A DNA stretch of 64,000 bases from positions 1 through 64,000 of the forward strand of contig NZ_BFAX01000002.1 of assembly GCF_004310395.1 (NCBI RefSeq), in the 5' to 3' direction. A program made the translations under genes and the position numbers. This stretch comes from Methanofervidicoccus abyssi (lineage in GTDB: Archaea > AGJL01 > Methanococci > Methanococcales > Methanococcaceae). The notes beneath the pieces were generated by a model. The model saw only the letters and a program-made list of their open reading frames with translations. It made no database searches and had not been told where the DNA came from. Below, piece after piece: positions 1 to 64,000 of this stretch. Numbering within the stretch: position 1 is the first letter of the stretch; each line of letters begins with the position of its first letter.

Positions 1-62
1 TTGATGAACTTGCCAAGATATCTGAAGAGGTCTCACATAGTGTAAGTAAATTTAGAGTATAA
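1..62 (+). CDS. C-terminal tail of a methyl-accepting chemotaxis protein (partial)
   Basis: Only the last 19 codons are in the window, in the frame beginning at base 3 and ending with TAA at 60-62. The peptide (DELAKISEEVSHSVSKFRV) has the helical, Ser/Glu-rich look of a chemoreceptor signalling-domain C-terminus. The next gene is cheR, the receptor methyltransferase, which supports the call. The family assignment is inferred from 19 residues and the neighbour, so it is tentative. Confidence 0.5.
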   Translation, partial: DELAKISEEVSHSVSKFRV

Positions 63-113
63 TGCCGAGGGAAACTTCCTATAATTAATGTATTACTATA
101 GGATGGTGAAATA

Positions 114-941
114 GTGACTATTAGAACTACTAATAATGAAGAAGATATTTACTTCAACAAAATTAGAAGAGATATTAAGGTAAAATTGAAAATAAATATT
201 GATCAATACAAAGAGAGTTATATTAAGAGAAGATTAGCTGTTAGAATGAGAGCATGTAAATGTCGGACCTATAAAGAATACTACGAGTATCTCTTAAAAC
301 ATCCTGAAGAGTACAAAGAATTGGAGAATGTTTTAACAGTTAATGTTACAGAGTTTTGGAGGGATATAACAGTCTATAAGGAAATTACAAAAATCCTTGA
401 AAAGATGGTCTTAGATAAATCCAGAAAGTCTATTAAAATATGGAGTGCTGGCTGTTCCTCTGGTGAAGAGCCCTATGGAATAGCAATAATTATAGACAAC
501 CTAATAGAAAAACATAAGAGAAAATTTTTAAAGGTTACTATTATCGGTACTGACATAGATAGAAATGTCCTGGAAAAGGCTAGAAAAGGAATATACTTGG
601 ATAAACAACTTAAAAACATAGATCCACCTTTAATATCTAAGTATTTCAACAAAATAAGTGAATACGAATACCAGATCAAACCAATTATAAAAAGATATGT
701 CCAATTTAGATTGCACGATCTGATTAAAGATCCACCTCTAAAAAACATGGATATGATACTCTGTAGAAATGTTATTATATACTTTGATAAAGATATACAG
801 GAAAAGATATTCCTAAAGTTTTACGAGGGGTTAGTAAGTGGAGGATATTTAGTACTTGGAAAAACAGAGATTTTACGTGGAAAGGCGAGAGAACTCTTTA
901 AAACAGTGAACCATCGGGAAAGGATATATCAAAAACCCTAA
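114..941 (+). CDS. cheR: Chemotaxis protein methyltransferase CheR
   Basis: CheR transfers methyl groups from S-adenosylmethionine to glutamates on chemoreceptors in the cytoplasm, setting adaptation. The 275-residue product has the usual layout: an alpha-helical N-terminal domain, then a Rossmann-type domain with the AdoMet motif SAGCSSGEEPYG near residue 110 and the late family motif LCRNVIIYFD near residue 220. Length is normal for CheR. The GTG start at 114 is chosen because GGTGA lies 4 nt upstream (105-109). It follows the probable chemoreceptor tail by 51 bp, so the two are likely one operon with more chemotaxis genes to the left. Its output would act on the archaellum encoded at 27-38 kb. 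Confidence 0.93.
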   Translation: MTIRTTNNEEDIYFNKIRRDIKVKLKINIDQYKESYIKRRLAVRMRACKCRTYKEYYEYLLKHPEEYKELENVLTVNVTEFWRDITVYKEITKILEKMVLDKSRKSIKIWSAGCSSGEEPYGIAIIIDNLIEKHKRKFLKVTIIGTDIDRNVLEKARKGIYLDKQLKNIDPPLISKYFNKISEYEYQIKPIIKRYVQFRLHDLIKDPPLKNMDMILCRNVIIYFDKDIQEKIFLKFYEGLVSGGYLVLGKTEILRGKARELFKTVNHRERIYQKP

Positions 942-1124
942 AACCTTCAAAAGACGAGAGTTTCCTTGAAAGATTCATTAATTCCTTTCTATTATTATAT
1001 GATATATCTTTTTATCTGTGGAGGTAGTTGAAGTATCAGAGACTTCTCTGGACCAAAGTTTTTTCTAATATTCAGAACATAATATATCCACTTAATAAAA
1101 ATATATACTAATAAATTTCATTTT

Positions 1125-1784
1125 CTAGAAATCTACCAACTCTATACTCTTAACAGTTATTTTATCACCTATATGTATATCAGATACAAAGAATGATCTT
1201 GGAGAAGGATTTATAATATAAGTACTTCCTAACTTATCTATACATCTACTTTCATGTATATGACCACATGCTACCAATACAGGACTGTACTCTTCAATAA
1301 TTTTCCTAATGGATGTGCTACCTACGTTACTATCAACAGTCCTATCGGCCATGGTATTAACAGGTGGTGCATGGGATACCAGTATAAACCTACCTTTTAT
1401 ATCCTTTTCAATATTTTTAACTGTGTTTATAAATCTAAAGTATAACTCCTCTTCAGAGTACTCGTTGGGAGTGTTAAAAGGTGTCCTGTTACTCCCCCCT
1501 ATACCTACATAGTAAATATTCTCAACATTTACACATCTTCCATCCAAGTTTATCCCTATTTCATTGATTTTATCTATAACTTCTAAAGTATCACAGTTTC
1601 CAGGAACCGCCAATATTTTCACACCTTCTTTCTCCTGTAGGTACTTTAAGTAATCTATTACCTTTAAATCTCTACCAAAGTGGGTAATATCTCCTGAGAT
1701 AACCAATACATCTGGTTTATATAGAAGTACTTTGTTGAGATGGCGATATCTACCATGTAGGTCAGTTATTCCCACTATTCTCAT
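1125..1784 (-). CDS. Calcineurin-like metallophosphoesterase
   Basis: The 219-residue protein carries the full metal-binding series of the calcineurin-like phosphoesterase superfamily: DLHGR near residue 8, SGDITHF near 30, VPGNCD near 61, SHAPP near 137 and CGHIHES near 173. These place a dinuclear metal centre that hydrolyses phosphomono- or diesters. The substrate cannot be read from the sequence. It is transcribed toward cheR and divergently from fni, with about 85 bp between the starts. The ATG at 1784 has GGGAT just upstream. Confidence 0.85.
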   Translation of the reverse strand: MRIVGITDLHGRYRHLNKVLLYKPDVLVISGDITHFGRDLKVIDYLKYLQEKEGVKILAVPGNCDTLEVIDKINEIGINLDGRCVNVENIYYVGIGGSNRTPFNTPNEYSEEELYFRFINTVKNIEKDIKGRFILVSHAPPVNTMADRTVDSNVGSTSIRKIIEEYSPVLVACGHIHESRCIDKLGSTYIINPSPRSFFVSDIHIGDKITVKSIELVDF

Positions 1785-1819
1785 AGTATCCCTTAATATT
1801 TCTTAATTTGTAATAATTA

Positions 1820-1840
1820 ATAATTAATATAAATAATATT
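1820..1840 (+). promoter_or_regulatory. Likely TATA box (box A) of fni
   Basis: TATAAAT at 828-834 of this kilobase (1828-1834) sits 35 bp before the fni ATG, in a TTAATATAAATAATA context typical of Methanococcales promoters. This would put transcription start near 1855, giving a short leader containing the GGTGA at the ribosome-binding site. Confidence 0.5.
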
Positions 1841-1868
1841 TACAATTCCCTATAAAAAAGGTGATTCA

Positions 1869-2939
1869 ATGGATGATAGAGATATTCATTTACGGAAGTT
1901 GGAACATCTGTTGATCTGTAATCACTGTGATGTGGAGTATAGAAAAAGTACCCTCTTTAACGCTATAGAGTTAATACATAGGGGCGTATCCAACTGTAAT
2001 TTAAAGGATATAGACATTACAATAGATTTATTTGGAAAAAAGTTAAATGCTCCTCTCATTGTAACTGCAATAACTGGGGGCCATCCCAAGGCCAAAGAGA
2101 TAAACAGGAATATAGCAAAGGCTGTGGAAGAACTTAACTTGGGGATGGGCGTAGGTTCTCAAAGGGCAGGTATATTAGATAGTAGTGTGGTAGATACCTA
2201 TGCAGTAGTAAGGGATTACGATATTCCCCTTGTTATAGGTAATTTAGGAGCTGTCAACTTTATAGTGGATCGCTGGGATGAAGAGACTGTAGAGAGTGCT
2301 GTTGAGATGATCGATGCAGATGCCATGGCTATACATTTCAACCCACTTCAGGAGGCTATTCAACCAGAGGGAGATACTAACTTTAAAGATATACATATAC
2401 TCAAGGATGTTATATCCAAGTATAAGAAGATGTACAGGAATATACCATTTATAGCTAAGCAGGTAGGGGAGGGGTTCTCTAAGGAGGATGCAATAATCTT
2501 AAAGGAAATAGGTTTTGATGCAATAGATGTAGCTGGGAGTGGTGGCACTTCCTGGGCCATGGTAGAGTACTACAGGATAAAGGAAAGAGAGTTTAGGGAA
2601 TTCTCGGGGAGATTCTTAGAGTGGGGCATACCTACTGCAGCTTCTCTACTCCTTGTTAAGAATGTTTTCCCAGGTATTATTATTGCAAGTGGTGGTATAA
2701 GATCTGGAGTAGATATGGCAAAATCTATCGCCATAGGTGCCCACTGTTGTGGAGTTGCACTACCTGTGTTGAAGGCTGCCCTCAAAGATGCCAGAGAAGT
2801 GGTAAAAGTCCTTGAGAGGATGATAAAGGAGCTGAAAACAACCCTATTTTTAGTAGGTTGTGAAAATATAGAGGAACTTAGAAAGACTAAATATATAATA
2901 AAGAGTGAGTTAAGAGAATGGTTGAATATAAAAGATTAA
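1869..2939 (+). CDS. fni: Type 2 isopentenyl-diphosphate delta-isomerase
   Basis: This FMN-dependent enzyme interconverts isopentenyl and dimethylallyl diphosphate, feeding archaeal ether-lipid synthesis. The 356-residue protein is a TIM barrel of normal length. It has the N-terminal RKLEHL segment, the AITGGHPKA loop, the LGMGVGSQRAG segment and the glycine-rich phosphate/flavin loop SGGIRSGVDMAKS near residue 278. The ATG at 1869 is preceded by GGTGATTCA. A prenyl diphosphate synthase 1.8 kb downstream uses its products, and the phosphomevalonate dehydratase small subunit at 44.7 kb acts earlier in the pathway. Confidence 0.95.
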   Translation: MDDRDIHLRKLEHLLICNHCDVEYRKSTLFNAIELIHRGVSNCNLKDIDITIDLFGKKLNAPLIVTAITGGHPKAKEINRNIAKAVEELNLGMGVGSQRAGILDSSVVDTYAVVRDYDIPLVIGNLGAVNFIVDRWDEETVESAVEMIDADAMAIHFNPLQEAIQPEGDTNFKDIHILKDVISKYKKMYRNIPFIAKQVGEGFSKEDAIILKEIGFDAIDVAGSGGTSWAMVEYYRIKEREFREFSGRFLEWGIPTAASLLLVKNVFPGIIIASGGIRSGVDMAKSIAIGAHCCGVALPVLKAALKDAREVVKVLERMIKELKTTLFLVGCENIEELRKTKYIIKSELREWLNIKD

Positions 2940-3278
2940 AGGATGTATAATATTGTTAGGTTTAAAAAATAATACTTTATTATTATAATTATTGTAATTA
3001 TAATATATATAACAATTATTAAAAAATACACCACTGTTATTAATAGATTTCATCTCTCTATCAATATACAAGGTACCTTATATTTACTTTAATGGGGGGT
3101 AATAAACTGTGGTTTATATTGTTGTTAGTCCAAGTATATATCGATATGTACTTACAAAGTAATATTTTTTTAATATAATATCGGTAAAACAGAATTGATT
3201 AAATAGTCTTATCGGTACTGATACTGTTAGTATTGTTGATTTATTTTTTATTTTAAAAAATACAAGGAAGTGGTGGAT
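2940..3278. other. A/T-rich spacer before the RNase J gene
   Basis: No credible ORF is seen. The spacer is mostly A/T with one short G-run (GGGGGG near 3093). Two ATCGGTA-type repeats lie near 3180 and 3213, upstream of the RNase J start. It probably holds the fni terminator and the RNase J promoter, but I could not fix either precisely. Confidence 0.4.
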
Positions 3279-4625
3279 TTGCAGTTGGAAGTAGTTGCTA
3301 TTGGAGGATACGAGGAAGTTGGAAGAAATATGACAGCCGTTAACGTAGATGGTGAAATAATAATATTCGACATGGGCCTAAAGCTAGACAGGGTGTTGAT
3401 ACATGAAGATACAGATATATCTAAGATGCACAGTTTGAATTTAATTGAGATGGGTGTAATTCCAGATGATACCGTTATGAAGAATATTGAAGGAGAGGTT
3501 AAGGCTATAGTAGTCTCTCATGGACACCTGGATCACATAGGGGCAATAACGAAATTGGCCCATAGATACAACGCCCCAATTATAGGAACACCTTACACCA
3601 TAGAACTTATTAAGAGAGAGATACTAAGTGAAAAAAAGTTCGATGTAAGAAATCCCTTAGTTACACTAAATGCAAAGGAATCTATAGATTTAACACCTAA
3701 TCTAACCTTGGAGTTTATAAATATAACCCACAGTATCCCAGATTCAGTTCTTCCAGTTCTACATACACCTTACGGTGCTATAGTCTATGGAAACGACTTT
3801 AAATTTGACAACTTTCCTGTTGTAGGAGAGAGACCAGATTACAGAGCTATAAAAAAGTTAGGTAAACAGGGAGTACTATGTATGATATCAGAGAGTACAA
3901 GGGTTGATTTTGAGGGAAAGACACCTTCTGAAAAGGTGGCCTCAGATCTTTTAAAAAATGATCTGTTAGGTGCAGATAACCAGTCAAATGCGGTAATAGT
4001 TACAACCTTCTCTTCCCATATAGCCAGAATAAAGTCTGCAACAGAGATCGCAGAGAAGATGGGTAGGATTCCCCTACTTATAGGTAGATCGATGGTGAAA
4101 TACTGTGGTATAGCAGAGGACATTGGCATCGTCAAGTTTCCAGAAAATACAAGAATGACGGGGGATCCTTCTGCTGTAGATAGAATATTCCGCCAGATAA
4201 TGAAGGAAGGTAAGGAGAACTACTTACTTATAGTAACTGGACATCAGGGAGAAGATGGTGCTGTACTATCTCGGATGGTAACTGATAAGACACCTTTTAA
4301 ATTTGAGAAGTATGACCAGGTTGTATTCTCTGCAGATGTAATTCCAAATCCTATGAACGCCGCCCAGAGGTATATGTTAGAGGCTCGTTTAAAGAGACTG
4401 GGAGTGAGAATATTCAAGGGAGCCCATGTATCTGGCCATGCCTCAAAGGAGGATCACAGGGACATGATAAGGTGGGTTAACCCTGAGCATATTATCCCTT
4501 CCCATGGTGATTTTAACCTTACAACTGCCTATGCTAAATTGACAGAGGAAGAGGGATATAGGCTAGGAGAAGATGTGCATCTACTTAGAAACGGCCAAAG
4601 TTTGAAGTTCGAGAGGATTATATAA
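3279..4625 (+). CDS. rnj: Archaeal RNase J (metallo-beta-lactamase/beta-CASP exoribonuclease)
   Basis: aRNase J degrades RNA from the 5' end in archaea. The protein opens with the metallo-beta-lactamase fold and carries HxHxDH as SHGHLDHIGA near residue 80. The beta-CASP region follows, then a late histidine motif HVSGHAS near residue 390 and PSHGD near 415. I prefer TTG at 3279 because AGGAAGTGG (3264-3272) sits 6 nt upstream. This gives 448 residues. An in-frame GTG at 3270 would add three residues but leaves too little room for a ribosome-binding site. It stands alone, followed by idsA after 75 bp. Confidence 0.9.
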   Translation: MQLEVVAIGGYEEVGRNMTAVNVDGEIIIFDMGLKLDRVLIHEDTDISKMHSLNLIEMGVIPDDTVMKNIEGEVKAIVVSHGHLDHIGAITKLAHRYNAPIIGTPYTIELIKREILSEKKFDVRNPLVTLNAKESIDLTPNLTLEFINITHSIPDSVLPVLHTPYGAIVYGNDFKFDNFPVVGERPDYRAIKKLGKQGVLCMISESTRVDFEGKTPSEKVASDLLKNDLLGADNQSNAVIVTTFSSHIARIKSATEIAEKMGRIPLLIGRSMVKYCGIAEDIGIVKFPENTRMTGDPSAVDRIFRQIMKEGKENYLLIVTGHQGEDGAVLSRMVTDKTPFKFEKYDQVVFSADVIPNPMNAAQRYMLEARLKRLGVRIFKGAHVSGHASKEDHRDMIRWVNPEHIIPSHGDFNLTTAYAKLTEEEGYRLGEDVHLLRNGQSLKFERII

Positions 4626-4700
4626 AAATCCAAAAATAGAGGATATCGCAAAAATAATCAGAAAATTTATAATTATTTTAATAACAAGTAGGTGAAAAAG

Positions 4701-5660
4701 ATGGAACTCTTTGATAAAAATATCTTGTTCCTAATAGATAAAGAATTAAACAGATACTTAGAAGGAGAAGGTACTATATACAAAGCTTCTAGACATCTCC
4801 TACTGGCAGGAGGTAAGAGGATAAGACCCTATTTAACAATACTTACATACATGCTAAAGAGAGACGATATAGAAGAAGTACTCCCTGCAGCCCTTGCAGT
4901 TGAGTTGATACATAATTATACTCTTATTCATGACGACATAATGGATAACGATGACAGGAGAAGAGGAATACCTACAGTTCATATTGTTTATGGAAAACCT
5001 ATGGCAATCCTTGCAGGAGATCTTCTCTATGCAAAGGCATTTGTTGCAGTATCAGATATAAGAGATCCTGAAAAGGCTCATGAGGTTTTAAAGGTCCTCT
5101 CTAAATCCTGTGTAGATGTATGTGTTGGACAGGCCATGGATATGGAGTTTGAGAAAAGAGAAGACATTACAATGGAGGAGTACTTAGAGATGATCTCCAA
5201 GAAAACTGGTGCTCTACTTGTAACTTCTGTAGAGATTGGTGCTATAATGGGGGAGTGTTCCTCTGAAGAGAGGGAGGCTTTGAGGGAATACGCCAAGAGA
5301 ATAGGTTTAGCGTTTCAGATCCAGGATGATATCTTAGATCTGGTAGGTAATAAGAATAAGATAGGAAAACCTATAGGTAGTGATATAAGGGAGGGTAAGA
5401 AAACTCTCATAGTTATACATGCCCTTCAACATCTACCAGAGGATAAGAAGAAGAGGCTATTGGATATTCTTGGAAAGAGGGATGCCGAAGATGAAGAAAT
5501 AAAAGAAGCTATTGAAATATTGAAGGACTCCATAGAGTTCGCTAAGGAGATGGTAAAGAAATATATTACAGAATCCAAGGAGTATTTAAAGATATTTGAT
5601 AAAAAAAGGAGAAAAAAATTGGAGGATATAGCAGATTTTATAATGGAGAGAGTTTATTAA
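4701..5660 (+). CDS. idsA: Short-chain trans-prenyl diphosphate synthase (GGPP/FPP synthase)
   Basis: The enzyme condenses isopentenyl diphosphate with allylic diphosphates to make C15/C20 chains for archaeal lipids. The first Asp-rich motif is HDDIMDNDD near residue 80, the second is QIQDDILD near residue 210, and GGKRIRP is near residue 38. Length (319) fits the family. ATG at 4701 is chosen over an in-frame GTG at 4692 because the GTG is part of the GGTGA ribosome-binding site. A TTTATAATTA element at 4666-4675 is a plausible TATA box. The stop codon shares TTAA with the stop of the convergent radical SAM gene. Confidence 0.93.
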   Translation: MELFDKNILFLIDKELNRYLEGEGTIYKASRHLLLAGGKRIRPYLTILTYMLKRDDIEEVLPAALAVELIHNYTLIHDDIMDNDDRRRGIPTVHIVYGKPMAILAGDLLYAKAFVAVSDIRDPEKAHEVLKVLSKSCVDVCVGQAMDMEFEKREDITMEEYLEMISKKTGALLVTSVEIGAIMGECSSEEREALREYAKRIGLAFQIQDDILDLVGNKNKIGKPIGSDIREGKKTLIVIHALQHLPEDKKKRLLDILGKRDAEDEEIKEAIEILKDSIEFAKEMVKKYITESKEYLKIFDKKRRKKLEDIADFIMERVY

Positions 5661-6538
5661 AAGAAAGGATGATACTTTCTCTTTATCACAGGTACCTCTG
5701 AGAAACAGTCCAAGGTTATAGAGTTTAGTAGGTATCCATCTATACCCCTTAGATTAACGAGAAGGCATCCCTTGATAGTTACCTTGATATCAGGAGCCTT
5801 CTTTCCCATCTCATCTACGAGGAGTAAGAGATCCTTAACTTTTCCAACACTTTTAATATCGTAGATACTCTCCAATACATTCTTATTCTCATTATGGACT
5901 ATCAAATGATGGACCATTATCTCTTTAACTTCACTTTCCCTACTTAATATCTCCGAGAGTTCTATCAACTCCTCTCTGTTGAAGCCTGGAATATATACAC
6001 ATCTCACTATAGTATAGATGTATTTAGAAGCGAGTTTAATATTCTCGAGCACCTTTTCAAAGGTTTTAGATCCAGTTATCTTTTCATGGGTCTCTGGAGT
6101 AGAGGCACTTAGACTTACCATGATAATATCTAACCCTAAATCTTTAAACTCTCTTATTAACTCTTCATTTAGATTTACACCGTTCGTTTGAAGATCACAC
6201 CTTAAGTTAAGCGACTTTGTAAATTCAATAGCCTTTTTAACTTTCTCTGAATAGAGTAGAGGTTCTCCGTATTGACTTATAGTTATGGCGGTACAGTTTT
6301 CAGTATCTTGGTTTTTAGGATCTATACCGTATATACCTTCCTTTACCTTAACTAACCTGGAGTAGCAGAATATACAGTTATGTTGACACCTCTGGGTGAT
6401 CTCGATAGAAGGATGATGATGGGGATTTGGATTGTTTATATCTAAACCTTGACAACCTATACAGTGTCTTGAAACCTTTAGATTCTTTACAATATTTTCT
6501 AATTTATCACAGATCTCGTTTCTTAGGACTATCTTGAT
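5657..6538 (-). CDS. Radical SAM protein, apparently starting at an ATC codon
   Basis: The open frame encodes about 293 residues. It has the radical SAM cluster motif CQHNCIFC (CxxxCxxC), coordinating a 4Fe-4S cluster that cleaves AdoMet, preceded by an extra CIGC motif that might bind a second cluster or zinc. The cluster lies near residue 50, followed by a glycine-containing YGEP motif. The reaction is not identifiable. No ATG, GTG or TTG occurs between the upstream TAA and the cysteine cluster. A strong GGTGA site instead lies 4 nt before an in-frame ATC at 6538-6536, the usual spacing in this window. The first ATG (6121) would remove the cluster, so I place the start at ATC. Confidence 0.75.
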   Translation of the reverse strand: MKIVLRNEICDKLENIVKNLKVSRHCIGCQGLDINNPNPHHHPSIEITQRCQHNCIFCYSRLVKVKEGIYGIDPKNQDTENCTAITISQYGEPLLYSEKVKKAIEFTKSLNLRCDLQTNGVNLNEELIREFKDLGLDIIMVSLSASTPETHEKITGSKTFEKVLENIKLASKYIYTIVRCVYIPGFNREELIELSEILSRESEVKEIMVHHLIVHNENKNVLESIYDIKSVGKVKDLLLLVDEMGKKAPDIKVTIKGCLLVNLRGIDGYLLNSITLDCFSEVPVIKRKYHPFF

Positions 6539-6881
6539 AGTTTCACCTTTGTTTATTTGTAGTTATAACCGTCGAGGGATCTCAATAAAAATAATCATGT
6601 AAAAATAGATAATCTCGAAATTATTAACCTTATTTGTGGGGAGAGAAGAGAAATATATGTCTATACTTTCTATTTAAGATAGCAGAGGTTTATTTTAAAA
6701 TTATTATAATTATAATTATTATAATTATAAAGGCGATTGTTGATTTTATTAAAAATAATTTAAAAAGAGAGGAAAAAGTAAGATATATGTTATCTCCTGG
6801 TATATACCATGTATTAAGAAAGGAGGATAAGATTCCGTTAATTTTTCTTCATTAAAAGAATTTTTTACATGTAAAAAACAA
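6539..6881. other. Spacer between the radical SAM gene and L14e
   Basis: This is the 5' flank of the radical SAM gene and the 3' flank of the L34e-cmk-L14e operon, both on the minus strand. It contains a long ATT/AAT tract near 6698-6730 that reads as TATA-like on the minus strand. An open frame at 6634-6855 on the plus strand has no ribosome-binding site and a run of isoleucines produced by that tract, so I do not call it a gene. Confidence 0.4.
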
Positions 6882-7118
6882 TTACTTCAACAACCCTGCT
6901 GCGTCCAGTGCCAATTTAACCTCCTCAGTTGAGGCCCCCTTTTTAATATCAACTTTCTTCTCAGTTGGTTCTATATGCTTTATATTACATCTCCTTCTTT
7001 TAACATTTCCATCTATTAGGACAAAGTTTTTATCTATTACATCTACTATAACGCAGATTTTTCCTGCCTCTCTTCCCATTGTTTTGATACAAACTCTTCC
7101 CACTTCAATTGCTGCCAT
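6882..7118 (-). CDS. rpl14e: Large-subunit ribosomal protein L14e
   Basis: A 78-residue archaeal/eukaryotic-type 60S/50S protein. The start [18 protein letters not shown] and the following KOW-like beta barrel with [18 protein letters not shown] are characteristic. The ATG at 7118 is chosen because GGTGA precedes it by 4 nt. That GGTGA includes the stop codon of cmk, so the two genes are tightly coupled in translation. An ATG 12 bp upstream would sit inside cmk without its own site. Third gene of the L34e-cmk-L14e operon. Confidence 0.93.
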
Positions 7119-7122
7119 TTTT

Positions 7123-7668
7123 TCACCCATTCTCTTTTTTTAGACTGTCTATACATGTAGAGATGATGTTGAGCACACCATCTACATCCCAGCGGGATGT
7201 GTCTATAACTATGTGATATATGGAGAGATCTTCCAGATCTATATTGTATATCTCCTTATAACGTTTTTTTTCACTTTTTTCCCTTTCTATCATTTCAGAT
7301 AGAGATGTTTCTATATCTTTATTTTCCCTCTCACTTACCCTCTTACACCTAACCATTGGAGGTGCCTTTAACCATATGGAGAGTGTAGGTTCTATGTTAT
7401 GTCTCTTTAGTATCCATGCAGCAAGTCGTCCCTCTAGTACTACATTCCCCTCTTTTGCAATTTCAACCTGCATAGCATCTATTTCCCTGTCTACCTCTGG
7501 GTGTTCCTCTGCATATTTGCTGAATTCTGAGAGATCCATGTTCATTTTCTTAGCCATCTCCCTGAATATAAACCCTGCACATACATGTTTCAATCCATAC
7601 CTTTTAGCTATTAATTTAGATATCGTTGTAGTTCCACTACCAGGAGGTCCTCCAACGGTTATTATCAT
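7123..7668 (-). CDS. cmk: Cytidylate kinase
   Basis: Phosphorylates CMP/dCMP to the diphosphate. The 181-residue archaeal-type protein begins with a P-loop [10 protein letters not shown] at residues 6-15, followed by FREMA in the nucleotide-binding region and a lid segment rich in Arg/Glu around residue 115. The ATG at 7668 follows AGGTGT. It lies between two ribosomal protein genes and overlaps the L14e ribosome-binding site, an arrangement I know from other Methanococcales. Confidence 0.93.
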
Positions 7669-7683
7669 CTCAACACCTGATCT

Positions 7684-7959
7684 TTACAGTTGTAAGTTCC
7701 TTGCCTTCTCTATCATCAATCTCCTTAAACATCTTGGACAGAGGTAGCCACCGTATGGTCTCTCAGGTCTCTTCTCTGTTTTAGATAGTTTTCTAATCTC
7801 AGATGGTCTACCTCTTGGGACGCCGTTTAGAACAGCTCCACATTGGGCACATTTTGCCTTAGAGGGCTTTCTCCTTCTGTAGTGTATTAAGGTCCTATTA
7901 CCAGGTCCTCTTTTGAAGATCTTCTTCAGAGATCTCGATCTATATCTTGGAGCAGGCAT
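7684..7959 (-). CDS. rpl34e: Large-subunit ribosomal protein L34e
   Basis: A 91-residue basic protein with the family opening [12 protein letters not shown] and two CxxC pairs (CAQCG near 37, CPRC near 74) that would bind zinc. First gene of the L34e-cmk-L14e operon. The spacer upstream contains a TATA-like element on the minus strand near 8020-8035. Confidence 0.95.
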
Positions 7960-8118
7960 ATAGATAACCTCCTAAATGTTGTAAAAAATATATAAAAAAT
8001 TATAGTAAAAAATAGTAGTGGTATATATCTTTTACTTAATTAAAAAATATTCTCGCTTTAAAAAGAGTATATCCTCCTATTATTTAAATCTTTCTCTACA
8101 ATAGAATAGAGGGGGATA

Positions 8119-9117
8119 TTGAAGGAGATAGATATAAAAGAGTTAAAGAAGTATTGTAACCCATCCTATCTAACTATCAGAAAGGACAGGATCATTGCAA
8201 ACAGTAGAAGATTGGCTGGATTGTCTAAAGCAAAAAAAGAGAAAATAGAGAGGAAATTTAAAATACCTGTAATATACTCCAAAAGTTACGAGTTGATATC
8301 CCAGAAGATGGGGAGATATGTATCTAAACATGGTATAATAACACCAAAAGATAGGTTGATAGTAGGTTTAAGTGGGGGAAAGGATAGTTTAGCATTACTT
8401 CACCTTTTGGAATCCTATAGGCGTAGATTTGGAGTAGAGATATACGCAGTTACTGTAGATGTAAATGTAGGAGGTATTAGACCATGGCATCCTGAAAACA
8501 GTAATGTGAAAAAGATAGCTGAACACTGCGAGGCTCTGGATATTCCCTATAGAATAATATCTTTCCATGAAGATGTAGTTAAAATGTCCCAGTTACTCTC
8601 CGATAACTCTACAGGTATTGTATACTCCCCCTGTTTTTCCTGCTCCATAGTTAGGAGGTATGTTTTAACCAATTTTGCTATGGAGTTAGTAAAGGAAGGA
8701 GGCGTTAAAAGAGACAAGATAAAGATATGTTTGGGACATACCTTGGAGGACAACTCAGATACAGTATTGGCAAATATCTTTAAGGGAGATATCATAAGAG
8801 TTCTAGAGCCTATTAAAGATTTCGAGGAGGCTATTTTTGACTTTAAAGAATTCAAACTTAAACTACAGAGATGTACCATAGCAAGACCTCTACTAAGTGT
8901 TTCAGAGAAAGACATCTTAAAGGCCCTAAATGAATGTGGTATTCAATACTACAGAGATAAAGAGATATGCCCCTACAGTAGAGATAGGGGAGATAGTATA
9001 AGGAAGAGATGTCATGAGATCCTGGAGAATCTTGAAAAGGATGTTAAAAATATAAGAGAGATGGTAGTTTCATCAGTATTGAAATCCATAGAGTATTATA
9101 GTAATGACTCCAGTTAA
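8119..9117 (+). CDS. PP-loop ATPase of the TtcA/TtuA tRNA-thiolation family
   Basis: The PP-loop motif SGGKDS near residue 85 adenylates tRNA in this family before sulfur transfer. The PCFSC pair near residue 171 and CPYSRDRGDS near residue 284 match the catalytic/cluster cysteines of TtcA-type proteins. The protein lacks the N- and C-terminal zinc fingers seen in ttuA at 18.5 kb, so it is a different paralogue. TTG at 8119 has GAGGGGGAT directly upstream, which decides the start. The modified base is unknown. Length is 332 residues. Confidence 0.8.
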   Translation: MKEIDIKELKKYCNPSYLTIRKDRIIANSRRLAGLSKAKKEKIERKFKIPVIYSKSYELISQKMGRYVSKHGIITPKDRLIVGLSGGKDSLALLHLLESYRRRFGVEIYAVTVDVNVGGIRPWHPENSNVKKIAEHCEALDIPYRIISFHEDVVKMSQLLSDNSTGIVYSPCFSCSIVRRYVLTNFAMELVKEGGVKRDKIKICLGHTLEDNSDTVLANIFKGDIIRVLEPIKDFEEAIFDFKEFKLKLQRCTIARPLLSVSEKDILKALNECGIQYYRDKEICPYSRDRGDSIRKRCHEILENLEKDVKNIREMVVSSVLKSIEYYSNDSS

Positions 9118-9237
9118 CGATAGAATCTCGTCTTTTTCCAGGTGTTGAAAAATATCCTCTGAAAAAAGGTAATGCATAGGAGGAATTTTTACTATCTTTT
9201 AAATATATTATTAATATTTATTTACAAATCTGAAATG

Positions 9238-10278
9238 TTATATCTGATCATTACTATTGTTAAAAAGACCTCTTGCAACCCTCTCAAGATTATCCAACTG
9301 TTCTCCTGTACCAAAGGCATAGATAATATCTCCAGAGGATATTTCGGTATCTGCAGATGGGTTTATTACCAGTTTATCTCTCTTCTTTATACCTATAATA
9401 TTCGCCCCAAATTTTTCCCGAATCCTGGATTCATATAACTTTTTATCTACTAGAGGGGAGTTACTTTTAACCTCTATCTTTCTTATCTCCAAATCTTCAT
9501 CGTATTCGTATCTTGCTATAGACATAAAAGTAGATACAAAATCAAGTATGTCAACTTTCAGGGCAAGTGCAGCCATTCTAAGTCCTCCTATAATATAGGG
9601 AGAGACTACCCTGTCAGCGCCAGCGATCAGCAACTTATCCATAGATACCTTTTCTTCAGCCTTTGCTACAACGAAGATATTGGGATTCAGTCTTTTAGCA
9701 GAGAGAGTTATATATACGTTATCAGAATCTCTAGATACAGCAGATATTAGTCCTTTAGCCCTATCAATTCCAGCTTTTATCAATACTTCATCATGAGTAG
9801 CGTCTCCTACTATGTAGTTAAAATTAGGATCGTTCTCTAATTCTTTCTCTAAAATCTTTTCGTTAATATCTATAACCACATAATTTACTCCAGACTTCTC
9901 AAGTTTTTTAGTTATAACTTTACCACACTTACCATACCCACAGATAATATAATGATCTTTCAACTTTTTTATCCTATTTTCCATCTTTCTCATCCTATCT
10001 GTTTTTTTAAAGTATCCACTTACAAAAAATTCAGCAATGTTACCTAAGGCATACAATCCTATACCAACACCACATAGAATATAGATAGAGGAAATTATCT
10101 TCCCGAGTTCTGTTGTAGGTGTAATATCTCCATACCCAACTGTAGATATAGTTACTATGGAGAAATATAGAGCATTTATAAAAGATAAACCCTCCATGTG
10201 CATCATTATAAGAGCGTAAATTAAAATTAGTAAGATCATTGTTAATATACTTAATTTTATCCTGTTAACAACTTCCAT
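9238..10278 (-). CDS. Potassium channel with RCK domain (MthK/MjK1-like)
   Basis: The protein starts with one transmembrane helix (about residues 8-27), then a pore loop with the selectivity filter TVGYGD near residues 46-51 and a second helix (about 65-88). A cytoplasmic RCK domain with the Rossmann motif CGYGKCGK near residue 116 and a C-terminal TrkA-C type domain follow. Such channels pass K+ and are gated by ligands such as Ca2+ or nucleotides; which ligand acts here cannot be read. Length (346) fits the family. It appears to be a single-gene unit. Confidence 0.92.
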   Translation of the reverse strand: MEVVNRIKLSILTMILLILIYALIMMHMEGLSFINALYFSIVTISTVGYGDITPTTELGKIISSIYILCGVGIGLYALGNIAEFFVSGYFKKTDRMRKMENRIKKLKDHYIICGYGKCGKVITKKLEKSGVNYVVIDINEKILEKELENDPNFNYIVGDATHDEVLIKAGIDRAKGLISAVSRDSDNVYITLSAKRLNPNIFVVAKAEEKVSMDKLLIAGADRVVSPYIIGGLRMAALALKVDILDFVSTFMSIARYEYDEDLEIRKIEVKSNSPLVDKKLYESRIREKFGANIIGIKKRDKLVINPSADTEISSGDIIYAFGTGEQLDNLERVARGLFNNSNDQI

Positions 10279-10611
10279 TTAGGACCCTGTAGAGATTGTT
10301 ATAATATTAAATCAAAAATAATTATTGCAAGTATTTAAAACTCTCTGGTTTATATTTAAAGTAAGATTAAATAATTAAATTGAAAAACAGTAGAAATGTT
10401 AATTTTAAAAATAATAATCGTTATTAAAATAAAAATAAAAATAAATAACAGTAAAATCCCATTTTGTTTGTTCTTAAATGGAACTTCCTAAAAGAGTAAT
10501 AATAAGTCTTAATAGTTTTTTTACTATTATTTTACTATTATATAGTATATAATTTATAATTTATATCATAAATGGATCACTATAAAAATAAAACTATAAT
10601 TAGTGAAAAGT
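10279..10611. other. Divergent promoter spacer, channel gene to pilin-like gene
   Basis: Extremely A/T-rich and bounded by divergent genes, so it should hold two promoters. Several TATA-like stretches occur (for example TTATATAGTATATAATTTATA around 10539-10558, split by one G). I could not assign one to each gene. No gene-like ORF is seen. Confidence 0.4.
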
Positions 10612-11001
10612 ATGATTGTAAAAACCTTAATTAAAAAAAGAGGCCAACTATCCTTTGAGTTTTCTGTATTATTACTTGTTATACTTGTTCTCTCTATTGC
10701 TTCCATCTATCATTTTATGAACAACAATTTAAATAATAGGGATAGAGATCTAGATAATATAGATATTGGGGCTAAAACTGCCATATCTCTTGTAAATTCA
10801 GGATATAACGGGAGTAATGTTGAGTATCCTATACTATATCTTGGTATGTCCTACGATCCAGATAAAACAGATATCTCCATATATATAAAAAATCAGAGCC
10901 CTTTAGATGACTCAACTTTAAATCTTATAAGGAGACTGATATACGATAGGTCACATGTAGATCCCAATGTATACAATATAACTGTAGTTATAGTGAATTA
11001 A
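10612..11001 (+). CDS. Type IV pilin-like protein with class III signal peptide
   Basis: The N-terminus KKRGQLSFEFSVLLLVILVL matches the euryarchaeal class III signal: a basic stretch, a Gly before Gln, then Q-x-S-x-E-x-x-x-L leading into a hydrophobic helix. The pilin peptidase EppA is expected to cut between Gly and Gln, leaving a 118-residue or so mature protein that could assemble in a pilus or anchor at the membrane. ATG at 10612 is chosen because AGTGA precedes it; an in-frame GTG at 10603 is part of that site. It is followed after 11 bp by DUF1894, an unusual partner. Confidence 0.75.
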   Translation: MIVKTLIKKRGQLSFEFSVLLLVILVLSIASIYHFMNNNLNNRDRDLDNIDIGAKTAISLVNSGYNGSNVEYPILYLGMSYDPDKTDISIYIKNQSPLDDSTLNLIRRLIYDRSHVDPNVYNITVVIVN

Positions 11002-11012
11002 AAAGTGAAACT

Positions 11013-11324
11013 ATGTCTTGTATAGATAACTACAACTACGAGATTCTATTTAAAGGAACATTCAAAGAGTGTTCCAACTACATCACAAAGAATTTTAAGA
11101 ATATAAGATACTTGAAACCAGGAGAAGAGGTTATAAAGGGAGTTCTTCTAATAGGAAAACCTCCAATACCGGTAGCTTCTTATGAGGATTTTGTTATATT
11201 TCCTTATACAAAACCATGCTACGGGACCTTTGTTTTAAAGGTGCCTCTCAGTGAATCCTCTCGAAGTGAGAATGATAATAAAAATAAAAAAGGTGGTATC
11301 TTATCCATGCTGAAGTTCTGGTAG
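11013..11324 (+). CDS. DUF1894 methanogen-specific protein
   Basis: A 103-residue soluble protein matching the DUF1894 family, known only from methanogens. The recognisable core is the PGEEVIKGVLLIGKPPIPVA segment. No catalytic motif is visible. It sits directly before DUF1890; the pair is found together in methanogen genomes, which suggests a shared role. The function is not known to me. GTGA lies 5 nt before the ATG. Confidence 0.75.
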   Translation: MSCIDNYNYEILFKGTFKECSNYITKNFKNIRYLKPGEEVIKGVLLIGKPPIPVASYEDFVIFPYTKPCYGTFVLKVPLSESSRSENDNKNKKGGILSMLKFW

Positions 11325-11333
11325 GTGGTGTCT

Positions 11334-11780
11334 TTGAGAGTACTTGTTATAATAGGATGTCCCGAGCCTCCTGTTTTAATTCCGTCTACTCTATACCTTT
11401 TAAATATGTTGAAAAATCGTGGATGTGTGATCATTCTTTCTGCAAACCCTGCAGCATTGAAGCTTCTTGAAACAGCGGATCCAGAGAGATACTATCTGAG
11501 AGGTGTAGGGTTCCAGGATATAGAGAAAGGACTGAAAAATAGATTAGAAGTAGATGTTATAGTAGGATTTGTCCATAACGATGCTGCGGTAAATTATATC
11601 ATATCCTATAAATCGGTGTATAGTGCAAAAACCTATGCTATAGTATTTGGTAGAAAAGTGAAAGGTGAATATATAGAAGACTTGAAGGATGAAGGAATAG
11701 TGACATACTCTGCTCGGGCATTCCACAACCCTGTACCTATAATAGTTAAATTGAAGGAGTTAATAGAAGAGCTGATTTAG
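11334..11780 (+). CDS. DUF1890 methanogen-specific protein
   Basis: A 148-residue protein with a Rossmann-like start (VLVIIGCPEPPVLIP) and a conserved middle LSANPAALKLLE. It matches DUF1890, a methanogen family without an assigned reaction. TTG at 11334 is the best start since GGTGG overlaps the stop of DUF1894 and lies 5 nt upstream. An in-frame GTG at 11325 is part of that site. Translationally coupled with DUF1894. Confidence 0.75.
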   Translation: MRVLVIIGCPEPPVLIPSTLYLLNMLKNRGCVIILSANPAALKLLETADPERYYLRGVGFQDIEKGLKNRLEVDVIVGFVHNDAAVNYIISYKSVYSAKTYAIVFGRKVKGEYIEDLKDEGIVTYSARAFHNPVPIIVKLKELIEELI

Positions 11781-11867
11781 GATCTGTTCTTACTTCCATA
11801 CCAGATTTAAGTATAATATAATCTCTTTGAGTGCTTTACTCTCTCATGCATTTGGGACAGAGTTTCA

Positions 11868-12893
11868 CTACTCCATAAAGAGTTTTTTCATACATCTCTC
11901 TATAGCTCCTTCTGCTGCCTTTCCTCCAATTAAAGCTTTAAGTTCTTTTACAAGTGCCTGGGAAGCTACAAGTGTTGTTGGATTTATTTCAGCATTTTTA
12001 GATTTTTCTATTATTTCTTCATCTAAATTCTTTAGTATATCTAAAGCTGACTCCAATCCTTTCTGCTCCTTCAAAAGGTGCATGGAGGAAGCACTCTTTA
12101 TAACTAACTCCAAATTAAGGGCCTTTAATAGACCATAAACACCTGAAGTTTCTACAAGAGATGCTAAAGTATGGAGTGTTCTAACTATCTGCTGTTCAAT
12201 CATCTTTTTAGGAGCATTTATGACTCTTCTACCTACAGTATAGTACTCCAAAATACCTGCCAGCGCTATAGCAGTCACAAGTGCCCCCATATCTGAAACT
12301 GTAGGTACTACATCTATAGGGACTACGTAGGCTTTCTTATTAACACTCTCTACTAACTGAATACACTTCCTCAACTGCTCTTCTGTTAGATAATCCTTTC
12401 CATCTAAGGAAGTTCCACCTATTACGTAGTGATCATGTTGAGGTGTGCCTGGAACTGCAGCAGGGTGCATTGAAGTAATACCTATATCCTTTCTCTCTCT
12501 TAGTTCGTATCTGAGACAGGAATATAAAACAACAGGAGTAGTAGTACAGGTAGTTAGAATCACTGCATCCCTTGGTAAATAGGGAATGATACTTTTAGCA
12601 ATATTTCCAGTATAACACCCAAAGGGTGTAAACAGTATATGTAGTTCTCCATGTTTTGCAGCTTCCATGTCGTTATTGGTAACTTTTACTCCAGAATCTT
12701 CAACTTTCTTCCACATATCCTCACTAAGTACATCTCTATTAGGTTCTGCAAGCACAACATCATGCCCTACTTCTGCAAACTCCATAGCCATCCTACTTCC
12801 ACCGTATGGTGGTTCTCCTCCAAAGAGTTGTGGAAGTTTAAGTTTGTTGACATACAGATCCTGATTTCCTGCTCCGTAGACTGAAATCTTCAT
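11868..12893 (-). CDS. hmdII: HmdII, paralogue of H2-forming methylene-H4MPT dehydrogenase
   Basis: The N-terminal Rossmann domain starts VYGAGNQDLY, the signature of HmdII rather than Hmd. The cysteine in ILTTCTTTPV is the expected iron ligand of the FeGP cofactor, and SMHPAAVPGTPQHDH matches the family. The active-site histidine that follows the GAG motif of true Hmd is not present. HmdII proteins bind the FeGP cofactor, but their role is debated, with sensing or tRNA-synthetase interaction proposed. ATG at 12893 has GGTGA 5 nt upstream. The product is 341 residues. No hmd gene is in the window. Confidence 0.88.
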   Translation of the reverse strand: MKISVYGAGNQDLYVNKLKLPQLFGGEPPYGGSRMAMEFAEVGHDVVLAEPNRDVLSEDMWKKVEDSGVKVTNNDMEAAKHGELHILFTPFGCYTGNIAKSIIPYLPRDAVILTTCTTTPVVLYSCLRYELRERKDIGITSMHPAAVPGTPQHDHYVIGGTSLDGKDYLTEEQLRKCIQLVESVNKKAYVVPIDVVPTVSDMGALVTAIALAGILEYYTVGRRVINAPKKMIEQQIVRTLHTLASLVETSGVYGLLKALNLELVIKSASSMHLLKEQKGLESALDILKNLDEEIIEKSKNAEINPTTLVASQALVKELKALIGGKAAEGAIERCMKKLFME

Positions 12894-12947
12894 GGGCTTC
12901 ACCAAAAAATTTTTGGAAGATTTTTAGTTAAAGATAAGTTCTAAACA

Positions 12948-12964
12948 TGGCTATATTTATATCT
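12948..12964 (-). promoter_or_regulatory. Likely TATA box of hmdII
   Basis: On the minus strand ATATAAATATAG (12962-12951) lies about 58 bp before the hmdII ATG. Transcription would start near 12928, giving a leader of about 35 nt with the GGTGA site. Confidence 0.5.
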
Positions 12965-12965
12965 T

Positions 12966-13336
12966 AGGATCTTTCTTGGACACACGGGGAAGACAAGAAA
13001 TTTCTCATTATATAAGGGGATTCTACAGATTGTGATTAAGATATACCTGAGAATTTCCTTCTTTAATATTTGAGAGTAGGAAAAGATACATCTGTTTTTT
13101 GGGTAGATAGGAGTTTTTTTATTTTGAACATTATCCTTAATTTTTTCTTAATTTTTTATAATTGTTTATAATAAATAAACATATTTTTATAAATAATTTT
13201 TTACAAGATGGAGTTCCTATATATATTCTTAAACATTTGAAAAAAAGAAGAGACCCTCTCCTTGGTAAAGTCCTATCCGTAGATTGTAGGGCCAAACACT
13301 TTATTAAGAATTAACAGGTTGGGTGTACAGGAAGCA
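12966..13336. other. Spacer between mptA and hmdII
   Basis: This lies downstream of mptA and upstream of hmdII, both on the minus strand. Next to mptA there is a GC-richer stretch (13260-13330) ending, in the minus direction, in a T-run at 13246-13240. A second GC-richer patch at 13020-13070 resembles the intergenic element described in the findings. No ORF with a ribosome-binding site is seen. Confidence 0.4.
13238..13262 (-). terminator. Possible T-run terminator of mptA
   Basis: Reading the minus strand, a G/C-containing stretch (GAGAGGGTCTCTTC) runs straight into seven T at 13246-13240, about 75 bp after the mptA stop. Archaeal termination commonly uses such T-runs. No strong hairpin is required or clear here. 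Confidence 0.4.
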
Positions 13337-14269
13337 TTACATATTCAACTCCTTCCTCAACTCTCCCATAGTAGAACGTCTCTCTGCAAAGGCGTCATGT
13401 CTATGGATGCTTTCCTTATTAATCTGCCTTACCACCACCTGGGTATCATCTGGTAGATATCTAAACTCTTCTACGATTCTCTTTATCATCTCCCTTGCAC
13501 AATCCTCAACGAATTTTGGATTTCTATGGGCCATCTCTACCACGTATGCTTCATCAACCCTTTTGAGTAGTTCATAAACTTCTCCACTCATAGACTTTTT
13601 TATAATGTCTATTATCTTCCCAATACTCACGTTATAGCCCTCTGGAACTTCTATCATTATCGTCCCTATACCTCTCTGGTTATGAGTCGCAACAACTACT
13701 GCATCCAATATCTTCTCTATATCTTCATTTGAAAATCCTTTCTTTTTTAAATTTTGAATCGTTTTCTCCTTTAGAAGATGCTGGGCACATGGACAGGCTG
13801 TAATACCTACGACTTCCGCACCAACCATTTTCTTAATATGGATGTTTCCTTCACTGTCCTTTACACCATAAGCTCTACCTATAATTTTACATAATCCCTG
13901 GGAAGGTTTATTTGTTATTGGAGACTTCTCCTCTATAATGTAATCTCCGTACATTAAAACTTCAGTCCTTGTTGCGTATTCATGTTTTTCAAAGAGTTTT
14001 TTTACAATATTTACTGACAACTCCTCTATCCCGTAGATCTCCTTAACTACTAAATTCTCTATAACTTCCTCAATAACTTCTGGACTCCTGGACATGTGTA
14101 TGCCTTTCTGGGAGCTTGGTAAATCTACAAAGACTTCAAAGGTTGGAAGTAATATTATAGGCCTCTTATTTTTTCTATATATCTTTACGAGTTTTTTTAA
14201 ATTAATAACTCCTACTCTCGTGAGAGGTATTTTAATCTCAGGTTCTGTAGCCTGAATATCACACAACAT
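13337..14269 (-). CDS. mptA: GTP cyclohydrolase IV (MptA), methanopterin biosynthesis
   Basis: MptA is the Fe(II)-dependent cyclohydrolase that opens GTP to 7,8-dihydroneopterin 2',3'-cyclic phosphate, the first step toward tetrahydromethanopterin. It belongs to the FolE2 family. Recognisable parts are HMSRSPEVI near residue 60, the GITACPCAQHLL cysteine/histidine segment near residue 150, ATHNQRG near residue 190, and the C-terminal HRHDAFAERR. ATG at 14269 is chosen because AGGTG lies 6 nt upstream; a GTG at 14278 is part of that site. The product is 310 residues. It follows the Lon-like gene by 15 bp, so the two may be co-transcribed. Confidence 0.93.
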   Translation of the reverse strand: MLCDIQATEPEIKIPLTRVGVINLKKLVKIYRKNKRPIILLPTFEVFVDLPSSQKGIHMSRSPEVIEEVIENLVVKEIYGIEELSVNIVKKLFEKHEYATRTEVLMYGDYIIEEKSPITNKPSQGLCKIIGRAYGVKDSEGNIHIKKMVGAEVVGITACPCAQHLLKEKTIQNLKKKGFSNEDIEKILDAVVVATHNQRGIGTIMIEVPEGYNVSIGKIIDIIKKSMSGEVYELLKRVDEAYVVEMAHRNPKFVEDCAREMIKRIVEEFRYLPDDTQVVVRQINKESIHRHDAFAERRSTMGELRKELNM

Positions 14270-14284
14270 AGTAGACACCTAATA

Positions 14285-16138
14285 TTAATTGTTATCCTTC
14301 CTGATAAAATATCCTACCAAAACCCCACAGAATAGGCCTATAAATAAATATATAATATTTACAGCGACGGCATAGAGAACATGATGATCTTCAGAATAAA
14401 TTCTTCCTGTAGAAGAGTTTAAATTCTGAAGAATAAATGTATTACTTTCTCTTCTATATTTGTGGCCAATTTCCTTTAGGATGTCTATATCCATCTGAGA
14501 ATAAGCAGCACTGTATTCATAGTAGAGAACCTTGGAGAAAGTATCATTGAGGGAGTTAGCATATTCGTAATACCCCATAGCACTTACAGGGAGATATCCA
14601 TAATTATCCATTACCTTGTATATTTTCTTTTCCGCCATATCTTTTAGATACTTCATATCTGTATTATTGTAATTAAGGCTTGTTGTAGCATATACGTAAG
14701 CATCTATACTTTCTGCTATAGAGAGAAGATATTCCCCTTTCTCGTAGTATTCTCTAGCTTTATCTAATTTATCCTCGGCATCGTCTATCAATCCTGTATC
14801 AGGTAGTACCAATGAACTATAGAAAACTACAATCTCAGCATTATCAAGGTACTTCTGGGCAAGAGGTATAAATTGGCTTTCATCTATAAGTTCTTCATCC
14901 GAAGGGACATCTTTATCTGCTAGTTTTAACCACCAGATAGCACTCTTTCCTCTCCATTTTCCGTAAGAGGCGTACTCTATGGCAGATAAAAAATTGCCGT
15001 TATAGTACTCCTTCCAGGCTTTATCCATTAAATCCTCTCCTTCATAGATCCTACTCTTAGAAGCTAAAATATACTCGAAGTTACTTTTCGTCAAACTTTT
15101 ATTTTTAATTATTTCCTTTTTATCATCAATATCTTTCTGAATATTTATTAGGTAATCCTTTAGATAACCTCTTTTGTCGGTACTCTCCATGTAGTTTAAG
15201 GTGGTGTTTATAACTTCTAGGTTTATCATGACTCCAAAAGCCTTTGAAGTGGCAGCGTAGTAATAACCTTGAGAGTATAGTCTCTGTGCCACGTCCAAAT
15301 CTTTCTTAGATTCTTCCAATCTCTTCTTAAGGTTTATCTCCATCTGATAGTTCAACATAACGCTGGAATCGTTATTTAATCTATTATTTACGTAGTTATA
15401 ATTCTCCTTAGTAAGTTTCAGTACTTCATCTGCGAGATTTTTCATCTTTTCTTTGTATATATCTCCAAGTACAGGATTAGGAGAGTAGTTACCCTCAACT
15501 AACATATGATTTGTAAAGTAGTAGATAGCATCGTATATACTCTTAATCTCAATAACTTTTACTCCTAATTTTTTGCCATACTCTACAACATCTACAGTAA
15601 TATTGTTATTTTTACTATATGGATCTTCTACAGTAATGTATCGTTCTCCGTAGGGTATTAAGAAATACTTGGCACCTGCTATTTTGGCAGCCTTTAACTT
15701 TTCTAATATTCCACCTACTGGACCAATACCTCCATCTGGGTATATCATCCCTGTCATCACAACATCCCTGTTGATACTCCAGTTGTTCAATGCCGCAATG
15801 GTAGCTACACATAGGGCACCTCCGGCCGAAGGTCCTCCAACTATAGGTACTTTTGATCTTACTATGTAGTACACGTCGTAGTTCTCCTGGTCTCTGTTAC
15901 ATACATCAAATGCCACCTTTGCAGCTATTCTTGCTGAACTCTGCATATCCATCCCTGTTACTGGTAGAGTGTCTATAAAAACGTGGCCACTTCCATTAGA
16001 CACCTTTACATCGATATTGATAGTAGTTCCTACATACCCATAGTCTGTTTCGAAAACTGCGGGGACTGTTACAGTTATATCTGCAAAAGTTATATTTAGG
16101 AAAGTTAGTGTTAAGAGGAGAAATAGATACTTTTTCAT
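14285..16138 (-). CDS. Secreted or membrane-anchored Lon-like S16 serine protease
   Basis: An N-terminal signal peptide (KKYLFLLLTLTFLNITFA) is followed by a Lon-type proteolytic domain. It contains the Ser motif GGPSAGGAL near residue 105 and the Lys-containing GGILEKLKAAKIAGAKYFLIP region (split here between G and IL) near residue 142. No AAA+ ATPase module is present. The middle is helical and Tyr/Asp-rich with TPR-like spacing. A C-terminal helix VAVNIIYLFIGLFCGVLVGY (about 590-610) would anchor the protein, placing the protease outside the cell. Substrates are unknown. It precedes mptA by 15 bp. Confidence 0.82.
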   Translation of the reverse strand: MKKYLFLLLTLTFLNITFADITVTVPAVFETDYGYVGTTINIDVKVSNGSGHVFIDTLPVTGMDMQSSARIAAKVAFDVCNRDQENYDVYYIVRSKVPIVGGPSAGGALCVATIAALNNWSINRDVVMTGMIYPDGGIGPVGGILEKLKAAKIAGAKYFLIPYGERYITVEDPYSKNNNITVDVVEYGKKLGVKVIEIKSIYDAIYYFTNHMLVEGNYSPNPVLGDIYKEKMKNLADEVLKLTKENYNYVNNRLNNDSSVMLNYQMEINLKKRLEESKKDLDVAQRLYSQGYYYAATSKAFGVMINLEVINTTLNYMESTDKRGYLKDYLINIQKDIDDKKEIIKNKSLTKSNFEYILASKSRIYEGEDLMDKAWKEYYNGNFLSAIEYASYGKWRGKSAIWWLKLADKDVPSDEELIDESQFIPLAQKYLDNAEIVVFYSSLVLPDTGLIDDAEDKLDKAREYYEKGEYLLSIAESIDAYVYATTSLNYNNTDMKYLKDMAEKKIYKVMDNYGYLPVSAMGYYEYANSLNDTFSKVLYYEYSAAYSQMDIDILKEIGHKYRRESNTFILQNLNSSTGRIYSEDHHVLYAVAVNIIYLFIGLFCGVLVGYFIRKDNN

Positions 16139-16280
16139 AATTTTACCTTACTTTCATTTTTTTGATTCATATCTAATAATAATTAGGAAAAATAATAATA
16201 CTGACTAATAATATTAATCTTTTTCTTTTTAACAATATCTCTAATATCTCTATAAAATTTCTTTATCATACGGTGAAATT

Positions 16281-18065
16281 ATGAATAAAAATATGTTCCA
16301 TATTGCCAGAAGGGTAGTAGATAGTATTGAGAAGGGAATAAAACCCCTAATTGGATGGGAAAGATCTGGTGAAGTAATAAAAATTGGAGCAGATGGTACT
16401 CCTACCAAGAGGATAGATGTAATAGCTGAGAACATTGCAGTAAACTCCATTGAGAGGTATTGTAATGCCATACTTATAAGTGAAGAAATAGGTGTTAAAA
16501 AAATAGGTGAAGAACCACCAGAGTATCTTATTGTATTGGATCCTATAGATGGTACATACAATGCGTTGAATAATCTTCCTATCTACTCCGTTTCTATCGC
16601 TATGGGAGAAATTCCACAGGAGATTGGAGATAGTAAAGATATTCTACATATAGTAAGAAGCATGAATATAGAAGATCTGAAGTTGGGAATGGTAAAAAAC
16701 ATAGCTACAGGTGATATATATTATGGAATAGTTAACAGTGGGGCTTATATCTTAGAAAAAAATGAGAGAGAGTGGAAAAAGATAAAGGTATCTGACACCA
16801 AGAATTTAAAGGACGCTTCGTTAGGAGTTTTTGCCTACGGTTTAACTACTAATACTCTAAATTTTATAAAAGATAGGAAAGTAAGGAGGATAAGGATATT
16901 TGGTTCTGTCGCCTTAGAGATGTGCTATGTAGCTAGAGGGGCTTTAGATGCATTTATAAATGTAAACAAGACTACAAGACTCTGTGATATTGCAGGTGGT
17001 TATGTTATACTCAAGGAGGCTGGAGGAGTAATAACAGATAGGGATGGAAAACCTATAAGCATGAAGTTGGATATTCACGAGAGGACATCACTGATATGTT
17101 CAAATACGGCCCTCCATCAAAAGTTGGTGGGTATATTCGGCAACAAGTGGATGTTAAAACCAACAAGATTTGGTATAATATCCCGGCTAGATAAGGAAGA
17201 AGCTTTAAACCTGGTTATTCAAGTTATAAACTATCTGGAATCTAGGGGTATAGATTACCTTCTGGAGAGAGAACTCTACAACACTTTAAAGGACAAAGTA
17301 GATATTAGGAAATATAAGGGTAAAGTAATGGAGGATCTTAAGGATGTATCCCATATGTTATCCATAGGTGGCGATGGAACAGTATTAAGGACATCAAGAT
17401 TGATTGGTGGAAATGAAATACCTATAATTAGTATAGATATGGGTACAGTAGGTTTTCTCACAGAATTCAGTAGGGATGGAGTATTTAAGGCTATAGATAT
17501 GGTTATAAAGGGGAACTACGAAATTGAAAAAAGGACCAAATGTGCCTGTATAGTTAAGATATTCAATGAAGAAGGATGTAGAAATAAGAGTAATTACCAT
17601 CAGAAGATGCTTCCAGATGCCCTAAATGAGGTAGTTCTAATAACGAAAAACCCTGCAAAGATGGTATACTTTGAGGTATATATAAATGGGGAGTTTGTAG
17701 AAGAAGTTAGGGCGGATGGACTCATAGTATCAACTCCAACAGGATCAACTGCTTACTCGTTAAGTGCTGGAGGCCCGATATTGGAACCTTCAATGGATGC
17801 CTTTGTAGTCGTCCCTATCTGTCCCTTCAAACTCTTTTCTCGTCCTATTGTGGTAGATGGAAATTCTGAGATCGTGATAAGAATATTAAAAAAATCTGTA
17901 CTAGTAGTTATAGACGGAACTGTGGAAGAGACTTTAAAAAAAGGAGATGAAGTTATACTTAGAAAATCAGATTCCTACACTTATTTTGTCAAAGGTAGAA
18001 AATTCTACGGTAAATTAAAAAAATTGGAAGATTATAATAAAAAACTTATACCCTCTCAAGTATAA
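16281..18065 (+). CDS. nadK: Bifunctional inositol-phosphatase-like NADP phosphatase / NAD kinase
   Basis: A fusion of two domains. Residues 1-270 form an inositol-monophosphatase-type fold with the metal motif DPIDGTYNA near residue 87 and CDIAGGYVILKEAGG near 235. Residues 290-580 form an ATP-NAD kinase with GGDGTVLR near 360 and the NAD-binding DGLIVSTPTGSTAYSLSAGG, split as DGLIVSTPTGS and TAYSLSAGG, near 480. The M. jannaschii homologue is known as a bifunctional NADP phosphatase/NAD kinase, so the protein likely sets the NADP/NAD balance. GGTGA lies 4 nt before the ATG. Length (594) matches the fused family. Confidence 0.92.
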   Translation: MNKNMFHIARRVVDSIEKGIKPLIGWERSGEVIKIGADGTPTKRIDVIAENIAVNSIERYCNAILISEEIGVKKIGEEPPEYLIVLDPIDGTYNALNNLPIYSVSIAMGEIPQEIGDSKDILHIVRSMNIEDLKLGMVKNIATGDIYYGIVNSGAYILEKNEREWKKIKVSDTKNLKDASLGVFAYGLTTNTLNFIKDRKVRRIRIFGSVALEMCYVARGALDAFINVNKTTRLCDIAGGYVILKEAGGVITDRDGKPISMKLDIHERTSLICSNTALHQKLVGIFGNKWMLKPTRFGIISRLDKEEALNLVIQVINYLESRGIDYLLERELYNTLKDKVDIRKYKGKVMEDLKDVSHMLSIGGDGTVLRTSRLIGGNEIPIISIDMGTVGFLTEFSRDGVFKAIDMVIKGNYEIEKRTKCACIVKIFNEEGCRNKSNYHQKMLPDALNEVVLITKNPAKMVYFEVYINGEFVEEVRADGLIVSTPTGSTAYSLSAGGPILEPSMDAFVVVPICPFKLFSRPIVVDGNSEIVIRILKKSVLVVIDGTVEETLKKGDEVILRKSDSYTYFVKGRKFYGKLKKLEDYNKKLIPSQV

Positions 18066-18504
18066 TTGGGAGAAAAATAATCCAGTTCTTATTAAGGGAT
18101 AATAAATAAATGATTATAAAAACAATAAAAAAGGACGACCCCATTACTAAAATTTGTTTCTCAGCATGTAATAAACAAAAAAATTATTAAAATTATTATT
18201 ATAAAATAATAATAAAGGTAAAAAAATATAATGGGAAAGTTATTAAAAAATAAAAAATGTAAATGGATTACTACTCCTGAACATTGATAGAAGATGATCT
18301 CTGTAATGTCCCTTAATTCTTTACCTTAAGTGTTCAGAAAAAAGATTCTAGGATATAAGTTTATTACTACATTATTTTTTCACTGTTTTATCAATTTAAT
18401 TCATAATTATACAATTACATTCATTTTTTTTAATTAACTTTTTGATGAAAAGTATAATTTGAATGATTTTTTAACTTCTTTCATCACTTCTCTACGGTGG
18501 GAAG
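18066..18504. other. Spacer before ttuA with a long-range dyad
   Basis: Mostly A/T, but 18265-18350 is GC-richer. It has a perfect 7-bp dyad, CTGAACA at 18277-18283 and TGTTCAG at 18331-18337, enclosing 47 nt. It could be a 3' end or a small structured RNA. No ORF with a ribosome-binding site is seen. ttuA has GGTGGGAAG before its ATG. Confidence 0.4.
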
Positions 18505-19410
18505 ATGAAATGTAAATTCTGCGAAAAGGAGGCATACATTAAACTTTACCATCCAAAAATACCCCTCTGCAGAGAACACTTTATAGAGTATTTTGAGAGA
18601 AAGGTTAGGAGAACTATTGAGAGATACAAACTTTTTAAAAAGGATGAAAGAATCTTAGTTGCTATAAGTGGTGGAAAGGATTCTGCAGTAGTTTCCTACA
18701 TACTTAAAAAGTTTAACTACGATATTCAGTGTCTCTATATCAACCTTGGGGTTAGAGGATACTCTGATAAATGTGAAGAGTACGTCAAAAAGCAGTGTAA
18801 AATGATAGATACTCCTCTCCATATAGTTAAGATCAGAGAACTTTTAGGATCTGGAATTGGTGAACTTAGAACTACCCGTCCTACATGCTCCTACTGTGGA
18901 ACTACAAAGAGATATATTTCCAACAAGTTTGCCTATGACAACAACTTTGACGTTGTTGTTACGGGGCATAACATAGATGACGAAGCATCCTTTATTTTTG
19001 GCAACGTACTTAATTGGAATACCCAGTATCTAGCTAAGCAGGGCCCTATACTCCCAGGTGAAGGTAAATTCGTAAAAAAGGTTAAGCCACTCTATGAAGT
19101 TACAGAGAGAGAAATTGTTGCATATGCTTCAGCAGTTGGAATAGACTATGTAACTGACAAATGTCCCTATTCAAAGGGAGCCATTACATTAAGGTATAAG
19201 GAGATTATTAATCAGTTGGAAAAAATCAGACCTGGGACAAAGATAAAATTTGTGAGAGGGTTTTTAAAGAAGAGGCATCTCTTTGAAGGAGAAATTGAAA
19301 AGGGGAAGATTAATGAGTGTAAAGTCTGTGGTATGCCGTCAGGTGGGAAAGTGTGTTCATTCTGCCGTATTTGGGATCTTAGGGAAGCTGTTGATCTGAG
19401 TATAAAATAA
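18505..19410 (+). CDS. ttuA: tRNA-5-methyluridine(54) 2-sulfurtransferase
   Basis: TtuA thiolates ribothymidine at position 54 of tRNA, which stabilises tRNA at high temperature. The protein has an N-terminal zinc finger (CKFC at 3-6 plus later Cys/His), the PP-loop SGGKDS at 55-60, the cysteine pair TCSYCGTTKR near 132 and DKCPYSKGA near 222, and a C-terminal zinc finger CKVCG/CSFC. This is the full TtuA architecture at 301 residues. Its presence fits a thermophile. GGTGGGAAG precedes the ATG. Confidence 0.92.
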   Translation: MKCKFCEKEAYIKLYHPKIPLCREHFIEYFERKVRRTIERYKLFKKDERILVAISGGKDSAVVSYILKKFNYDIQCLYINLGVRGYSDKCEEYVKKQCKMIDTPLHIVKIRELLGSGIGELRTTRPTCSYCGTTKRYISNKFAYDNNFDVVVTGHNIDDEASFIFGNVLNWNTQYLAKQGPILPGEGKFVKKVKPLYEVTEREIVAYASAVGIDYVTDKCPYSKGAITLRYKEIINQLEKIRPGTKIKFVRGFLKKRHLFEGEIEKGKINECKVCGMPSGGKVCSFCRIWDLREAVDLSIK

Positions 19411-19446
19411 GAATATGGACAAATACTAAACATTTTTTACTTATTA

Positions 19447-20490
19447 CTATTCAATAGGAAACCTCAGTATCGCCCCAATACCACCTAAGGCCTTCAGCTG
19501 TTTTCCTGCATCGTGCTCTGTAGATATAATTACAGATTTTCCTCCGATAGATTCTGTGGAATTTATCAGTTTTTCAGCTAGATCTCTGTTTTTCCTTAGA
19601 AACTCATCAGATATAAGTAGAGTATCTACTGCAGAGTAGTTTATAGCCTTTTTAACCTCCTCCAAACCATAGACAGCAAGCTCTTCTTTTGATATCTCCT
19701 CTAAGAGCCTTTCGACCAATTGAGTTTCTTCACTTAACCTTGCCTGTCCGTATATTCTATCTACCATTCCAGATTTTAAAACCTCATTAAGCCCCAACCT
19801 TCCAGTATGGTTTATAGACTCAAATACTGTTCTCCTGTGGATATCACTATACCTTTCAGCAAGATACTTCTGGAAATTGTTCTTACCAAATCCAGGTCCT
19901 GCTACAAGGATTTTTCCCTCGTAAGGTTTTAGAATCTCTACAATTTCCCTGTAGTAATTATGTCTCTCCTGCTCCAACCTCTTTGGATCTAACTTCTTAG
20001 ATATATTAGATTTTATATGTGCCAACTCTTTAACACCGTACTCCCTTATAAGATATACATTACACTCGCTGTCATCCATAATAACAACTACTATCTTCGG
20101 TTTTTTTGTAGATTCCTCCGCACTTTTTAGTCTCTCTAAATCCCATCTTTTCCAATCCTTTCGAATACTAACCTCTGTTAAAGGCTCTATATCTATCGTG
20201 TGGTATGCTCCAAGAGGTATATCGTCAGGTCCATGTATTATCCTGCCACTTACCCTCAACCTATTTGTATCCTCATGGAAGAAGACTTTCTCTACTTTTA
20301 TTCCTAAGTATACCTTTCTCTTAGCACCTCTATCTGCCCTCAACTTATCTCCTTTATCTTCTACCCTTCTCTCTGTCAATGCCCATACTATGTTACCCTT
20401 CTCTATAATGTTGTATAGATGCCACAGATCATCTAAATTCTCAGGTATAATTTTAAGTGTATCCTTCTCTGAAGCCTCTAAGATTTTCAT
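19447..20490 (-). CDS. pelA: Pelota/Dom34 ribosome rescue factor
   Basis: aPelota works with aEF1alpha and ABCE1 to split stalled ribosomes. The 347-residue protein has the N-terminal Sm-like domain (NLDDLWHLYNIIEKGN near 18), the eRF1-like middle domain with VAGPGFGKNNF near residue 212, and the C-terminal L30e-like domain with VDTLLISDEFLR near 285. ATG at 20490 is preceded by GGTAATA. Upstream in-frame codons exist but lack a site and give residues not found in the family. Confidence 0.95.
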   Translation of the reverse strand: MKILEASEKDTLKIIPENLDDLWHLYNIIEKGNIVWALTERRVEDKGDKLRADRGAKRKVYLGIKVEKVFFHEDTNRLRVSGRIIHGPDDIPLGAYHTIDIEPLTEVSIRKDWKRWDLERLKSAEESTKKPKIVVVIMDDSECNVYLIREYGVKELAHIKSNISKKLDPKRLEQERHNYYREIVEILKPYEGKILVAGPGFGKNNFQKYLAERYSDIHRRTVFESINHTGRLGLNEVLKSGMVDRIYGQARLSEETQLVERLLEEISKEELAVYGLEEVKKAINYSAVDTLLISDEFLRKNRDLAEKLINSTESIGGKSVIISTEHDAGKQLKALGGIGAILRFPIE

Positions 20491-20627
20491 AGGTATTACC
20501 TTTTTTATTTTGTTGAACGAATATTTATAAAACACATAATATAATAGAAAATTCAAATTATGATTATATTAAAATCAAAAAATAAAATAAATAAAACTGT
20601 TAGACCTAAATAAAAGATTAAATACAG

Positions 20628-20712
20628 GTGAAAAGCAAAAACAATCTTTATATTCAGACTGCCAGAGAAAGAGAAGTTTCTGTTAATCCTTCTTTGAAGT
20701 GTTTTTATTAAT
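20628..20712 (+). repeat. Dispersed intergenic element, copy A
   Basis: A GC-richer patch in an A/T spacer, starting AAAAGCAA and containing TTTCTGTTAAT, then CTTCTTTGAAG, followed by a T-rich run. Similar patches occur at 26788-26872 (minus), 27000-27092 (plus), 40340-40412 (plus) and 54300-54375 (minus). The family is defined by eye and is degenerate. Confidence 0.4.
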
Positions 20713-20758
20713 TTTTTGTTATTTTTACTCTAATTATTATTTTTTATTATGTGTAATG

Positions 20759-21187
20759 TTAATTACTCTCGGGGACTTGACCCTTTTCCATTAGAGCTAT
20801 CTTACTCTCTAACTCTTTTTGGAGTTTTTCTATGGCTGCTAATGTTTTTGATATCTGTTCTTTAATTTTATTTTCGGCATTACTTAACTCTTTAGACGAC
20901 TCTTTAAACTCCCTGATGGTTTCCTCGATGGATTTTTCAACAAAGACATCAGCACCTACATTAACTATAACATTTTCACAGTCTTGAACTTTAACTCTTG
21001 TAAATACTCCACCACCTAAAGGTATAAGTATCTCCTTAGATTGCTTTAATCCTTCCATAGACTCTATAGATTTTAAAATTTCCAACTTCAAAATTTCTAT
21101 CTTACCTAATTCTTCCTGTAATCTATTTATCTGTTGTTTGTAGATCTCTATTTGATACAGCTGTTTCTGAACTTCTTCGTTTTTCAC
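20759..21187 (-). CDS. pfdA: Prefoldin subunit alpha
   Basis: Prefoldin alpha pairs with beta to form the hexameric holdase that passes unfolded proteins to the thermosome. The 142-residue protein has two long coiled-coil arms (about 4-45 and 90-135) flanking a beta-hairpin region with the conserved EILIPLGGGVF and NVGADVFVEKS. It lies downstream of pelA on the same strand after 268 bp... in the minus direction it is instead the gene following pelA's 5' flank, so it is probably transcribed on its own. Confidence 0.92.
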   Translation of the reverse strand: MKNEEVQKQLYQIEIYKQQINRLQEELGKIEILKLEILKSIESMEGLKQSKEILIPLGGGVFTRVKVQDCENVIVNVGADVFVEKSIEETIREFKESSKELSNAENKIKEQISKTLAAIEKLQKELESKIALMEKGQVPESN

Positions 21188-21303
21188 AATACCACCTTGT
21201 TTTTTATATTTCGTATAGATCGCAAGATATATATACTTATTTGTAATTATTGATAATTATAATTATTTTTTATTATAAATTAATTACAAAATTGGTGTAT
21301 GTT

Positions 21304-21612
21304 ATGCTACTCCTTGACGTTTTAGAGTACCTGTTTATACTGACAAAGGCCTTAAGTGAGGCATGGCTGGATGTAGTAAAGAGAAGTATAAGTGGTGATA
21401 TAAATCCCCAGATAGTAGATATAGAAACTGAGATAAACAGTCTAATAGGACAGGTACTCTTAGCGTGTAGTATAACCCTCACTCCAGGAACATTGACCAT
21501 AGGACTGGATCCGAGGAGAAGAGTATTAAAGGTTGCCACAATCGTCCCTATAAAGAGGGAAGATATTGTACCTTTTGAGCCCTACATAAAAAAGATTTTT
21601 GATAGGGACTAA
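21304..21612 (+). CDS. ehbA: Probable energy-converting hydrogenase B subunit A (MnhE-like)
   Basis: A 102-residue protein resembling the MnhE subunit of cation/proton antiporters. The diagnostic part is [20 protein letters not shown] near residue 54, which I recognise from MnhE and from EhbA of methanogens. In Ehb this subunit belongs to the membrane arm that couples ion flow to ferredoxin reduction for carbon fixation. ATG at 21304 is chosen because GGTG lies just upstream; earlier in-frame codons sit in an A/T tract. Ehb genes are scattered in Methanococcales, so a lone copy is not odd. An unrelated MnhE-family protein remains possible. Confidence 0.6.
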
Positions 21613-21995
21613 GAATCTAACAACCTGAACCATTGAGGGGTTTTTAATAATTTATATCCTCCTAAAGCTCCAGGTTTGGTTTTTATCTCAAATCCTAAGG
21701 ATTGTAAATCCTTAATTCTCGAATACACCGCTCCTCTACTGTTTCGAGATATACATTTCTTTAAATACTCTCCAGATACATACTCTGAATTCTTTGAAAA
21801 TATTCCTTTATCTTCTAGTATTTTTCTGGCATTTCTTTTCCCATGTATTTTAATGAGATTGTTATACTCTTTGTTTATCTCTAGCAACTTTATTAGTATA
21901 ATAAAGTGCCCGAGATCCAACTTTATATTTTTTTTATAAGCTTCTCTTAGAAAGGACCAGAAATCTAACTTTATATCTTCGTATCGGATCTCCAT
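21609..21995 (-). CDS. Uncharacterised winged-helix-like protein
   Basis: A 128-residue basic protein I cannot assign to a named family. The C-terminal half ([19 protein letters not shown], then [10 protein letters not shown]) reads like a helix-turn-helix followed by a winged-helix wing, so DNA binding is plausible. The N-terminal half is helical. Its stop overlaps that of ehbA by 4 bp in convergent orientation. No partner gene is obvious. Confidence 0.55.
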
Positions 21996-22204
21996 AGTAT
22001 CTCCAAAATAGGAATGTTAAAATAAACAGGTAATATATACAGATGTGCACGAATTTCAAACAGAGATGATAATTTCCTTATTTTACCATAGATAGAAAAT
22101 TTTAATTATTATCGTTTATAATTTTTATTAAATTTTTATATTAATTCTATATTGTAGTAAAAAGGTACTTCTAATTTCCATCACAACAATATAAAGGGAT
22201 CATC

Positions 22205-23533
22205 ATGGATATAGAGATACTTAAAAGTTATCCATTGTGTCATAGGTGTTTTGGAAGGTTGTACGCCAAGTTACTTCATACATCAAACTACGAAAGAGGA
22301 AGGTCTATAAAGATGACAAAGGCTATTGAGTTGGAATCCAAGTTGTACGATCTAAAAGAGAGATCTGGAGGTGTAGAGAGGTTAAAGTGGGGAGATGTAG
22401 AAGAAGAGATAAAAAAAATAAAGGAAGAACTATCCTACCTATACAGAAGTGGATTGACGGAGATAAGAGCTATCGAAGGTTTAGAAGTAGATAGCAGTAA
22501 ATGTCCTTGGTGTAAAGGTATATTTCAGGAAAAAAACCTGGAAAAAATCTTGGAGAAAACTTTAAAGTTACTAAGTGAGTACGAATATGATACCTTTTTA
22601 GTTGGTACTTTACTTCCTAAATCTATAAAAAAATTTGAGGAGAGGATAAAAACACCTTACATGGAGAGTATAAAACAAGAGTTCAACAGAACAATGGGGA
22701 AACTACTAATAGAAAAAACATCTAAAACTGTCGAAAGGGAGAATCCTGATATAGTCATTCTTATAAACCCTTATAAGAAGAAGGTAAAATTACAAATTAC
22801 ACCGGTATATATAAAAGGAAGGTATAGAAAGTTAGTAAGAGGTATTCCCCAGACTAGATGGCCTTGTGGCTACTGTAAAGGTAAGGGATGTGAAAAGTGT
22901 AACTTCACTGGAAAAAAATACACCACCTCGGTGGAGGAGATAATTGCAGGACCTTTCATGGAGGCCTTTAAAGGTAAAAGTGAGGCCTTTCACGGTGCTG
23001 GAAGAGAAGATATCGATGTAAGAATGCTTGGAGATGGAAGGCCCTTTGTCCTTGAAATAAAGGAACCTAAGGTTAGGAAAGTAAATCTGGAAGAGATAGG
23101 AGAAAAGATAAACAAAAGTGGAATGGTCGAAGTGCTTAACTTGGAGTATGGTACTAGAAAAGATATAATATCCTTTAAAAATAAACCTCATAAAAAGACT
23201 TATCTGGCACTTGTGGAATGTGAGGAGGAGGTTTCCGATAAAGAACTTTCGGAGTTAGAGAAGAAATTAGAAAATTTAACTGTGTATCAGAGAACTCCTC
23301 AAAGGGTATCTCATAGAAGGGCAGATCTGGTAAGAATCCGTAAAGTATACAAAGCATGGACAGAGAGGATAGATCCCAAGAGGTTTAAACTTAAGGTGTA
23401 TTGTGATGGGGGATTATACATAAAAGAGTTGATAAGTGGAGATGATGGAAGAACTTCTCCATCAGTTTCTAAGATTCTAAATAAAAGATGTGTATGTAAA
23501 GAGTTAGACGTGTTAAAAGTCCATGATGAGTAA
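22205..23533 (+). CDS. pus10: tRNA pseudouridine synthase Pus10
   Basis: Pus10 makes pseudouridine 54/55 in the T-loop of archaeal tRNA. The 442-residue protein has an N-terminal zinc-binding accessory domain (LCHRCFGR near 12, CPWCKG near 98), a THUMP-like middle, a second CxxC group (CGYCKGKGCEKCNFTG near 219) and the catalytic domain with the Asp-bearing GREDIDVRMLGDGRPF near 265. Length matches archaeal Pus10. The ATG lies after an A/T spacer with GGGATCATC nearby. Confidence 0.95.
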   Translation: MDIEILKSYPLCHRCFGRLYAKLLHTSNYERGRSIKMTKAIELESKLYDLKERSGGVERLKWGDVEEEIKKIKEELSYLYRSGLTEIRAIEGLEVDSSKCPWCKGIFQEKNLEKILEKTLKLLSEYEYDTFLVGTLLPKSIKKFEERIKTPYMESIKQEFNRTMGKLLIEKTSKTVERENPDIVILINPYKKKVKLQITPVYIKGRYRKLVRGIPQTRWPCGYCKGKGCEKCNFTGKKYTTSVEEIIAGPFMEAFKGKSEAFHGAGREDIDVRMLGDGRPFVLEIKEPKVRKVNLEEIGEKINKSGMVEVLNLEYGTRKDIISFKNKPHKKTYLALVECEEEVSDKELSELEKKLENLTVYQRTPQRVSHRRADLVRIRKVYKAWTERIDPKRFKLKVYCDGGLYIKELISGDDGRTSPSVSKILNKRCVCKELDVLKVHDE

Positions 23534-24070
23534 TATTACAAACATATTATAAACATACGTTCTTTAAAGGGTGGGGATAGTGAGATTTCTTCCCCAATAC
23601 TCAAAATAGTATTTAAAAAGGAGGACGACAATGTCCATATATCAAAATTCTAGCAATAAACAAAACTATTTAAATTAATAACAACTATCAAAATCTCAAT
23701 AAAAATGATAAAAAATGATAATAATTATAATCAAAAATTAAAAAAATAAAAAAATATTAAAACACCTAAATAAAGTAATACATTATGGATAAAGGCAAGT
23801 ATATCTATTATTTCCCGGACCACATCAAATATTGGAGAAGTAAGGTAAAATTCTCTCAAATCTTTTTTTAAGAGTTTTTTACACTTTTAAATCTCTTTAT
23901 AACAGGATGATATTATAGACATCTTTGAAAATAATATTATTTTATTTTTAAATTAATTGACATAAAGTTTTTATATTTTAGCATCTACCGAGAAGATAAA
24001 TAATTTAAATAACAAACTCTGAGTTATCCTTATAGATATTCTTAAATATTTTTATTATCGGTGAAAACCC
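23534..24070. other. Long spacer between pus10 and argD
   Basis: 537 bp, mostly A/T. Two GC-richer patches stand out: 23562-23605 (containing a GGGTGGGGA / TTCCCCA dyad near 23570-23596) and 23815-23860 (TTTCCCGGACC). The latter has the general look of the intergenic element but a weak match. No ORF with a ribosome-binding site was found. Confidence 0.4.
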
Positions 24071-25288
24071 ATGGATATCTTCAATGAGATATACAGAGAT
24101 ATAGATGAGAGTGTTATAATTAAAGAGGAGAAAAAATATATAATGAACACTTACGGAAGGCTCCCTGTAGTCCTTATTAGAGGTAACGGTGTCTATGTAG
24201 AAGATGTAAAAGGAAAAAGATACTTAGACTTTATTTCTGGGATTGGTGTAAACAGTATAGGACACTGTAATCCCAAGTTAATAGAAAACGTAAAGAAACA
24301 GCTTGAGATTCTCATCCATGTATCTAACTTATATTACACTATTCCTCAGGTGAAGTTGGCAAAAAAACTTGCACATCTTTCAGGTTTAGATAAGGTCTTT
24401 TTCTCAAATAGTGGTGCAGAAGCAAACGAAGGAGCCATAAAACTTGCAAGGAAATACGGTAAAAAGATGGGAGTAGGAGAAGGGGAGATAATAACTATGG
24501 AAAGAGGATTCCATGGGAGAACATTGGCAACTCTAACTGCAACTTCAAAGGTAGAGTATCAAAAAGGTTTTGAACCCCTTCCAAAGGGATTCAAATACGT
24601 GCCCTTTAACGACTTGGATAAACTGATGGAGAGTATATCTAATAAAACTACAGGTATAATGATAGAGCCTATTCAAGGAGAGGGGGGAATACATGTTGCA
24701 GATAAGGAATACCTAAAAGGTGTTAGGGATATATGTGACGATAAAGGTATTCTCCTTATATTCGACGAGGTACAGTGTGGTATTGGAAGGACTGGAAAGA
24801 TGTTCGCCTATCAACACTACGATATTAAACCTGATATACTAACATTGGCAAAGGCTCTAGGTGGTGGGATCCCCATAGGGGCCACCATATCTAAGGAAGA
24901 GGTTGCCCACGTTTTCACACCTGGAAGTCATGGATCTACCTTCGGTGGCAACCCTCTGGCCTGTGTAAGTGCCTACGTTACTCTGAGTATTGTAGAAGAT
25001 CTTTTAACACATGTAGAGGAAATGGGGGAGTACTTTATGAGAAAGTTGAGGAATCTACAGAGTAAATACTCATTTATAAAAGAGGTTAGAGGTATTGGTC
25101 TTATGATAGGCATGGAGTTGTCCTTCCAGGGAAAAGATGTGGTCAAAAAGATGCTTGAAAAGGGTTATCTGATAAACTGTACAGCGGAAAATGTGTTGAG
25201 ATTCCTCCCTCCCCTTATTGTAGAGAAGGAGCATATAGACGTCCTTGTAGATACCCTGGATGAGGTATTTTCAGAGGTAGAAGTTTAA
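24071..25288 (+). CDS. argD: Acetylornithine aminotransferase
   Basis: A class III PLP-dependent aminotransferase of 405 residues. It has the family opening GVYVEDVKGKRYLDFISGIG, SNSGAEANEGAIKLAR near 118, GFHGRT near 149, the cofactor Asp in FDEVQCGIGRTG near 233 and the PLP-lysine in TLAKALGGGIPIG near 264. It converts N-acetylglutamate semialdehyde to N-acetylornithine in arginine synthesis; related enzymes acting in lysine synthesis cannot be fully excluded. GGTGAAAACCC precedes the ATG. It stands alone. Confidence 0.9.
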   Translation: MDIFNEIYRDIDESVIIKEEKKYIMNTYGRLPVVLIRGNGVYVEDVKGKRYLDFISGIGVNSIGHCNPKLIENVKKQLEILIHVSNLYYTIPQVKLAKKLAHLSGLDKVFFSNSGAEANEGAIKLARKYGKKMGVGEGEIITMERGFHGRTLATLTATSKVEYQKGFEPLPKGFKYVPFNDLDKLMESISNKTTGIMIEPIQGEGGIHVADKEYLKGVRDICDDKGILLIFDEVQCGIGRTGKMFAYQHYDIKPDILTLAKALGGGIPIGATISKEEVAHVFTPGSHGSTFGGNPLACVSAYVTLSIVEDLLTHVEEMGEYFMRKLRNLQSKYSFIKEVRGIGLMIGMELSFQGKDVVKKMLEKGYLINCTAENVLRFLPPLIVEKEHIDVLVDTLDEVFSEVEV

Positions 25289-25305
25289 GATAGAAGTACA
25301 GAATA

Positions 25306-25887
25306 CTATTTTCTCTCCCTCCACTTGACAAATAGGTAGTATCTCTGGGGCTCTTTTAACTCCTTCTCTATCCTCTTTGCTATGGCATTTAGGAGGTTTC
25401 TATGGATTCTTTTCTCTATATCTTCAAAACTTTCAAAGGGTTTTATCTCTCTTTCCTCCAATATCTTCCACATAAGTGTTTTACCAACTCCGGGCAGAAG
25501 TTGAAGCGTATGTAATCTCGTTGTTATAGGTTGACATTTATTGATAAAATCCACAAACCTTTTTTCATTCCGTTTAACAGCTTCCATTATAACGTAAAGT
25601 AATTCAGTTTTTGCAGTAGGTGTTAAATCCTCATATTTTAGGGTTCTTGAAATATACTCCACTTTATCCCTTTTACCTCTTCCAATATATACTCTCTCAG
25701 CCAAATCCACGCTTTGATCCTTCTTTATAATCATCTCCATAAGTACAAACTGTTTTTCGCCAAATCCTTGGGCAACAGGTTTTCTCTGATGAATAGGAAT
25801 GTTCTCCTCGGGATACCCATATGGTAAAAAATCTAACACATAAGCGTAGTTCTCAAAGACTCTCTTCTTACTTCTGTGTTTTTTCAT
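25306..25887 (-). CDS. DUF655 protein with helix-hairpin-helix
   Basis: A 193-residue archaeal protein of the DUF655 family. The N-terminal half (YAYVLDFLPYGYP, then FVLMEMIIKK) suggests an OB-like beta fold. The segment LQLLPGVGKTLMWKILEER near residue 133 is a helix-hairpin-helix, so nucleic-acid binding is likely. ATG at 25887 has AGAGGGTGT upstream. It is the third gene after L21e and rpoF on the minus strand, a linkage that suggests a role in transcription or translation; this is inference. Confidence 0.85.
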   Translation of the reverse strand: MKKHRSKKRVFENYAYVLDFLPYGYPEENIPIHQRKPVAQGFGEKQFVLMEMIIKKDQSVDLAERVYIGRGKRDKVEYISRTLKYEDLTPTAKTELLYVIMEAVKRNEKRFVDFINKCQPITTRLHTLQLLPGVGKTLMWKILEEREIKPFESFEDIEKRIHRNLLNAIAKRIEKELKEPQRYYLFVKWRERK

Positions 25888-25974
25888 ACAATACACCCTC
25901 TGAAATTTAAGAATAAAAAAATAAAAAATAAGTGGATTTAAAATAAAAGAACAATATAGCATAGAAAAAATAAA

Positions 25975-26304
25975 TTACTTAATGTATTTACGAACTGTAT
26001 TTAGTATTTCCTCTGCATTCTCTGGAAGATCAGACTTGTAGAATATTACCTTTAAATCCTCTTCGTCCTTAGGAAGTAAATCCACTATCTTAACACTGGT
26101 CTTCTCATCTAAACCTAAACTCTTCAGTTCACTGAGTAATTCTTCAGCCTCTTCAACACTCAATTTTGCAAATTTTTCTAAGTAACTCAGTGCACAGTTG
26201 AGTTCGTAAGGTATTTCCTCGTAGTTTTCTCTGTTGTTGTTAACCATCTCCTTTGACCAGGCTATGGTAACGTATCTTTCAGAGATTAACTTTTTCCCTA
26301 TCAT
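25975..26304 (-). CDS. rpoF: RNA polymerase subunit F (Rpb4 homologue)
   Basis: A 109-residue archaeal RpoF, which with RpoE forms the stalk of RNA polymerase. The sequence has the typical small helical fold with LNCALSYLEKFAKL near 45 and a terminal DLPENAEEILNTVRKYIK. It lies between L21e and DUF655, an arrangement I know from Methanococcales. Confidence 0.9.
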   Translation of the reverse strand: MIGKKLISERYVTIAWSKEMVNNNRENYEEIPYELNCALSYLEKFAKLSVEEAEELLSELKSLGLDEKTSVKIVDLLPKDEEDLKVIFYKSDLPENAEEILNTVRKYIK

Positions 26305-26328
26305 AACAATCCAAATTTAATTTTTTAA

Positions 26329-26625
26329 TTACTTCTTATATTCCCTTAGATGTTGTGGTCTAACTATAACATCCTTGTATTTTCCTCCATCTCTAACTCT
26401 GACGATAAAGGCCCTACCTCTCTGTCCAATTACGATACCAGTTTTCCCATGGAACTTTGGATGAGGCATGCCTTTATGTACTGAAGGATCTATTACGATG
26501 TGGACGATATCTCCAACTTTAAACTCTTTCAATGCCCTTGTAACAGGATACATTCCCTTCTCCCTTGGATGTTTTCTAAGTTTATGTCTTGTTTTACTCC
26601 TGAAACCTTTACTCCTCTGTACCAT
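26329..26625 (-). CDS. rpl21e: Large-subunit ribosomal protein L21e
   Basis: A 98-residue basic protein with the family opening VQRSKGFRSKTRHKLRKH and a KOW/SH3-like core (VGDIVHIVIDPSVHKGMPH). ATG at 26625 is chosen because GGAGGAGTGA lies just upstream; an in-frame GTG 6 bp earlier overlaps that site. First gene of the L21e-rpoF-DUF655 operon. Confidence 0.95.
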   Translation of the reverse strand: MVQRSKGFRSKTRHKLRKHPREKGMYPVTRALKEFKVGDIVHIVIDPSVHKGMPHPKFHGKTGIVIGQRGRAFIVRVRDGGKYKDVIVRPQHLREYKK

Positions 26626-26787
26626 ACTCACTCCTCCTTCTTTTTAATAACGATAAAAATTATAATTTTATAATCAACTATAAAAAGATTATTGTATAGT
26701 AGTATCAAAAGTTAGTAAAATATTGACTATAAAATATCACATTATATAAAATAATAACGAGAGTTAAAAAATGAAAAAAAACTCTTC

Positions 26788-26872
26788 AAAGAAGATAAAT
26801 TAACAGAAATCCTACTCTGTTTTCCAGTACATAAGGACTGTTCAGGAGATAAGATTTGATATTTAGGAATTT
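26788..26872 (-). repeat. Dispersed intergenic element, copy B
   Basis: On the minus strand it reads GTAGGATTTCTGTTAATTT followed by TCTTCTTTGAAGAG and then a run of T. The core matches copy A in TTTCTGTTAAT and CTTCTTTGAAG, and copy D in TAGGATTT and TGTTAATTT. It lies between flaJ and rpl21e. Confidence 0.45.
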
Positions 26873-26999
26873 TTATTTTTTTATTAGAGGGGGTCTATTA
26901 ATTTTAAAAGGTTCTGTTCAGAACTATAATTGCTATAATAATTGTTATATTCTATTTCTTAAAAATGCTTTTTAAGTATCTACAACCCAAATAAAGATA

Positions 27000-27092
27000 T
27001 AAAAAGCAAGATACTCCTTATTCTTACACTGCACTGGGCACTGAGAAACAGGTTAGGTTTTCAGTTATCCTTTTCTTCATGAGATTTTACAC
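27000..27092 (+). repeat. Dispersed intergenic element, copy C
   Basis: Plus-strand patch starting AAAAGCAAGATACTCC and containing TGAGAAACAGGTTAGG, then TTTTCAGTTATCC and TTTTCTTCATGAG. It shares the AAAAGCAA opening and the core order with copy A, and TTAGG-TTT with copies B and D. Confidence 0.4.
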
Positions 27093-27132
27093 TTTTTATC
27101 TATATAAATTATGTATATATCTATCATCATCT

Positions 27133-28812
27133 TTAATAAATAGGTATATTTGCACCAAGCATCTTGTTTATAAGCAGTTCTGTACCGAATGACACCAAGG
27201 AAGATATCCATACCATTATTACAAAGTGATAAAGTAAAACTTGAGGATGACCCCCGTCTACTACTTTAATTAAGTATGCTGAAATTAAGGAGTAGATTAA
27301 TAAACATCCGTACATGAGATAAGAAATAAGGGTGAGATCACCTGGTGTCATGATATTTATAATAGTCGCCATGGCCTCAGGAATTTCGAGAGTGTTGTAA
27401 AGTTTATTTACCATATATGCCACTCCATAGGATGCAAAGAGTGCTAGGGCAAGTCCTCCTGCAAGTCCATAAACTATGGAGGTAAACTGTTCAACACTTT
27501 GATATTTAGATTTTCTTAAGTTTATTATTTTACGGAAGTTATCACCGATAATCTCTGAAGCCTTTCCAGCATCCCCTCCTAAGAAAACACATCTCTCAAA
27601 CATCTCTGAAAACAGCTGTATAAGATAACTACAGGTCTCTACACCGAAGAGTTTCCAGGCCTTCTGATTATCTATCCTTACAGCTACTCTCTTATACAGC
27701 CTTTCTAAATCCTTTGTAAGGGGACCAAAATCATGGGACGATAGATATTTTAAGGATTCTGTCATTCCACCTCCCTTTGCACTAACAGACTCTCCCAGGG
27801 ATCTTAAAAATCCTGGGAAATGAAATTCTTTTCTTATAACTAAATTTTCTTCTTTTTTAGCTACATATCCAGCGATAAAAAGGGGTGTGAATCCCAATGC
27901 GACCAGTATTTGATAGGGGATTTTCTGAAGTTCAGGAATATTTGCTATATACTTACCTCCTAATAACACTCCCATGAATAACAGAGTTAAAATTATGGAG
28001 ATTATTAGATACTTCCTAAGTTTTCTATCTACTGCAGTGAGTGTATTTGCGGTATGCCATAACCTATCTGATGGCATTTTATGTTTTATGATGTATACTA
28101 AACATATCTCAAATACTATAGATCCAAAAATAGCTAAGGTCACTGAAGTTACAAAATTATAGTTGATTATAAAGGGAGCTATCACTGCAAAGGTTACAAA
28201 GAATGCCAAGGATGTAATACCACTAATATACATCTCTTTAAATATATCTAAGTTATAAAGAGCCCTTTTATAAAATGCAGCGTAATCGTTCATCACTATA
28301 CTCTGTTCCTTCATTAAAAACTCCTTGAGATCTTCACCACTATCTAAGGAGTAAGCCATCCTATCTAAAAAATCTGCAAATACACTACTTGGAGTTTTTT
28401 GAGCTAAAAATCTACAGGCTTCTGCAAGGGATTGATTCCATCTTTTTATTAAGACATAAATTTTTCTAGATTCTTCTGCTAACTGTCCAAGTTCTTCCTT
28501 TTCAGACGCCAACATTTTAATAAGTTCTTTTCTATCAAGATCTGTAATGGAGAGCACTCCAAATTTTGTAATAAATATATGTAACTTTTCATTTATCTTG
28601 TTTTTTTGGGAATCTAGCTCTATGAGAGGGTATCCTATAGCACTGATTAATATTAACACTGGGATAAGTAACATTAGTATCTTTGCATATCCTGTAAAGT
28701 ACGTTAGACCTATTACAATAAGAACTGTTGAAATTACAAGTGCAGGTAGTACATATTTTAAAAGGTATTCCTTGGGAGTAAGCCCTACTCTATACAAAAT
28801 ATCCAAAAACAT
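27133..28812 (-). CDS. flaJ: Archaellum membrane platform protein FlaJ/ArlJ
   Basis: FlaJ is the polytopic membrane platform on which the FlaI motor ATPase acts. The 559-residue protein has paired hydrophobic segments near the N-terminus, several in the middle and a C-terminal set (about 470-550), separated by charged cytoplasmic loops, typical of GspF/FlaJ proteins. GGTGA lies 4 nt before the ATG. It is the last gene of the archaellum operon, 10 bp after flaI. Confidence 0.95.
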   Translation of the reverse strand: MFLDILYRVGLTPKEYLLKYVLPALVISTVLIVIGLTYFTGYAKILMLLIPVLILISAIGYPLIELDSQKNKINEKLHIFITKFGVLSITDLDRKELIKMLASEKEELGQLAEESRKIYVLIKRWNQSLAEACRFLAQKTPSSVFADFLDRMAYSLDSGEDLKEFLMKEQSIVMNDYAAFYKRALYNLDIFKEMYISGITSLAFFVTFAVIAPFIINYNFVTSVTLAIFGSIVFEICLVYIIKHKMPSDRLWHTANTLTAVDRKLRKYLIISIILTLLFMGVLLGGKYIANIPELQKIPYQILVALGFTPLFIAGYVAKKEENLVIRKEFHFPGFLRSLGESVSAKGGGMTESLKYLSSHDFGPLTKDLERLYKRVAVRIDNQKAWKLFGVETCSYLIQLFSEMFERCVFLGGDAGKASEIIGDNFRKIINLRKSKYQSVEQFTSIVYGLAGGLALALFASYGVAYMVNKLYNTLEIPEAMATIINIMTPGDLTLISYLMYGCLLIYSLISAYLIKVVDGGHPQVLLYHFVIMVWISSLVSFGTELLINKMLGANIPIY

Positions 28813-28822
28813 ATTTTCACCT

Positions 28823-30457
28823 TTAAATTTGGAATGGGAGTCCTTCTAATCCTTTTTCATAGAAATTCCAAATAATATCCAGAACTTCATAGTATCCAAA
28901 GATTTTTCTTGCTATCATCTCTTCAAGTATCCTAGTTCTTAATTCCAACTCATTGTATATCTCTCTCACGTCTTCGTAACCTGCCACTTTTGCAATTTTA
29001 TCTTCCAGTATGTAACTGTTATTAAGCCCAGTAAAGACATGTGTATCTTCGCGGGGGTCCCATTCAAAAACCCTCCTTGTAATTACACCATCTACTTCCT
29101 TATAGTAGCCTTCAATCTCTTCAACACCAACTACTCTCCTCAACAATTTACCTCTGGTGTATACCGCAAGTTGGAATAAGGCCACGTTTAGGTTATCCAT
29201 GAAAGTTAATGGAATATTGATTGGTTCTCCATTTAATCTCTGAATCATCTTCTTGATATTTGCAGCGTGGAATGTTGAAAGAACAGGGTGTCCAGTTTGC
29301 ATAGCCTGGAATGCTACGGCACCTTCTACACTTCTTATCTCTCCAACAATGATATAATTAGGCCTAGATCTCAACGCTGCTCTTAACAGGTCGAAAAGTG
29401 TAACTCTACTCTCCTCAGGGCCTCTCTCCCTTGTTAGTAACTGTTGCCATACAGGATGGGGGGCCTTTACTTCTGCAGTATCTTCACATGAGAATATCTT
29501 AGATTTTGGTTTAATAAAGGGTAGGATAGCATTTAATGTTGTAGTTTTACCAGAAGCAGTCTCTCCACAGATGAATATACTCATTCCATATTCCAAACAG
29601 AGCCATAGATAGGCTGCAGTTTGAGCAGACATGGTCCCCCAACTGATGATCTGGGTAATACTAATTGGAACCTCTGTAAATTTCCTAATGGTAAATGATG
29701 GTCCTTTTAGAGATACGTCTGTGGAGTAAATTATGTTTATCCTTGAGCCATCGGGAAGGGATCCATCGACAATAGGGTTTGCATCAGACACAGGTCTTCC
29801 TATCCTTTCACATAGGTTTTTTAGATAGTCGGCAAGTTCTCTATCATCGTCCCATGCGATATTGGTTGGAAGCATGTCAAATATCTTATGAACTATATGG
29901 CAGGCATGGGCACCTATTACATGTATATCTTCTATATAGGGATCTCTCTTAATAGGTTCAAGTACTCCTAATCCTATCAAGTCTCTTTTTAGTAAGTATA
30001 AAAATTTATCTCTCTCATATTTTGTAAGTTCTATTTTTCCAGTGCTGAATAACCTAGATAGTATACTCTTCTTTTTTTTATTCTCCACTACTTTTGTAAC
30101 CCTGTTGAACATGTTTGTCAGTACCCTCTCAAATTCCTCGTCGTCTTCTGGAGAATCTTCGTAAGGAGCATACTCCAACAGCTTATCCATTATCTTTTTA
30201 TACAGTAATTTCTCTTCATGGGTTTCTAACCTAGGCTCTATAACGATATATTTAGTTTTTACCTCAGGAGAACCAAATATGTGGATAAAGATGGGGTCAC
30301 CAATTGGATATATAATATTGGGGTATTTCAGCTCTTTTAGTTCTCGAGAAAGGGATATCATAAATTCAGGTATTTTTAAGTAAGTTTTTTTAAAATTTTC
30401 GACGTACCTACGTAAATGTGGATTCCTCCTCATACTATTTTTAAATTCATCCACCAT
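28823..30457 (-). CDS. flaI: Archaellum motor ATPase FlaI/ArlI
   Basis: FlaI powers both assembly and rotation of the archaellum. The 544-residue type II/IV secretion ATPase has an N-terminal domain, Walker A GETASGKTTT near residue 295, an Asp box, and the Walker B region IIVGEIRSVEG near 373. A conserved HPVLSTFHAA follows. GGTGGTATC precedes the ATG. Positioned between flaH and flaJ as in other Methanococcales. Confidence 0.97.
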   Translation of the reverse strand: MVDEFKNSMRRNPHLRRYVENFKKTYLKIPEFMISLSRELKELKYPNIIYPIGDPIFIHIFGSPEVKTKYIVIEPRLETHEEKLLYKKIMDKLLEYAPYEDSPEDDEEFERVLTNMFNRVTKVVENKKKKSILSRLFSTGKIELTKYERDKFLYLLKRDLIGLGVLEPIKRDPYIEDIHVIGAHACHIVHKIFDMLPTNIAWDDDRELADYLKNLCERIGRPVSDANPIVDGSLPDGSRINIIYSTDVSLKGPSFTIRKFTEVPISITQIISWGTMSAQTAAYLWLCLEYGMSIFICGETASGKTTTLNAILPFIKPKSKIFSCEDTAEVKAPHPVWQQLLTRERGPEESRVTLFDLLRAALRSRPNYIIVGEIRSVEGAVAFQAMQTGHPVLSTFHAANIKKMIQRLNGEPINIPLTFMDNLNVALFQLAVYTRGKLLRRVVGVEEIEGYYKEVDGVITRRVFEWDPREDTHVFTGLNNSYILEDKIAKVAGYEDVREIYNELELRTRILEEMIARKIFGYYEVLDIIWNFYEKGLEGLPFQI

Positions 30458-30473
30458 GATACCACCATGTAAA

Positions 30474-31166
30474 TTATGCTATCGAGGATATCTCAACTGC
30501 AATACCTAACTTAGGCTCAACTCTGAATACCATAGTTTTTTGGTATGGTCCCTTTGCTAGGTTGTACTTTTCTATCTTCAAAATATTTTTAATATTTCCA
30601 CCAAAGGTGTAGATCTCCGTCTTCATCACTATTGTCGCAGCTGTTCTAAGCATAGTTAAAATAGACCCAGGTAACTCCTTTGGATTTACAGTGTAAATTA
30701 TGATTTTGTTCATCGCCGCGATTCTTTTAAAAAAAGCAACTAAATCATTCACCTTCACTTCACTTACATCATTTATTATAAGGGAGGATAAACTGTCATA
30801 TACAATTACATCCTTTTCATAAAATTCACGGGTTTCCATAATTTTTCTTAGAAAATTATCTCTCTGAAGGTTGTCAGATATGAGAGGATATACAGGTATA
30901 TATAGCAAAACACCGTTTAACAACTTTTTATTTATGTTGTAATTTAACGACATCATCTGTTTTACGAATTCTAAAGTGGTTAATTGGGTTGATATATAAG
31001 TAACTGAGTGAGCATTCTGTAAAAAACCGTATGTTAATCTCTGGGCTACCACTGACTTTCCTGTAGCTTCTTCCCCTTCTATAAGTATTATACTACCATA
31101 AGGAATACCCCCTCCCAACCTTTTATGAATATCATCTCTACTAAGTTCAATTTTTGCAAGTTTCAT
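30474..31166 (-). CDS. flaH: Archaellum RecA-like ATP-binding protein FlaH/ArlH
   Basis: FlaH binds ATP without strong hydrolysis and joins FlaI and the FlaX/C ring at the motor. The product is 230 residues with the P-loop GEEATGKSVVAQRL near residue 30 and a Walker B-like DVIVYDSLSSLI near 120. ATG at 31166 is chosen since GGTGA lies just upstream; the GTG at 31175 is part of that site. It starts 11 bp after flaG ends. Confidence 0.95.
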   Translation of the reverse strand: MKLAKIELSRDDIHKRLGGGIPYGSIILIEGEEATGKSVVAQRLTYGFLQNAHSVTYISTQLTTLEFVKQMMSLNYNINKKLLNGVLLYIPVYPLISDNLQRDNFLRKIMETREFYEKDVIVYDSLSSLIINDVSEVKVNDLVAFFKRIAAMNKIIIYTVNPKELPGSILTMLRTAATIVMKTEIYTFGGNIKNILKIEKYNLAKGPYQKTMVFRVEPKLGIAVEISSIA

Positions 31167-31176
31167 AAAAATCACC

Positions 31177-31632
31177 TTATTGGATATACACCTTCAACGA
31201 CCTAATTATACCACTATCAGTGATAACCTTTATCACGTGATACCCTGTATTATTGTAACTTACGTTTATACTACCTACCATTGAAGGATAAAGCACCTCT
31301 AGTGTTTCATTGCCAATAACTTCTGTAGATATTATAGGAACAACATCTCCATCTATCATTACAGTAAGTACATCCTTATTGAAGGTTATCGGTGATTTTC
31401 CAGTGTTTTTTATGTAGATTAATATAGTACCTGTTGAAACATCCCTAGGAACATTCTCTGGATCATTGATTATTTCAAAATCTTGAGATAACCTTGAGGA
31501 TAGGAGATCTCCCTTGTCATTTATTCCAAGGGAAATCTCATGGGTGGTAGTGACTAAGATTCCAGTGACAGCGGCGGCAATTATTAAAACACTGACAAAT
31601 AAAATCATCTCTGAAAATATATTAGAAGCCAT
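31177..31632 (-). CDS. flaG: Archaellum stator protein FlaG/ArlG
   Basis: A 151-residue protein with one N-terminal transmembrane helix (about 8-28, SEMILFVSVLIIAAAVTGIL) and an extracytoplasmic beta-sandwich domain. FlaG and FlaF form a complex that anchors the motor to the S-layer in the pseudoperiplasm. GGTGATTTA precedes the ATG. Confidence 0.93.
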   Translation of the reverse strand: MASNIFSEMILFVSVLIIAAAVTGILVTTTHEISLGINDKGDLLSSRLSQDFEIINDPENVPRDVSTGTILIYIKNTGKSPITFNKDVLTVMIDGDVVPIISTEVIGNETLEVLYPSMVGSINVSYNNTGYHVIKVITDSGIIRSLKVYIQ

Positions 31633-31726
31633 TAAATCACCTTTGGATATCCCTACAGGGATAAAAAATAAATACTAGTAAATCTTCATAATGTTTATAA
31701 TTATTATTTTAAAAAGTTAAAAATAT

Positions 31727-32134
31727 TTATGGAATACTATAGTAGTATTTGTTACCGTATTCAGATATTATACACAGTCTTGCCGGTGCAGTGGCATTAA
31801 TACTGATATTCACAGTATTGAGGGGAAAGAGATACTTTACATTGGGATAGACACTGAAGTTTATTGGAGTCCCGTTGTATAATACTGTCCATTTTGAAGG
31901 TTCAAGAACCACAGAACCGTCATTCTTAACAGTTATGTTTATAATATTTGAGGAATTTACCGCCGATATTATTTCCAACCTTTCACGTAACTTTTTATTC
32001 TCCAACTCTATATAATCTGAGTAGGCTTTGGATATCTTTTCTATATTCAGATCCATAGAAGTGTATAGATATATTGCACAAACCAGCAAAGTTGAAAGAA
32101 TTACTACTGTTCCTACAATGGAACTAAACCCCAT
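31727..32134 (-). CDS. flaF: Archaellum stator protein FlaF/ArlF
   Basis: A 135-residue protein with an N-terminal hydrophobic helix right after the start (FSSIVGTVVILSTLLVCAIY) and an immunoglobulin-like extracellular domain. It binds S-layer protein and partners FlaG. I prefer ATG at 32134 because GGGGGTTGA lies 8 nt upstream; a TTG at 32146 would directly abut that site. The gene overlaps the end of flaE by 11 bp. Confidence 0.9.
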   Translation of the reverse strand: MGFSSIVGTVVILSTLLVCAIYLYTSMDLNIEKISKAYSDYIELENKKLRERLEIISAVNSSNIINITVKNDGSVVLEPSKWTVLYNGTPINFSVYPNVKYLFPLNTVNISINATAPARLCIISEYGNKYYYSIP

Positions 32135-32531
32135 AGTACTCTTCAACCCCCTTTTTAATTCTTCTTATTTCCCACTCTATTCTATCCAATATATCACTGG
32201 AAATCTTCTTACCGTTTAATCTCTCTATGAAGAGTAGTGAGACTAAATGATCGGTAATAGTTAATCTTGGAGGTAATTCCTCTTCTTCTTCAATTCCGGG
32301 TCTAATACCCTTTAAGAACTTCAGTAGATCCAACACTGCTCTGTCAGAGAGCCACCCTAAATTGTAGTAAAACTCCAACACATCTGGAATATTTGAATAT
32401 CCAACTTTTTCAGAGAGATATTCTATCCATTTAAAGGCAAATATTATGGATATAGGATCGTCAGGTATCTTCTCCAACTTAGCAGGTCTATGGGTTTCAA
32501 GCAATATAGATGATAGTGATGTGGTATCCAT
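32124..32531 (-). CDS. flaE: Archaellum accessory protein FlaE/ArlE
   Basis: A 135-residue soluble protein containing the FlaD/FlaE domain, here the whole protein, with FAFKWIEYLSEKVGYSNIPD near 30 and ITDHLVSLLFIERLNG near 92. The same domain ends flaD. In Methanococcus FlaC, D and E form the cytosolic ring or interface that receives the chemotaxis signal through CheF. GGAGGGATC precedes the ATG. Confidence 0.93.
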   Translation of the reverse strand: MDTTSLSSILLETHRPAKLEKIPDDPISIIFAFKWIEYLSEKVGYSNIPDVLEFYYNLGWLSDRAVLDLLKFLKGIRPGIEEEEELPPRLTITDHLVSLLFIERLNGKKISSDILDRIEWEIRRIKKGVEEYYGV

Positions 32532-32554
32532 AGTAGATCCCTCCTTGAATTTTT

Positions 32555-33496
32555 TTAAATAAACTGTAATTCTTCAGCCCATTTTCTTATTCTATTGATC
32601 TCTCTGTCTATGTTCTCCAGTTCATCTATAGGTATTGGCCTACCTGCCAATTTTTCTATATACAGGAGTGAAACAATGTGATCTTCTGGTATCATTTTAT
32701 CTACAGGCTTTCTAAGATCTTCATTTAAATATTTCATATTCTTTGATATTTTTATCAGTCTGTTTACTACTTTTTCAGATATCCATCCTAAGTTGTAGTA
32801 GTAGTCAAGTATGTCGATTAGGTTGTTCAGACCAACCCTACCTATCAGGAACTCTAACCATTTAAACACCAACATTGTAGACAGTGTATCTTCAGGTAAT
32901 TCTTCTAATCTGTACTTCTTCTCACTTATCTTCTGTATTTCAGAGGTCATACTAATACCACCTTCTTTTTTCTCAGAGATAGGAGGTATTTCAGTAGAGG
33001 TTGTTTCGGAGGCTGGTTTTTCTAAGGGTTCTGAAGTACTTTCTTCTTCTCCAGTCTCTACAGTTTCTTCTATTTCTTGAGGCGCTATTTCTTCACTTTC
33101 TGTTTCTTGTTTTTCTTCCTTTTTAATTTCTTTTTCTTCTTCTAATTTTGATATTTCCTTTTTTATATCCTCTGAGATTTTTGTTGCAGAAGTAATTGCA
33201 GCAACTTTCATCAGTGCATCTAATTTTTTACTTAATTCGTTAATTCTTTCCATTAATTCTTCAGTTTTTTTATCTTCAGGCCTTTTACCTAAGTATAGAT
33301 CAGTTATCCTGGTAACTATTCTATCTAACTGGCTTTTAGTCAATCTCCTATTTTTTAAATTATTTTTTAAAAGTTCAACTATAAATGAAGGGATTTTAGT
33401 TTTTAAATTTTCTAAATATTCTTCCAGTTCATCATCAGTTAAGTATTCCTCTTCTATAGAGGATGTGGATGAGAGGACTTCTGTCTCGCTAATCAT
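32555..33496 (-). CDS. flaD: Archaellum accessory protein FlaD/ArlD
   Basis: A 313-residue protein with a Glu/Lys-rich coiled-coil middle (about 80-170) and a C-terminal FlaD/E domain (LVFKWLEFLIGRVGLNNLID near 210, PEDHIVSLLYIEKLAG near 275) homologous to FlaE. Its ATG overlaps the stop of flaC by 8 bp, with GGAGGATATCC inside the flaC end. It likely links motor and chemotaxis input. Confidence 0.93.
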   Translation of the reverse strand: MISETEVLSSTSSIEEEYLTDDELEEYLENLKTKIPSFIVELLKNNLKNRRLTKSQLDRIVTRITDLYLGKRPEDKKTEELMERINELSKKLDALMKVAAITSATKISEDIKKEISKLEEEKEIKKEEKQETESEEIAPQEIEETVETGEEESTSEPLEKPASETTSTEIPPISEKKEGGISMTSEIQKISEKKYRLEELPEDTLSTMLVFKWLEFLIGRVGLNNLIDILDYYYNLGWISEKVVNRLIKISKNMKYLNEDLRKPVDKMIPEDHIVSLLYIEKLAGRPIPIDELENIDREINRIRKWAEELQFI

Positions 33497-34042
33497 GGAT
33501 ATCCTCCTCTCTTGATATTATTTTGGAGATCTCTTCTTCAGCAAGTATATCTTCTATAATATCGTTTATGTCTATATCGTACTGTCTTAGATAAATATCT
33601 GCTAAGATTACCACATCTTTCTGTAATTCATCTATTTTTTTCCTGAGAATTTTTGTCTCATACTCTAGTTTTTCCAATTTTTCCATACTAGTAGCAGTAA
33701 TTTTTGAAATTCCAATAAAAGGATTTATTTGATTGGAAACTACTTCGTAAAGTGCCATAATATCCTGAAAATTTTCATTGATCTTATCTATGCTCTCCCG
33801 TAAAGTTTCGTTTTCTTTTCTAAGGTTGGTGATCATCATCTCTATTTTTGGAAATTTGGATTCCAACTCCTCGATTTTAGCAAGAAGTTCTTCATTCGCC
33901 GCGGCCAATTCTTCGCCTCCGGTTTCTACCATTTCCTCTTCAATTACAAATTCTCCCTCTAATTCCCCTTCCTTTTCTCCTTTCTTTTTACCGAATGCTA
34001 TTTTTTTTTTATCTCTTCAATTATCTCCGCTATATTGGGCAT
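33489..34042 (-). CDS. flaC: Archaellum accessory protein FlaC/ArlC, split by a frameshift at an A10 run
   Basis: The 147-codon downstream frame (33932-33489) encodes a coiled-coil FlaC (IEELESKFPKIEMMITNL, then KIDELQKDVVILADIYLRQY) but has no ribosome-binding site before its ATG. Upstream, ATG at 34042 has a strong GGTGGGACT site and begins MPNIAEIIEEIKKK, then hits TAG right after a run of ten A (plus-strand T at 34001-34010). Rereading one A (minus-1 shift) joins it to IAFGKKKGEKEG and the rest of FlaC, giving about 184 residues, a normal FlaC length. Either slippage makes the full protein or the run contains an indel. Confidence 0.82.
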
Positions 34043-34054
34043 AGTCCCACCATT

Positions 34055-34705
34055 TTACTGGAGATCTATTACATGTGTAGTGTATGTAGATGGTGTTATA
34101 AAATCAATTACTCCTGAAGCCCCATATTCAGGAATAACTTCCCCAAATACATGTTTTCTTGGTGGAATTCCACCTAATAATTCTCCTACATTTACAGTAA
34201 GGACTACTTTATCTCCGTAGTTGATAGTTGGGTGTTGAGTATTATTGGTAGAACCATCATCATCTTGTAATACTATTACTCCAAACTTACTTTCATTATC
34301 ATTTATCCATGCATTTCCATCAAATATGTTATATGTACCATTTTTCTCGGCGTGTGATATATGACCTGAACCTGAATATACTAACGACATTTTTATGTCA
34401 CCATCGGATAGCACAACTATAGTGGAATTAAGATCTATACTATCTCCAATGTTAGGACTAATAATTATTGCCAGTTTATCAATATTACTGGTATTATTTG
34501 CATAACCAACAACTTTAATAACTTGGATCCCACTTGCAACCTGTTTTACGCTTTCCCTACCAACAGCAGAAGCCTTCTGTTGCAAGTGTCCTGCTGTGTT
34601 TATTATTACAGCTGCTGCAACCGCTGCAACCAGTACTAGAGCTATGAAGATTATCAGGGTTCCAATACCTATTGCTCCTTTTTTGCTTTTGATAAACCCT
34701 TCCAT
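34055..34705 (-). CDS. flaB5: Archaellin FlaB5
   Basis: A 216-residue archaellin. The signal peptide [10 protein letters not shown] ends at the FlaK peptidase site, leaving mature [19 protein letters not shown] as the conserved N-terminal helix. The C-terminal beta domain is clearly different from the other copies ([19 protein letters not shown], then [13 protein letters not shown]). It shares the upstream spacer with the tandem copies, including AGGTGGATTGTT before the ATG. Last archaellin before flaC; its position suggests a role near the hook or cell-proximal part, by analogy with FlaB3 of other species. Confidence 0.93.
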
Positions 34706-34770
34706 AACAATCCACCTAAAAAATTTTTGTAAGGAGAGATAGAAAGATTGTTAAAAAGTAAGATTGTTAA

Positions 34771-35409
34771 TTATTGAAGTCGAACTACTTCCATATCACT
34801 TAAATATGTTGCTGGTGTTGTAAAGGATATTATGGCTGGAGCACCAAATTCAGGTTGTACACTTCCTGTTATAGTTGATCTTGGTCCCATATTTAATGCT
34901 GTTGTATTTAATACGATTGCTACAATATCTCCCCTGTCTATTACTGGTGTATCCTGCTTACAGGACCCATCAGCATCTTGAATGACTACTATTCCAAATT
35001 TTGATGAGTTTAGTCCACTCCAATTGACGGTATCAAATAATGATCCACCATTACTTAAATCATAATAAATGTTAGGATCATACTTTGCAACTAATCTTTT
35101 TTCACCATCACTTATCATTACAACCGCTTGGCTCAAATCAATTGGAGCACTTCCTGCATTTGGTGTGATATATATAGCAGTTCTGTTTATGTTGGTCCCA
35201 TTGTGCTCTCCATCAATCTCCAATATGTTAATACCACTTGCAACCTGTTCTGTACTTTGCTTACCTGTGGAGGATGCTTTCTGCTGCAAGAATCCACTTG
35301 TATTTATTAACACACTTGCTGCAACTGCTGCTACTAATACCATAGCTATGAAGATTATCAGGGTTCCAATACCCATTGCTCCTCTTTTACTTTTAATAAA
35401 CCCTTCCAT
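34771..35409 (-). CDS. flaB4: Archaellin FlaB4 (tandem copy)
   Basis: A 212-residue archaellin with signal peptide [10 protein letters not shown] cut before AMGIG, the hydrophobic helix [18 protein letters not shown] and an outer beta domain. Its sequence is identical to FlaB3, and the mature part also to FlaB2. The 65-bp spacer before it is the same as before flaB3 and flaB5. N-glycosylation sequons (NGT, NRT, NTT, NSS-like) are present on the outer domain. Confidence 0.95.
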
Positions 35410-35474
35410 AACAATCCACCTAAAAAATTTTTGTAAGGAGAGATAGAAAGATTGTTAAAAAGTAAGATTGTTAA

Positions 35475-36113
35475 TTATTGAAGTCGAACTACTTCCATAT
35501 CACTTAAATATGTTGCTGGTGTTGTAAAGGATATTATGGCTGGAGCACCAAATTCAGGTTGTACACTTCCTGTTATAGTTGATCTTGGTCCCATATTTAA
35601 TGCTGTTGTATTTAATACGATTGCTACAATATCTCCCCTGTCTATTACTGGTGTATCCTGCTTACAGGACCCATCAGCATCTTGAATGACTACTATTCCA
35701 AATTTTGATGAGTTTAGTCCACTCCAATTGACGGTATCAAATAATGATCCACCATTACTTAAATCATAATAAATGTTAGGATCATACTTTGCAACTAATC
35801 TTTTTTCACCATCACTTATCATTACAACCGCTTGGCTCAAATCAATTGGAGCACTTCCTGCATTTGGTGTGATATATATAGCAGTTCTGTTTATGTTGGT
35901 CCCATTGTGCTCTCCATCAATCTCCAATATGTTAATACCACTTGCAACCTGTTCTGTACTTTGCTTACCTGTGGAGGATGCTTTCTGCTGCAAGAATCCA
36001 CTTGTATTTATTAACACACTTGCTGCAACTGCTGCTACTAATACCATAGCTATGAAGATTATCAGGGTTCCAATACCCATTGCTCCTCTTTTACTTTTAA
36101 TAAACCCTTCCAT
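35475..36113 (-). CDS. flaB3: Archaellin FlaB3 (tandem copy, identical to FlaB4)
   Basis: Protein identical over all 212 residues to FlaB4, with the same signal peptide and the same upstream spacer and ribosome-binding site (AGGTGGATTGTT). Being a full duplicate it probably raises archaellin dosage rather than adding a new filament part. The identity at synonymous sites points to a very recent origin. Confidence 0.95.
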
Positions 36114-36178
36114 AACAATCCACCTAAAAAATTTTTGTAAGGAGAGATAGAAAGATTGTTAAAAAGTAAGATTGTTAA

Positions 36179-36829
36179 TTATTGAAGTCGAACTACTTCC
36201 ATATCACTTAAATATGTTGCTGGTGTTGTAAAGGATATTATGGCTGGAGCACCAAATTCAGGTTGTACACTTCCTGTTATAGTTGATCTTGGTCCCATAT
36301 TTAATGCTGTTGTATTTAATACGATTGCTACAATATCTCCCCTGTCTATTACTGGTGTATCCTGCTTACAGGACCCATCAGCATCTTGAATGACTACTAT
36401 TCCAAATTTTGATGAGTTTAGTCCACTCCAATTGACGGTATCAAATAATGATCCACCATTACTTAAATCATAATAAATGTTAGGATCATACTTTGCAACT
36501 AATCTTTTTTCACCATCACTTATCATTACAACCGCTTGGCTCAAATCAATTGGAGCACTTCCTGCATTTGGTGTGATATATATAGCAGTTCTGTTTATGT
36601 TGGTCCCATTGTGCTCTCCATCAATCTCCAATATGTTAATACCACTTGCAACCTGTTCTGTACTTTGCTTACCTGTGGAGGATGCTTTCTGCTGCAAGAA
36701 TCCACTTGTATTTATTAACACACTTGCTGCAACTGCTGCTACTAATACCATAGCTATGAAGATTATCAGGGTTCCAATACCCATTGCTCCTCTTTTACTT
36801 TTGAGATATTCTAAGAATTTCAATCTCAT
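36179..36829 (-). CDS. flaB2: Archaellin FlaB2 (core identical to FlaB3/B4, 5' end as FlaB1)
   Basis: The mature sequence from AMGIG to the C-terminal DMEVVRLQ equals FlaB3 and FlaB4. The signal peptide MRLKFLEYLKSKRG and its ribosome-binding region (GGTGGTATACC) instead match FlaB1. ATG at 36829 is chosen because GGTGG lies 6 nt upstream; an ATG 15 bp earlier has no site. The switch in identity marks a recombination joint between residues of the signal peptide and mature start. Confidence 0.95.
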   Translation of the reverse strand: MRLKFLEYLKSKRGAMGIGTLIIFIAMVLVAAVAASVLINTSGFLQQKASSTGKQSTEQVASGINILEIDGEHNGTNINRTAIYITPNAGSAPIDLSQAVVMISDGEKRLVAKYDPNIYYDLSNGGSLFDTVNWSGLNSSKFGIVVIQDADGSCKQDTPVIDRGDIVAIVLNTTALNMGPRSTITGSVQPEFGAPAIISFTTPATYLSDMEVVRLQ

Positions 36830-36908
36830 GGTATACCACCCCACCTTTTTTATTTTTTTTATTAAATATTAATTAATTTATTAAAAATTTTAATTTAGTA
36901 CTAAATAT

Positions 36909-37877
36909 TTATTGTAAGTTGATTACTTCGCTGGTATATGCCGCTGGAGTTACTATGTCTATTACTGCAGGAGCACCAAATTCTGGCTGTAATTTACCTG
37001 TTATTTCTTTTCTTTCAGGTATCCCACTGCTGAATGCTGCTTCAGTGTTTATCAATATTGCCACTAAGTCTCCTTTGTTTATTACTGCATTGTTCACCAC
37101 TGACTTATCATTGTCTTGTAATGGAACTACTAAGAACTGTTTATCGTCAGTACCTCCCCAAGTTGCTGAATCGCTGCTAATGTATGCCCAGTCTAAGGAA
37201 GTACTACTAGCAGTTCCAGAAGAAGCTACATTCGTAGTAATATTGACAACCATTTCAGTGCCATTATATGATACGATATTTAATGATGCTGAACTATCTG
37301 TTAATGTATTGTTAGCATTAATATTTACATTTTTACCATCAAATTCTTTCAATAATGCCATTATTTTGTGGTCGCTTGTCGTTATTATAATATATTTGTT
37401 ATTAGTACCATCATCCACAAGTGTAATGCTTGTGTAATCTGAAGAAGTAATATTCACTTCTCCCGTATTCGTTAATTCAAAAAGGTTATCACATCCAGCA
37501 GTAGCAGGTATTGTACCGCCATATTTCAATATTACACTTTTACCATCATAAGTTAAGAATAATTTTGCTTCCTTTAAGTCAATTGGAGCACTTCCAGCAT
37601 TAGGGGAAATGTACATTATCATTCTATCTAAATCATAATAATTACCGTCAAAGGTAAATATATGGCCAGATACTCCACTACAGAATAATCCACTTGCAAC
37701 CTGTTCTGTACTTTGCTTACCTGTGGAGGATGCTTTCTGCTGCAAGAATCCACTTGTATTTATTAACACACTTGCTGCAACTGCTGCTACTAATACCATA
37801 GCTATGAAGATTATCAGGGTTCCAATACCCATTGCTCCTCTTTTACTTTTGAGATATTCTAAGAATTTCAATCTCAT
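36909..37877 (-). CDS. flaB1: Archaellin FlaB1, large form
   Basis: First archaellin of the operon, 322 residues, about 110 more than its neighbours. The first 63 residues (signal peptide to VASG) equal FlaB2. The outer domain is then different, with an inserted middle rich in Thr/Ser/Asn and several N-glycosylation sequons (NITS, NNT, NGT, NITT). The C-terminal strand PEFGAPAVIDIVTPAAYTSE returns to the family. A larger archaellin could be the major filament or a surface-exposed variant; the sequence does not say which. GGTGGTATACC precedes the ATG. Confidence 0.93.
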   Translation of the reverse strand: MRLKFLEYLKSKRGAMGIGTLIIFIAMVLVAAVAASVLINTSGFLQQKASSTGKQSTEQVASGLFCSGVSGHIFTFDGNYYDLDRMIMYISPNAGSAPIDLKEAKLFLTYDGKSVILKYGGTIPATAGCDNLFELTNTGEVNITSSDYTSITLVDDGTNNKYIIITTSDHKIMALLKEFDGKNVNINANNTLTDSSASLNIVSYNGTEMVVNITTNVASSGTASSTSLDWAYISSDSATWGGTDDKQFLVVPLQDNDKSVVNNAVINKGDLVAILINTEAAFSSGIPERKEITGKLQPEFGAPAVIDIVTPAAYTSEVINLQ

Positions 37878-38087
37878 GGTATACCACCTAATTGTAGTTG
37901 TATTGTATTATTTGCAATTACTAATTTTATAACAGTATAATAAATACTTTTTTTGTATTCCATGTTGCATACATTTTTGTATCTTTTTATGTAGGTATTT
38001 TAAAAAACCTACACAAATACCTACCCTTTAAACTTAATATATTAATTTATATGGATATTGACTATAACGACATTAGATGGCGAGATC
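37878..38087. promoter_or_regulatory. Divergent control region between flaB1 and the HEAT-repeat gene
   Basis: A minus-strand TATA-like stretch (GTATTTATTATAC, near 37937-37950) lies about 65 bp before flaB1. Beyond it, GTAGGT (37991-37996) pairs as an inverted repeat with ACCTAC (38007-38012), and a second ACCTAC follows at 38019-38024, 12 bp on. A TACATA hexamer on the minus strand (37989-37994) overlaps the first arm; I recall a similar hexamer as the reported site of EarA, the archaellum activator in Methanococcus. An operator for the archaellum operon is likely. Confidence 0.6.
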
Positions 38088-39734
38088 ATGATGGAAAAGA
38101 CATCTAAGATTCTAAGTAATCTCGATGATAACAACCTCACTCCTTTAGATCCTCAAAACCTAAAAAATCTATTAAAAACATTTAAAAAAGGAAGTATTAA
38201 AACAAAACTATCCCTACTTAACGAGATCTCTTTTATATCAGTAACAAATCCTGAGGCACTTCAAGATATTGTACCATATCTAATAAAGTTGATGGATGAC
38301 AAAGATTGGAGAACAAGAAAAAATACTGTTGAAATCTTGGGGAATATTGGACTTGTAAGTTATGAAACGGTAGAAAGGTATTTAGATAGAATACTAGAAA
38401 AATTAAATGACAAAAATCTAGATGTAGTATATTCAGCAGCCTATGCAATAGTTAAAATATCTATAAATCTAAAATGTAAGAATAAACACGAACTTATAAA
38501 TAAAGTACTGAAAAAGATGAAATCAAAGAACAAAATTCTATATACCGAGATAATTAAAAACATAAGTGAAATCTACCCCGATATTGTACAAAATTACATA
38601 AAAGATATATTAAAACTCCTCGATGAGGATAGTACAATTATAAAAATAAATGTACTTAAAACCTTGGGAAATATTGGAGATGTAAAAATTGATAGAGAAG
38701 TAGCCCAGAAGATCATTAAATATCTGAGGGGTCCTCCTCCAGAACTTAAAAGATACAGTGCATATGCAATATGGAAACTAAGTAACAACAACTTGGAACA
38801 CTTCAATGATGCCATAGAACTTCTTATAGAAATTGTAAATAGAGAAAATGACAGTAAATTAATAATTTACTCACTATTAGCCTTAAATATACTATCTCAT
38901 ATATGTCCCCAAAAATTCAAAAAATTGGATATAAACGCTTTAATCCATAACAAACTAATAAGAAAACCCCTTTTAGAACTTCTCTACAACCTATCAACAT
39001 TAGACTACACCCTTTTAATTCCATACATGGACAGATTATATGATATACTCAACAACGATGAAGATATTCAATCAAATAAGATGATTATAAGAATTATAGG
39101 TAACATGGCCCTATACAATCCTAAATACATTAATAAATATCTAACCATCTTACGGGAGAAACTGAAGGTTTCGAAGTTAAGACACGAGGTGGTATTAGCA
39201 TTAGTCAAAGGAAATTACATCGACAGGAATATACTTAGCACTATCTTCCATGGATTCCGTAATTTAGAGAAAGAGGAAAATGTAAAATTTTTAGAAGAGG
39301 TCATAACTCACTATCCATTAAATCTATTAGATACCTTATACAATGAGATAAAAAAGTTGGAACCCTACCTGAATAAAAACAACAACTTCAACAAACTTTT
39401 AAATATAATAAGAGAACGAATAGATGAGAAAAAGGGAATAAATACACAAGATATAAATATGGTAATAGAAGAGGCCGAAAAAAATGTACTTAAGGTAGTA
39501 GTAGCGTTAGAGTCAGAATGTGTAAAGGTGGAGTTAGAGGATGGTAAAAAGGTATATATCATACCAGAGAATACCTGTATAAAAACTCCACTGTCTAACG
39601 AACTGTTGGAAATTCTTGAGAAATACAGTAAAAATGAAATGGAAATGTACAAGTTAGTCCATGAAATTATGGTAAAGTCTCTTATAGAAGATACACTTTT
39701 GGAGTACAACAGAGAAGAGAAAGATAAAAAATAG
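38088..39734 (+). CDS. HEAT-repeat protein, divergent from the archaellum operon
   Basis: A 548-residue soluble protein built of alpha-helical HEAT-like repeats across about residues 40-420 (for example DIVPYLIKLMDDKDWRTRKN and ILEKLNDKNLDVVYSAAYAI). It ends in a small separate domain (VVVALESECVKVELEDGKKV region, about 455-540). HEAT proteins act as protein-protein scaffolds; the partner is unknown. The position, head to head with flaB1 across a shared control region, suggests a link to motility. ATG at 38088 or 38091 is the start, after GGCGAGATC. It is followed within 10 bp by moaB. Confidence 0.75.
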   Translation: MMEKTSKILSNLDDNNLTPLDPQNLKNLLKTFKKGSIKTKLSLLNEISFISVTNPEALQDIVPYLIKLMDDKDWRTRKNTVEILGNIGLVSYETVERYLDRILEKLNDKNLDVVYSAAYAIVKISINLKCKNKHELINKVLKKMKSKNKILYTEIIKNISEIYPDIVQNYIKDILKLLDEDSTIIKINVLKTLGNIGDVKIDREVAQKIIKYLRGPPPELKRYSAYAIWKLSNNNLEHFNDAIELLIEIVNRENDSKLIIYSLLALNILSHICPQKFKKLDINALIHNKLIRKPLLELLYNLSTLDYTLLIPYMDRLYDILNNDEDIQSNKMIIRIIGNMALYNPKYINKYLTILREKLKVSKLRHEVVLALVKGNYIDRNILSTIFHGFRNLEKEENVKFLEEVITHYPLNLLDTLYNEIKKLEPYLNKNNNFNKLLNIIRERIDEKKGINTQDINMVIEEAEKNVLKVVVALESECVKVELEDGKKVYIIPENTCIKTPLSNELLEILEKYSKNEMEMYKLVHEIMVKSLIEDTLLEYNREEKDKK

Positions 39735-39742
39735 GGATGGGA

Positions 39743-40231
39743 ATGCACGAGAAGATAGAAGATATTGTCTATGGAGTAGTAACTGTAAGTGATAGTAGGT
39801 TTAATAAATTAATTTCTGGAGAAATTGTAGAAGATAAATCCGGAAATTTTTTAAAAAAAGAACTAAATGCCAAATACTATGTGTTAATACCAGATAACAG
39901 AGATATGTTAAAAGGAGTTATAGATCACCTCATAGACTTCACAGATGTGGACTGTATAGTTGTAACTGGTGGTACTGGAGTTTCCTCAAGGGATAATACC
40001 CCAGAGATTTTGAAGGAGATGTTTCAAAAGGAGTTAAACGGGTTTTCTGTATTATTCCACAATCTAAGTTATAAAGAGGTAAAATACGCTACAATACTGT
40101 CGAGGACCACTGCAGGAATATATAGGGGTAAAGTAATATACGCACTGCCAGGATCCTTAAATGCCTGTAAAACTGCACTACCTATTATTAAAGAGGAGAC
40201 AGGACATATTTTAAAGCATATTAGGGAGTAA
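39743..40231 (+). CDS. moaB: Molybdenum cofactor biosynthesis protein MoaB/MogA-type
   Basis: A 162-residue MoCF-fold protein that adenylates molybdopterin before metal insertion. The motifs TGGTGVSSRDNTPE near residue 72 and YALPGSLNACKTAL near 133 are diagnostic. The tungsten/molybdenum pterin made here would serve formylmethanofuran and formate dehydrogenases. ATG at 39743 follows GGGATGGGA; an ATG at 39737 is also possible. Probably co-transcribed with the HEAT gene. Confidence 0.9.
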   Translation: MHEKIEDIVYGVVTVSDSRFNKLISGEIVEDKSGNFLKKELNAKYYVLIPDNRDMLKGVIDHLIDFTDVDCIVVTGGTGVSSRDNTPEILKEMFQKELNGFSVLFHNLSYKEVKYATILSRTTAGIYRGKVIYALPGSLNACKTALPIIKEETGHILKHIRE

Positions 40232-40339
40232 ATATTTTGCAAGAGATTATTAAAAAATCAATAACCATGAATTTCAATAAAATAATAATTATAAAATAAA
40301 TAAAGGTTATAATAAAAAGAGCAAATACGGATAAAATAG

Positions 40340-40412
40340 CAAAATTATTGTCATCGGACTACTCTCGATATTGAGAAGCCTATTAGGATTTATGTTAATT
40401 TCTATTCTTAAA
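40340..40412 (+). repeat. Dispersed intergenic element, copy D
   Basis: Plus-strand patch after moaB with TTGAGAAGCCTATTAGG, then TTTATGTTAATTT and a T-rich end. It matches copy B in TAGGATTT and TGTTAATTT and copy C in TGAGAA. It lies between convergent moaB and ilvD. Confidence 0.4.
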
Positions 40413-40436
40413 AATTTTTATGTAAAAAAATAATAG

Positions 40437-42092
40437 TTAAAACTTCAATATTGCTCCTTCATCTGCCGAAGTAACTAATCTAGAATACCTTGCCAAGTAT
40501 CCACTTTTAACCTTTGGTTCTGGCCTCTTCCATCTTAAGAGCCTCTCTTTTATTTCTTCTTCAGGTATCTTCAACTGGAGACTTTTACCTATCATATCTA
40601 TGGATATAATATCCCCATCTTCTACCACAGCAATAGGCCCTCCAGCCATGGCCTCTGGAGATACGTGACCTATACAGGGACCTCTACTACCTCCACTGAA
40701 TCTACCATCTGTGATAAGAGCAACTTTATCATCCAACCCCATACCACATATTGCAGATGTTGGAGCTAACATCTCCTTCATTCCAGGACCCCCTGCAGGA
40801 CCTTCGTATCTTATGACTATTACATCTCCTTCCTCTATTTCCCCTCCAAGTATCGCCTCTAAAGCTTCCTCCTCAGAGTTGAATACCCTTGCAGGTCCCT
40901 CATGTCTGTACATCTTTGGATCAACTGCACTGATCTTAACTACAGCACCCCTTGGGGCTAGATTCCCCCTTAATATTCTTAAACCTGCCTCCTTATGTAC
41001 AGGTTTATCTATAGGCCTTATTATTCTATGATCTATATATTTAACCTCTCTTATGATTTCCTTTATAGTCTTCCCACTTACAGTTTTAGCATCCCTTATC
41101 TTATCCTCAAGTACCTTCAGCACTGCGGGGATACCTCCAGCCCTGTGTAGATCTAACATAAAGTGCTCTCCATTGGGCCTAATGGAAGCTATGTGGGGCA
41201 CCTCCTCACTTAACCTGTCGAAGTCATTTAAGGTTATAAGTTCCCTCTCTATCTCACTTGCAATTGCAGGGATATGTAACGTTGTATTTGTGGAGCCCCC
41301 CAGTGCCAGATCTACAAGTATGGCATTCTCAAAGGATTCCTTTGTAAGGATATCTGTGGGTTTTATATTTTTCCTCACTAGATCTACTACTATCTCTCCA
41401 CTCCTCTTACATATCCTTATCTTCTGGGCATCTACGGCGTGAGTTGTGGCACACATCGGTAAAGATAATCCCAACGCCTCAGTTATACATGCCATGGTGT
41501 TTGCTGTAAATAGCCCTGCACAGCTTCCAGGGCCGGGACAGGCATAATCTTCTATCTCCCTTAACTCCTCTTCATCTATCTTCCCAGCTTTATAAGCCCC
41601 TACACTTTCAAATACACTTATTAAATCGTATCTTCTTCCACGGATCTCTCCAGGAAGCATAGGACCTCCAGTAACGACTATAAAGGGAATATTCAGTCTC
41701 AGTGCTCCCATTATCATGCCAGGCACTATCTTATCACAGGAAGGAATAAGTACCAACCCATCAAAACCATGGGCTTTAGCCATACTCTCTACAGTGTCTG
41801 CAATAATCTCCCTTGAAGGTAAGGAGTATCTCATCCCTTCATGTCCCATGGCAATACCGTCACAGATGGCCATGGTATTAAACTCAAAGGCAGTACCTCC
41901 ATTTGCATATATACCCTTCTTAACAGCCTCTGCAAGAGTTCTTAAGTGTATATGTCCAGGTACAACCTCCGTATAACTGTTAACCACTCCAATAAATGGT
42001 TTATCTATTTCTCCATCAGTATAACCACAGGCCTTTAACAGACTCCTATGGGGAGCTCTATTTATCTCCATTTTTACCCTATCGCTGATCAA
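40437..42092 (-). CDS. ilvD: Dihydroxy-acid dehydratase
   Basis: An iron-sulfur dehydratase of branched-chain amino acid synthesis. The 551-residue protein carries the cluster cysteines in [10 protein letters not shown] near 117 and [14 protein letters not shown] near 190, and the C-terminal [12 protein letters not shown] near 460. TTG at 42092 is the start: GGTGA lies 4 nt upstream. A minus-strand TATATATAAAC at 42180-42170 is a good TATA box about 80 bp before the start. Confidence 0.95.
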
Positions 42093-42167
42093 CTTATCAC
42101 CATTATATAATTTCTCTCAAGAAGAATCCTGTCCTTAAAAAATAGAATTTTAAAATATTTATAAATA

Positions 42168-42182
42168 TTGTTTATATATAGC
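42168..42182 (-). promoter_or_regulatory. Likely TATA box of ilvD
   Basis: TATATATAAAC on the minus strand (42180-42170) would place transcription start near 42145, giving a leader of about 50 nt. The rest of the 42093-42413 spacer is plain A/T-rich sequence with no ORF. Confidence 0.5.
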
Positions 42183-42413
42183 CCAGAATATATAAAACTT
42201 TAAAATTTACAATAAAATTTACAAATAATTAAAATAAACTTTAGTCCTATCAAAAAGTAATATAAAATTAAAATTCAATTATAATTATAATAAAGATTAA
42301 AAATAATTAGGAATTATGGAAACACAATAAAATAACAGGACTTCTATTTAATATATAGTAACAGTTAATGAAAAATGATAATTCAACTAACATCATACAT
42401 CAAGGGCGGAATT

Positions 42414-43052
42414 ATGGGATATATTAATCTTTTTATATACTCCTTTACATCACTCTTTATAATAATGAACCCTATAGGTTTAGCACCTCTCTTTTATATA
42501 TGGACGGTCAATAACACAGAAAAAGAGGTAATACATATACTAAAGAGAACCACAGTTGTTGTAATACTAACTCTCTTAATATTTGGATTCTTTGGGAAGT
42601 ATATATTCAATTTTTTTGGAATTACTATAAACTCTTTTAAGGTTATTGGAGGGTTATTGATATTAAAAATATCTTGGGATATGCTCCATGCCAAGATGTC
42701 CAAGATTAAACAGACACAGAAGGAAAAAGAAGAGATGTCACAGTTAGAGGATATTGCAGTAGTGCCTTTAGGTATTCCTCTACTTGCAGGCCCTGGAAGT
42801 ATAACGACTACTATTATACTTATGGAACACGCCACTGGGATATTAGATAAGTTAATTATAGTGATCTCTATCTTCCTAGCTACTGGGGTATCCGTATTTA
42901 TACTCTATATATCCGAGAAAATAGTAATGGTTCTAAGAACTTCAGGAATAAACGCTGTCGTAAGAATTATGGGATTAATATTAGGGGCTATTTCTATTGA
43001 AATAATATGGAGTGGTTTAGTAGGAATGTTTTCATCGCTAATAGGAAAATAA
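42414..43052 (+). CDS. MarC-family integral membrane protein
   Basis: A 212-residue protein with six predicted transmembrane helices and the family segments IMNPIGLAPLF near residue 18 and PLLAGPGSITTTI near 125. MarC/NAAT proteins are membrane proteins of uncertain transport function. ATG at 42414 follows GGCGGAATT; an in-frame upstream codon at 42375 lacks a site. It precedes hisA by 35 bp. Confidence 0.85.
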   Translation: MGYINLFIYSFTSLFIIMNPIGLAPLFYIWTVNNTEKEVIHILKRTTVVVILTLLIFGFFGKYIFNFFGITINSFKVIGGLLILKISWDMLHAKMSKIKQTQKEKEEMSQLEDIAVVPLGIPLLAGPGSITTTIILMEHATGILDKLIIVISIFLATGVSVFILYISEKIVMVLRTSGINAVVRIMGLILGAISIEIIWSGLVGMFSSLIGK

Positions 43053-43087
43053 ATTTTATATAAAGTATCAATGACGGTGATGAAAGG

Positions 43088-43810
43088 ATGATCATCATTC
43101 CAGCAGTAGATATTAAAGATAGAAAGTGTGTCCAACTTATACAGGGAGATCCTAAGAAGAAACTTGTGGAATTAGAGGACCCTCTAAAGGTAGCAGAGAG
43201 ATGGGTAGATGAAGGGGCAGAGATGATCCATGTAGTAGATTTAGATAGAGCTATATATCAGAGAGATACCAACGTAGATATAGTTAAGGAGATAGTAAGT
43301 ACCTTAGAGGTGCCTGTGCAAGTAGGTGGTGGTATAAGATCTGTAGAAGATGGAATAGATCTCATAGATGCTGGGGCTTACAGAGTCATCTTAGGTACTT
43401 CTGCAGTGAAGAATCCAAAGATCGTGGAGGAACTCTCTAAGGAGGTAGGTAAGAAAAGAGTAATGGTTGCACTAGATTCTAAAGAAGGAAAGGTAGTTAT
43501 AAAGGGATGGAAGGAGAGGACTGAATACTCTCCAGTAGATATTGGTAAGATATTAGAGAAAAAAGGAGCAGGAAGTATTCTATTTACAGATGTAGATGTT
43601 GAGGGGTTACTTAGAGGGGTAAAGATCGAGACTGTTAAGATCTTAGTAGATGAGTTAAATATTCCAGTTGTAGCATCCGGTGGAGTCAGTACCTACGAGG
43701 ATATCATTAAACTGAAAGATATTGGAGTTGAAGGTATAGTTATAGGATCTGCACTATATAAAAACTTACTGAATCTTAAGAAGTGTATCGAGATCTCTAA
43801 AGGTGGTTAG
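43088..43810 (+). CDS. hisA: ProFAR isomerase of histidine biosynthesis
   Basis: HisA isomerises the aminoimidazole ribotide intermediate ProFAR to PRFAR. The 240-residue TIM barrel has the catalytic Asp in PAVDIKD near 8, [12 protein letters not shown] near 80, FTDVDVEGL near 160 and [12 protein letters not shown] near 195. GGTGATGAAAGG precedes the ATG. Its stop codon abuts the ATG of the PfkB kinase. Confidence 0.95.
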
Positions 43811-44743
43811 ATGAACTCTGAAGATAAGAAAAAGATAATTACCGTTGGCCATATAGCCCTTGACTATATCTTCAATGTTGAAAGATTTCCTGAACCAAAC
43901 ACCTCCATTCAGATACCTTCTGTTAAGAGATACTATGGAGGTGCTGCCTGTAATGTGGCTGTGGCAGTTGCTAAGTTAGGACTTCAATCTGGTATAGTCT
44001 CCTGTGTAGGATACGACTTTATAAACACTGGTTACAGTTCCTATCTAAAGAGTCTCAATATAGATGTCTCTGATATCTATCATTCAGATGAAGAAGAAAC
44101 CCCTAAGGCCTGGATATTCACGGATCCAAAGAACAATCAGATAACTTTCTTCCTATGGGGAGCGGCTAAGCACTACAAGGAATTAAAACCTCCAAACTTT
44201 GACGGAGATATAGTACATTTAGCTACAGGTGATCCAGATTTCAATGTAAGATGTGTCGATACTGCGAAGAAGGAAGGTAAAGTGATATCCTTTGATCCTG
44301 GACAGGATCTGCCTCTCTATTCTAAGGAAAATATGGAGTATATTGTAAATAATGTAGACTTTGTATTTATGAATATCCATGAATACAGGAGGACTCTTAA
44401 ACTGTTGGAGATAAATGAAGAAGATTTCAGGAAGATGGTATCTACCTTAGTAGTAACTCTTGGAGAAAGGGGAAGTATTATATACAGTAAGGATAAAGAG
44501 ATAAAAATACCTCCAATACCTACAAAGGTTGAAGATCCTACGGGAGCTGGAGATGGTCACAGGGCTGGATTTCTAACTGCCTATCTGAAAGGCTACAATC
44601 TCAAGGATTGTGGTCTTGTAGCTTCTGCAGTAGCTTCCTTTATAGTTGAAAAAAGAGGATGTCAGACAAACCTTCCTACCTGGAAGGATGTTATAGAGAG
44701 GTTGAAAAAAAAGGGATATACTATTGGAAAGGATAAAGGTTAA
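43811..44743 (+). CDS. PfkB-family kinase (nucleoside kinase type)
   Basis: A 310-residue ribokinase-fold protein. Substrate motif GGAACNVAVAVAKLG near 43 and the catalytic anion-hole motif DPTGAGDGHRAGF near 240 are intact. Close homologues in Methanocaldococcus act as broad nucleoside kinases, so salvage of purine nucleosides is likely, though sugar kinase activity cannot be excluded. It starts directly after the hisA stop. The 3' end overlaps the convergent dehydratase subunit gene by 4 bp. Confidence 0.85.
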   Translation: MNSEDKKKIITVGHIALDYIFNVERFPEPNTSIQIPSVKRYYGGAACNVAVAVAKLGLQSGIVSCVGYDFINTGYSSYLKSLNIDVSDIYHSDEEETPKAWIFTDPKNNQITFFLWGAAKHYKELKPPNFDGDIVHLATGDPDFNVRCVDTAKKEGKVISFDPGQDLPLYSKENMEYIVNNVDFVFMNIHEYRRTLKLLEINEEDFRKMVSTLVVTLGERGSIIYSKDKEIKIPPIPTKVEDPTGAGDGHRAGFLTAYLKGYNLKDCGLVASAVASFIVEKRGCQTNLPTWKDVIERLKKKGYTIGKDKG

Positions 44744-45141
44744 TTTCTTTTGTATATTTTAACTATCCCTTTGTTTCCATCTAAGACTATCCAATCTCCA
44801 GTATCTATCTTGGAGATATCTATCTTATCTACTAAGGGAATCCTACCCAGTATCGCCCCAGTTGCCACTATAGGTTCACACTCTCTGTTTACTATTCCCT
44901 TTAATATACCTCTTTTTCCAAGGGAGTAGATAACATAAGATCCTACAGTACTACCTTTACCAGTTGGAAAGACTAATATTTTCTCTTTTATACTTTTACC
45001 ATATATATCACTCTCTCTATCGGTTACGATGCCTTCTTTATTTATATCTCCCAAGAAAGATATGGGTTTATGTGATACCAATGCTTCACCTTCAACTACG
45101 CCCTTTGATATAGATCTTCCCATAATTTCAACGTAATCCAT
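44740..45141 (-). CDS. Phosphomevalonate dehydratase small subunit
   Basis: A 133-residue aconitase-swivel protein of the DUF126 type. Key segments are GRSISKGVVEGEALVS near 8 and FPTGKGSTVGSYVIYSL near 58. With a large AcnX subunit (not in the window) it dehydrates 5-phosphomevalonate in the archaeal mevalonate pathway. That pathway leads to the isopentenyl diphosphate used by fni and idsA at the left end of the window. TGTGATATT precedes the ATG. Confidence 0.88.
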   Translation of the reverse strand: MDYVEIMGRSISKGVVEGEALVSHKPISFLGDINKEGIVTDRESDIYGKSIKEKILVFPTGKGSTVGSYVIYSLGKRGILKGIVNRECEPIVATGAILGRIPLVDKIDISKIDTGDWIVLDGNKGIVKIYKRN

Positions 45142-45223
45142 AATATCACATTATTTATTTTTTAACAAATAATTATAATACTAATATAATAAAAATTTAT
45201 ACATAAATCATTTAGTGATTCCT

Positions 45224-46399
45224 ATGGATATCTATATTTCTAAAGTATCTGAAAGGTTAAACCTAGAAAAAGAGGTTATAAAGAATGCTATTGATAGAAA
45301 GGTGATTTCTCTCTGTAAATATAAGAACAAGAGATATATTATATTTAAAAAGAAAGTTAGGCATATTGAGAGAGGAACTGTTCTATTTTTAAACAAGGAG
45401 ATGGATGTTGTAATGGGATATCCGAAAATAAGGAGAGCTTTAGTATTAGACCCAACAGTTAAAAAGTACTTTATCGATAAGGTGGTAGTTGAGGAAAAGT
45501 TAAACGGATACAACGTAAGGGTGGTATATATAGAAGATGAAGTACTGGCAATTACTCGAGGAGGTAGAATCTGCCCCTTTACCACCAAAAAGGTGTTGAA
45601 ATTGTTGAATACAGATATTCTAAAGGATCACCCAGAGGTAATGCTATGTGGAGAAATGATAGGATTAAACAACCCTTACGTCTCCCATTATTATCCCGAA
45701 GTAGATATGAAGATCTACGAGGATGAAAATGTAGTTATTAAAGAAAATTTAGGCCTCTATATATTTGACGTAAAAGATAGGGAGAAGAATACCCCCCTAT
45801 CTGTAGAAGATAGAAATAGACTGTTGGAGGAATACAACGTTCCCTATGTAAAACCCTTAGGTGTATTCAAGAAGGAAGATGTAGAAGAGATAAAAAATAT
45901 TGTATTGAAGTTAAACAGTGAAGGTAGAGAGGGAATAGTCTTAAAGGATCCTAATATGATGGTAGATCCTATAAAGTACACCACCCACTACACCCATTGC
46001 CAGGACCTTTCTGTAGCCTTTAGATATACTTTTGACTTAGGTATCCATTTCATGTTTAGTAGATTGATAAGAGAGGGGTATCAATCTTACGAGTTTAATG
46101 AAGGGAAAGAAGAGCTGGAAAGAAGAGCTGTATCCATAGGAAAATCCATAGTCTATCCAATGGTAGAATCTATAAGGGAGGTTTCCAGAGGGAAGCTGAT
46201 TACAGAGGATTTTGAGTTATACTTCGAGAGTGAAGAAGATACAGAGGAGTTTTTCAAATATCTAAGGGAGGTGCATATATCCTATGTTGTAAAAGAGAGA
46301 GAAGTATTGAAAAATGGTATCTGTAGAGTAGTTATAGGTAAAGTGTATCCATCCACAAAAGATAAAATAAAAAGTTATTTAGATGGCAGTTTGTGGTAA
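45224..46399 (+). CDS. ATP-dependent RNA ligase of the archaeal Rnl3 (Pab1020) family
   Basis: A 391-residue nucleotidyltransferase. The adenylated lysine lies in VVEEKLNGYNVR near 88, followed by GEMIGL, YIFDVKD and the motif IV lysine in REGIVLKDP near 240. Homologues from Pyrococcus and Methanothermobacter circularise RNA as homodimers with an archaeal C-terminal domain (about 260-391). ATG at 45224 follows AGTGATTCC. The biological substrate is unknown. Confidence 0.88.
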   Translation: MDIYISKVSERLNLEKEVIKNAIDRKVISLCKYKNKRYIIFKKKVRHIERGTVLFLNKEMDVVMGYPKIRRALVLDPTVKKYFIDKVVVEEKLNGYNVRVVYIEDEVLAITRGGRICPFTTKKVLKLLNTDILKDHPEVMLCGEMIGLNNPYVSHYYPEVDMKIYEDENVVIKENLGLYIFDVKDREKNTPLSVEDRNRLLEEYNVPYVKPLGVFKKEDVEEIKNIVLKLNSEGREGIVLKDPNMMVDPIKYTTHYTHCQDLSVAFRYTFDLGIHFMFSRLIREGYQSYEFNEGKEELERRAVSIGKSIVYPMVESIREVSRGKLITEDFELYFESEEDTEEFFKYLREVHISYVVKEREVLKNGICRVVIGKVYPSTKDKIKSYLDGSLW

Positions 46400-46428
46400 A
46401 AACAGAGAGATAAACAATGAAAAAGGTA

Positions 46429-46661
46429 GAAATCGGACCATCTAATATTTTCCACAATGTTTTCTGGGCAGTAGGCTGTTTTATAGATTGCACAGCGAAA
46501 CATTTAAAATATTTTCTCTTCGTTAATCCTGCTCATACTTCCTCTGTGCCCGATATGTGGGGATAGGCTAAGCCTGAATGGGTACAGGGTTTCTGCATTG
46601 CCCTGAAGATGTGAGAGTCTCCGTTCCTCTCGAAAGCCAGTCAATGAAGATAGAAGGCTAG
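46429..46661 (+). pseudogene. Decayed tnpB (IS200/IS605-family) 3' remnant
   Basis: Three successive frames give pieces of a TnpB C-terminus. Frame one (46429-46545) reads IFHNVFWAVGCFIDCTAKH, then FVNPAHTSS, matching the TnpB pattern before the zinc ribbon. A shift then gives LCPICGDRLSLNGYRV (46544-46591). A third frame (46602-46661) gives EDVRVSVPLESQSMKIEG and a stop, like TnpB tails. The second CxxC and the DRD motif are missing, and the catalytic RuvC start is absent. The piece is clearly non-coding now. GC content is well above the surrounding spacer. Confidence 0.75.
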
Positions 46662-46720
46662 AAGGTTACTAGCTACGATTAGTTTTATGTGTTCTAAAAG
46701 AGCGGTAACTAGAACGGTTA
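46556..46720 (+). ncRNA. GC-rich structured tail, possible omega-RNA-like remnant
   Basis: Several dyads lie in the relic and just after it: AGGCT-A-AGCCT (46565-46575), CAGGG/CCCTG (46585-46605) and GTTCTA/TAGAAC (46691-46715). In TnpB elements the 3' end of the gene doubles as the omega-RNA scaffold, followed by the guide after a TCAA-type right end; a TCAAT occurs at 46641-46645. Whether this RNA is made is unknown. Confidence 0.35.
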
Positions 46721-46930
46721 AATAATACAATTCTATAACGTAGTATTAAGGGCTAAAAATTAAAAATAATAAAATTCTTAAAAATGTTAAATACCATAGG
46801 GTTAATAAAGAATTAATAATAGTAAAAGAATAGTAAAAGAGTAAAATCTCGTTTTATCTTCTACATTATATTGAACATAGATTATTAACTCTTTTTATGT
46901 ACATATGGCTATTATGGTATACTCTTAACT

Positions 46931-48028
46931 CTAATCCAGAAATGCTATAAGATCCTCTGGCCTGTGCAACTCTCCACCTATTTTACTACAGGAAGTTACT
47001 TCAGCTCTACTGTGCTTCATCACCTCTTCGGCAATCTGACCTAAATTCATCTCTGGTACTATGATCTTGGATGCCTTTAGACTCTTTACTATTTTATCGG
47101 GGAATGGATACACAGTTATAAGTCTCAGATATCCTACATCGTATCCGTTCTTTCTCAGCATCTCAACTGTATATTTAACAGTCCTTGATGGAGTGCCGTA
47201 GCAGAGGAATACTATATCACTGTCTAAGTATTTTCCTTCATACTTTACAATCTTATCCTTATTTTTCAATATCTTATTACATATCCTTCTAACTAACTTA
47301 TCGTGGGTTTCAGGTGAGACATCTGGATACCCCCTTTCGTTGTGGGTAAGTCCTGTAACATGTACGTTGTAGCCCCTTCCAAATACAGGCATCTCTGCAA
47401 CATCTTTATCAAATGGGAAAGGTTTCTTACAGGGTTTTTCCTCAGGTATAGCCCTCTCCATTATTTGGACGTTATCGTGGAGCACCACTTTCTCCCTCAT
47501 ATGCCCTACTATCTCATCTGCCATAACAAAAACTGGTATCCTGTATATTTCGGCATAGTTGAATGCCATAATTGTGAAGTCATACATCTCCTGTACCGAA
47601 GATGGGGCGAGAGCTATAGGTTCGTAGTCCCCATGGGCACCCCATCTTACCTGCATCATATCCCCCTGGCTCGCATATGTGGGCTGTCCTGTAGAAGGCC
47701 CTCCCCTCTGCACATCTACTATTACACAGGGTGTCTCTGTCATATAGGCGTACCCTATCTGTTCTATCATTAAACTGAGTCCAGGACCTGAAGTTGCAGT
47801 CATTGCCTTTAATCCCCCCCAACTTGCACCTATTACACTAGCCATTGCCCCTATTTCATCTTCCATCTGGACGTAGTACCCCCCTACCTTTGGAAGAGAC
47901 CTTGCCATTTCCTCAGCTATCTCGGTAGATGGAGTTATAGGGTATCCCCCGAAGAATCTACAACCTACTTTGATTGCTCCCCTTGCACATGCAATATTAC
48001 CTTGGATAAAATCAACTTTTGCATTCAA
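46931..48028 (-). CDS. korA: 2-oxoglutarate:ferredoxin oxidoreductase subunit alpha
   Basis: KorA is the large subunit of 2-oxoglutarate synthase, which carboxylates succinyl-CoA in the incomplete reductive TCA cycle of methanogens. It has the pyrimidine-binding YPITPSTEIAEE near 30, EDEIGAMASVIGASWGG near 57, TSGPGLSLM near 80 and GGPSTGQPT near 108. TTG at 48028 is chosen because GGTGA lies 5 nt upstream; the GTG at 48037 is part of that site. No korB, C or D is adjacent. A 2-oxoisovalerate enzyme is less likely. Confidence 0.87.
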   Translation of the reverse strand: MNAKVDFIQGNIACARGAIKVGCRFFGGYPITPSTEIAEEMARSLPKVGGYYVQMEDEIGAMASVIGASWGGLKAMTATSGPGLSLMIEQIGYAYMTETPCVIVDVQRGGPSTGQPTYASQGDMMQVRWGAHGDYEPIALAPSSVQEMYDFTIMAFNYAEIYRIPVFVMADEIVGHMREKVVLHDNVQIMERAIPEEKPCKKPFPFDKDVAEMPVFGRGYNVHVTGLTHNERGYPDVSPETHDKLVRRICNKILKNKDKIVKYEGKYLDSDIVFLCYGTPSRTVKYTVEMLRKNGYDVGYLRLITVYPFPDKIVKSLKASKIIVPEMNLGQIAEEVMKHSRAEVTSCSKIGGELHRPEDLIAFLD

Positions 48029-48221
48029 AGATATCACCTATTATTATATCCTTTTCCTCTAATATTTTTAGATGCTTTCATGAGAATTTTTTGTATTCAA
48101 TTTTCGAATAAATCTGCCTATAAAGATCTGACCATTAATATTATATAGTTATCATTTAATTATTATTTACTAAAAATATCACTATAATAACCTGTTAATT
48201 AATATAAAAATGGTGTCATAT

Positions 48222-49178
48222 ATGCTGTTTAAGAAACTATCTACTGTAGAAAGAGTATACAATATTGGATTAGAACAGAACTCGTTATTTAATATATTTG
48301 ATCACATTACCTTATTTGTAAAGGAAGCTGAGGAAGATCTTGTAAAACTTTACGACTTGAGAGTTTTGGAGAAGATCCCTGTAAAAAATATAATGACAAG
48401 AAATATAATAACTATCAACAAGAACGATAGTATCGATAAGTTAAAGGAGTATATAGAGAAATACAGGCATATGGGTTATCCTGTGGTAGACGACGAGGGG
48501 AAATTAGTTGGAGTGGTTACCTTTAGAGATCTAGAAAAAAGTGGTAAAAAAAACGTTATTGAGGATATAATGACTCCAAAGGATAAATTAGTGTTTATAT
48601 CTCCAGAAACTTCTGCCTCAGAATCCCAGAAAATAATGGCAAAGATGGATATTGGAAGGTTGTTAGTATTAGATGACAAGGGAGAACTTATAGGTATAGT
48701 AAGTAGAGGAGATATTGTAAGGACTTACAAGATATACAGTAAAGGTTCTGCAAAGATTCAAAAGTGTTCTAGAATATCTAATTTTTATTTCTACGACAGA
48801 AATAAAAAGGAAAAGTTGAAGAAACTTGTAGATGATCTTATTATGTTACTTGGAAGTAAAGATTATATTATCTCTGAAAAGGAAGATTATATAGAGATAT
48901 TAACTAAGGACTGGGAGCCCTTGGTTAAGATAATGATGGCAGGAGATACAGTGGATCATATATCCATAACCACTAAATCGATTAATATACTGGAGATAGA
49001 TATAATAAGGGAGATTTTGAAGAAGATAGATGAGTACGCCTTTGAAGAGATAGTACTAACTGATCACATTACCCTTATAGATGAGAAATCCTCAATCCAG
49101 AGGATAATTACAGATGTTACTCTCTTCAACGACAGTAAGAAGACATTCGGGACTATCACCATTAGATCTGACTTCTAA
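48222..49178 (+). CDS. CBS-domain protein
   Basis: A 318-residue protein with two CBS domains (about 45-160; IPVKNIMTRNIITI and VIEDIMTPKDKLVFI), the usual adenosyl-nucleotide sensor pair. The rest (about 180-318) is a conserved-looking alpha/beta region I cannot name. The order LYDLRVLEKIPVKNIMT resembles the start of the CBS part of M50 metalloproteases, but no HExxH or membrane helices are present. ATG at 48222 follows GGTGTCATAT. It precedes mmp7 by 20 bp. Confidence 0.75.
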   Translation: MLFKKLSTVERVYNIGLEQNSLFNIFDHITLFVKEAEEDLVKLYDLRVLEKIPVKNIMTRNIITINKNDSIDKLKEYIEKYRHMGYPVVDDEGKLVGVVTFRDLEKSGKKNVIEDIMTPKDKLVFISPETSASESQKIMAKMDIGRLLVLDDKGELIGIVSRGDIVRTYKIYSKGSAKIQKCSRISNFYFYDRNKKEKLKKLVDDLIMLLGSKDYIISEKEDYIEILTKDWEPLVKIMMAGDTVDHISITTKSINILEIDIIREILKKIDEYAFEEIVLTDHITLIDEKSSIQRIITDVTLFNDSKKTFGTITIRSDF

Positions 49179-49198
49179 AAATCCTATCGGTGGAAGAA

Positions 49199-50098
49199 AT
49201 GTACGAAATCGTTAGATATGAGGGAGGAGTTTATAGGAATAATATATTAAAAGAGTGGATTGAAGATGTTGGAGGGTTTATAATCCAGGAACATGTGATG
49301 CAGTTGGATGTATATATGACTGTAGCACTGCCTAAAAGTGAGTTGGAGAACTTCAAAAGGGAAATCAAGAAGTACAAGGGGAAGGTAGTTGAAACGCCAC
49401 TGGCAGGGATCGAAGTGGCAGTCGTTGCACCAAGTTTATCTCGACACCATCTCCCTCATACAGCCTGTGATATAGCAGAATATCTCAGAAGATACGGAGC
49501 AAAATCCAATATGATAGGGCTTTCCCATGGAGCAGGCAAGAATATAAGCAGTATAAAGGAGAAAGAGAAGAGATTGATTGAGGAACATGATATTGCTGTA
49601 TATGTTATGGGCAACTTTGAAAGCTGTTTAAAGGATAAGGTACATCTCTTTGATGTAGATATTCCTGTTGTAGTAACTGGAGGACCTGAAAAGCTGGATA
49701 TTCCATACCCCTACGTGGGAAATCTTGGAAGGAGGGCCCAGAGGTTGAGACACAGTGAGGAGAGACAGGCCTTAAAGAAGATGGTAGAAGAGATTACAAA
49801 GTTGATAAACAAGAAAAGAGAAGAGCTATCTTACGACCCTCCAATAGTCCCCCCAGTTGTACTTAAGGATATATTGGAGAAGGAAGTAGAAGATATATTC
49901 GGTATCTTATCTCCAATGCCCATAGTTACACAGTTAGATGGTTTAAGAGTAAAGTTAGATTATGACACCTATCATGAGAAGATAGAGAACGTCAAAGTTG
50001 GGAAATATCTTCTTAAAGATATAACTGAAGTTAGGAGATCTTACATGAAGAATTATATTCTGATTAAGATAAAACCAACATCGGAGGTTGTAGGATAG
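49199..50098 (+). CDS. mmp7: Methanogenesis marker protein 7
   Basis: A 299-residue protein of the methanogenesis-marker-7 family. Conserved parts include VVAPSLSRHHLPHTACDIAEYL near 75 (read as VVAPSLSRHHLP then HTACDIAEYL), GLSHGAGKNI near 105 and YPYVGNLGRRAQRLRHSEER near 175. Mmp7 is a component of the ATP-dependent complex that reductively activates methyl-coenzyme M reductase, with McrC, Mmp3 and Mmp17. ATG at 49199 follows GGTGG; the GTG at 49190 is part of that site. It lies just after a CBS gene and before methanogen-specific unknowns. Confidence 0.9.
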   Translation: MYEIVRYEGGVYRNNILKEWIEDVGGFIIQEHVMQLDVYMTVALPKSELENFKREIKKYKGKVVETPLAGIEVAVVAPSLSRHHLPHTACDIAEYLRRYGAKSNMIGLSHGAGKNISSIKEKEKRLIEEHDIAVYVMGNFESCLKDKVHLFDVDIPVVVTGGPEKLDIPYPYVGNLGRRAQRLRHSEERQALKKMVEEITKLINKKREELSYDPPIVPPVVLKDILEKEVEDIFGILSPMPIVTQLDGLRVKLDYDTYHEKIENVKVGKYLLKDITEVRRSYMKNYILIKIKPTSEVVG

Positions 50099-50304
50099 AA
50101 AAAAGGATGAAACAATTAAAAATAGATTATTATAATTGATATAATTATTATAAAAAGGACAGAATGAAATTCTATCCAATAAAAACTAATTTATAAAGTT
50201 TTTCTGTATAATAACTTAGACTGAATTTATAGAGCATAGATAAGGGGAGTTAATTGTTCTTTTAATCTTTTAATATCTATCCAACATAACGATAGGAGAT
50301 AACT

Positions 50305-50715
50305 ATGGAAAAGGATAATATAGTAGAAATACCTATTCCACCTGGGATTCCACAGTCTATTATATTCAGAGTTGTGGAAACCTGTGGTGTAGACTATAGG
50401 ATAAAAAGGGATCCTGTATTAAATATGGAGTATCCTGTCCTGTCTGGATACCCAGAGCAAATAGAGGACGCTAAAAGATACTTGAAACTATTTACAGAGG
50501 TTAAACTGGTATTGAGGGATATTGCACTGTTAGGTAGGAGGTACAAAACTGTAGCTAAGATATACACAGAGGATGAGGAGTTAAGACATATTCTAAGTAT
50601 AGTGTCCCAGGATATTGCAAATAGGAACTGGATAGAGTTATGTGAAGAGAAACCTATTAGTGGAGAGTGTGAAACCTTGGAGATTTGTGAGAAAAAGGTA
50701 TATATATACGTTTAA
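50305..50715 (+). CDS. Uncharacterised methanogen protein, 136 residues
   Basis: I do not recognise this family. The protein is acidic and alpha/beta with no membrane segment; four cysteines occur, three near the C-terminus (LCEEKPISGECETLEICEKK). It opens with IVEIPIPPGIPQSIIF, a phrase often conserved in small archaeal proteins. It is followed 8 bp later by another unknown and lies in the mmp7-cbiL stretch, which hints at coenzyme or MCR work. GATAGGAGATAACT precedes the ATG. Confidence 0.65.
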   Translation: MEKDNIVEIPIPPGIPQSIIFRVVETCGVDYRIKRDPVLNMEYPVLSGYPEQIEDAKRYLKLFTEVKLVLRDIALLGRRYKTVAKIYTEDEELRHILSIVSQDIANRNWIELCEEKPISGECETLEICEKKVYIYV

Positions 50716-50723
50716 GGGAGATT

Positions 50724-50969
50724 ATGCACTACTCCATACTTGAATTGAAGTTGGAGAAAAGTAGTATAGTGATAGACAGAGGTTCACTGAAAACTAGAAG
50801 GAAATTCGTCTTCCTACTTGAGGAAGGGGATGTTCTATTGAGAGAAAAAGACAGGTTGCAGGTGCACGAAGAGGTTGAAGTGTTGGTTGATTACACCTAT
50901 ACCGAAGGAAGTAAGAGACCTAAAGAAATTATAGATATATACAAGATTGTGGAGATAGTTAAGAGGTAA
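50724..50969 (+). CDS. Uncharacterised small basic protein, 81 residues
   Basis: A small beta-rich soluble protein with alternating charged residues and no motif I can name. It starts 8 bp after the previous gene with GGGAG before the ATG and ends shortly before a membrane protein gene, so it is part of a four-to-six gene operon. Codon use looks like that of its neighbours, which supports it being real. Confidence 0.6.
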   Translation: MHYSILELKLEKSSIVIDRGSLKTRRKFVFLLEEGDVLLREKDRLQVHEEVEVLVDYTYTEGSKRPKEIIDIYKIVEIVKR

Positions 50970-50991
50970 TTCTACTTTTAAGGTGTTTCTA

Positions 50992-51279
50992 ATGGATGTG
51001 GAGGGAAAATCTGCTATAATTCATACCTTATGTGGTATGATATTTGGAACACTATCTAACTATGTATATAACTTAGGTCTTGGTATATTCAGTGGGATAG
51101 TAACCATGATCTTTCTAACTGCTGGACTTCTTATAGTGGGACATATTACGGCCCTAATACTTGGTAAAGATAGTTTAGATCAGAAACAGTGGCTTGGATG
51201 TGGGGTGACACCTTATTTTTTTACCGCTATAGTATTTTGGATACTAGCGTATAATGGAGTATTCTCCAGGATTTGGTGA
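50992..51279 (+). CDS. Small membrane protein, DUF5379/EMC6-like
   Basis: A 95-residue protein with three hydrophobic helices (about 8-25, 30-58 and 75-92). The arrangement and size resemble archaeal EMC6-like DUF5379 proteins, but the match is by pattern only. ATG at 50992 follows GGTGTTTCTA; an in-frame GTG at 50983 belongs to that site. Its 3' end contains the GGTGA site of cbiL, so the two are translationally coupled. Confidence 0.6.
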   Translation: MDVEGKSAIIHTLCGMIFGTLSNYVYNLGLGIFSGIVTMIFLTAGLLIVGHITALILGKDSLDQKQWLGCGVTPYFFTAIVFWILAYNGVFSRIW

Positions 51280-51283
51280 TGTG

Positions 51284-51985
51284 ATGGTGGAAAAAGTTTA
51301 TGGTGTAGGAGTAGGACCGGGAGATAAGGAATTATTAACGTTGAAAGCGGTAAAAGTGTTAAAAAAAGTGGATAAAATATTTATTCCAGTATCTAAGGAA
51401 GGTAGATCTTCCTTAGCCTACGATATTGTAAAAGATATTGTAGAGGGAAAACCTGTAGAGGAATTATTATTTCCAATGATAAAAAATCAGGAGTGTTTAA
51501 AGATATATCATGAGAGGGCTTTTGAGAACATCAAGAGTGCTCAAGGAGAGGTGGCGGTAATTACTATAGGAGATCCCACTTTATATAGTACCTTCTCCTA
51601 CCTGTGGAGACTGTTAAAGAGGGACAACATCCCAGTGGAGATTGTAAATGGGATACCTTCTCCCTTTGCCTGTGCAGGGAGGTTGAATATACCTTTAGTT
51701 GAAGGAAGAGAGAAGTTAGTTATACTACCGAGAGGTGAAGATTTAGAGAGATATCTAGGGCTATTCGACACCATTGTGGTTATGAAGACGAAGAGATTGG
51801 GAGAGATACTGAAGAGAATATTAGGTAAGGAGGAAAGGGATAAATACTTAGTAGGGGTGGTAAGTAAAGGTTTTTGGGAAGATGAAAATATACAGTGGGG
51901 AAAGATTGAGGAGATAGACTTTGAAGATATCAACCACTATCTATCCTTGGCTATAATTAAAAGGGTTGATAGGGAAGATATATAG
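51284..51985 (+). CDS. cbiL: Cobalt-factor II C20-methyltransferase
   Basis: A tetrapyrrole methylase of the anaerobic cobamide pathway. The 233-residue protein begins YGVGVGPGDKELLTLKAV, has the AdoMet motif TIGDPTLYSTFSYL near 100 and GIPSPFACAGRLNIPL near 130, which fits CbiL/CobI. Methanogens need cobamides for the Mtr complex. ATG at 51284 follows GGTGATGTG; an ATG at 51254 lies inside the preceding gene. cbiD at the right end of the window is a later step. Confidence 0.92.
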   Translation: MVEKVYGVGVGPGDKELLTLKAVKVLKKVDKIFIPVSKEGRSSLAYDIVKDIVEGKPVEELLFPMIKNQECLKIYHERAFENIKSAQGEVAVITIGDPTLYSTFSYLWRLLKRDNIPVEIVNGIPSPFACAGRLNIPLVEGREKLVILPRGEDLERYLGLFDTIVVMKTKRLGEILKRILGKEERDKYLVGVVSKGFWEDENIQWGKIEEIDFEDINHYLSLAIIKRVDREDI

Positions 51986-51992
51986 GGATGTT

Positions 51993-52952
51993 ATGATTGT
52001 AAGGAGTGCAAAACTATCTCACAAAAACAAAGTATCAGAGGGGCTGGAGAGATTCTCCAATATTAAAATAGTAGGTTATCACTTTGAAGATGAAAAATAC
52101 CTAGAAGAAGACTACGATACCTTTATATGGACTAAGGAGATATTGGAACCTTCTGAGATAAAGACATGGGAGGAAACAATATTAAAAGAGATGGAGAAAG
52201 GTAAAAACATATACAATATGGCTAGGCTCTACAGAATAGCTGATAATCATAGATTAGTATTTACTGCAGAAGAGTACGGTATCGAATACTTCGACTCTTC
52301 AGACCCTCAAGCATTCCAGAGATATATATATTATGCTAAGTTAGGGTTGGAGAAAATACGTGGGAAGGTAATAACTGTAATGGGCACTGGAAGGAAAAGT
52401 GGTAAATTTACAACATCTCTTATTTTAAAGAGGGAACTTGGTAGATACTTCGAGGTAGGTGGTGTAGGTACTGAGCCTCACTCAAAACTCTGTAATATGG
52501 AGGAGATGGTGATCCCACAAGTTATACCCCTGTGTCATGTTGCTTCTACTATTTTCGGTGCCATTAAAAAGGTGGATTTAAAGGATAAAGATGTTATATT
52601 GGTGTCCAGTCAAACTGGAATATTTTCAGATCCCTTAGAGGTGGGAACTGGTAGAGGAGGAGGTGTTGTAAGCTTATCTATTCTTTATGGTTCAAAACCG
52701 GATTATATAATACTTGCATCTAATACCTTAAATGTAGAGGAGATAGAACGCCATATAAAGGTTTTGGAAATGTTAAGTAATAAGAAGGTAATAGGGATTA
52801 CTATAAATGGAAGGAGATTTAAAAACTTAGGTGAAAATTACAGAGAGATACTGGATAAGATCTCCAAAAGGTTGAATATTCCAGTAGTAGATGTGGTAAA
52901 AAGGACATATTTAGAGGAGTTTATAGATGAGTATATCTGTAATATTTTATAA
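51993..52952 (+). CDS. P-loop protein of unknown function
   Basis: A 319-residue protein with a helical N-terminal half and a P-loop GTGRKSGKFTTSLIL near 133, followed by GGVGTEPHSKLC and a late TINGRR segment. The layout resembles the DUF1611 group of putative NTPases, in which the motif GxxxGKxT follows an N-terminal domain. The role is unknown. ATG at 51993 lies 7 bp after the cbiL stop, so the gene is co-transcribed with cobamide genes and could act on a coenzyme precursor; this is inference. Confidence 0.6.
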   Translation: MIVRSAKLSHKNKVSEGLERFSNIKIVGYHFEDEKYLEEDYDTFIWTKEILEPSEIKTWEETILKEMEKGKNIYNMARLYRIADNHRLVFTAEEYGIEYFDSSDPQAFQRYIYYAKLGLEKIRGKVITVMGTGRKSGKFTTSLILKRELGRYFEVGGVGTEPHSKLCNMEEMVIPQVIPLCHVASTIFGAIKKVDLKDKDVILVSSQTGIFSDPLEVGTGRGGGVVSLSILYGSKPDYIILASNTLNVEEIERHIKVLEMLSNKKVIGITINGRRFKNLGENYREILDKISKRLNIPVVDVVKRTYLEEFIDEYICNIL

Positions 52953-53299
52953 TAATATTATTAAATACATAAAAAAGAGTAGGACATATAAAAAGTAGAA
53001 ATTCTCTTATATATTACTTTTTTAGAGAGGACACTTAATCTGTTAGTTTTACGGTAATTCTGTTAATACTTTTTAAATTTTTTTGATTTTTAAATAATCT
53101 AAAAAATAAAATTAAGTAATATAATTATTAATTAATTACTATCTCTACCCTAATATCCTAAAATAAAATAAGCAATAGATAGAAATCACTATTAATTATT
53201 ATTAATTATTATTTATCTAACTACTACATAATTCCTTGCTTTTTAATATCTGTAATTATTCCTCATTGGTAAGATCAAATATAGTGAAAACGTGAAACT
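52953..53299. other. Spacer before the glutamate ligase gene
   Basis: A/T-rich. A GC-richer stretch at 52980-53085 contains ATTCTGTTAAT and a T-rich end, a weak match to the dispersed element core. The plus-strand promoter of the next gene should lie near 53230-53260. No credible ORF is seen. Confidence 0.4.
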
Positions 53300-54169
53300 A
53301 TGAAAATAGGTATATTAAGTGAAAGTAGGGACTGGGTTACCTACGAATTGGAAAGAACAATGAATGAACTTAACATTACACCTGTATATATTAAGCCTTC
53401 TGGGATCACATCCTATATAGGTATGGATATAAAATTTGAATATAGAAGAAAGGATGTTCTCGATCTCGATGCCATATTCGTTAGAAACCTTGGAGATATA
53501 AATAATTACTACAGATACGATATTATTAAGTACATTGAACATTATATTCCAGTTATAAATCCTTCTGAGGCTTTGGAAAACTGTGGGAATAAGTTTAAAA
53601 CCTCTGCACTTTTGGATATTTACAGTGTACCTCATCCTAAGACAGTTGTTACTGAAGATATACATAAAGCTATGACATGGATAGAGAAATTCAACGACTG
53701 TGTTTTAAAACCTATATTTGGAAATGGTGGAGAAGGCATATACAGGTTAAAAAATAAATCTCTTATAACCAGGTTAAATCTTCTAAACGAGTATAAAAAT
53801 AGATACGGAGTAATATATCTCCAAGAGTTTATAAACACACCTGGGGAGGAGTACAGGGATATCAGGGCTTTTGTTGTAGGAGATGAAGTTGTTGCAGCTA
53901 TGTATCGTGTCTCCGACAACTGGATAACTAATATACGCCAAAATGGGAGAGCCGAGAGATGTGAAGTTACACCCGAGATAGAAGATATAGCATTAAAAGC
54001 CAAAAAAGCTCTGGGGATACTCTACGGTGGCGTGGATATCATAGAAGATGAAAATGGAAATTTAAAGGTGTTGGAAGTAAATGGAGCACCTTCCTGGGAG
54101 GCTCTTTCGAAGGTTTCTAAGGTGGATATAACAAGGTGTTTGGTGGAGTATATTTTAAGTATTATATAA
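53300..54169 (+). CDS. RimK-family ATP-grasp glutamate ligase (MptN/CofF type)
   Basis: A 289-residue ATP-grasp ligase. It has the pre-grasp LDAIFVRNLGD near 55, the ATP-binding VLKPIFGNGGEGIYRL near 138, and the metal-binding LEVNGAPSWEAL near 262. In methanogens, RimK homologues add L-glutamate to tetrahydromethanopterin (MptN) or to coenzyme F420 (CofF). The sequence alone does not let me choose, though the window also holds mptA. GTGAAACT precedes the ATG. Confidence 0.82.
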   Translation: MKIGILSESRDWVTYELERTMNELNITPVYIKPSGITSYIGMDIKFEYRRKDVLDLDAIFVRNLGDINNYYRYDIIKYIEHYIPVINPSEALENCGNKFKTSALLDIYSVPHPKTVVTEDIHKAMTWIEKFNDCVLKPIFGNGGEGIYRLKNKSLITRLNLLNEYKNRYGVIYLQEFINTPGEEYRDIRAFVVGDEVVAAMYRVSDNWITNIRQNGRAERCEVTPEIEDIALKAKKALGILYGGVDIIEDENGNLKVLEVNGAPSWEALSKVSKVDITRCLVEYILSII

Positions 54170-54505
54170 ATCCTCAATCCCATCAAAAATCTTAATATAA
54201 CTCTTAATCCCTATCATAAGATCTGATAAAAAATGATATGACAAAAATGATAAAAAAATCGTTTTAAAAATAAAAATAAAAAAAATAAAAATAAATGATT
54301 TTCCTGTCCTTAACATTGAAGAAATAGGAATTCTCTGAATATCCTGTCGTAGTTTCCACCTTATAGTGAGCACTAAAAAGAGATTATCAATTCTACTTTT
54401 TGGGGCTTTTTTTACTTTTTATTTTTATTTTAATTATCTATTTTAACTTATCATTTTTTTATCATTATTTTTATCGTTATTATTTTTATTTATTTTATTC
54501 ATAAA
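54170..54505. other. Spacer between the glutamate ligase and ahcY
   Basis: This convergent spacer holds one GC-richer patch, 54300-54375, in the minus sense related to the dispersed element (copy E), next to long T/A runs that may terminate both genes. No ORF with a ribosome-binding site is seen. Confidence 0.4.
54300..54375 (-). repeat. Dispersed intergenic element, copy E
   Basis: On the minus strand, GGTGGAAACTACGACAGG is followed by ATATTCAGAGAATTCC and TTTCTTCAATG. Order and spacing follow copies B and C, with more substitutions. It is the weakest of the five. Confidence 0.3.
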
Positions 54506-55753
54506 TTAAGTTCCTTCTCTCCAATCACTTAGGTATCTTCTCTGTTCCGGAGTTAATTCATCGATCTCGATACCCATAGATCTTAACTTTAAGGAAGCTA
54601 TCCGTAGGTCCTGCTCATACGGTATATTATATACTCTGTTCTCCAATTTCTCATGATTTTCCTTAAGGAACTTGGCACTTAAAGCCTGATTTGCAAAACT
54701 CATATCCATAACTTCACAGGGATGTCCATCCCCACATACGAGATTAACCAACCTACCCTCTCCAAGCAGGTAGAGTTTTTTATTCCCTAGGTCATACTCC
54801 TCTATGTTTTTTCTAACTTTTCTAACAGACTTAGAAATACTCTTAAGATCCTCTTTACTGATCTCGTTGTCAAAGTGCCCTGCATTTGCAAGAATGGCTC
54901 CATCCTTCATAACCAACATATGTTCAGCCCTAATTACGTCCTTACATCCAGTTGTGGTAATAAATATATCCCCTATCTTAGCAGCCTCCTCCATCTTCAT
55001 GACTCTATAACCATCTAACCTGGCTTCCAAGGCCCTTATAGGATTGACCTCAGTTACTATAACATTTGCACCCATTCCAGCAGCCCTCATTGCAACTCCT
55101 CTACCGCACCAACCGTATCCAGCAACTACTACATTCTTTCCGGCGATTAGTAGATTTGTAGTTCTTATAATACCGTCCATGACACTCTGTCCTGTTCCAT
55201 ACCTGTTGTCAAATAAGTGTTTTGTGTAGGCATCATTTACATTTATAACTGGAAATTTTAATACTCCCTCCTCAGCCATTGCCTTTAATCTTATAACTCC
55301 AGTTGTAGTCTCCTCACAACCCCCCATTATCTTATCTAGAAGTTCCCGTCTCTCTCTATGTAGTAGAAATATAAGATCCGCCCCATCGTCTATAATTATA
55401 TCAGGCTCATGATCTAATACCTTATGTAAGTTTTCGTAATATTCTTCCCTTGTTTCTCCTCTCCAAGCATATACATTCATCCCCTTCTTTACGCAGGCAG
55501 CAGCTACATCGTCCTGGGTAGATAGAGGATTACATCCCGTAATTGCTATCTCCGCTCCTCCCTCCATTAAGGTTTCGGCAAGTACGGCAGTTTTTGCTTC
55601 CAGATGTAATGCCATCCCTATGGTAATCCCCTTAAAGGGTTTTTCATTCTTAAACTCCTCTCTTATAAGGTTTAAAACTGGCATATGTTTTCTGGCCCAT
55701 TCTATTTTCAACTCTCCCTCAGGATATAGATTTATATCCCTAATTTTACTCAT
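54506..55753 (-). CDS. ahcY: S-adenosylhomocysteine (or S-inosylhomocysteine) hydrolase
   Basis: A 415-residue NAD-dependent hydrolase that removes the methyl-transfer product. It has the NAD motif [21 protein letters not shown], read as [13 protein letters not shown] near 214, [20 protein letters not shown] near 170, and [12 protein letters not shown] near 73. In M. jannaschii the homologue prefers S-inosylhomocysteine, the deaminated form, so the same may hold here. GGTGAAAGG precedes the ATG. It follows a CBS gene by 8 bp and is probably co-transcribed with it. Confidence 0.95.
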
Positions 55754-55761
55754 CCTTTCAC

Positions 55762-56160
55762 CTACTTCTCCAATTCCTCGTGAAGTACCTTAATAATATC
55801 CTTTGAACTGATAACTCCCACTATTTTATCCTCCCTAAGTTCAGATACTACATAGAGATGGTGTATTCTATTTTCCACCATGATAGCAGCAGCCTTTTCT
55901 AAAGGTGTCAAAGGATTTACTGTGATGATCTTACTGACCATTACGTCCTCAGCCTTTAAGTTATCTATATCTTTTGTGTAATACTTCAGCACATCTAAAC
56001 TTGTTATAATTCCCCAGTAGGTACCTTCTCTATCTGTCACTACTACAGAAGATATACTGTTTTCACCCATGGTTTTTATTACCTCCCTTAGAGGAGTATC
56101 TAAGAACACTTCATATATCCCCCTATTCATTATGTCTCTAACAACATACTTTGATATCAA
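55762..56160 (-). CDS. Two-CBS-domain protein upstream of ahcY
   Basis: A 132-residue protein made of a single CBS pair ([14 protein letters not shown] and [13 protein letters not shown]). Such domains bind adenosyl ligands including AdoMet. Lying just ahead of ahcY it could sense AdoMet or its product; this is inference. TTG at 56160 is the start: AGGTGA lies 4 nt upstream. The start region is inside a 61-bp tandem duplication. Confidence 0.85.
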
Positions 56161-56260
56161 TTTATCACCTTAGTAGTACTATGTTATAATTAATAACTAT
56201 AACAACATACTTTGATATCAATTTATCACCTTAGTAGTACTATGTTATAATTAATAACTA
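56139..56260. repeat. 61-bp perfect tandem duplication at the CBS gene start
   Basis: Bases 56139-56199 and 56200-56260 are identical, both beginning TAACAACATACTTTGATATC. On the minus strand each unit holds a TTAATTATAAC TATA-like element, the AGGTGA ribosome-binding site, a TTG and the first codons of the CBS gene. So the promoter, leader and gene start are duplicated. Confidence 0.92.
56165..56221 (-). CDS. Leader peptide created by the duplication (18 codons)
   Basis: The upstream copy of the duplicated start (TTG at 56221) is preceded by its own AGGTGA and opens an 18-codon frame, [18 protein letters not shown], ending in TGA at 56165. That TGA lies inside the AGGTGA of the CBS gene, 4 nt before its TTG. 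If transcription starts upstream of both units, this frame would be translated and coupled to the CBS gene. It depends on where transcription begins. Confidence 0.5.
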
Positions 56261-56427
56261 TTTATCCTATATATAAAAAATATTAAAACCATAATCTCTA
56301 TTAAAATCCTGAGAAATATTAATGATTATTACATTATTATATTATTAAGAATAATAAAAATTAGTAAAAAAATATTTGAAAAAATATATTCCTTGCTTAT
56401 AGTTTAGAAATTAAGGTTTATCGGAAT

Positions 56428-59400
56428 TTATTGATCTCCAAAGAAGTGATCTATTCGTACCTGTTTCTTTTTCTCATTTTTAAATAGGCTGTCTATACTT
56501 TCTCTAATTAACTCTAATCTCTGTTTTATGTAGTCACTTGCGTTGTAATCCTGAGCCATCTTCTGGGAGACATCCATATACTTTTCAACAGCTCCCTTGG
56601 ACACTGTTAATATTAACTTACTACCACACTTAGGACATACTCCCCTCAAAGGTATTCTTCTGTACTTTGCACCACATTTACATCTCACTCCCTGCCGTGA
56701 AAATGCCTTTAGATTTCCAATTAGATCTGGAATAAAATGGGATTGTATTACCTTCTCCGCCACATCCTTTTCATCGGTAGCTCTTATCTTCTTTGCAACT
56801 TTCAACTGGGCTTCAGTCTTTTCAAGCATAGTATCCAACGTTTTATACGTACAGACGAAAGGTCCATTGTCTATCCTACTTGTCTCATGGGTGTAGCCAA
56901 GTCCCTCGTACTGGGAAGGGGTGCCAAGCCTATCTTCTACAGTTTCTATAAGATCCTTAATCTCCTTTGGAGAGGGCATATCAAGAGATCCCTCGTAGAA
57001 CTCTAGTGGATACTCCCATACAACATCCATATTGTGGACTTCACCATCTACCTCCTTTGGATCCAGGATGGTGGTCAATACTAAGGGTGCATCCATTTGC
57101 CCTCCTCTTTTCTCAGGAAGATAGACCTTAGAGAAGTTTAGGAAAGCATCCAATAGTAGGAATATACTGTCTTCATCTCCGTCGCATTGATGGGTTAGTA
57201 TGTTAGAATTTACAATGATGTTGTGATATTTCCTGGCCTTTAAGGAATAGACATGTCCCTCATGTCTCAAGATATCTATACTCTTAACTTCTAGTATCCA
57301 GCCGAAGTTATTTCCTTCCTTACTGTTGTATATCTTTTCGATATCTTCGTTCTTTAAAAGTAATCCTTTACCATCCTCCAAGAATGTACCTGAGATACCA
57401 AACTTTGAATTTAGGAGGGTATCTATATCTCCCAGTAGATTTCCATCCCCCTTTAACAGTATTCCTTCCTTATTTTTCTTTCCTGAAACTTTAATATAGG
57501 TTGTAATAAACGTTTTAACGTATTCCCTTGATAATCCATACATGAAGGATGGCACTTTACCCTTTTCTACTTCTAATACTTTAAACAATTCTTTTATACT
57601 CTGATCAGGATGAGATACTGTATTTTCATCAGATCCTAAGAAATGTCCTAACAACTCCATCAAACAGTCTATATCTACATCTTTTAAAACCTCTGGTGTT
57701 CCTTCCCCCAGGTTATTCAACTTCGGAACAAATATAAGATCTCCCTCTTTAACTTCCATTGCCTTCTTCTCTATAAACTCATCCCTATCTTTATCGTATA
57801 TAATTACAGGATGATCTGATGTGGTTTTAAAGGATCTTCTATCTTGGAGGTTTATACTTATTAAGTAATTTGGAGAAGGTATTTTTAATACTTCCTCTAT
57901 CTCTGTAAGCACTACTCTTCTATTCACTGTATCGAAGGAATACACCTGTATCCTGATATTATTCCTTGGGAATCTTCTAATATAAGCCCCATTCTCGTAG
58001 TACTCCCCTCTCTCATCGTATAGGTTAAATAACTCCTCTATATCTATCCTCTTCACTTTACCATCTATATTAACCAGTACCTTAGTATCTCCTGGAAAGC
58101 AGTTCCTTCTCTTGGAGGCGTGGAAGTAAGGATGTGCATAACCTACATTTGCATTACAGTATCCAATAATCCTACCTACCATACCTGCAGAGGTGTGAGG
58201 TGCCATTCCAACTACCAAGTGTCCTATTAGATCTTCTTTACTTTTTACGTTGTAGAATCTCTCCACCTTGTAGAATTTCTCAAGTAGATCGTCTATGAAT
58301 TTGGCAGCACTTACAAAGTATTCTGCACAGGCCTTTGGGATGATTATATCCTGCACCTTTAACTCTACTATCTGATCTTCCCTCTCTAAAGGATTGCCGT
58401 AGATATCCTTCTCATAACCCAACTCCTTTAACTTCTTCACAGAGACGTTTATCTCATAGGGTTTAAAGTGGGTTAATGGTACATCTGTACAGTCAAACCT
58501 TAAGGTACCATCTTTAAATACATACACTTTATTTATAGCCCTGAGTATTCCCTTTTCCAGTGGTTCAACTATCTTTCTCTTAGAGGTCATTCCCTTGATA
58601 CACTTCACATCTCCAACTTTACCCAATCTAAGATTCTCCAGAGCTTTTTTCCAGTACTCTTTCAGTGGCGCCTCTATTCTCCTAGGACCGGAAAGATCTA
58701 CAGAGGTTCCACAGAAGGGACATTTTCTATATAGACTTATTTTTCCACAGTTTGGACACTCTCCATAGGATACCTCTACAATATCCGTATTTCTCTCCTC
58801 CACTGCCTTGTTGATTAGTCTAACATTTCCTCCCGCATTACCTATTGGAAAGAGACTATTTACTGGAGGTTTCATCTTCCTAGGTGCAGCCTTTTCCGGC
58901 CTTCCCATACGGGCTCCTATATAGACGTATGCCTTTCTTCTAATCTCGAAAGGTGCAAGAAGGTTTATAAGGTGCATGCTGTTCTTAGCCTTTTTCATTA
59001 GATCCTGAATATCTTCTATCAGATCCTTTTTATCCTCTATGTCGTATCCTAAGGAGTAAAGTAGAGGATAGTAGTCTTCTATCTCGATGTATCTCTCTCC
59101 ACCCTTTCTAACAACTTTATGACAACATCCAATTAACTCCAATATTCTTTTACCTCTATCTCCCTCTTTATAAGATACAACCCAGAGATCCTTAGATTCC
59201 TTTATCTTTACATTCCCCTTTAGTAGAAAATTCCTAAGGAGTACTATATCCTCTTTGGATACCTCATGCCAGTAGTAAGTAAATCTTGGATGTAGAGGTG
59301 TCCCAGTCCTTATTGCAAACTTTACAGCCTCCTTATGATCTGGATTTTTTATGAAATCTTCACTGTATTCTACACCTTTAGATATAAGGATCTTCTCGTA

Positions 59401-60750
59401 CCACTCCTCACACCAACTACTTGGGAGTATAGGATGGTTGTTTTCAAGAAAATCCCCATAATTTACAAGGATATCTCCTAAGAACAGAATCTCTTCCACC
59501 TGATCCCTGTATTTTATAGCATCCTCTACAGTGTTTATCTGTATCACATCACCATTCTTTAGTTTTACAATAGGACCCTCTATACTATCCACTGGAACTG
59601 CACAGGTTGCCTTTCCAGGCCTTTCAGTCTTTAACTGAGTACCTACTGCTATAAATTCATCCACTAAGTACATAAGGGCAGGATGGAAGCCGTCAGTTGC
59701 AAACCCTGTATTCCTACTTCTCCCGTATCTTAACCTGAATCCTCCAGATCTAGATGGATGGGCAAAGACTGGTCTACCTGCAATAACTTCTCCTATATAC
59801 TTTGTAATCGCTTCAATCTTCACATCTTCGTATAACCTCCCTTTAGGATCTTTAACTGCTTTTTTATCCTCCTTTTCTTCTTCCCTGTCCTCTTCCCCTT
59901 TTTTACCCTTCAACTCCTTTAACCACTCCCACCCCTCAATACCTAACTTATCCACATGTCTAAGGATCTTTGGAGCCTTTAAAAGAACCCCCTCTACAAG
60001 TACGAGGAGAGCACCTCCTCTCAGTTGATTTGTTTCCACCCTCTCTAGATCTCTGTGTCCACTAACCTCTACATCATCTGTAGCTTCTCCAGTTATCTCT
60101 ATGGGTATATTTCTAACTGCAATTCTAATCTCCTCAGCACTTGGAGAGTATTGAAAAGTACCTACTTCAGACTGATAGAGATCTACCTCCTCTACATACC
60201 TCTCTATCTCATCTTCAGTTGGGATGTATCTATTTAATCCTAAGGTCTTTCTAACGTAATCCCCAACAAGTACTGCCAACGCCTGTGCAGTACCTCCTGC
60301 ACTTCTAATAGGCCCTGCGAAGTATATAGCCAAGTACTCACTACTGTCTTTATTCTTCTTTATCTTCACATGGGCGATACCTTCCAGAGGAGCAGCTACT
60401 ATACCCTCTGTTAGAATAGCTAAGGCAGTTCTTATAGCCTGCTCTGCCAACTTCTCCTTAGATTCACCCTTACCAAATTTACCTTCTACTATCTCCTTGG
60501 CTATCTGTAGAGCTGCAGGTTCCTTACCGTATTCGTTTACTAGCTCTCTGATCCTATTGGCCACCCCCTTTGGACCCACCAATCCCTCTACTCTATCCGC
60601 CATATCTCTTGCCAGTGGTATCTCCACGTGATCCATAGGATCGTAACCTTTTCTTCTACACTCTTCTGCTATCTCGTATATCCTCTTTACCTCCTTTAGG
60701 ATACTCTCAAAATAAGATTCCATCTCCTTAGAAGCCTTTACATGGAGCAT
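56428..60750 (-). CDS. polC: DNA polymerase D large subunit (DP2) with an intein
   Basis: DP2 is the catalytic subunit of the replicative euryarchaeal DNA polymerase. The precursor is 1440 residues; removing a 305-residue intein leaves 1135, a normal DP2 length. Recognisable parts: N-terminal [18 protein letters not shown] near 150, zinc pairs CPNCG/CPFCG near 675, the catalytic region [20 protein letters not shown] ending at SKRRN and resuming at CDGDEDS after the intein, and C-terminal zinc CKCG/CPKCG. The last residues QVRIDHFF fit a PCNA-binding box. ATG at 60750 follows GTGGGACT. The small subunit is not in the window. Confidence 0.96.
57187..58101 (-). other. PolC intein with a decayed homing endonuclease
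   Basis: The 305-residue insert begins [10 protein letters not shown] (Cys1, block A), has TTSDHPVII (block B, with the TxxH) and ends [13 protein letters not shown] before Cys+1 of CDGDEDS. It sits in the active-site loop. The C-terminal residue is Gln rather than Asn, as in known PolII inteins of Pyrococcus. The endonuclease region has remnants only: [10 protein letters not shown] resembles one LAGLIDADG block, while the second ([16 protein letters not shown]) lacks the acidic residue. It probably splices but no longer cuts DNA. Confidence 0.9.
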
Positions 60751-61045
60751 AGTCCCACTTAGTGTGTAAATTTCGGTTAAATAGGATAAAAGAATGTAAT
60801 TAGATACTGGTTCGTAACATCCATCTTGTTGTGTTTCTCTTTTCTCCTTAAGTGATAAAAAATTTTTTATACTTTCTGGTGGTTTATAGTATTAACATTA
60901 TAGACAGAAAAAGTTTTAAATATTTTTCTACCGACAGGATATTATGGGAAGGAAGAAGCCCAACTGTTTATAAAAGTCATGATCACCATTTATCTATCTT
61001 TAAAAAAGACTGTTTTCTTGCAATAAAATCTCAGAAGGGGATATA

Positions 61046-61450
61046 TTGAAGGAAAGAACCTTTGTAATGTTAAAACCAGATACTGTCAGAAGGAAGTTAA
61101 TAGGAAGAATTATTCAGCGTTTTGAGGATAAGAGATTAGAGATAGTAGAGATGAAAATGTTAAAAATACCGAAGGAGTTGGCAGAGAAACTTTATGAGGA
61201 GCATAAGAACAAAGATTTTTTTAAAAGTTTAGTTGATTTTATTACATCGGGTAGGGTTGTTGTAATGGTTATCGAGGGAGAAAATGCTATATCTGTAGTT
61301 AGAAAAATGATAGGAAAGACTAATCCATTAGAGGCAGAGATGGGAACAATAAGGGGGGACTTTGGATACTCCACACCAGACAACCTAGTACATGCTTCAG
61401 ATTCTCAGGAAAGTGCTAAGAGAGAGATGCAGTTGTTTTTTGGGAAGTAA
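61046..61450 (+). CDS. ndk: Nucleoside diphosphate kinase
   Basis: A 134-residue NDK that balances nucleoside triphosphates. It has KPDTVRRKLIG near residue 10, RGDFGYSTPDN near 102 and the active-site histidine in NLVHASDSQESAKRE near 112. Length is typical. TTG at 61046 is the start; GGGGATATA lies upstream. It is a single gene between polC (divergent) and an A/T spacer. Confidence 0.95.
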   Translation: MKERTFVMLKPDTVRRKLIGRIIQRFEDKRLEIVEMKMLKIPKELAEKLYEEHKNKDFFKSLVDFITSGRVVVMVIEGENAISVVRKMIGKTNPLEAEMGTIRGDFGYSTPDNLVHASDSQESAKREMQLFFGK

Positions 61451-61798
61451 CTTTATTTTAGAGCAGTATAATATACTATTTATTTCTACAACCTTTTTTC
61501 CGATATTCAAATAATTTTAAAGAAAGTCAAAATCCTTTACTGGTAGGGTTCTATATTATGATTTTTAGAATTAATACATCTTTTAAGGAAAAGAATTAAG
61601 GAGGATTTGTCTCTTATCTTAATGTTTAGAATCTCCAGAAAATAATTAATAAAATAAGATAAAAATAAAAAATATAGATATATTCCCTTCTACTTCCGAA
61701 GATTGGAAAAAGAGCTCTCCGGACGTCCCAACTATAAAGATAGGATAATCTTATATCACGACAGATTTTACAATAATTTTTATTATCTCTTTTATTGA
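61451..61798. other. Convergent spacer after ndk
   Basis: Between convergent ndk and the AIR-synthase-like gene. It is mainly A/T, with a GC-richer patch at 61690-61740 containing GGACGTCC (a perfect palindrome) next to GAGCTC. It may be a bidirectional 3' end. No ORF with a ribosome-binding site is seen. Confidence 0.4.
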
Positions 61799-63142
61799 CT
61801 ACTGTAATAACAAATTCTTTACAAAATCCTTCTTTTTAATAGCCTCCCTACAGGCCTCTTCTATTTTTCTCTTCATACGTTCAAATTCTTCCTTCTCAGG
61901 TTTCATCATATCCACAACCTTCTTTACAGGTGTGTAGGGAGACTCCCTAAACCCTGGAATAAGAGGTATCTTCCTATCTCCATCTATAACATAACTTCCC
62001 TCTCCTTCCTTTACTTCCCCTACTATCTTAGCACCAGTTTTTTTCATTATCTCATCTGCATATTCCTCGGGAGTTATTATCAACAGACTGTCTATGGAGA
62101 CTCCTAAGGGATCTATATTTAACTTTTTCAACATCTCTAATACCTTGGGATTTATAACATCAATTACTTTATCCATATAGAACTCCAAGGAAACGTTAGC
62201 AGATCTTGAGATCTCATAGGCATCCCCTCTAAGTCCTCCATTTGTCACATCTGTCATAACATGAATATACTTCAGTAGATCATTCTCAAATATCTTTTTA
62301 CATGCTTTCAAAAAATCTATATTGAGAGTTTCATAAACTACTGAGAACATCCCATGGTATATGGCAGTTGTTGCTATGGTGCCTCCTCCACTTCCCTTAG
62401 TCATAAGTATCAAATCTCCAACCTTGGCTCTCTTTCTTGCAGTGGGAGTGTCACCTTTTATAACTCCAATAGCTCCCACTGCACTTACCATCCTCTCCCC
62501 TAATACCATATCTCCTCCTACCCTAAGAGTACTTCCTGCAACCAGTGGCACCCCTATACTTTCAGATACTGCACATATACCTGCTGTAAAGTCCAGTATC
62601 TTGGACACATCTCCATCATCTGCCAGATGGACATCACTTATAAGGGCAACAGGTTCTGCACCCATTACATACACATCCCTTAGACATGCTCTTGTCACAT
62701 GAAAACCTGCTAAGAAGGGAAATTCACTTAACCTGGAGTGGGTGCCGTCCACTGTAGCCACTATATACCTACCCTCTGCCTCCACAACTCCACCGTCATC
62801 CTGATCCCTACTATCTACAACTGCCCTCTGATTTGTACTCTCGATAATCTTCCCTATCTGCTGATGTAAGAAAAAATCACCTTCTCCCCTACTACCTCCA
62901 CCTATCCCCCCCATAGTAACTCCAGATCTCTTGTATTCCAGAAGATACTTCAGTTTTGAGTCTTCAATATCTTTATAAGATTCTACAGTTTTTACCTCCT
63001 TTAGAACTGCCTCAACGAATTCCCTCGCCACTTTTCTATCTATTCTTTTAAATTCTGTAACTATTTTAACACCTTCTTCGATAATAACATCCTCAGGTAT
63101 ATTCTTCCTTAGACACCTTCTTACAAATTCTTCTATATCCAT
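61799..63142 (-). CDS. AIR-synthase-related ATP-binding protein
   Basis: A 447-residue protein of the PurM/HypE/SelD/ThiL fold. A roughly 75-residue N-terminal helical extension precedes the glycine-rich GGIGGGSRGEGDFF, the ATP/metal motif DSRDQDDGGVV near 110, the aspartates in VATVDGTHSRL near 128 and the second-domain TKGSGGGTIATT near 250. Length exceeds classical PurM because of the extension and a C-terminal helical tail. It resembles AIR-synthase-related proteins of methanogens whose substrate is not known. GGTGACATC precedes the ATG. Confidence 0.8.
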   Translation of the reverse strand: MDIEEFVRRCLRKNIPEDVIIEEGVKIVTEFKRIDRKVAREFVEAVLKEVKTVESYKDIEDSKLKYLLEYKRSGVTMGGIGGGSRGEGDFFLHQQIGKIIESTNQRAVVDSRDQDDGGVVEAEGRYIVATVDGTHSRLSEFPFLAGFHVTRACLRDVYVMGAEPVALISDVHLADDGDVSKILDFTAGICAVSESIGVPLVAGSTLRVGGDMVLGERMVSAVGAIGVIKGDTPTARKRAKVGDLILMTKGSGGGTIATTAIYHGMFSVVYETLNIDFLKACKKIFENDLLKYIHVMTDVTNGGLRGDAYEISRSANVSLEFYMDKVIDVINPKVLEMLKKLNIDPLGVSIDSLLIITPEEYADEIMKKTGAKIVGEVKEGEGSYVIDGDRKIPLIPGFRESPYTPVKKVVDMMKPEKEEFERMKRKIEEACREAIKKKDFVKNLLLQ

Positions 63143-63341
63143 GATGTCACCAATATTTTAGTATGATAGAAAAAATTGAGATAGTAATTGAAAAATAATA
63201 AAAAATTTAGAAACTATTGTTTATTTTAAATCTAGTTTTTTTAAGATTCCCTCTTCCATTTTAATACTTTTTTCTATAATTTCATTATATTTTTTATCTT
63301 TTTTGATAGAATTAAAAATATATCAAAAATAGTGATTAAAT

Positions 63342-64000
63342 ATGATATACGACTTTAGAAGGGAAAAGAAGTATGGATACACCACAGGTGCCTGTGCTGC
63401 AGCAGGAGCTTATTCTGGTATTTACTATCTAAAGAAAGGTGTAAAGTTGGATTATGTGAAGATAGAGAACGATAAGGGAGATATACTTATAATACCTGTG
63501 GAGAAGATAGAAGGAGATATTCCCTCCAGAAGTGCCACAGTTACTGTTAGGAAATTTGCAGGTGAAGATATAGATATTACAGATGGGGTGGAAGTTATCG
63601 TTGATACCAAGATTGTAAAGTGGAAAGGGGGAGAGAGAATTAAAATAGTAGGTGGAAAAGGTGTAGGTGTTGTTACAAAGGAGGGATTACAGGTTAAAAA
63701 AGGAGATTGGGCTATAAATCCAAAACCTCGAGAACTTATCATTAGAAATATAACCCCTCTTCTCGATAGAGATGAAGGAGCTATAGTGAAAATCTCCGTT
63801 CCCAGAGGTGAAGAGTTGTATAAAAAAACACTTAATCCTAAACTTGGTATAGTAGGAGGTATATCTATCCTTGGAACTACAGGTATAGTCAGGCCCATGT
63901 CCAATGAGGCTTATAGAGAGTCGTTAGTGCCACAGATAGATATTGCCCTGGCGAAGAATCACAAGATGTTGGTATATACGCCTGGAAATATAGGGACGAA
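63342..64000 (+). CDS. cbiD: Cobalt-precorrin-5B C1-methyltransferase (partial)
   Basis: The first 219 codons of CbiD, which methylates C1 of the corrin ring in anaerobic cobamide synthesis. It opens YGYTTGACAAAGAYSGIYYL, has SATVTVRKFAGEDIDITDG, read as TVRKFAGEDIDITDG near 66, GVGVVTKEGLQVKKGDWAINP near 98, and GTTGIVRPMS near 178. The gene runs off the right edge. ATG at 63342 follows AGTGATTAA. It shares the pathway with cbiL at 51.3 kb. Confidence 0.95.
   Translation, partial: MIYDFRREKKYGYTTGACAAAGAYSGIYYLKKGVKLDYVKIENDKGDILIIPVEKIEGDIPSRSATVTVRKFAGEDIDITDGVEVIVDTKIVKWKGGERIKIVGGKGVGVVTKEGLQVKKGDWAINPKPRELIIRNITPLLDRDEGAIVKISVPRGEELYKKTLNPKLGIVGGISILGTTGIVRPMSNEAYRESLVPQIDIALAKNHKMLVYTPGNIGT

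Follow-up and report, generated by a model that had tools for sequence, protein, structure and literature searches.

A conserved out-of-frame run of adenines near the start of flaC in Methanofervidicoccus abyssi and its relatives, and a probable case of recoding

In the insect endosymbionts Buchnera and Blochmannia, needed genes carry out-of-frame runs of poly-A and are rescued by slippage. The fs-chlD genes (magnesium/cobalt chelatase; a GeneTack cluster) are known from Methanocaldococcus, Methanococcus and bacteria (PMC3711429, PMC9227772), and chlD cassettes in E. coli gave 10% shifting with seven A (A7), 40% with A9 and 63% with A11 (PMC3711429). Transcriptional slippage at A9 in dnaX of Thermus thermophilus is described in PMC1088944, and a -1 programmed frameshift has been shown experimentally for the alpha-fucosidase of Sulfolobus (PMC8211752, PMC8037382). 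Selenocysteine and pyrrolysine aside, confirmed recoding in archaeal chromosomal genes amounts to very few genes (reviewed in PMC8211752 and PMC5009743). A literature search, whose scope lay outside subscription journals and the GeneTack database, found no report of a frameshift in flaC or another archaellum gene. Recoding at poly-A is known in kind, and the case considered here is apparently unreported in the papers searched.

The window (the whole 64-kb stretch of M. abyssi DNA that was analysed) contains flaC on the minus strand, in the fla operon, between the flagellin genes and flaD/flaE. The start of flaD (32555..33496, minus strand; PF04659) overlaps the flaC stop (ATGATTAG), and flaE (32124..32531, minus strand) has an Arch_fla_DE domain. 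An initial annotation had described flaC as split by a frameshift at a run of ten A, with the rest of the gene in the -1 frame, and this is right base for base. The ORF in frame 0, encoding the N-terminal segment of FlaC (33998..34042, minus strand), opens with ATG 34042-34040, continues CCC AAT ATA GCG GAG ATA ATT GAA GAG ATA AAA AAA AAA TAG, and has 14 codons with the product MPNIAEIIEEIKKK. The A10 run, the putative site of shifting or slippage, occupies 34010-34001 (minus strand) in the 0-frame phase A_AAA_AAA and is followed at once by TAG (34000-33998); it was assigned from the sequence and a comparison of codons across species. The ribosome-binding site, GGTGGG (34051-34046, minus strand), was assigned from the sequence and its conserved place in relatives, GGTG or GGGG being likewise placed in the flaC loci examined. 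It is a good site, as annotated, and the gap to the ATG is 3 nt; the 4 nt first given becomes 3-5 nt depending on how the site is drawn.

The remainder of FlaC is encoded in the -1 frame (33489..34016, minus strand; stop 33491-33489), which from 34001 onward reads ATA GCA TTC GGT... (IAFGKKKG...). The joined protein matches the Pfam family FlaC_arch (PF05377) with E=2.4e-23, above the cut-off and over the full model (1-55). Upstream of the junction the -1 frame is open for just five codons, closed by TGA 34019-34017, and has no start codon ahead of the run. Its earliest is ATG 33932-33930, 22 codons past the run; in relatives this codon is GTG, shifted or absent. A run of 8 or 11 A would give a single open frame, which agrees with what was first proposed.

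On the evidence presented below, flaC is very probably a recoded gene, whose full-length product would be made only after a frame change that depends on the run, by slipping of either the polymerase or the ribosome. It would resemble fs-chlD in a -1 shift at A_AAA_AAR or longer runs of A, conserved across species and in the same archaeal lineage. The two differ in that chlD has its long frame open in this genome, where a shift would add an extra short product, whereas in flaC the shift would be obligatory for any functional protein and would come just 11-20 codons from the start. As with dnaX of T. thermophilus, the organism is a thermophile, the homopolymeric A run is in the sense strand and slippage would occur at the run itself; slippage in dnaX gives a short product about half the time, whereas in flaC it would give the full-length one. 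Like the alpha-fucosidase of Sulfolobus, flaC is an archaeal gene in two frames, whose functional product would need a -1 shift. The fucosidase site is not known to be an extended stretch of pure A close to the start. The endosymbiont cases are scattered in reduced genomes, in contrast to a single gene kept across genera where runs of A9 or longer are otherwise avoided in genes.

Relatives of flaC were sought in 36 genomes of the order (the whole phylum in the collection used), which gave 26 loci in 25 genomes; four further loci, taken from genome contigs, are duplicates of sequences already in the set. An A9-A11 run, placed 11-20 codons from the start, occurs in 17 genomes including that of M. 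abyssi, as 18 distinct sequences from two families. None of the 18 is in frame: 17 need a -1 shift and one a +1 shift. In groups g1 (the genus of M. abyssi) and g3, seven sequences have A10 followed by TAG, and one further g1 sequence has A9. The Methanocaldococcus-like sequences (f2/g5) have A9 in nine cases and A11 in one, six or seven codons further downstream, with C or G as the next base and hence A_AAA_AAC or A_AAA_AAG as the 0-frame site. No run-bearing species has a base other than A within the run. The eight intact copies of flaC (seven Methanococcus-like, of group g2, and L019) are without any A run of seven or more, absence of the run going with an open frame in all eight. The g2 N-terminus, MPNISEIIEEIKQKIKLGKK, is continuous over the junction and aligns with MPNISEIIEEIKKK plus IAFGKK, and in the homologues L012-L018 both parts of FlaC lie in a single open frame. 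On a tree of FlaC, the states of run and no run require two label changes. The 18 sequences are related, so independent origins of the run number at most about two, and its different positions in the two families mean either that it moved or that the trait arose twice.

The comparison of run lengths among relatives (A10 versus A8 or A11) that the initial annotation had called for thus finds A9-A11, every one out of frame. It bears on the suggestion, made there, that motility is phase-variable through the run; replication slippage would alter its length and so toggle motility. A10 is mutable, and the sequence that needs +1, L030 (the same as L002; G027:C219:884-933), has A9 where its nearest relative, L007, has A10. 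That A9 may be a miscount; it comes from a MAG that is 64% complete. The same MAG has a second copy of flaC, with A10. A mixture of states would put about a third of the sequences in frame, as against 0 of 18, and both run length and the -1 offset vary little, whether within a genus or from one genus to another. Phase variation is for these reasons improbable.

Synonymous and non-synonymous differences were counted in seven g1/g3 sequences, in which the stretches flanking the run are short. The pN/pS ratio was 0.13 for frame 0 ahead of the run (codons 2-11), 0.16 for the six frame -1 codons directly past it, and 0.11 for the body of flaC, and the same counts gave no comparable purifying signal in the out-of-register frames upstream of the run. 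Both sides of the run are, judging from these ratios, under purifying selection at the level of protein. At lysine codons of flaC outside the run, AAA and AAG are switched in 23-25% of pairwise comparisons; in the codons of the run there are no such changes, as against 14.4 and 26.5 pairwise differences expected (the pairs are not independent).

In all 18 run-bearing sequences the -1 frame lacks a start codon both upstream of the run and within it. Downstream, ATG, GTG or TTG first appears after 53 codons in L009 and L011 and after 46 in L005 and L008, and these late codons fall within the conserved coiled region of FlaC. Since the first 46-53 codons past the run are free of start codons in several species, internal initiation cannot yield full-length FlaC, and without a usable start in the -1 frame the full-length protein requires a frame change. 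The 14-codon ORF might alternatively be a regulatory leader, with FlaC beginning internally by reinitiation: ATG 33932 is preceded in the window by GAGGAA, and GTG or ATG occurs close by in some relatives. Against this stand the lack of any such codon over the same distance in L005, L009 and L011, the conservation as protein of the segment directly past the run, and the intact homologues, which hold both halves in one protein. I consider reinitiation distinctly unlikely.

The initial annotation took a sequencing indel as its main alternative, the DNA being truly one A longer than called and flaC simply open. Undercalls in homopolymers are common, and in 17 of the 18 sequences a single additional A would suffice to open the frame. 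However, the error would need to have recurred in 17 assemblies, single-contig genomes among them (G028, G033 and several of g5), and, in g5, to have affected another run. Elsewhere in the same genomes, genes are reported with A9, A10 and A13 runs that stay in frame, and the species with intact flaC have no run at all. With the same state in independent assemblies, an undercall is highly implausible and is rejected. Least credible is the view that the broken frame marks flaC as a decayed pseudogene with its frameshift fixed, given the pN/pS of the body, a like break kept in many species and intact neighbours in flaD and flaE.

The flaC A10 is the only run of at least nine A or T in the 64-kb window. 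The genome (1.31 Mb in five contigs) contains 26 such runs, each assigned as genic or intergenic by reading the short stretches around it. Twenty-one are intergenic and 5 genic, where a coding share of about 86% predicts about 22 genic runs (binomial P ~5e-14). Because it is alone in the window and runs of this length are strongly avoided in genes genome-wide, the flaC run is not a matter of chance. Avoidance of long runs in genes is a signature of slippage-prone runs according to Baranov et al. (PMC1088944), and by that logic the counts suggest that A9 and longer runs are prone to slippage in M. abyssi.

Besides the out-of-frame A10 of flaC, the genic runs are an out-of-frame A9 in a PRK04334/UPF0280-like gene, A9 in chlD, and in-frame A9 runs in moeA and a cheD-like gene. 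The run in chlD (cobalt chelatase; G000:C3:240088-240096, L074) lies within a linker and is of the fs-chlD site type of this lineage; a PF01078 search across the order was too unspecific for listing fs-chlD genes. In the PRK04334/UPF0280-like gene (G000:C1, about 169463-170212; L063, L084), a ribosome site is followed by ATG TTC AAA TTT and A9. Its 0 frame ends after 14 codons, and the -1 frame goes on and matches intact homologues (KKKISIKES.. versus ..RIQIKET..). In six species (L084-L086, L088, L090, L091) the A9 is -1 out of frame; two others, L087 (A8) and L089 (A10), retain the frame across the run, so that this gene is either less constrained than flaC or mixed. An order-wide search for the pattern ribosome site-ATG-A9 or longer found about eight other genes, all keeping frame, for which reason free drift of start-proximal A runs in these genomes was rejected. 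Recurrent loss of frame at the run, coupled with a long second frame that is open, was confined to flaC and PRK04334.

The production of full-length FlaC by slippage or -1 shifting, as the initial annotation had proposed, is strongly supported by the comparison, through conservation, selection, the lack of a usable internal start and the existence of intact homologues. Translation would begin at ATG 34042 with its good ribosome-binding site, and products staying in frame would end after 14 codons. A fraction would enter the -1 frame at A10, giving FlaC of 184 residues, the protein through which chemotaxis is coupled to the archaellum motor. RNA polymerase might insert one extra A as it transcribes the run, or the ribosome might slip back one base on A_AAA_AAA. 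The flaC run has the length (at least nine A) and the 0-frame phase (A_AAA_AAN, here A_AAA_AAA) of a slippery site, and it shows the marks of poly-A recoding: a transition conserved in 18 sequences of two families, selection on both frames and homologues in one frame.

No conserved RNA structure was found downstream of the run (z=0.07 in the window; mostly insignificant in g1/g3), and the sequence upstream of it showed nothing Shine-Dalgarno-like that might act as a stimulator. Stimulated -1 programmed ribosomal frameshifting, which is recognized by one or the other, is not supported. One relative, L027 (G003, g5), has an unusually stable predicted structure past the run (z=-4.3), not common to the relatives. 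The missing downstream structure is compatible with polymerase slippage, since slippage does not need one. The lack of stimulators and the avoidance of A9 and longer runs in genes incline me toward the polymerase, and the nearly uniform -1 direction leans toward the ribosome, fitting ribosomal slipping at least as well. On balance, polymerase slippage appears slightly the likelier of the two.

Such a shift would limit the amount of FlaC and, by way of the overlapping start, the translation of flaD. In Methanococcus maripaludis, cells with flaC deleted are non-motile and non-flagellated (as cited in PMC2666748), and in Halobacterium FlaCE and FlaD interact with proteins that bind chemotaxis proteins (PMC2666748). 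It is conceivable, if somewhat short of probable, that an out-of-frame flaC is maintained in the thermophilic Methanococcales as a means of control, in which slipping at a set rate meters FlaC and FlaD, that this arose perhaps twice, and that PRK04334 is governed likewise. If so, archaeal recoding would control motility and at least one further gene (PRK04334) would share the scheme. An obligatory frame change in a gene needed for swimming and conserved in two families would, if true, provide a simple, testable model of poly-A slippage in archaea, in kin of culturable methanogens. Automatic annotation will tend to label flaC a pseudogene or misplace its start in these genomes.

The surroundings of flaC show some further features. 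Three flagellin genes lie in tandem at 34771-36844 of the window, two of them without a difference over 639 nt (100% identity) and the third sharing 98.6% identity with each, which suggests recent duplication or gene conversion. A larger flagellin (36909-37877) has its first ~60 N-terminal residues in common with the tandem flagellins. In Halobacterium, a HEAT_PBS protein connects chemotaxis with Fla proteins (PMC2666748). A gene at 38058-39734, adjoining the archaellum genes on the opposite strand, encodes a 558-residue protein that is HEAT-repeat-like in appearance.
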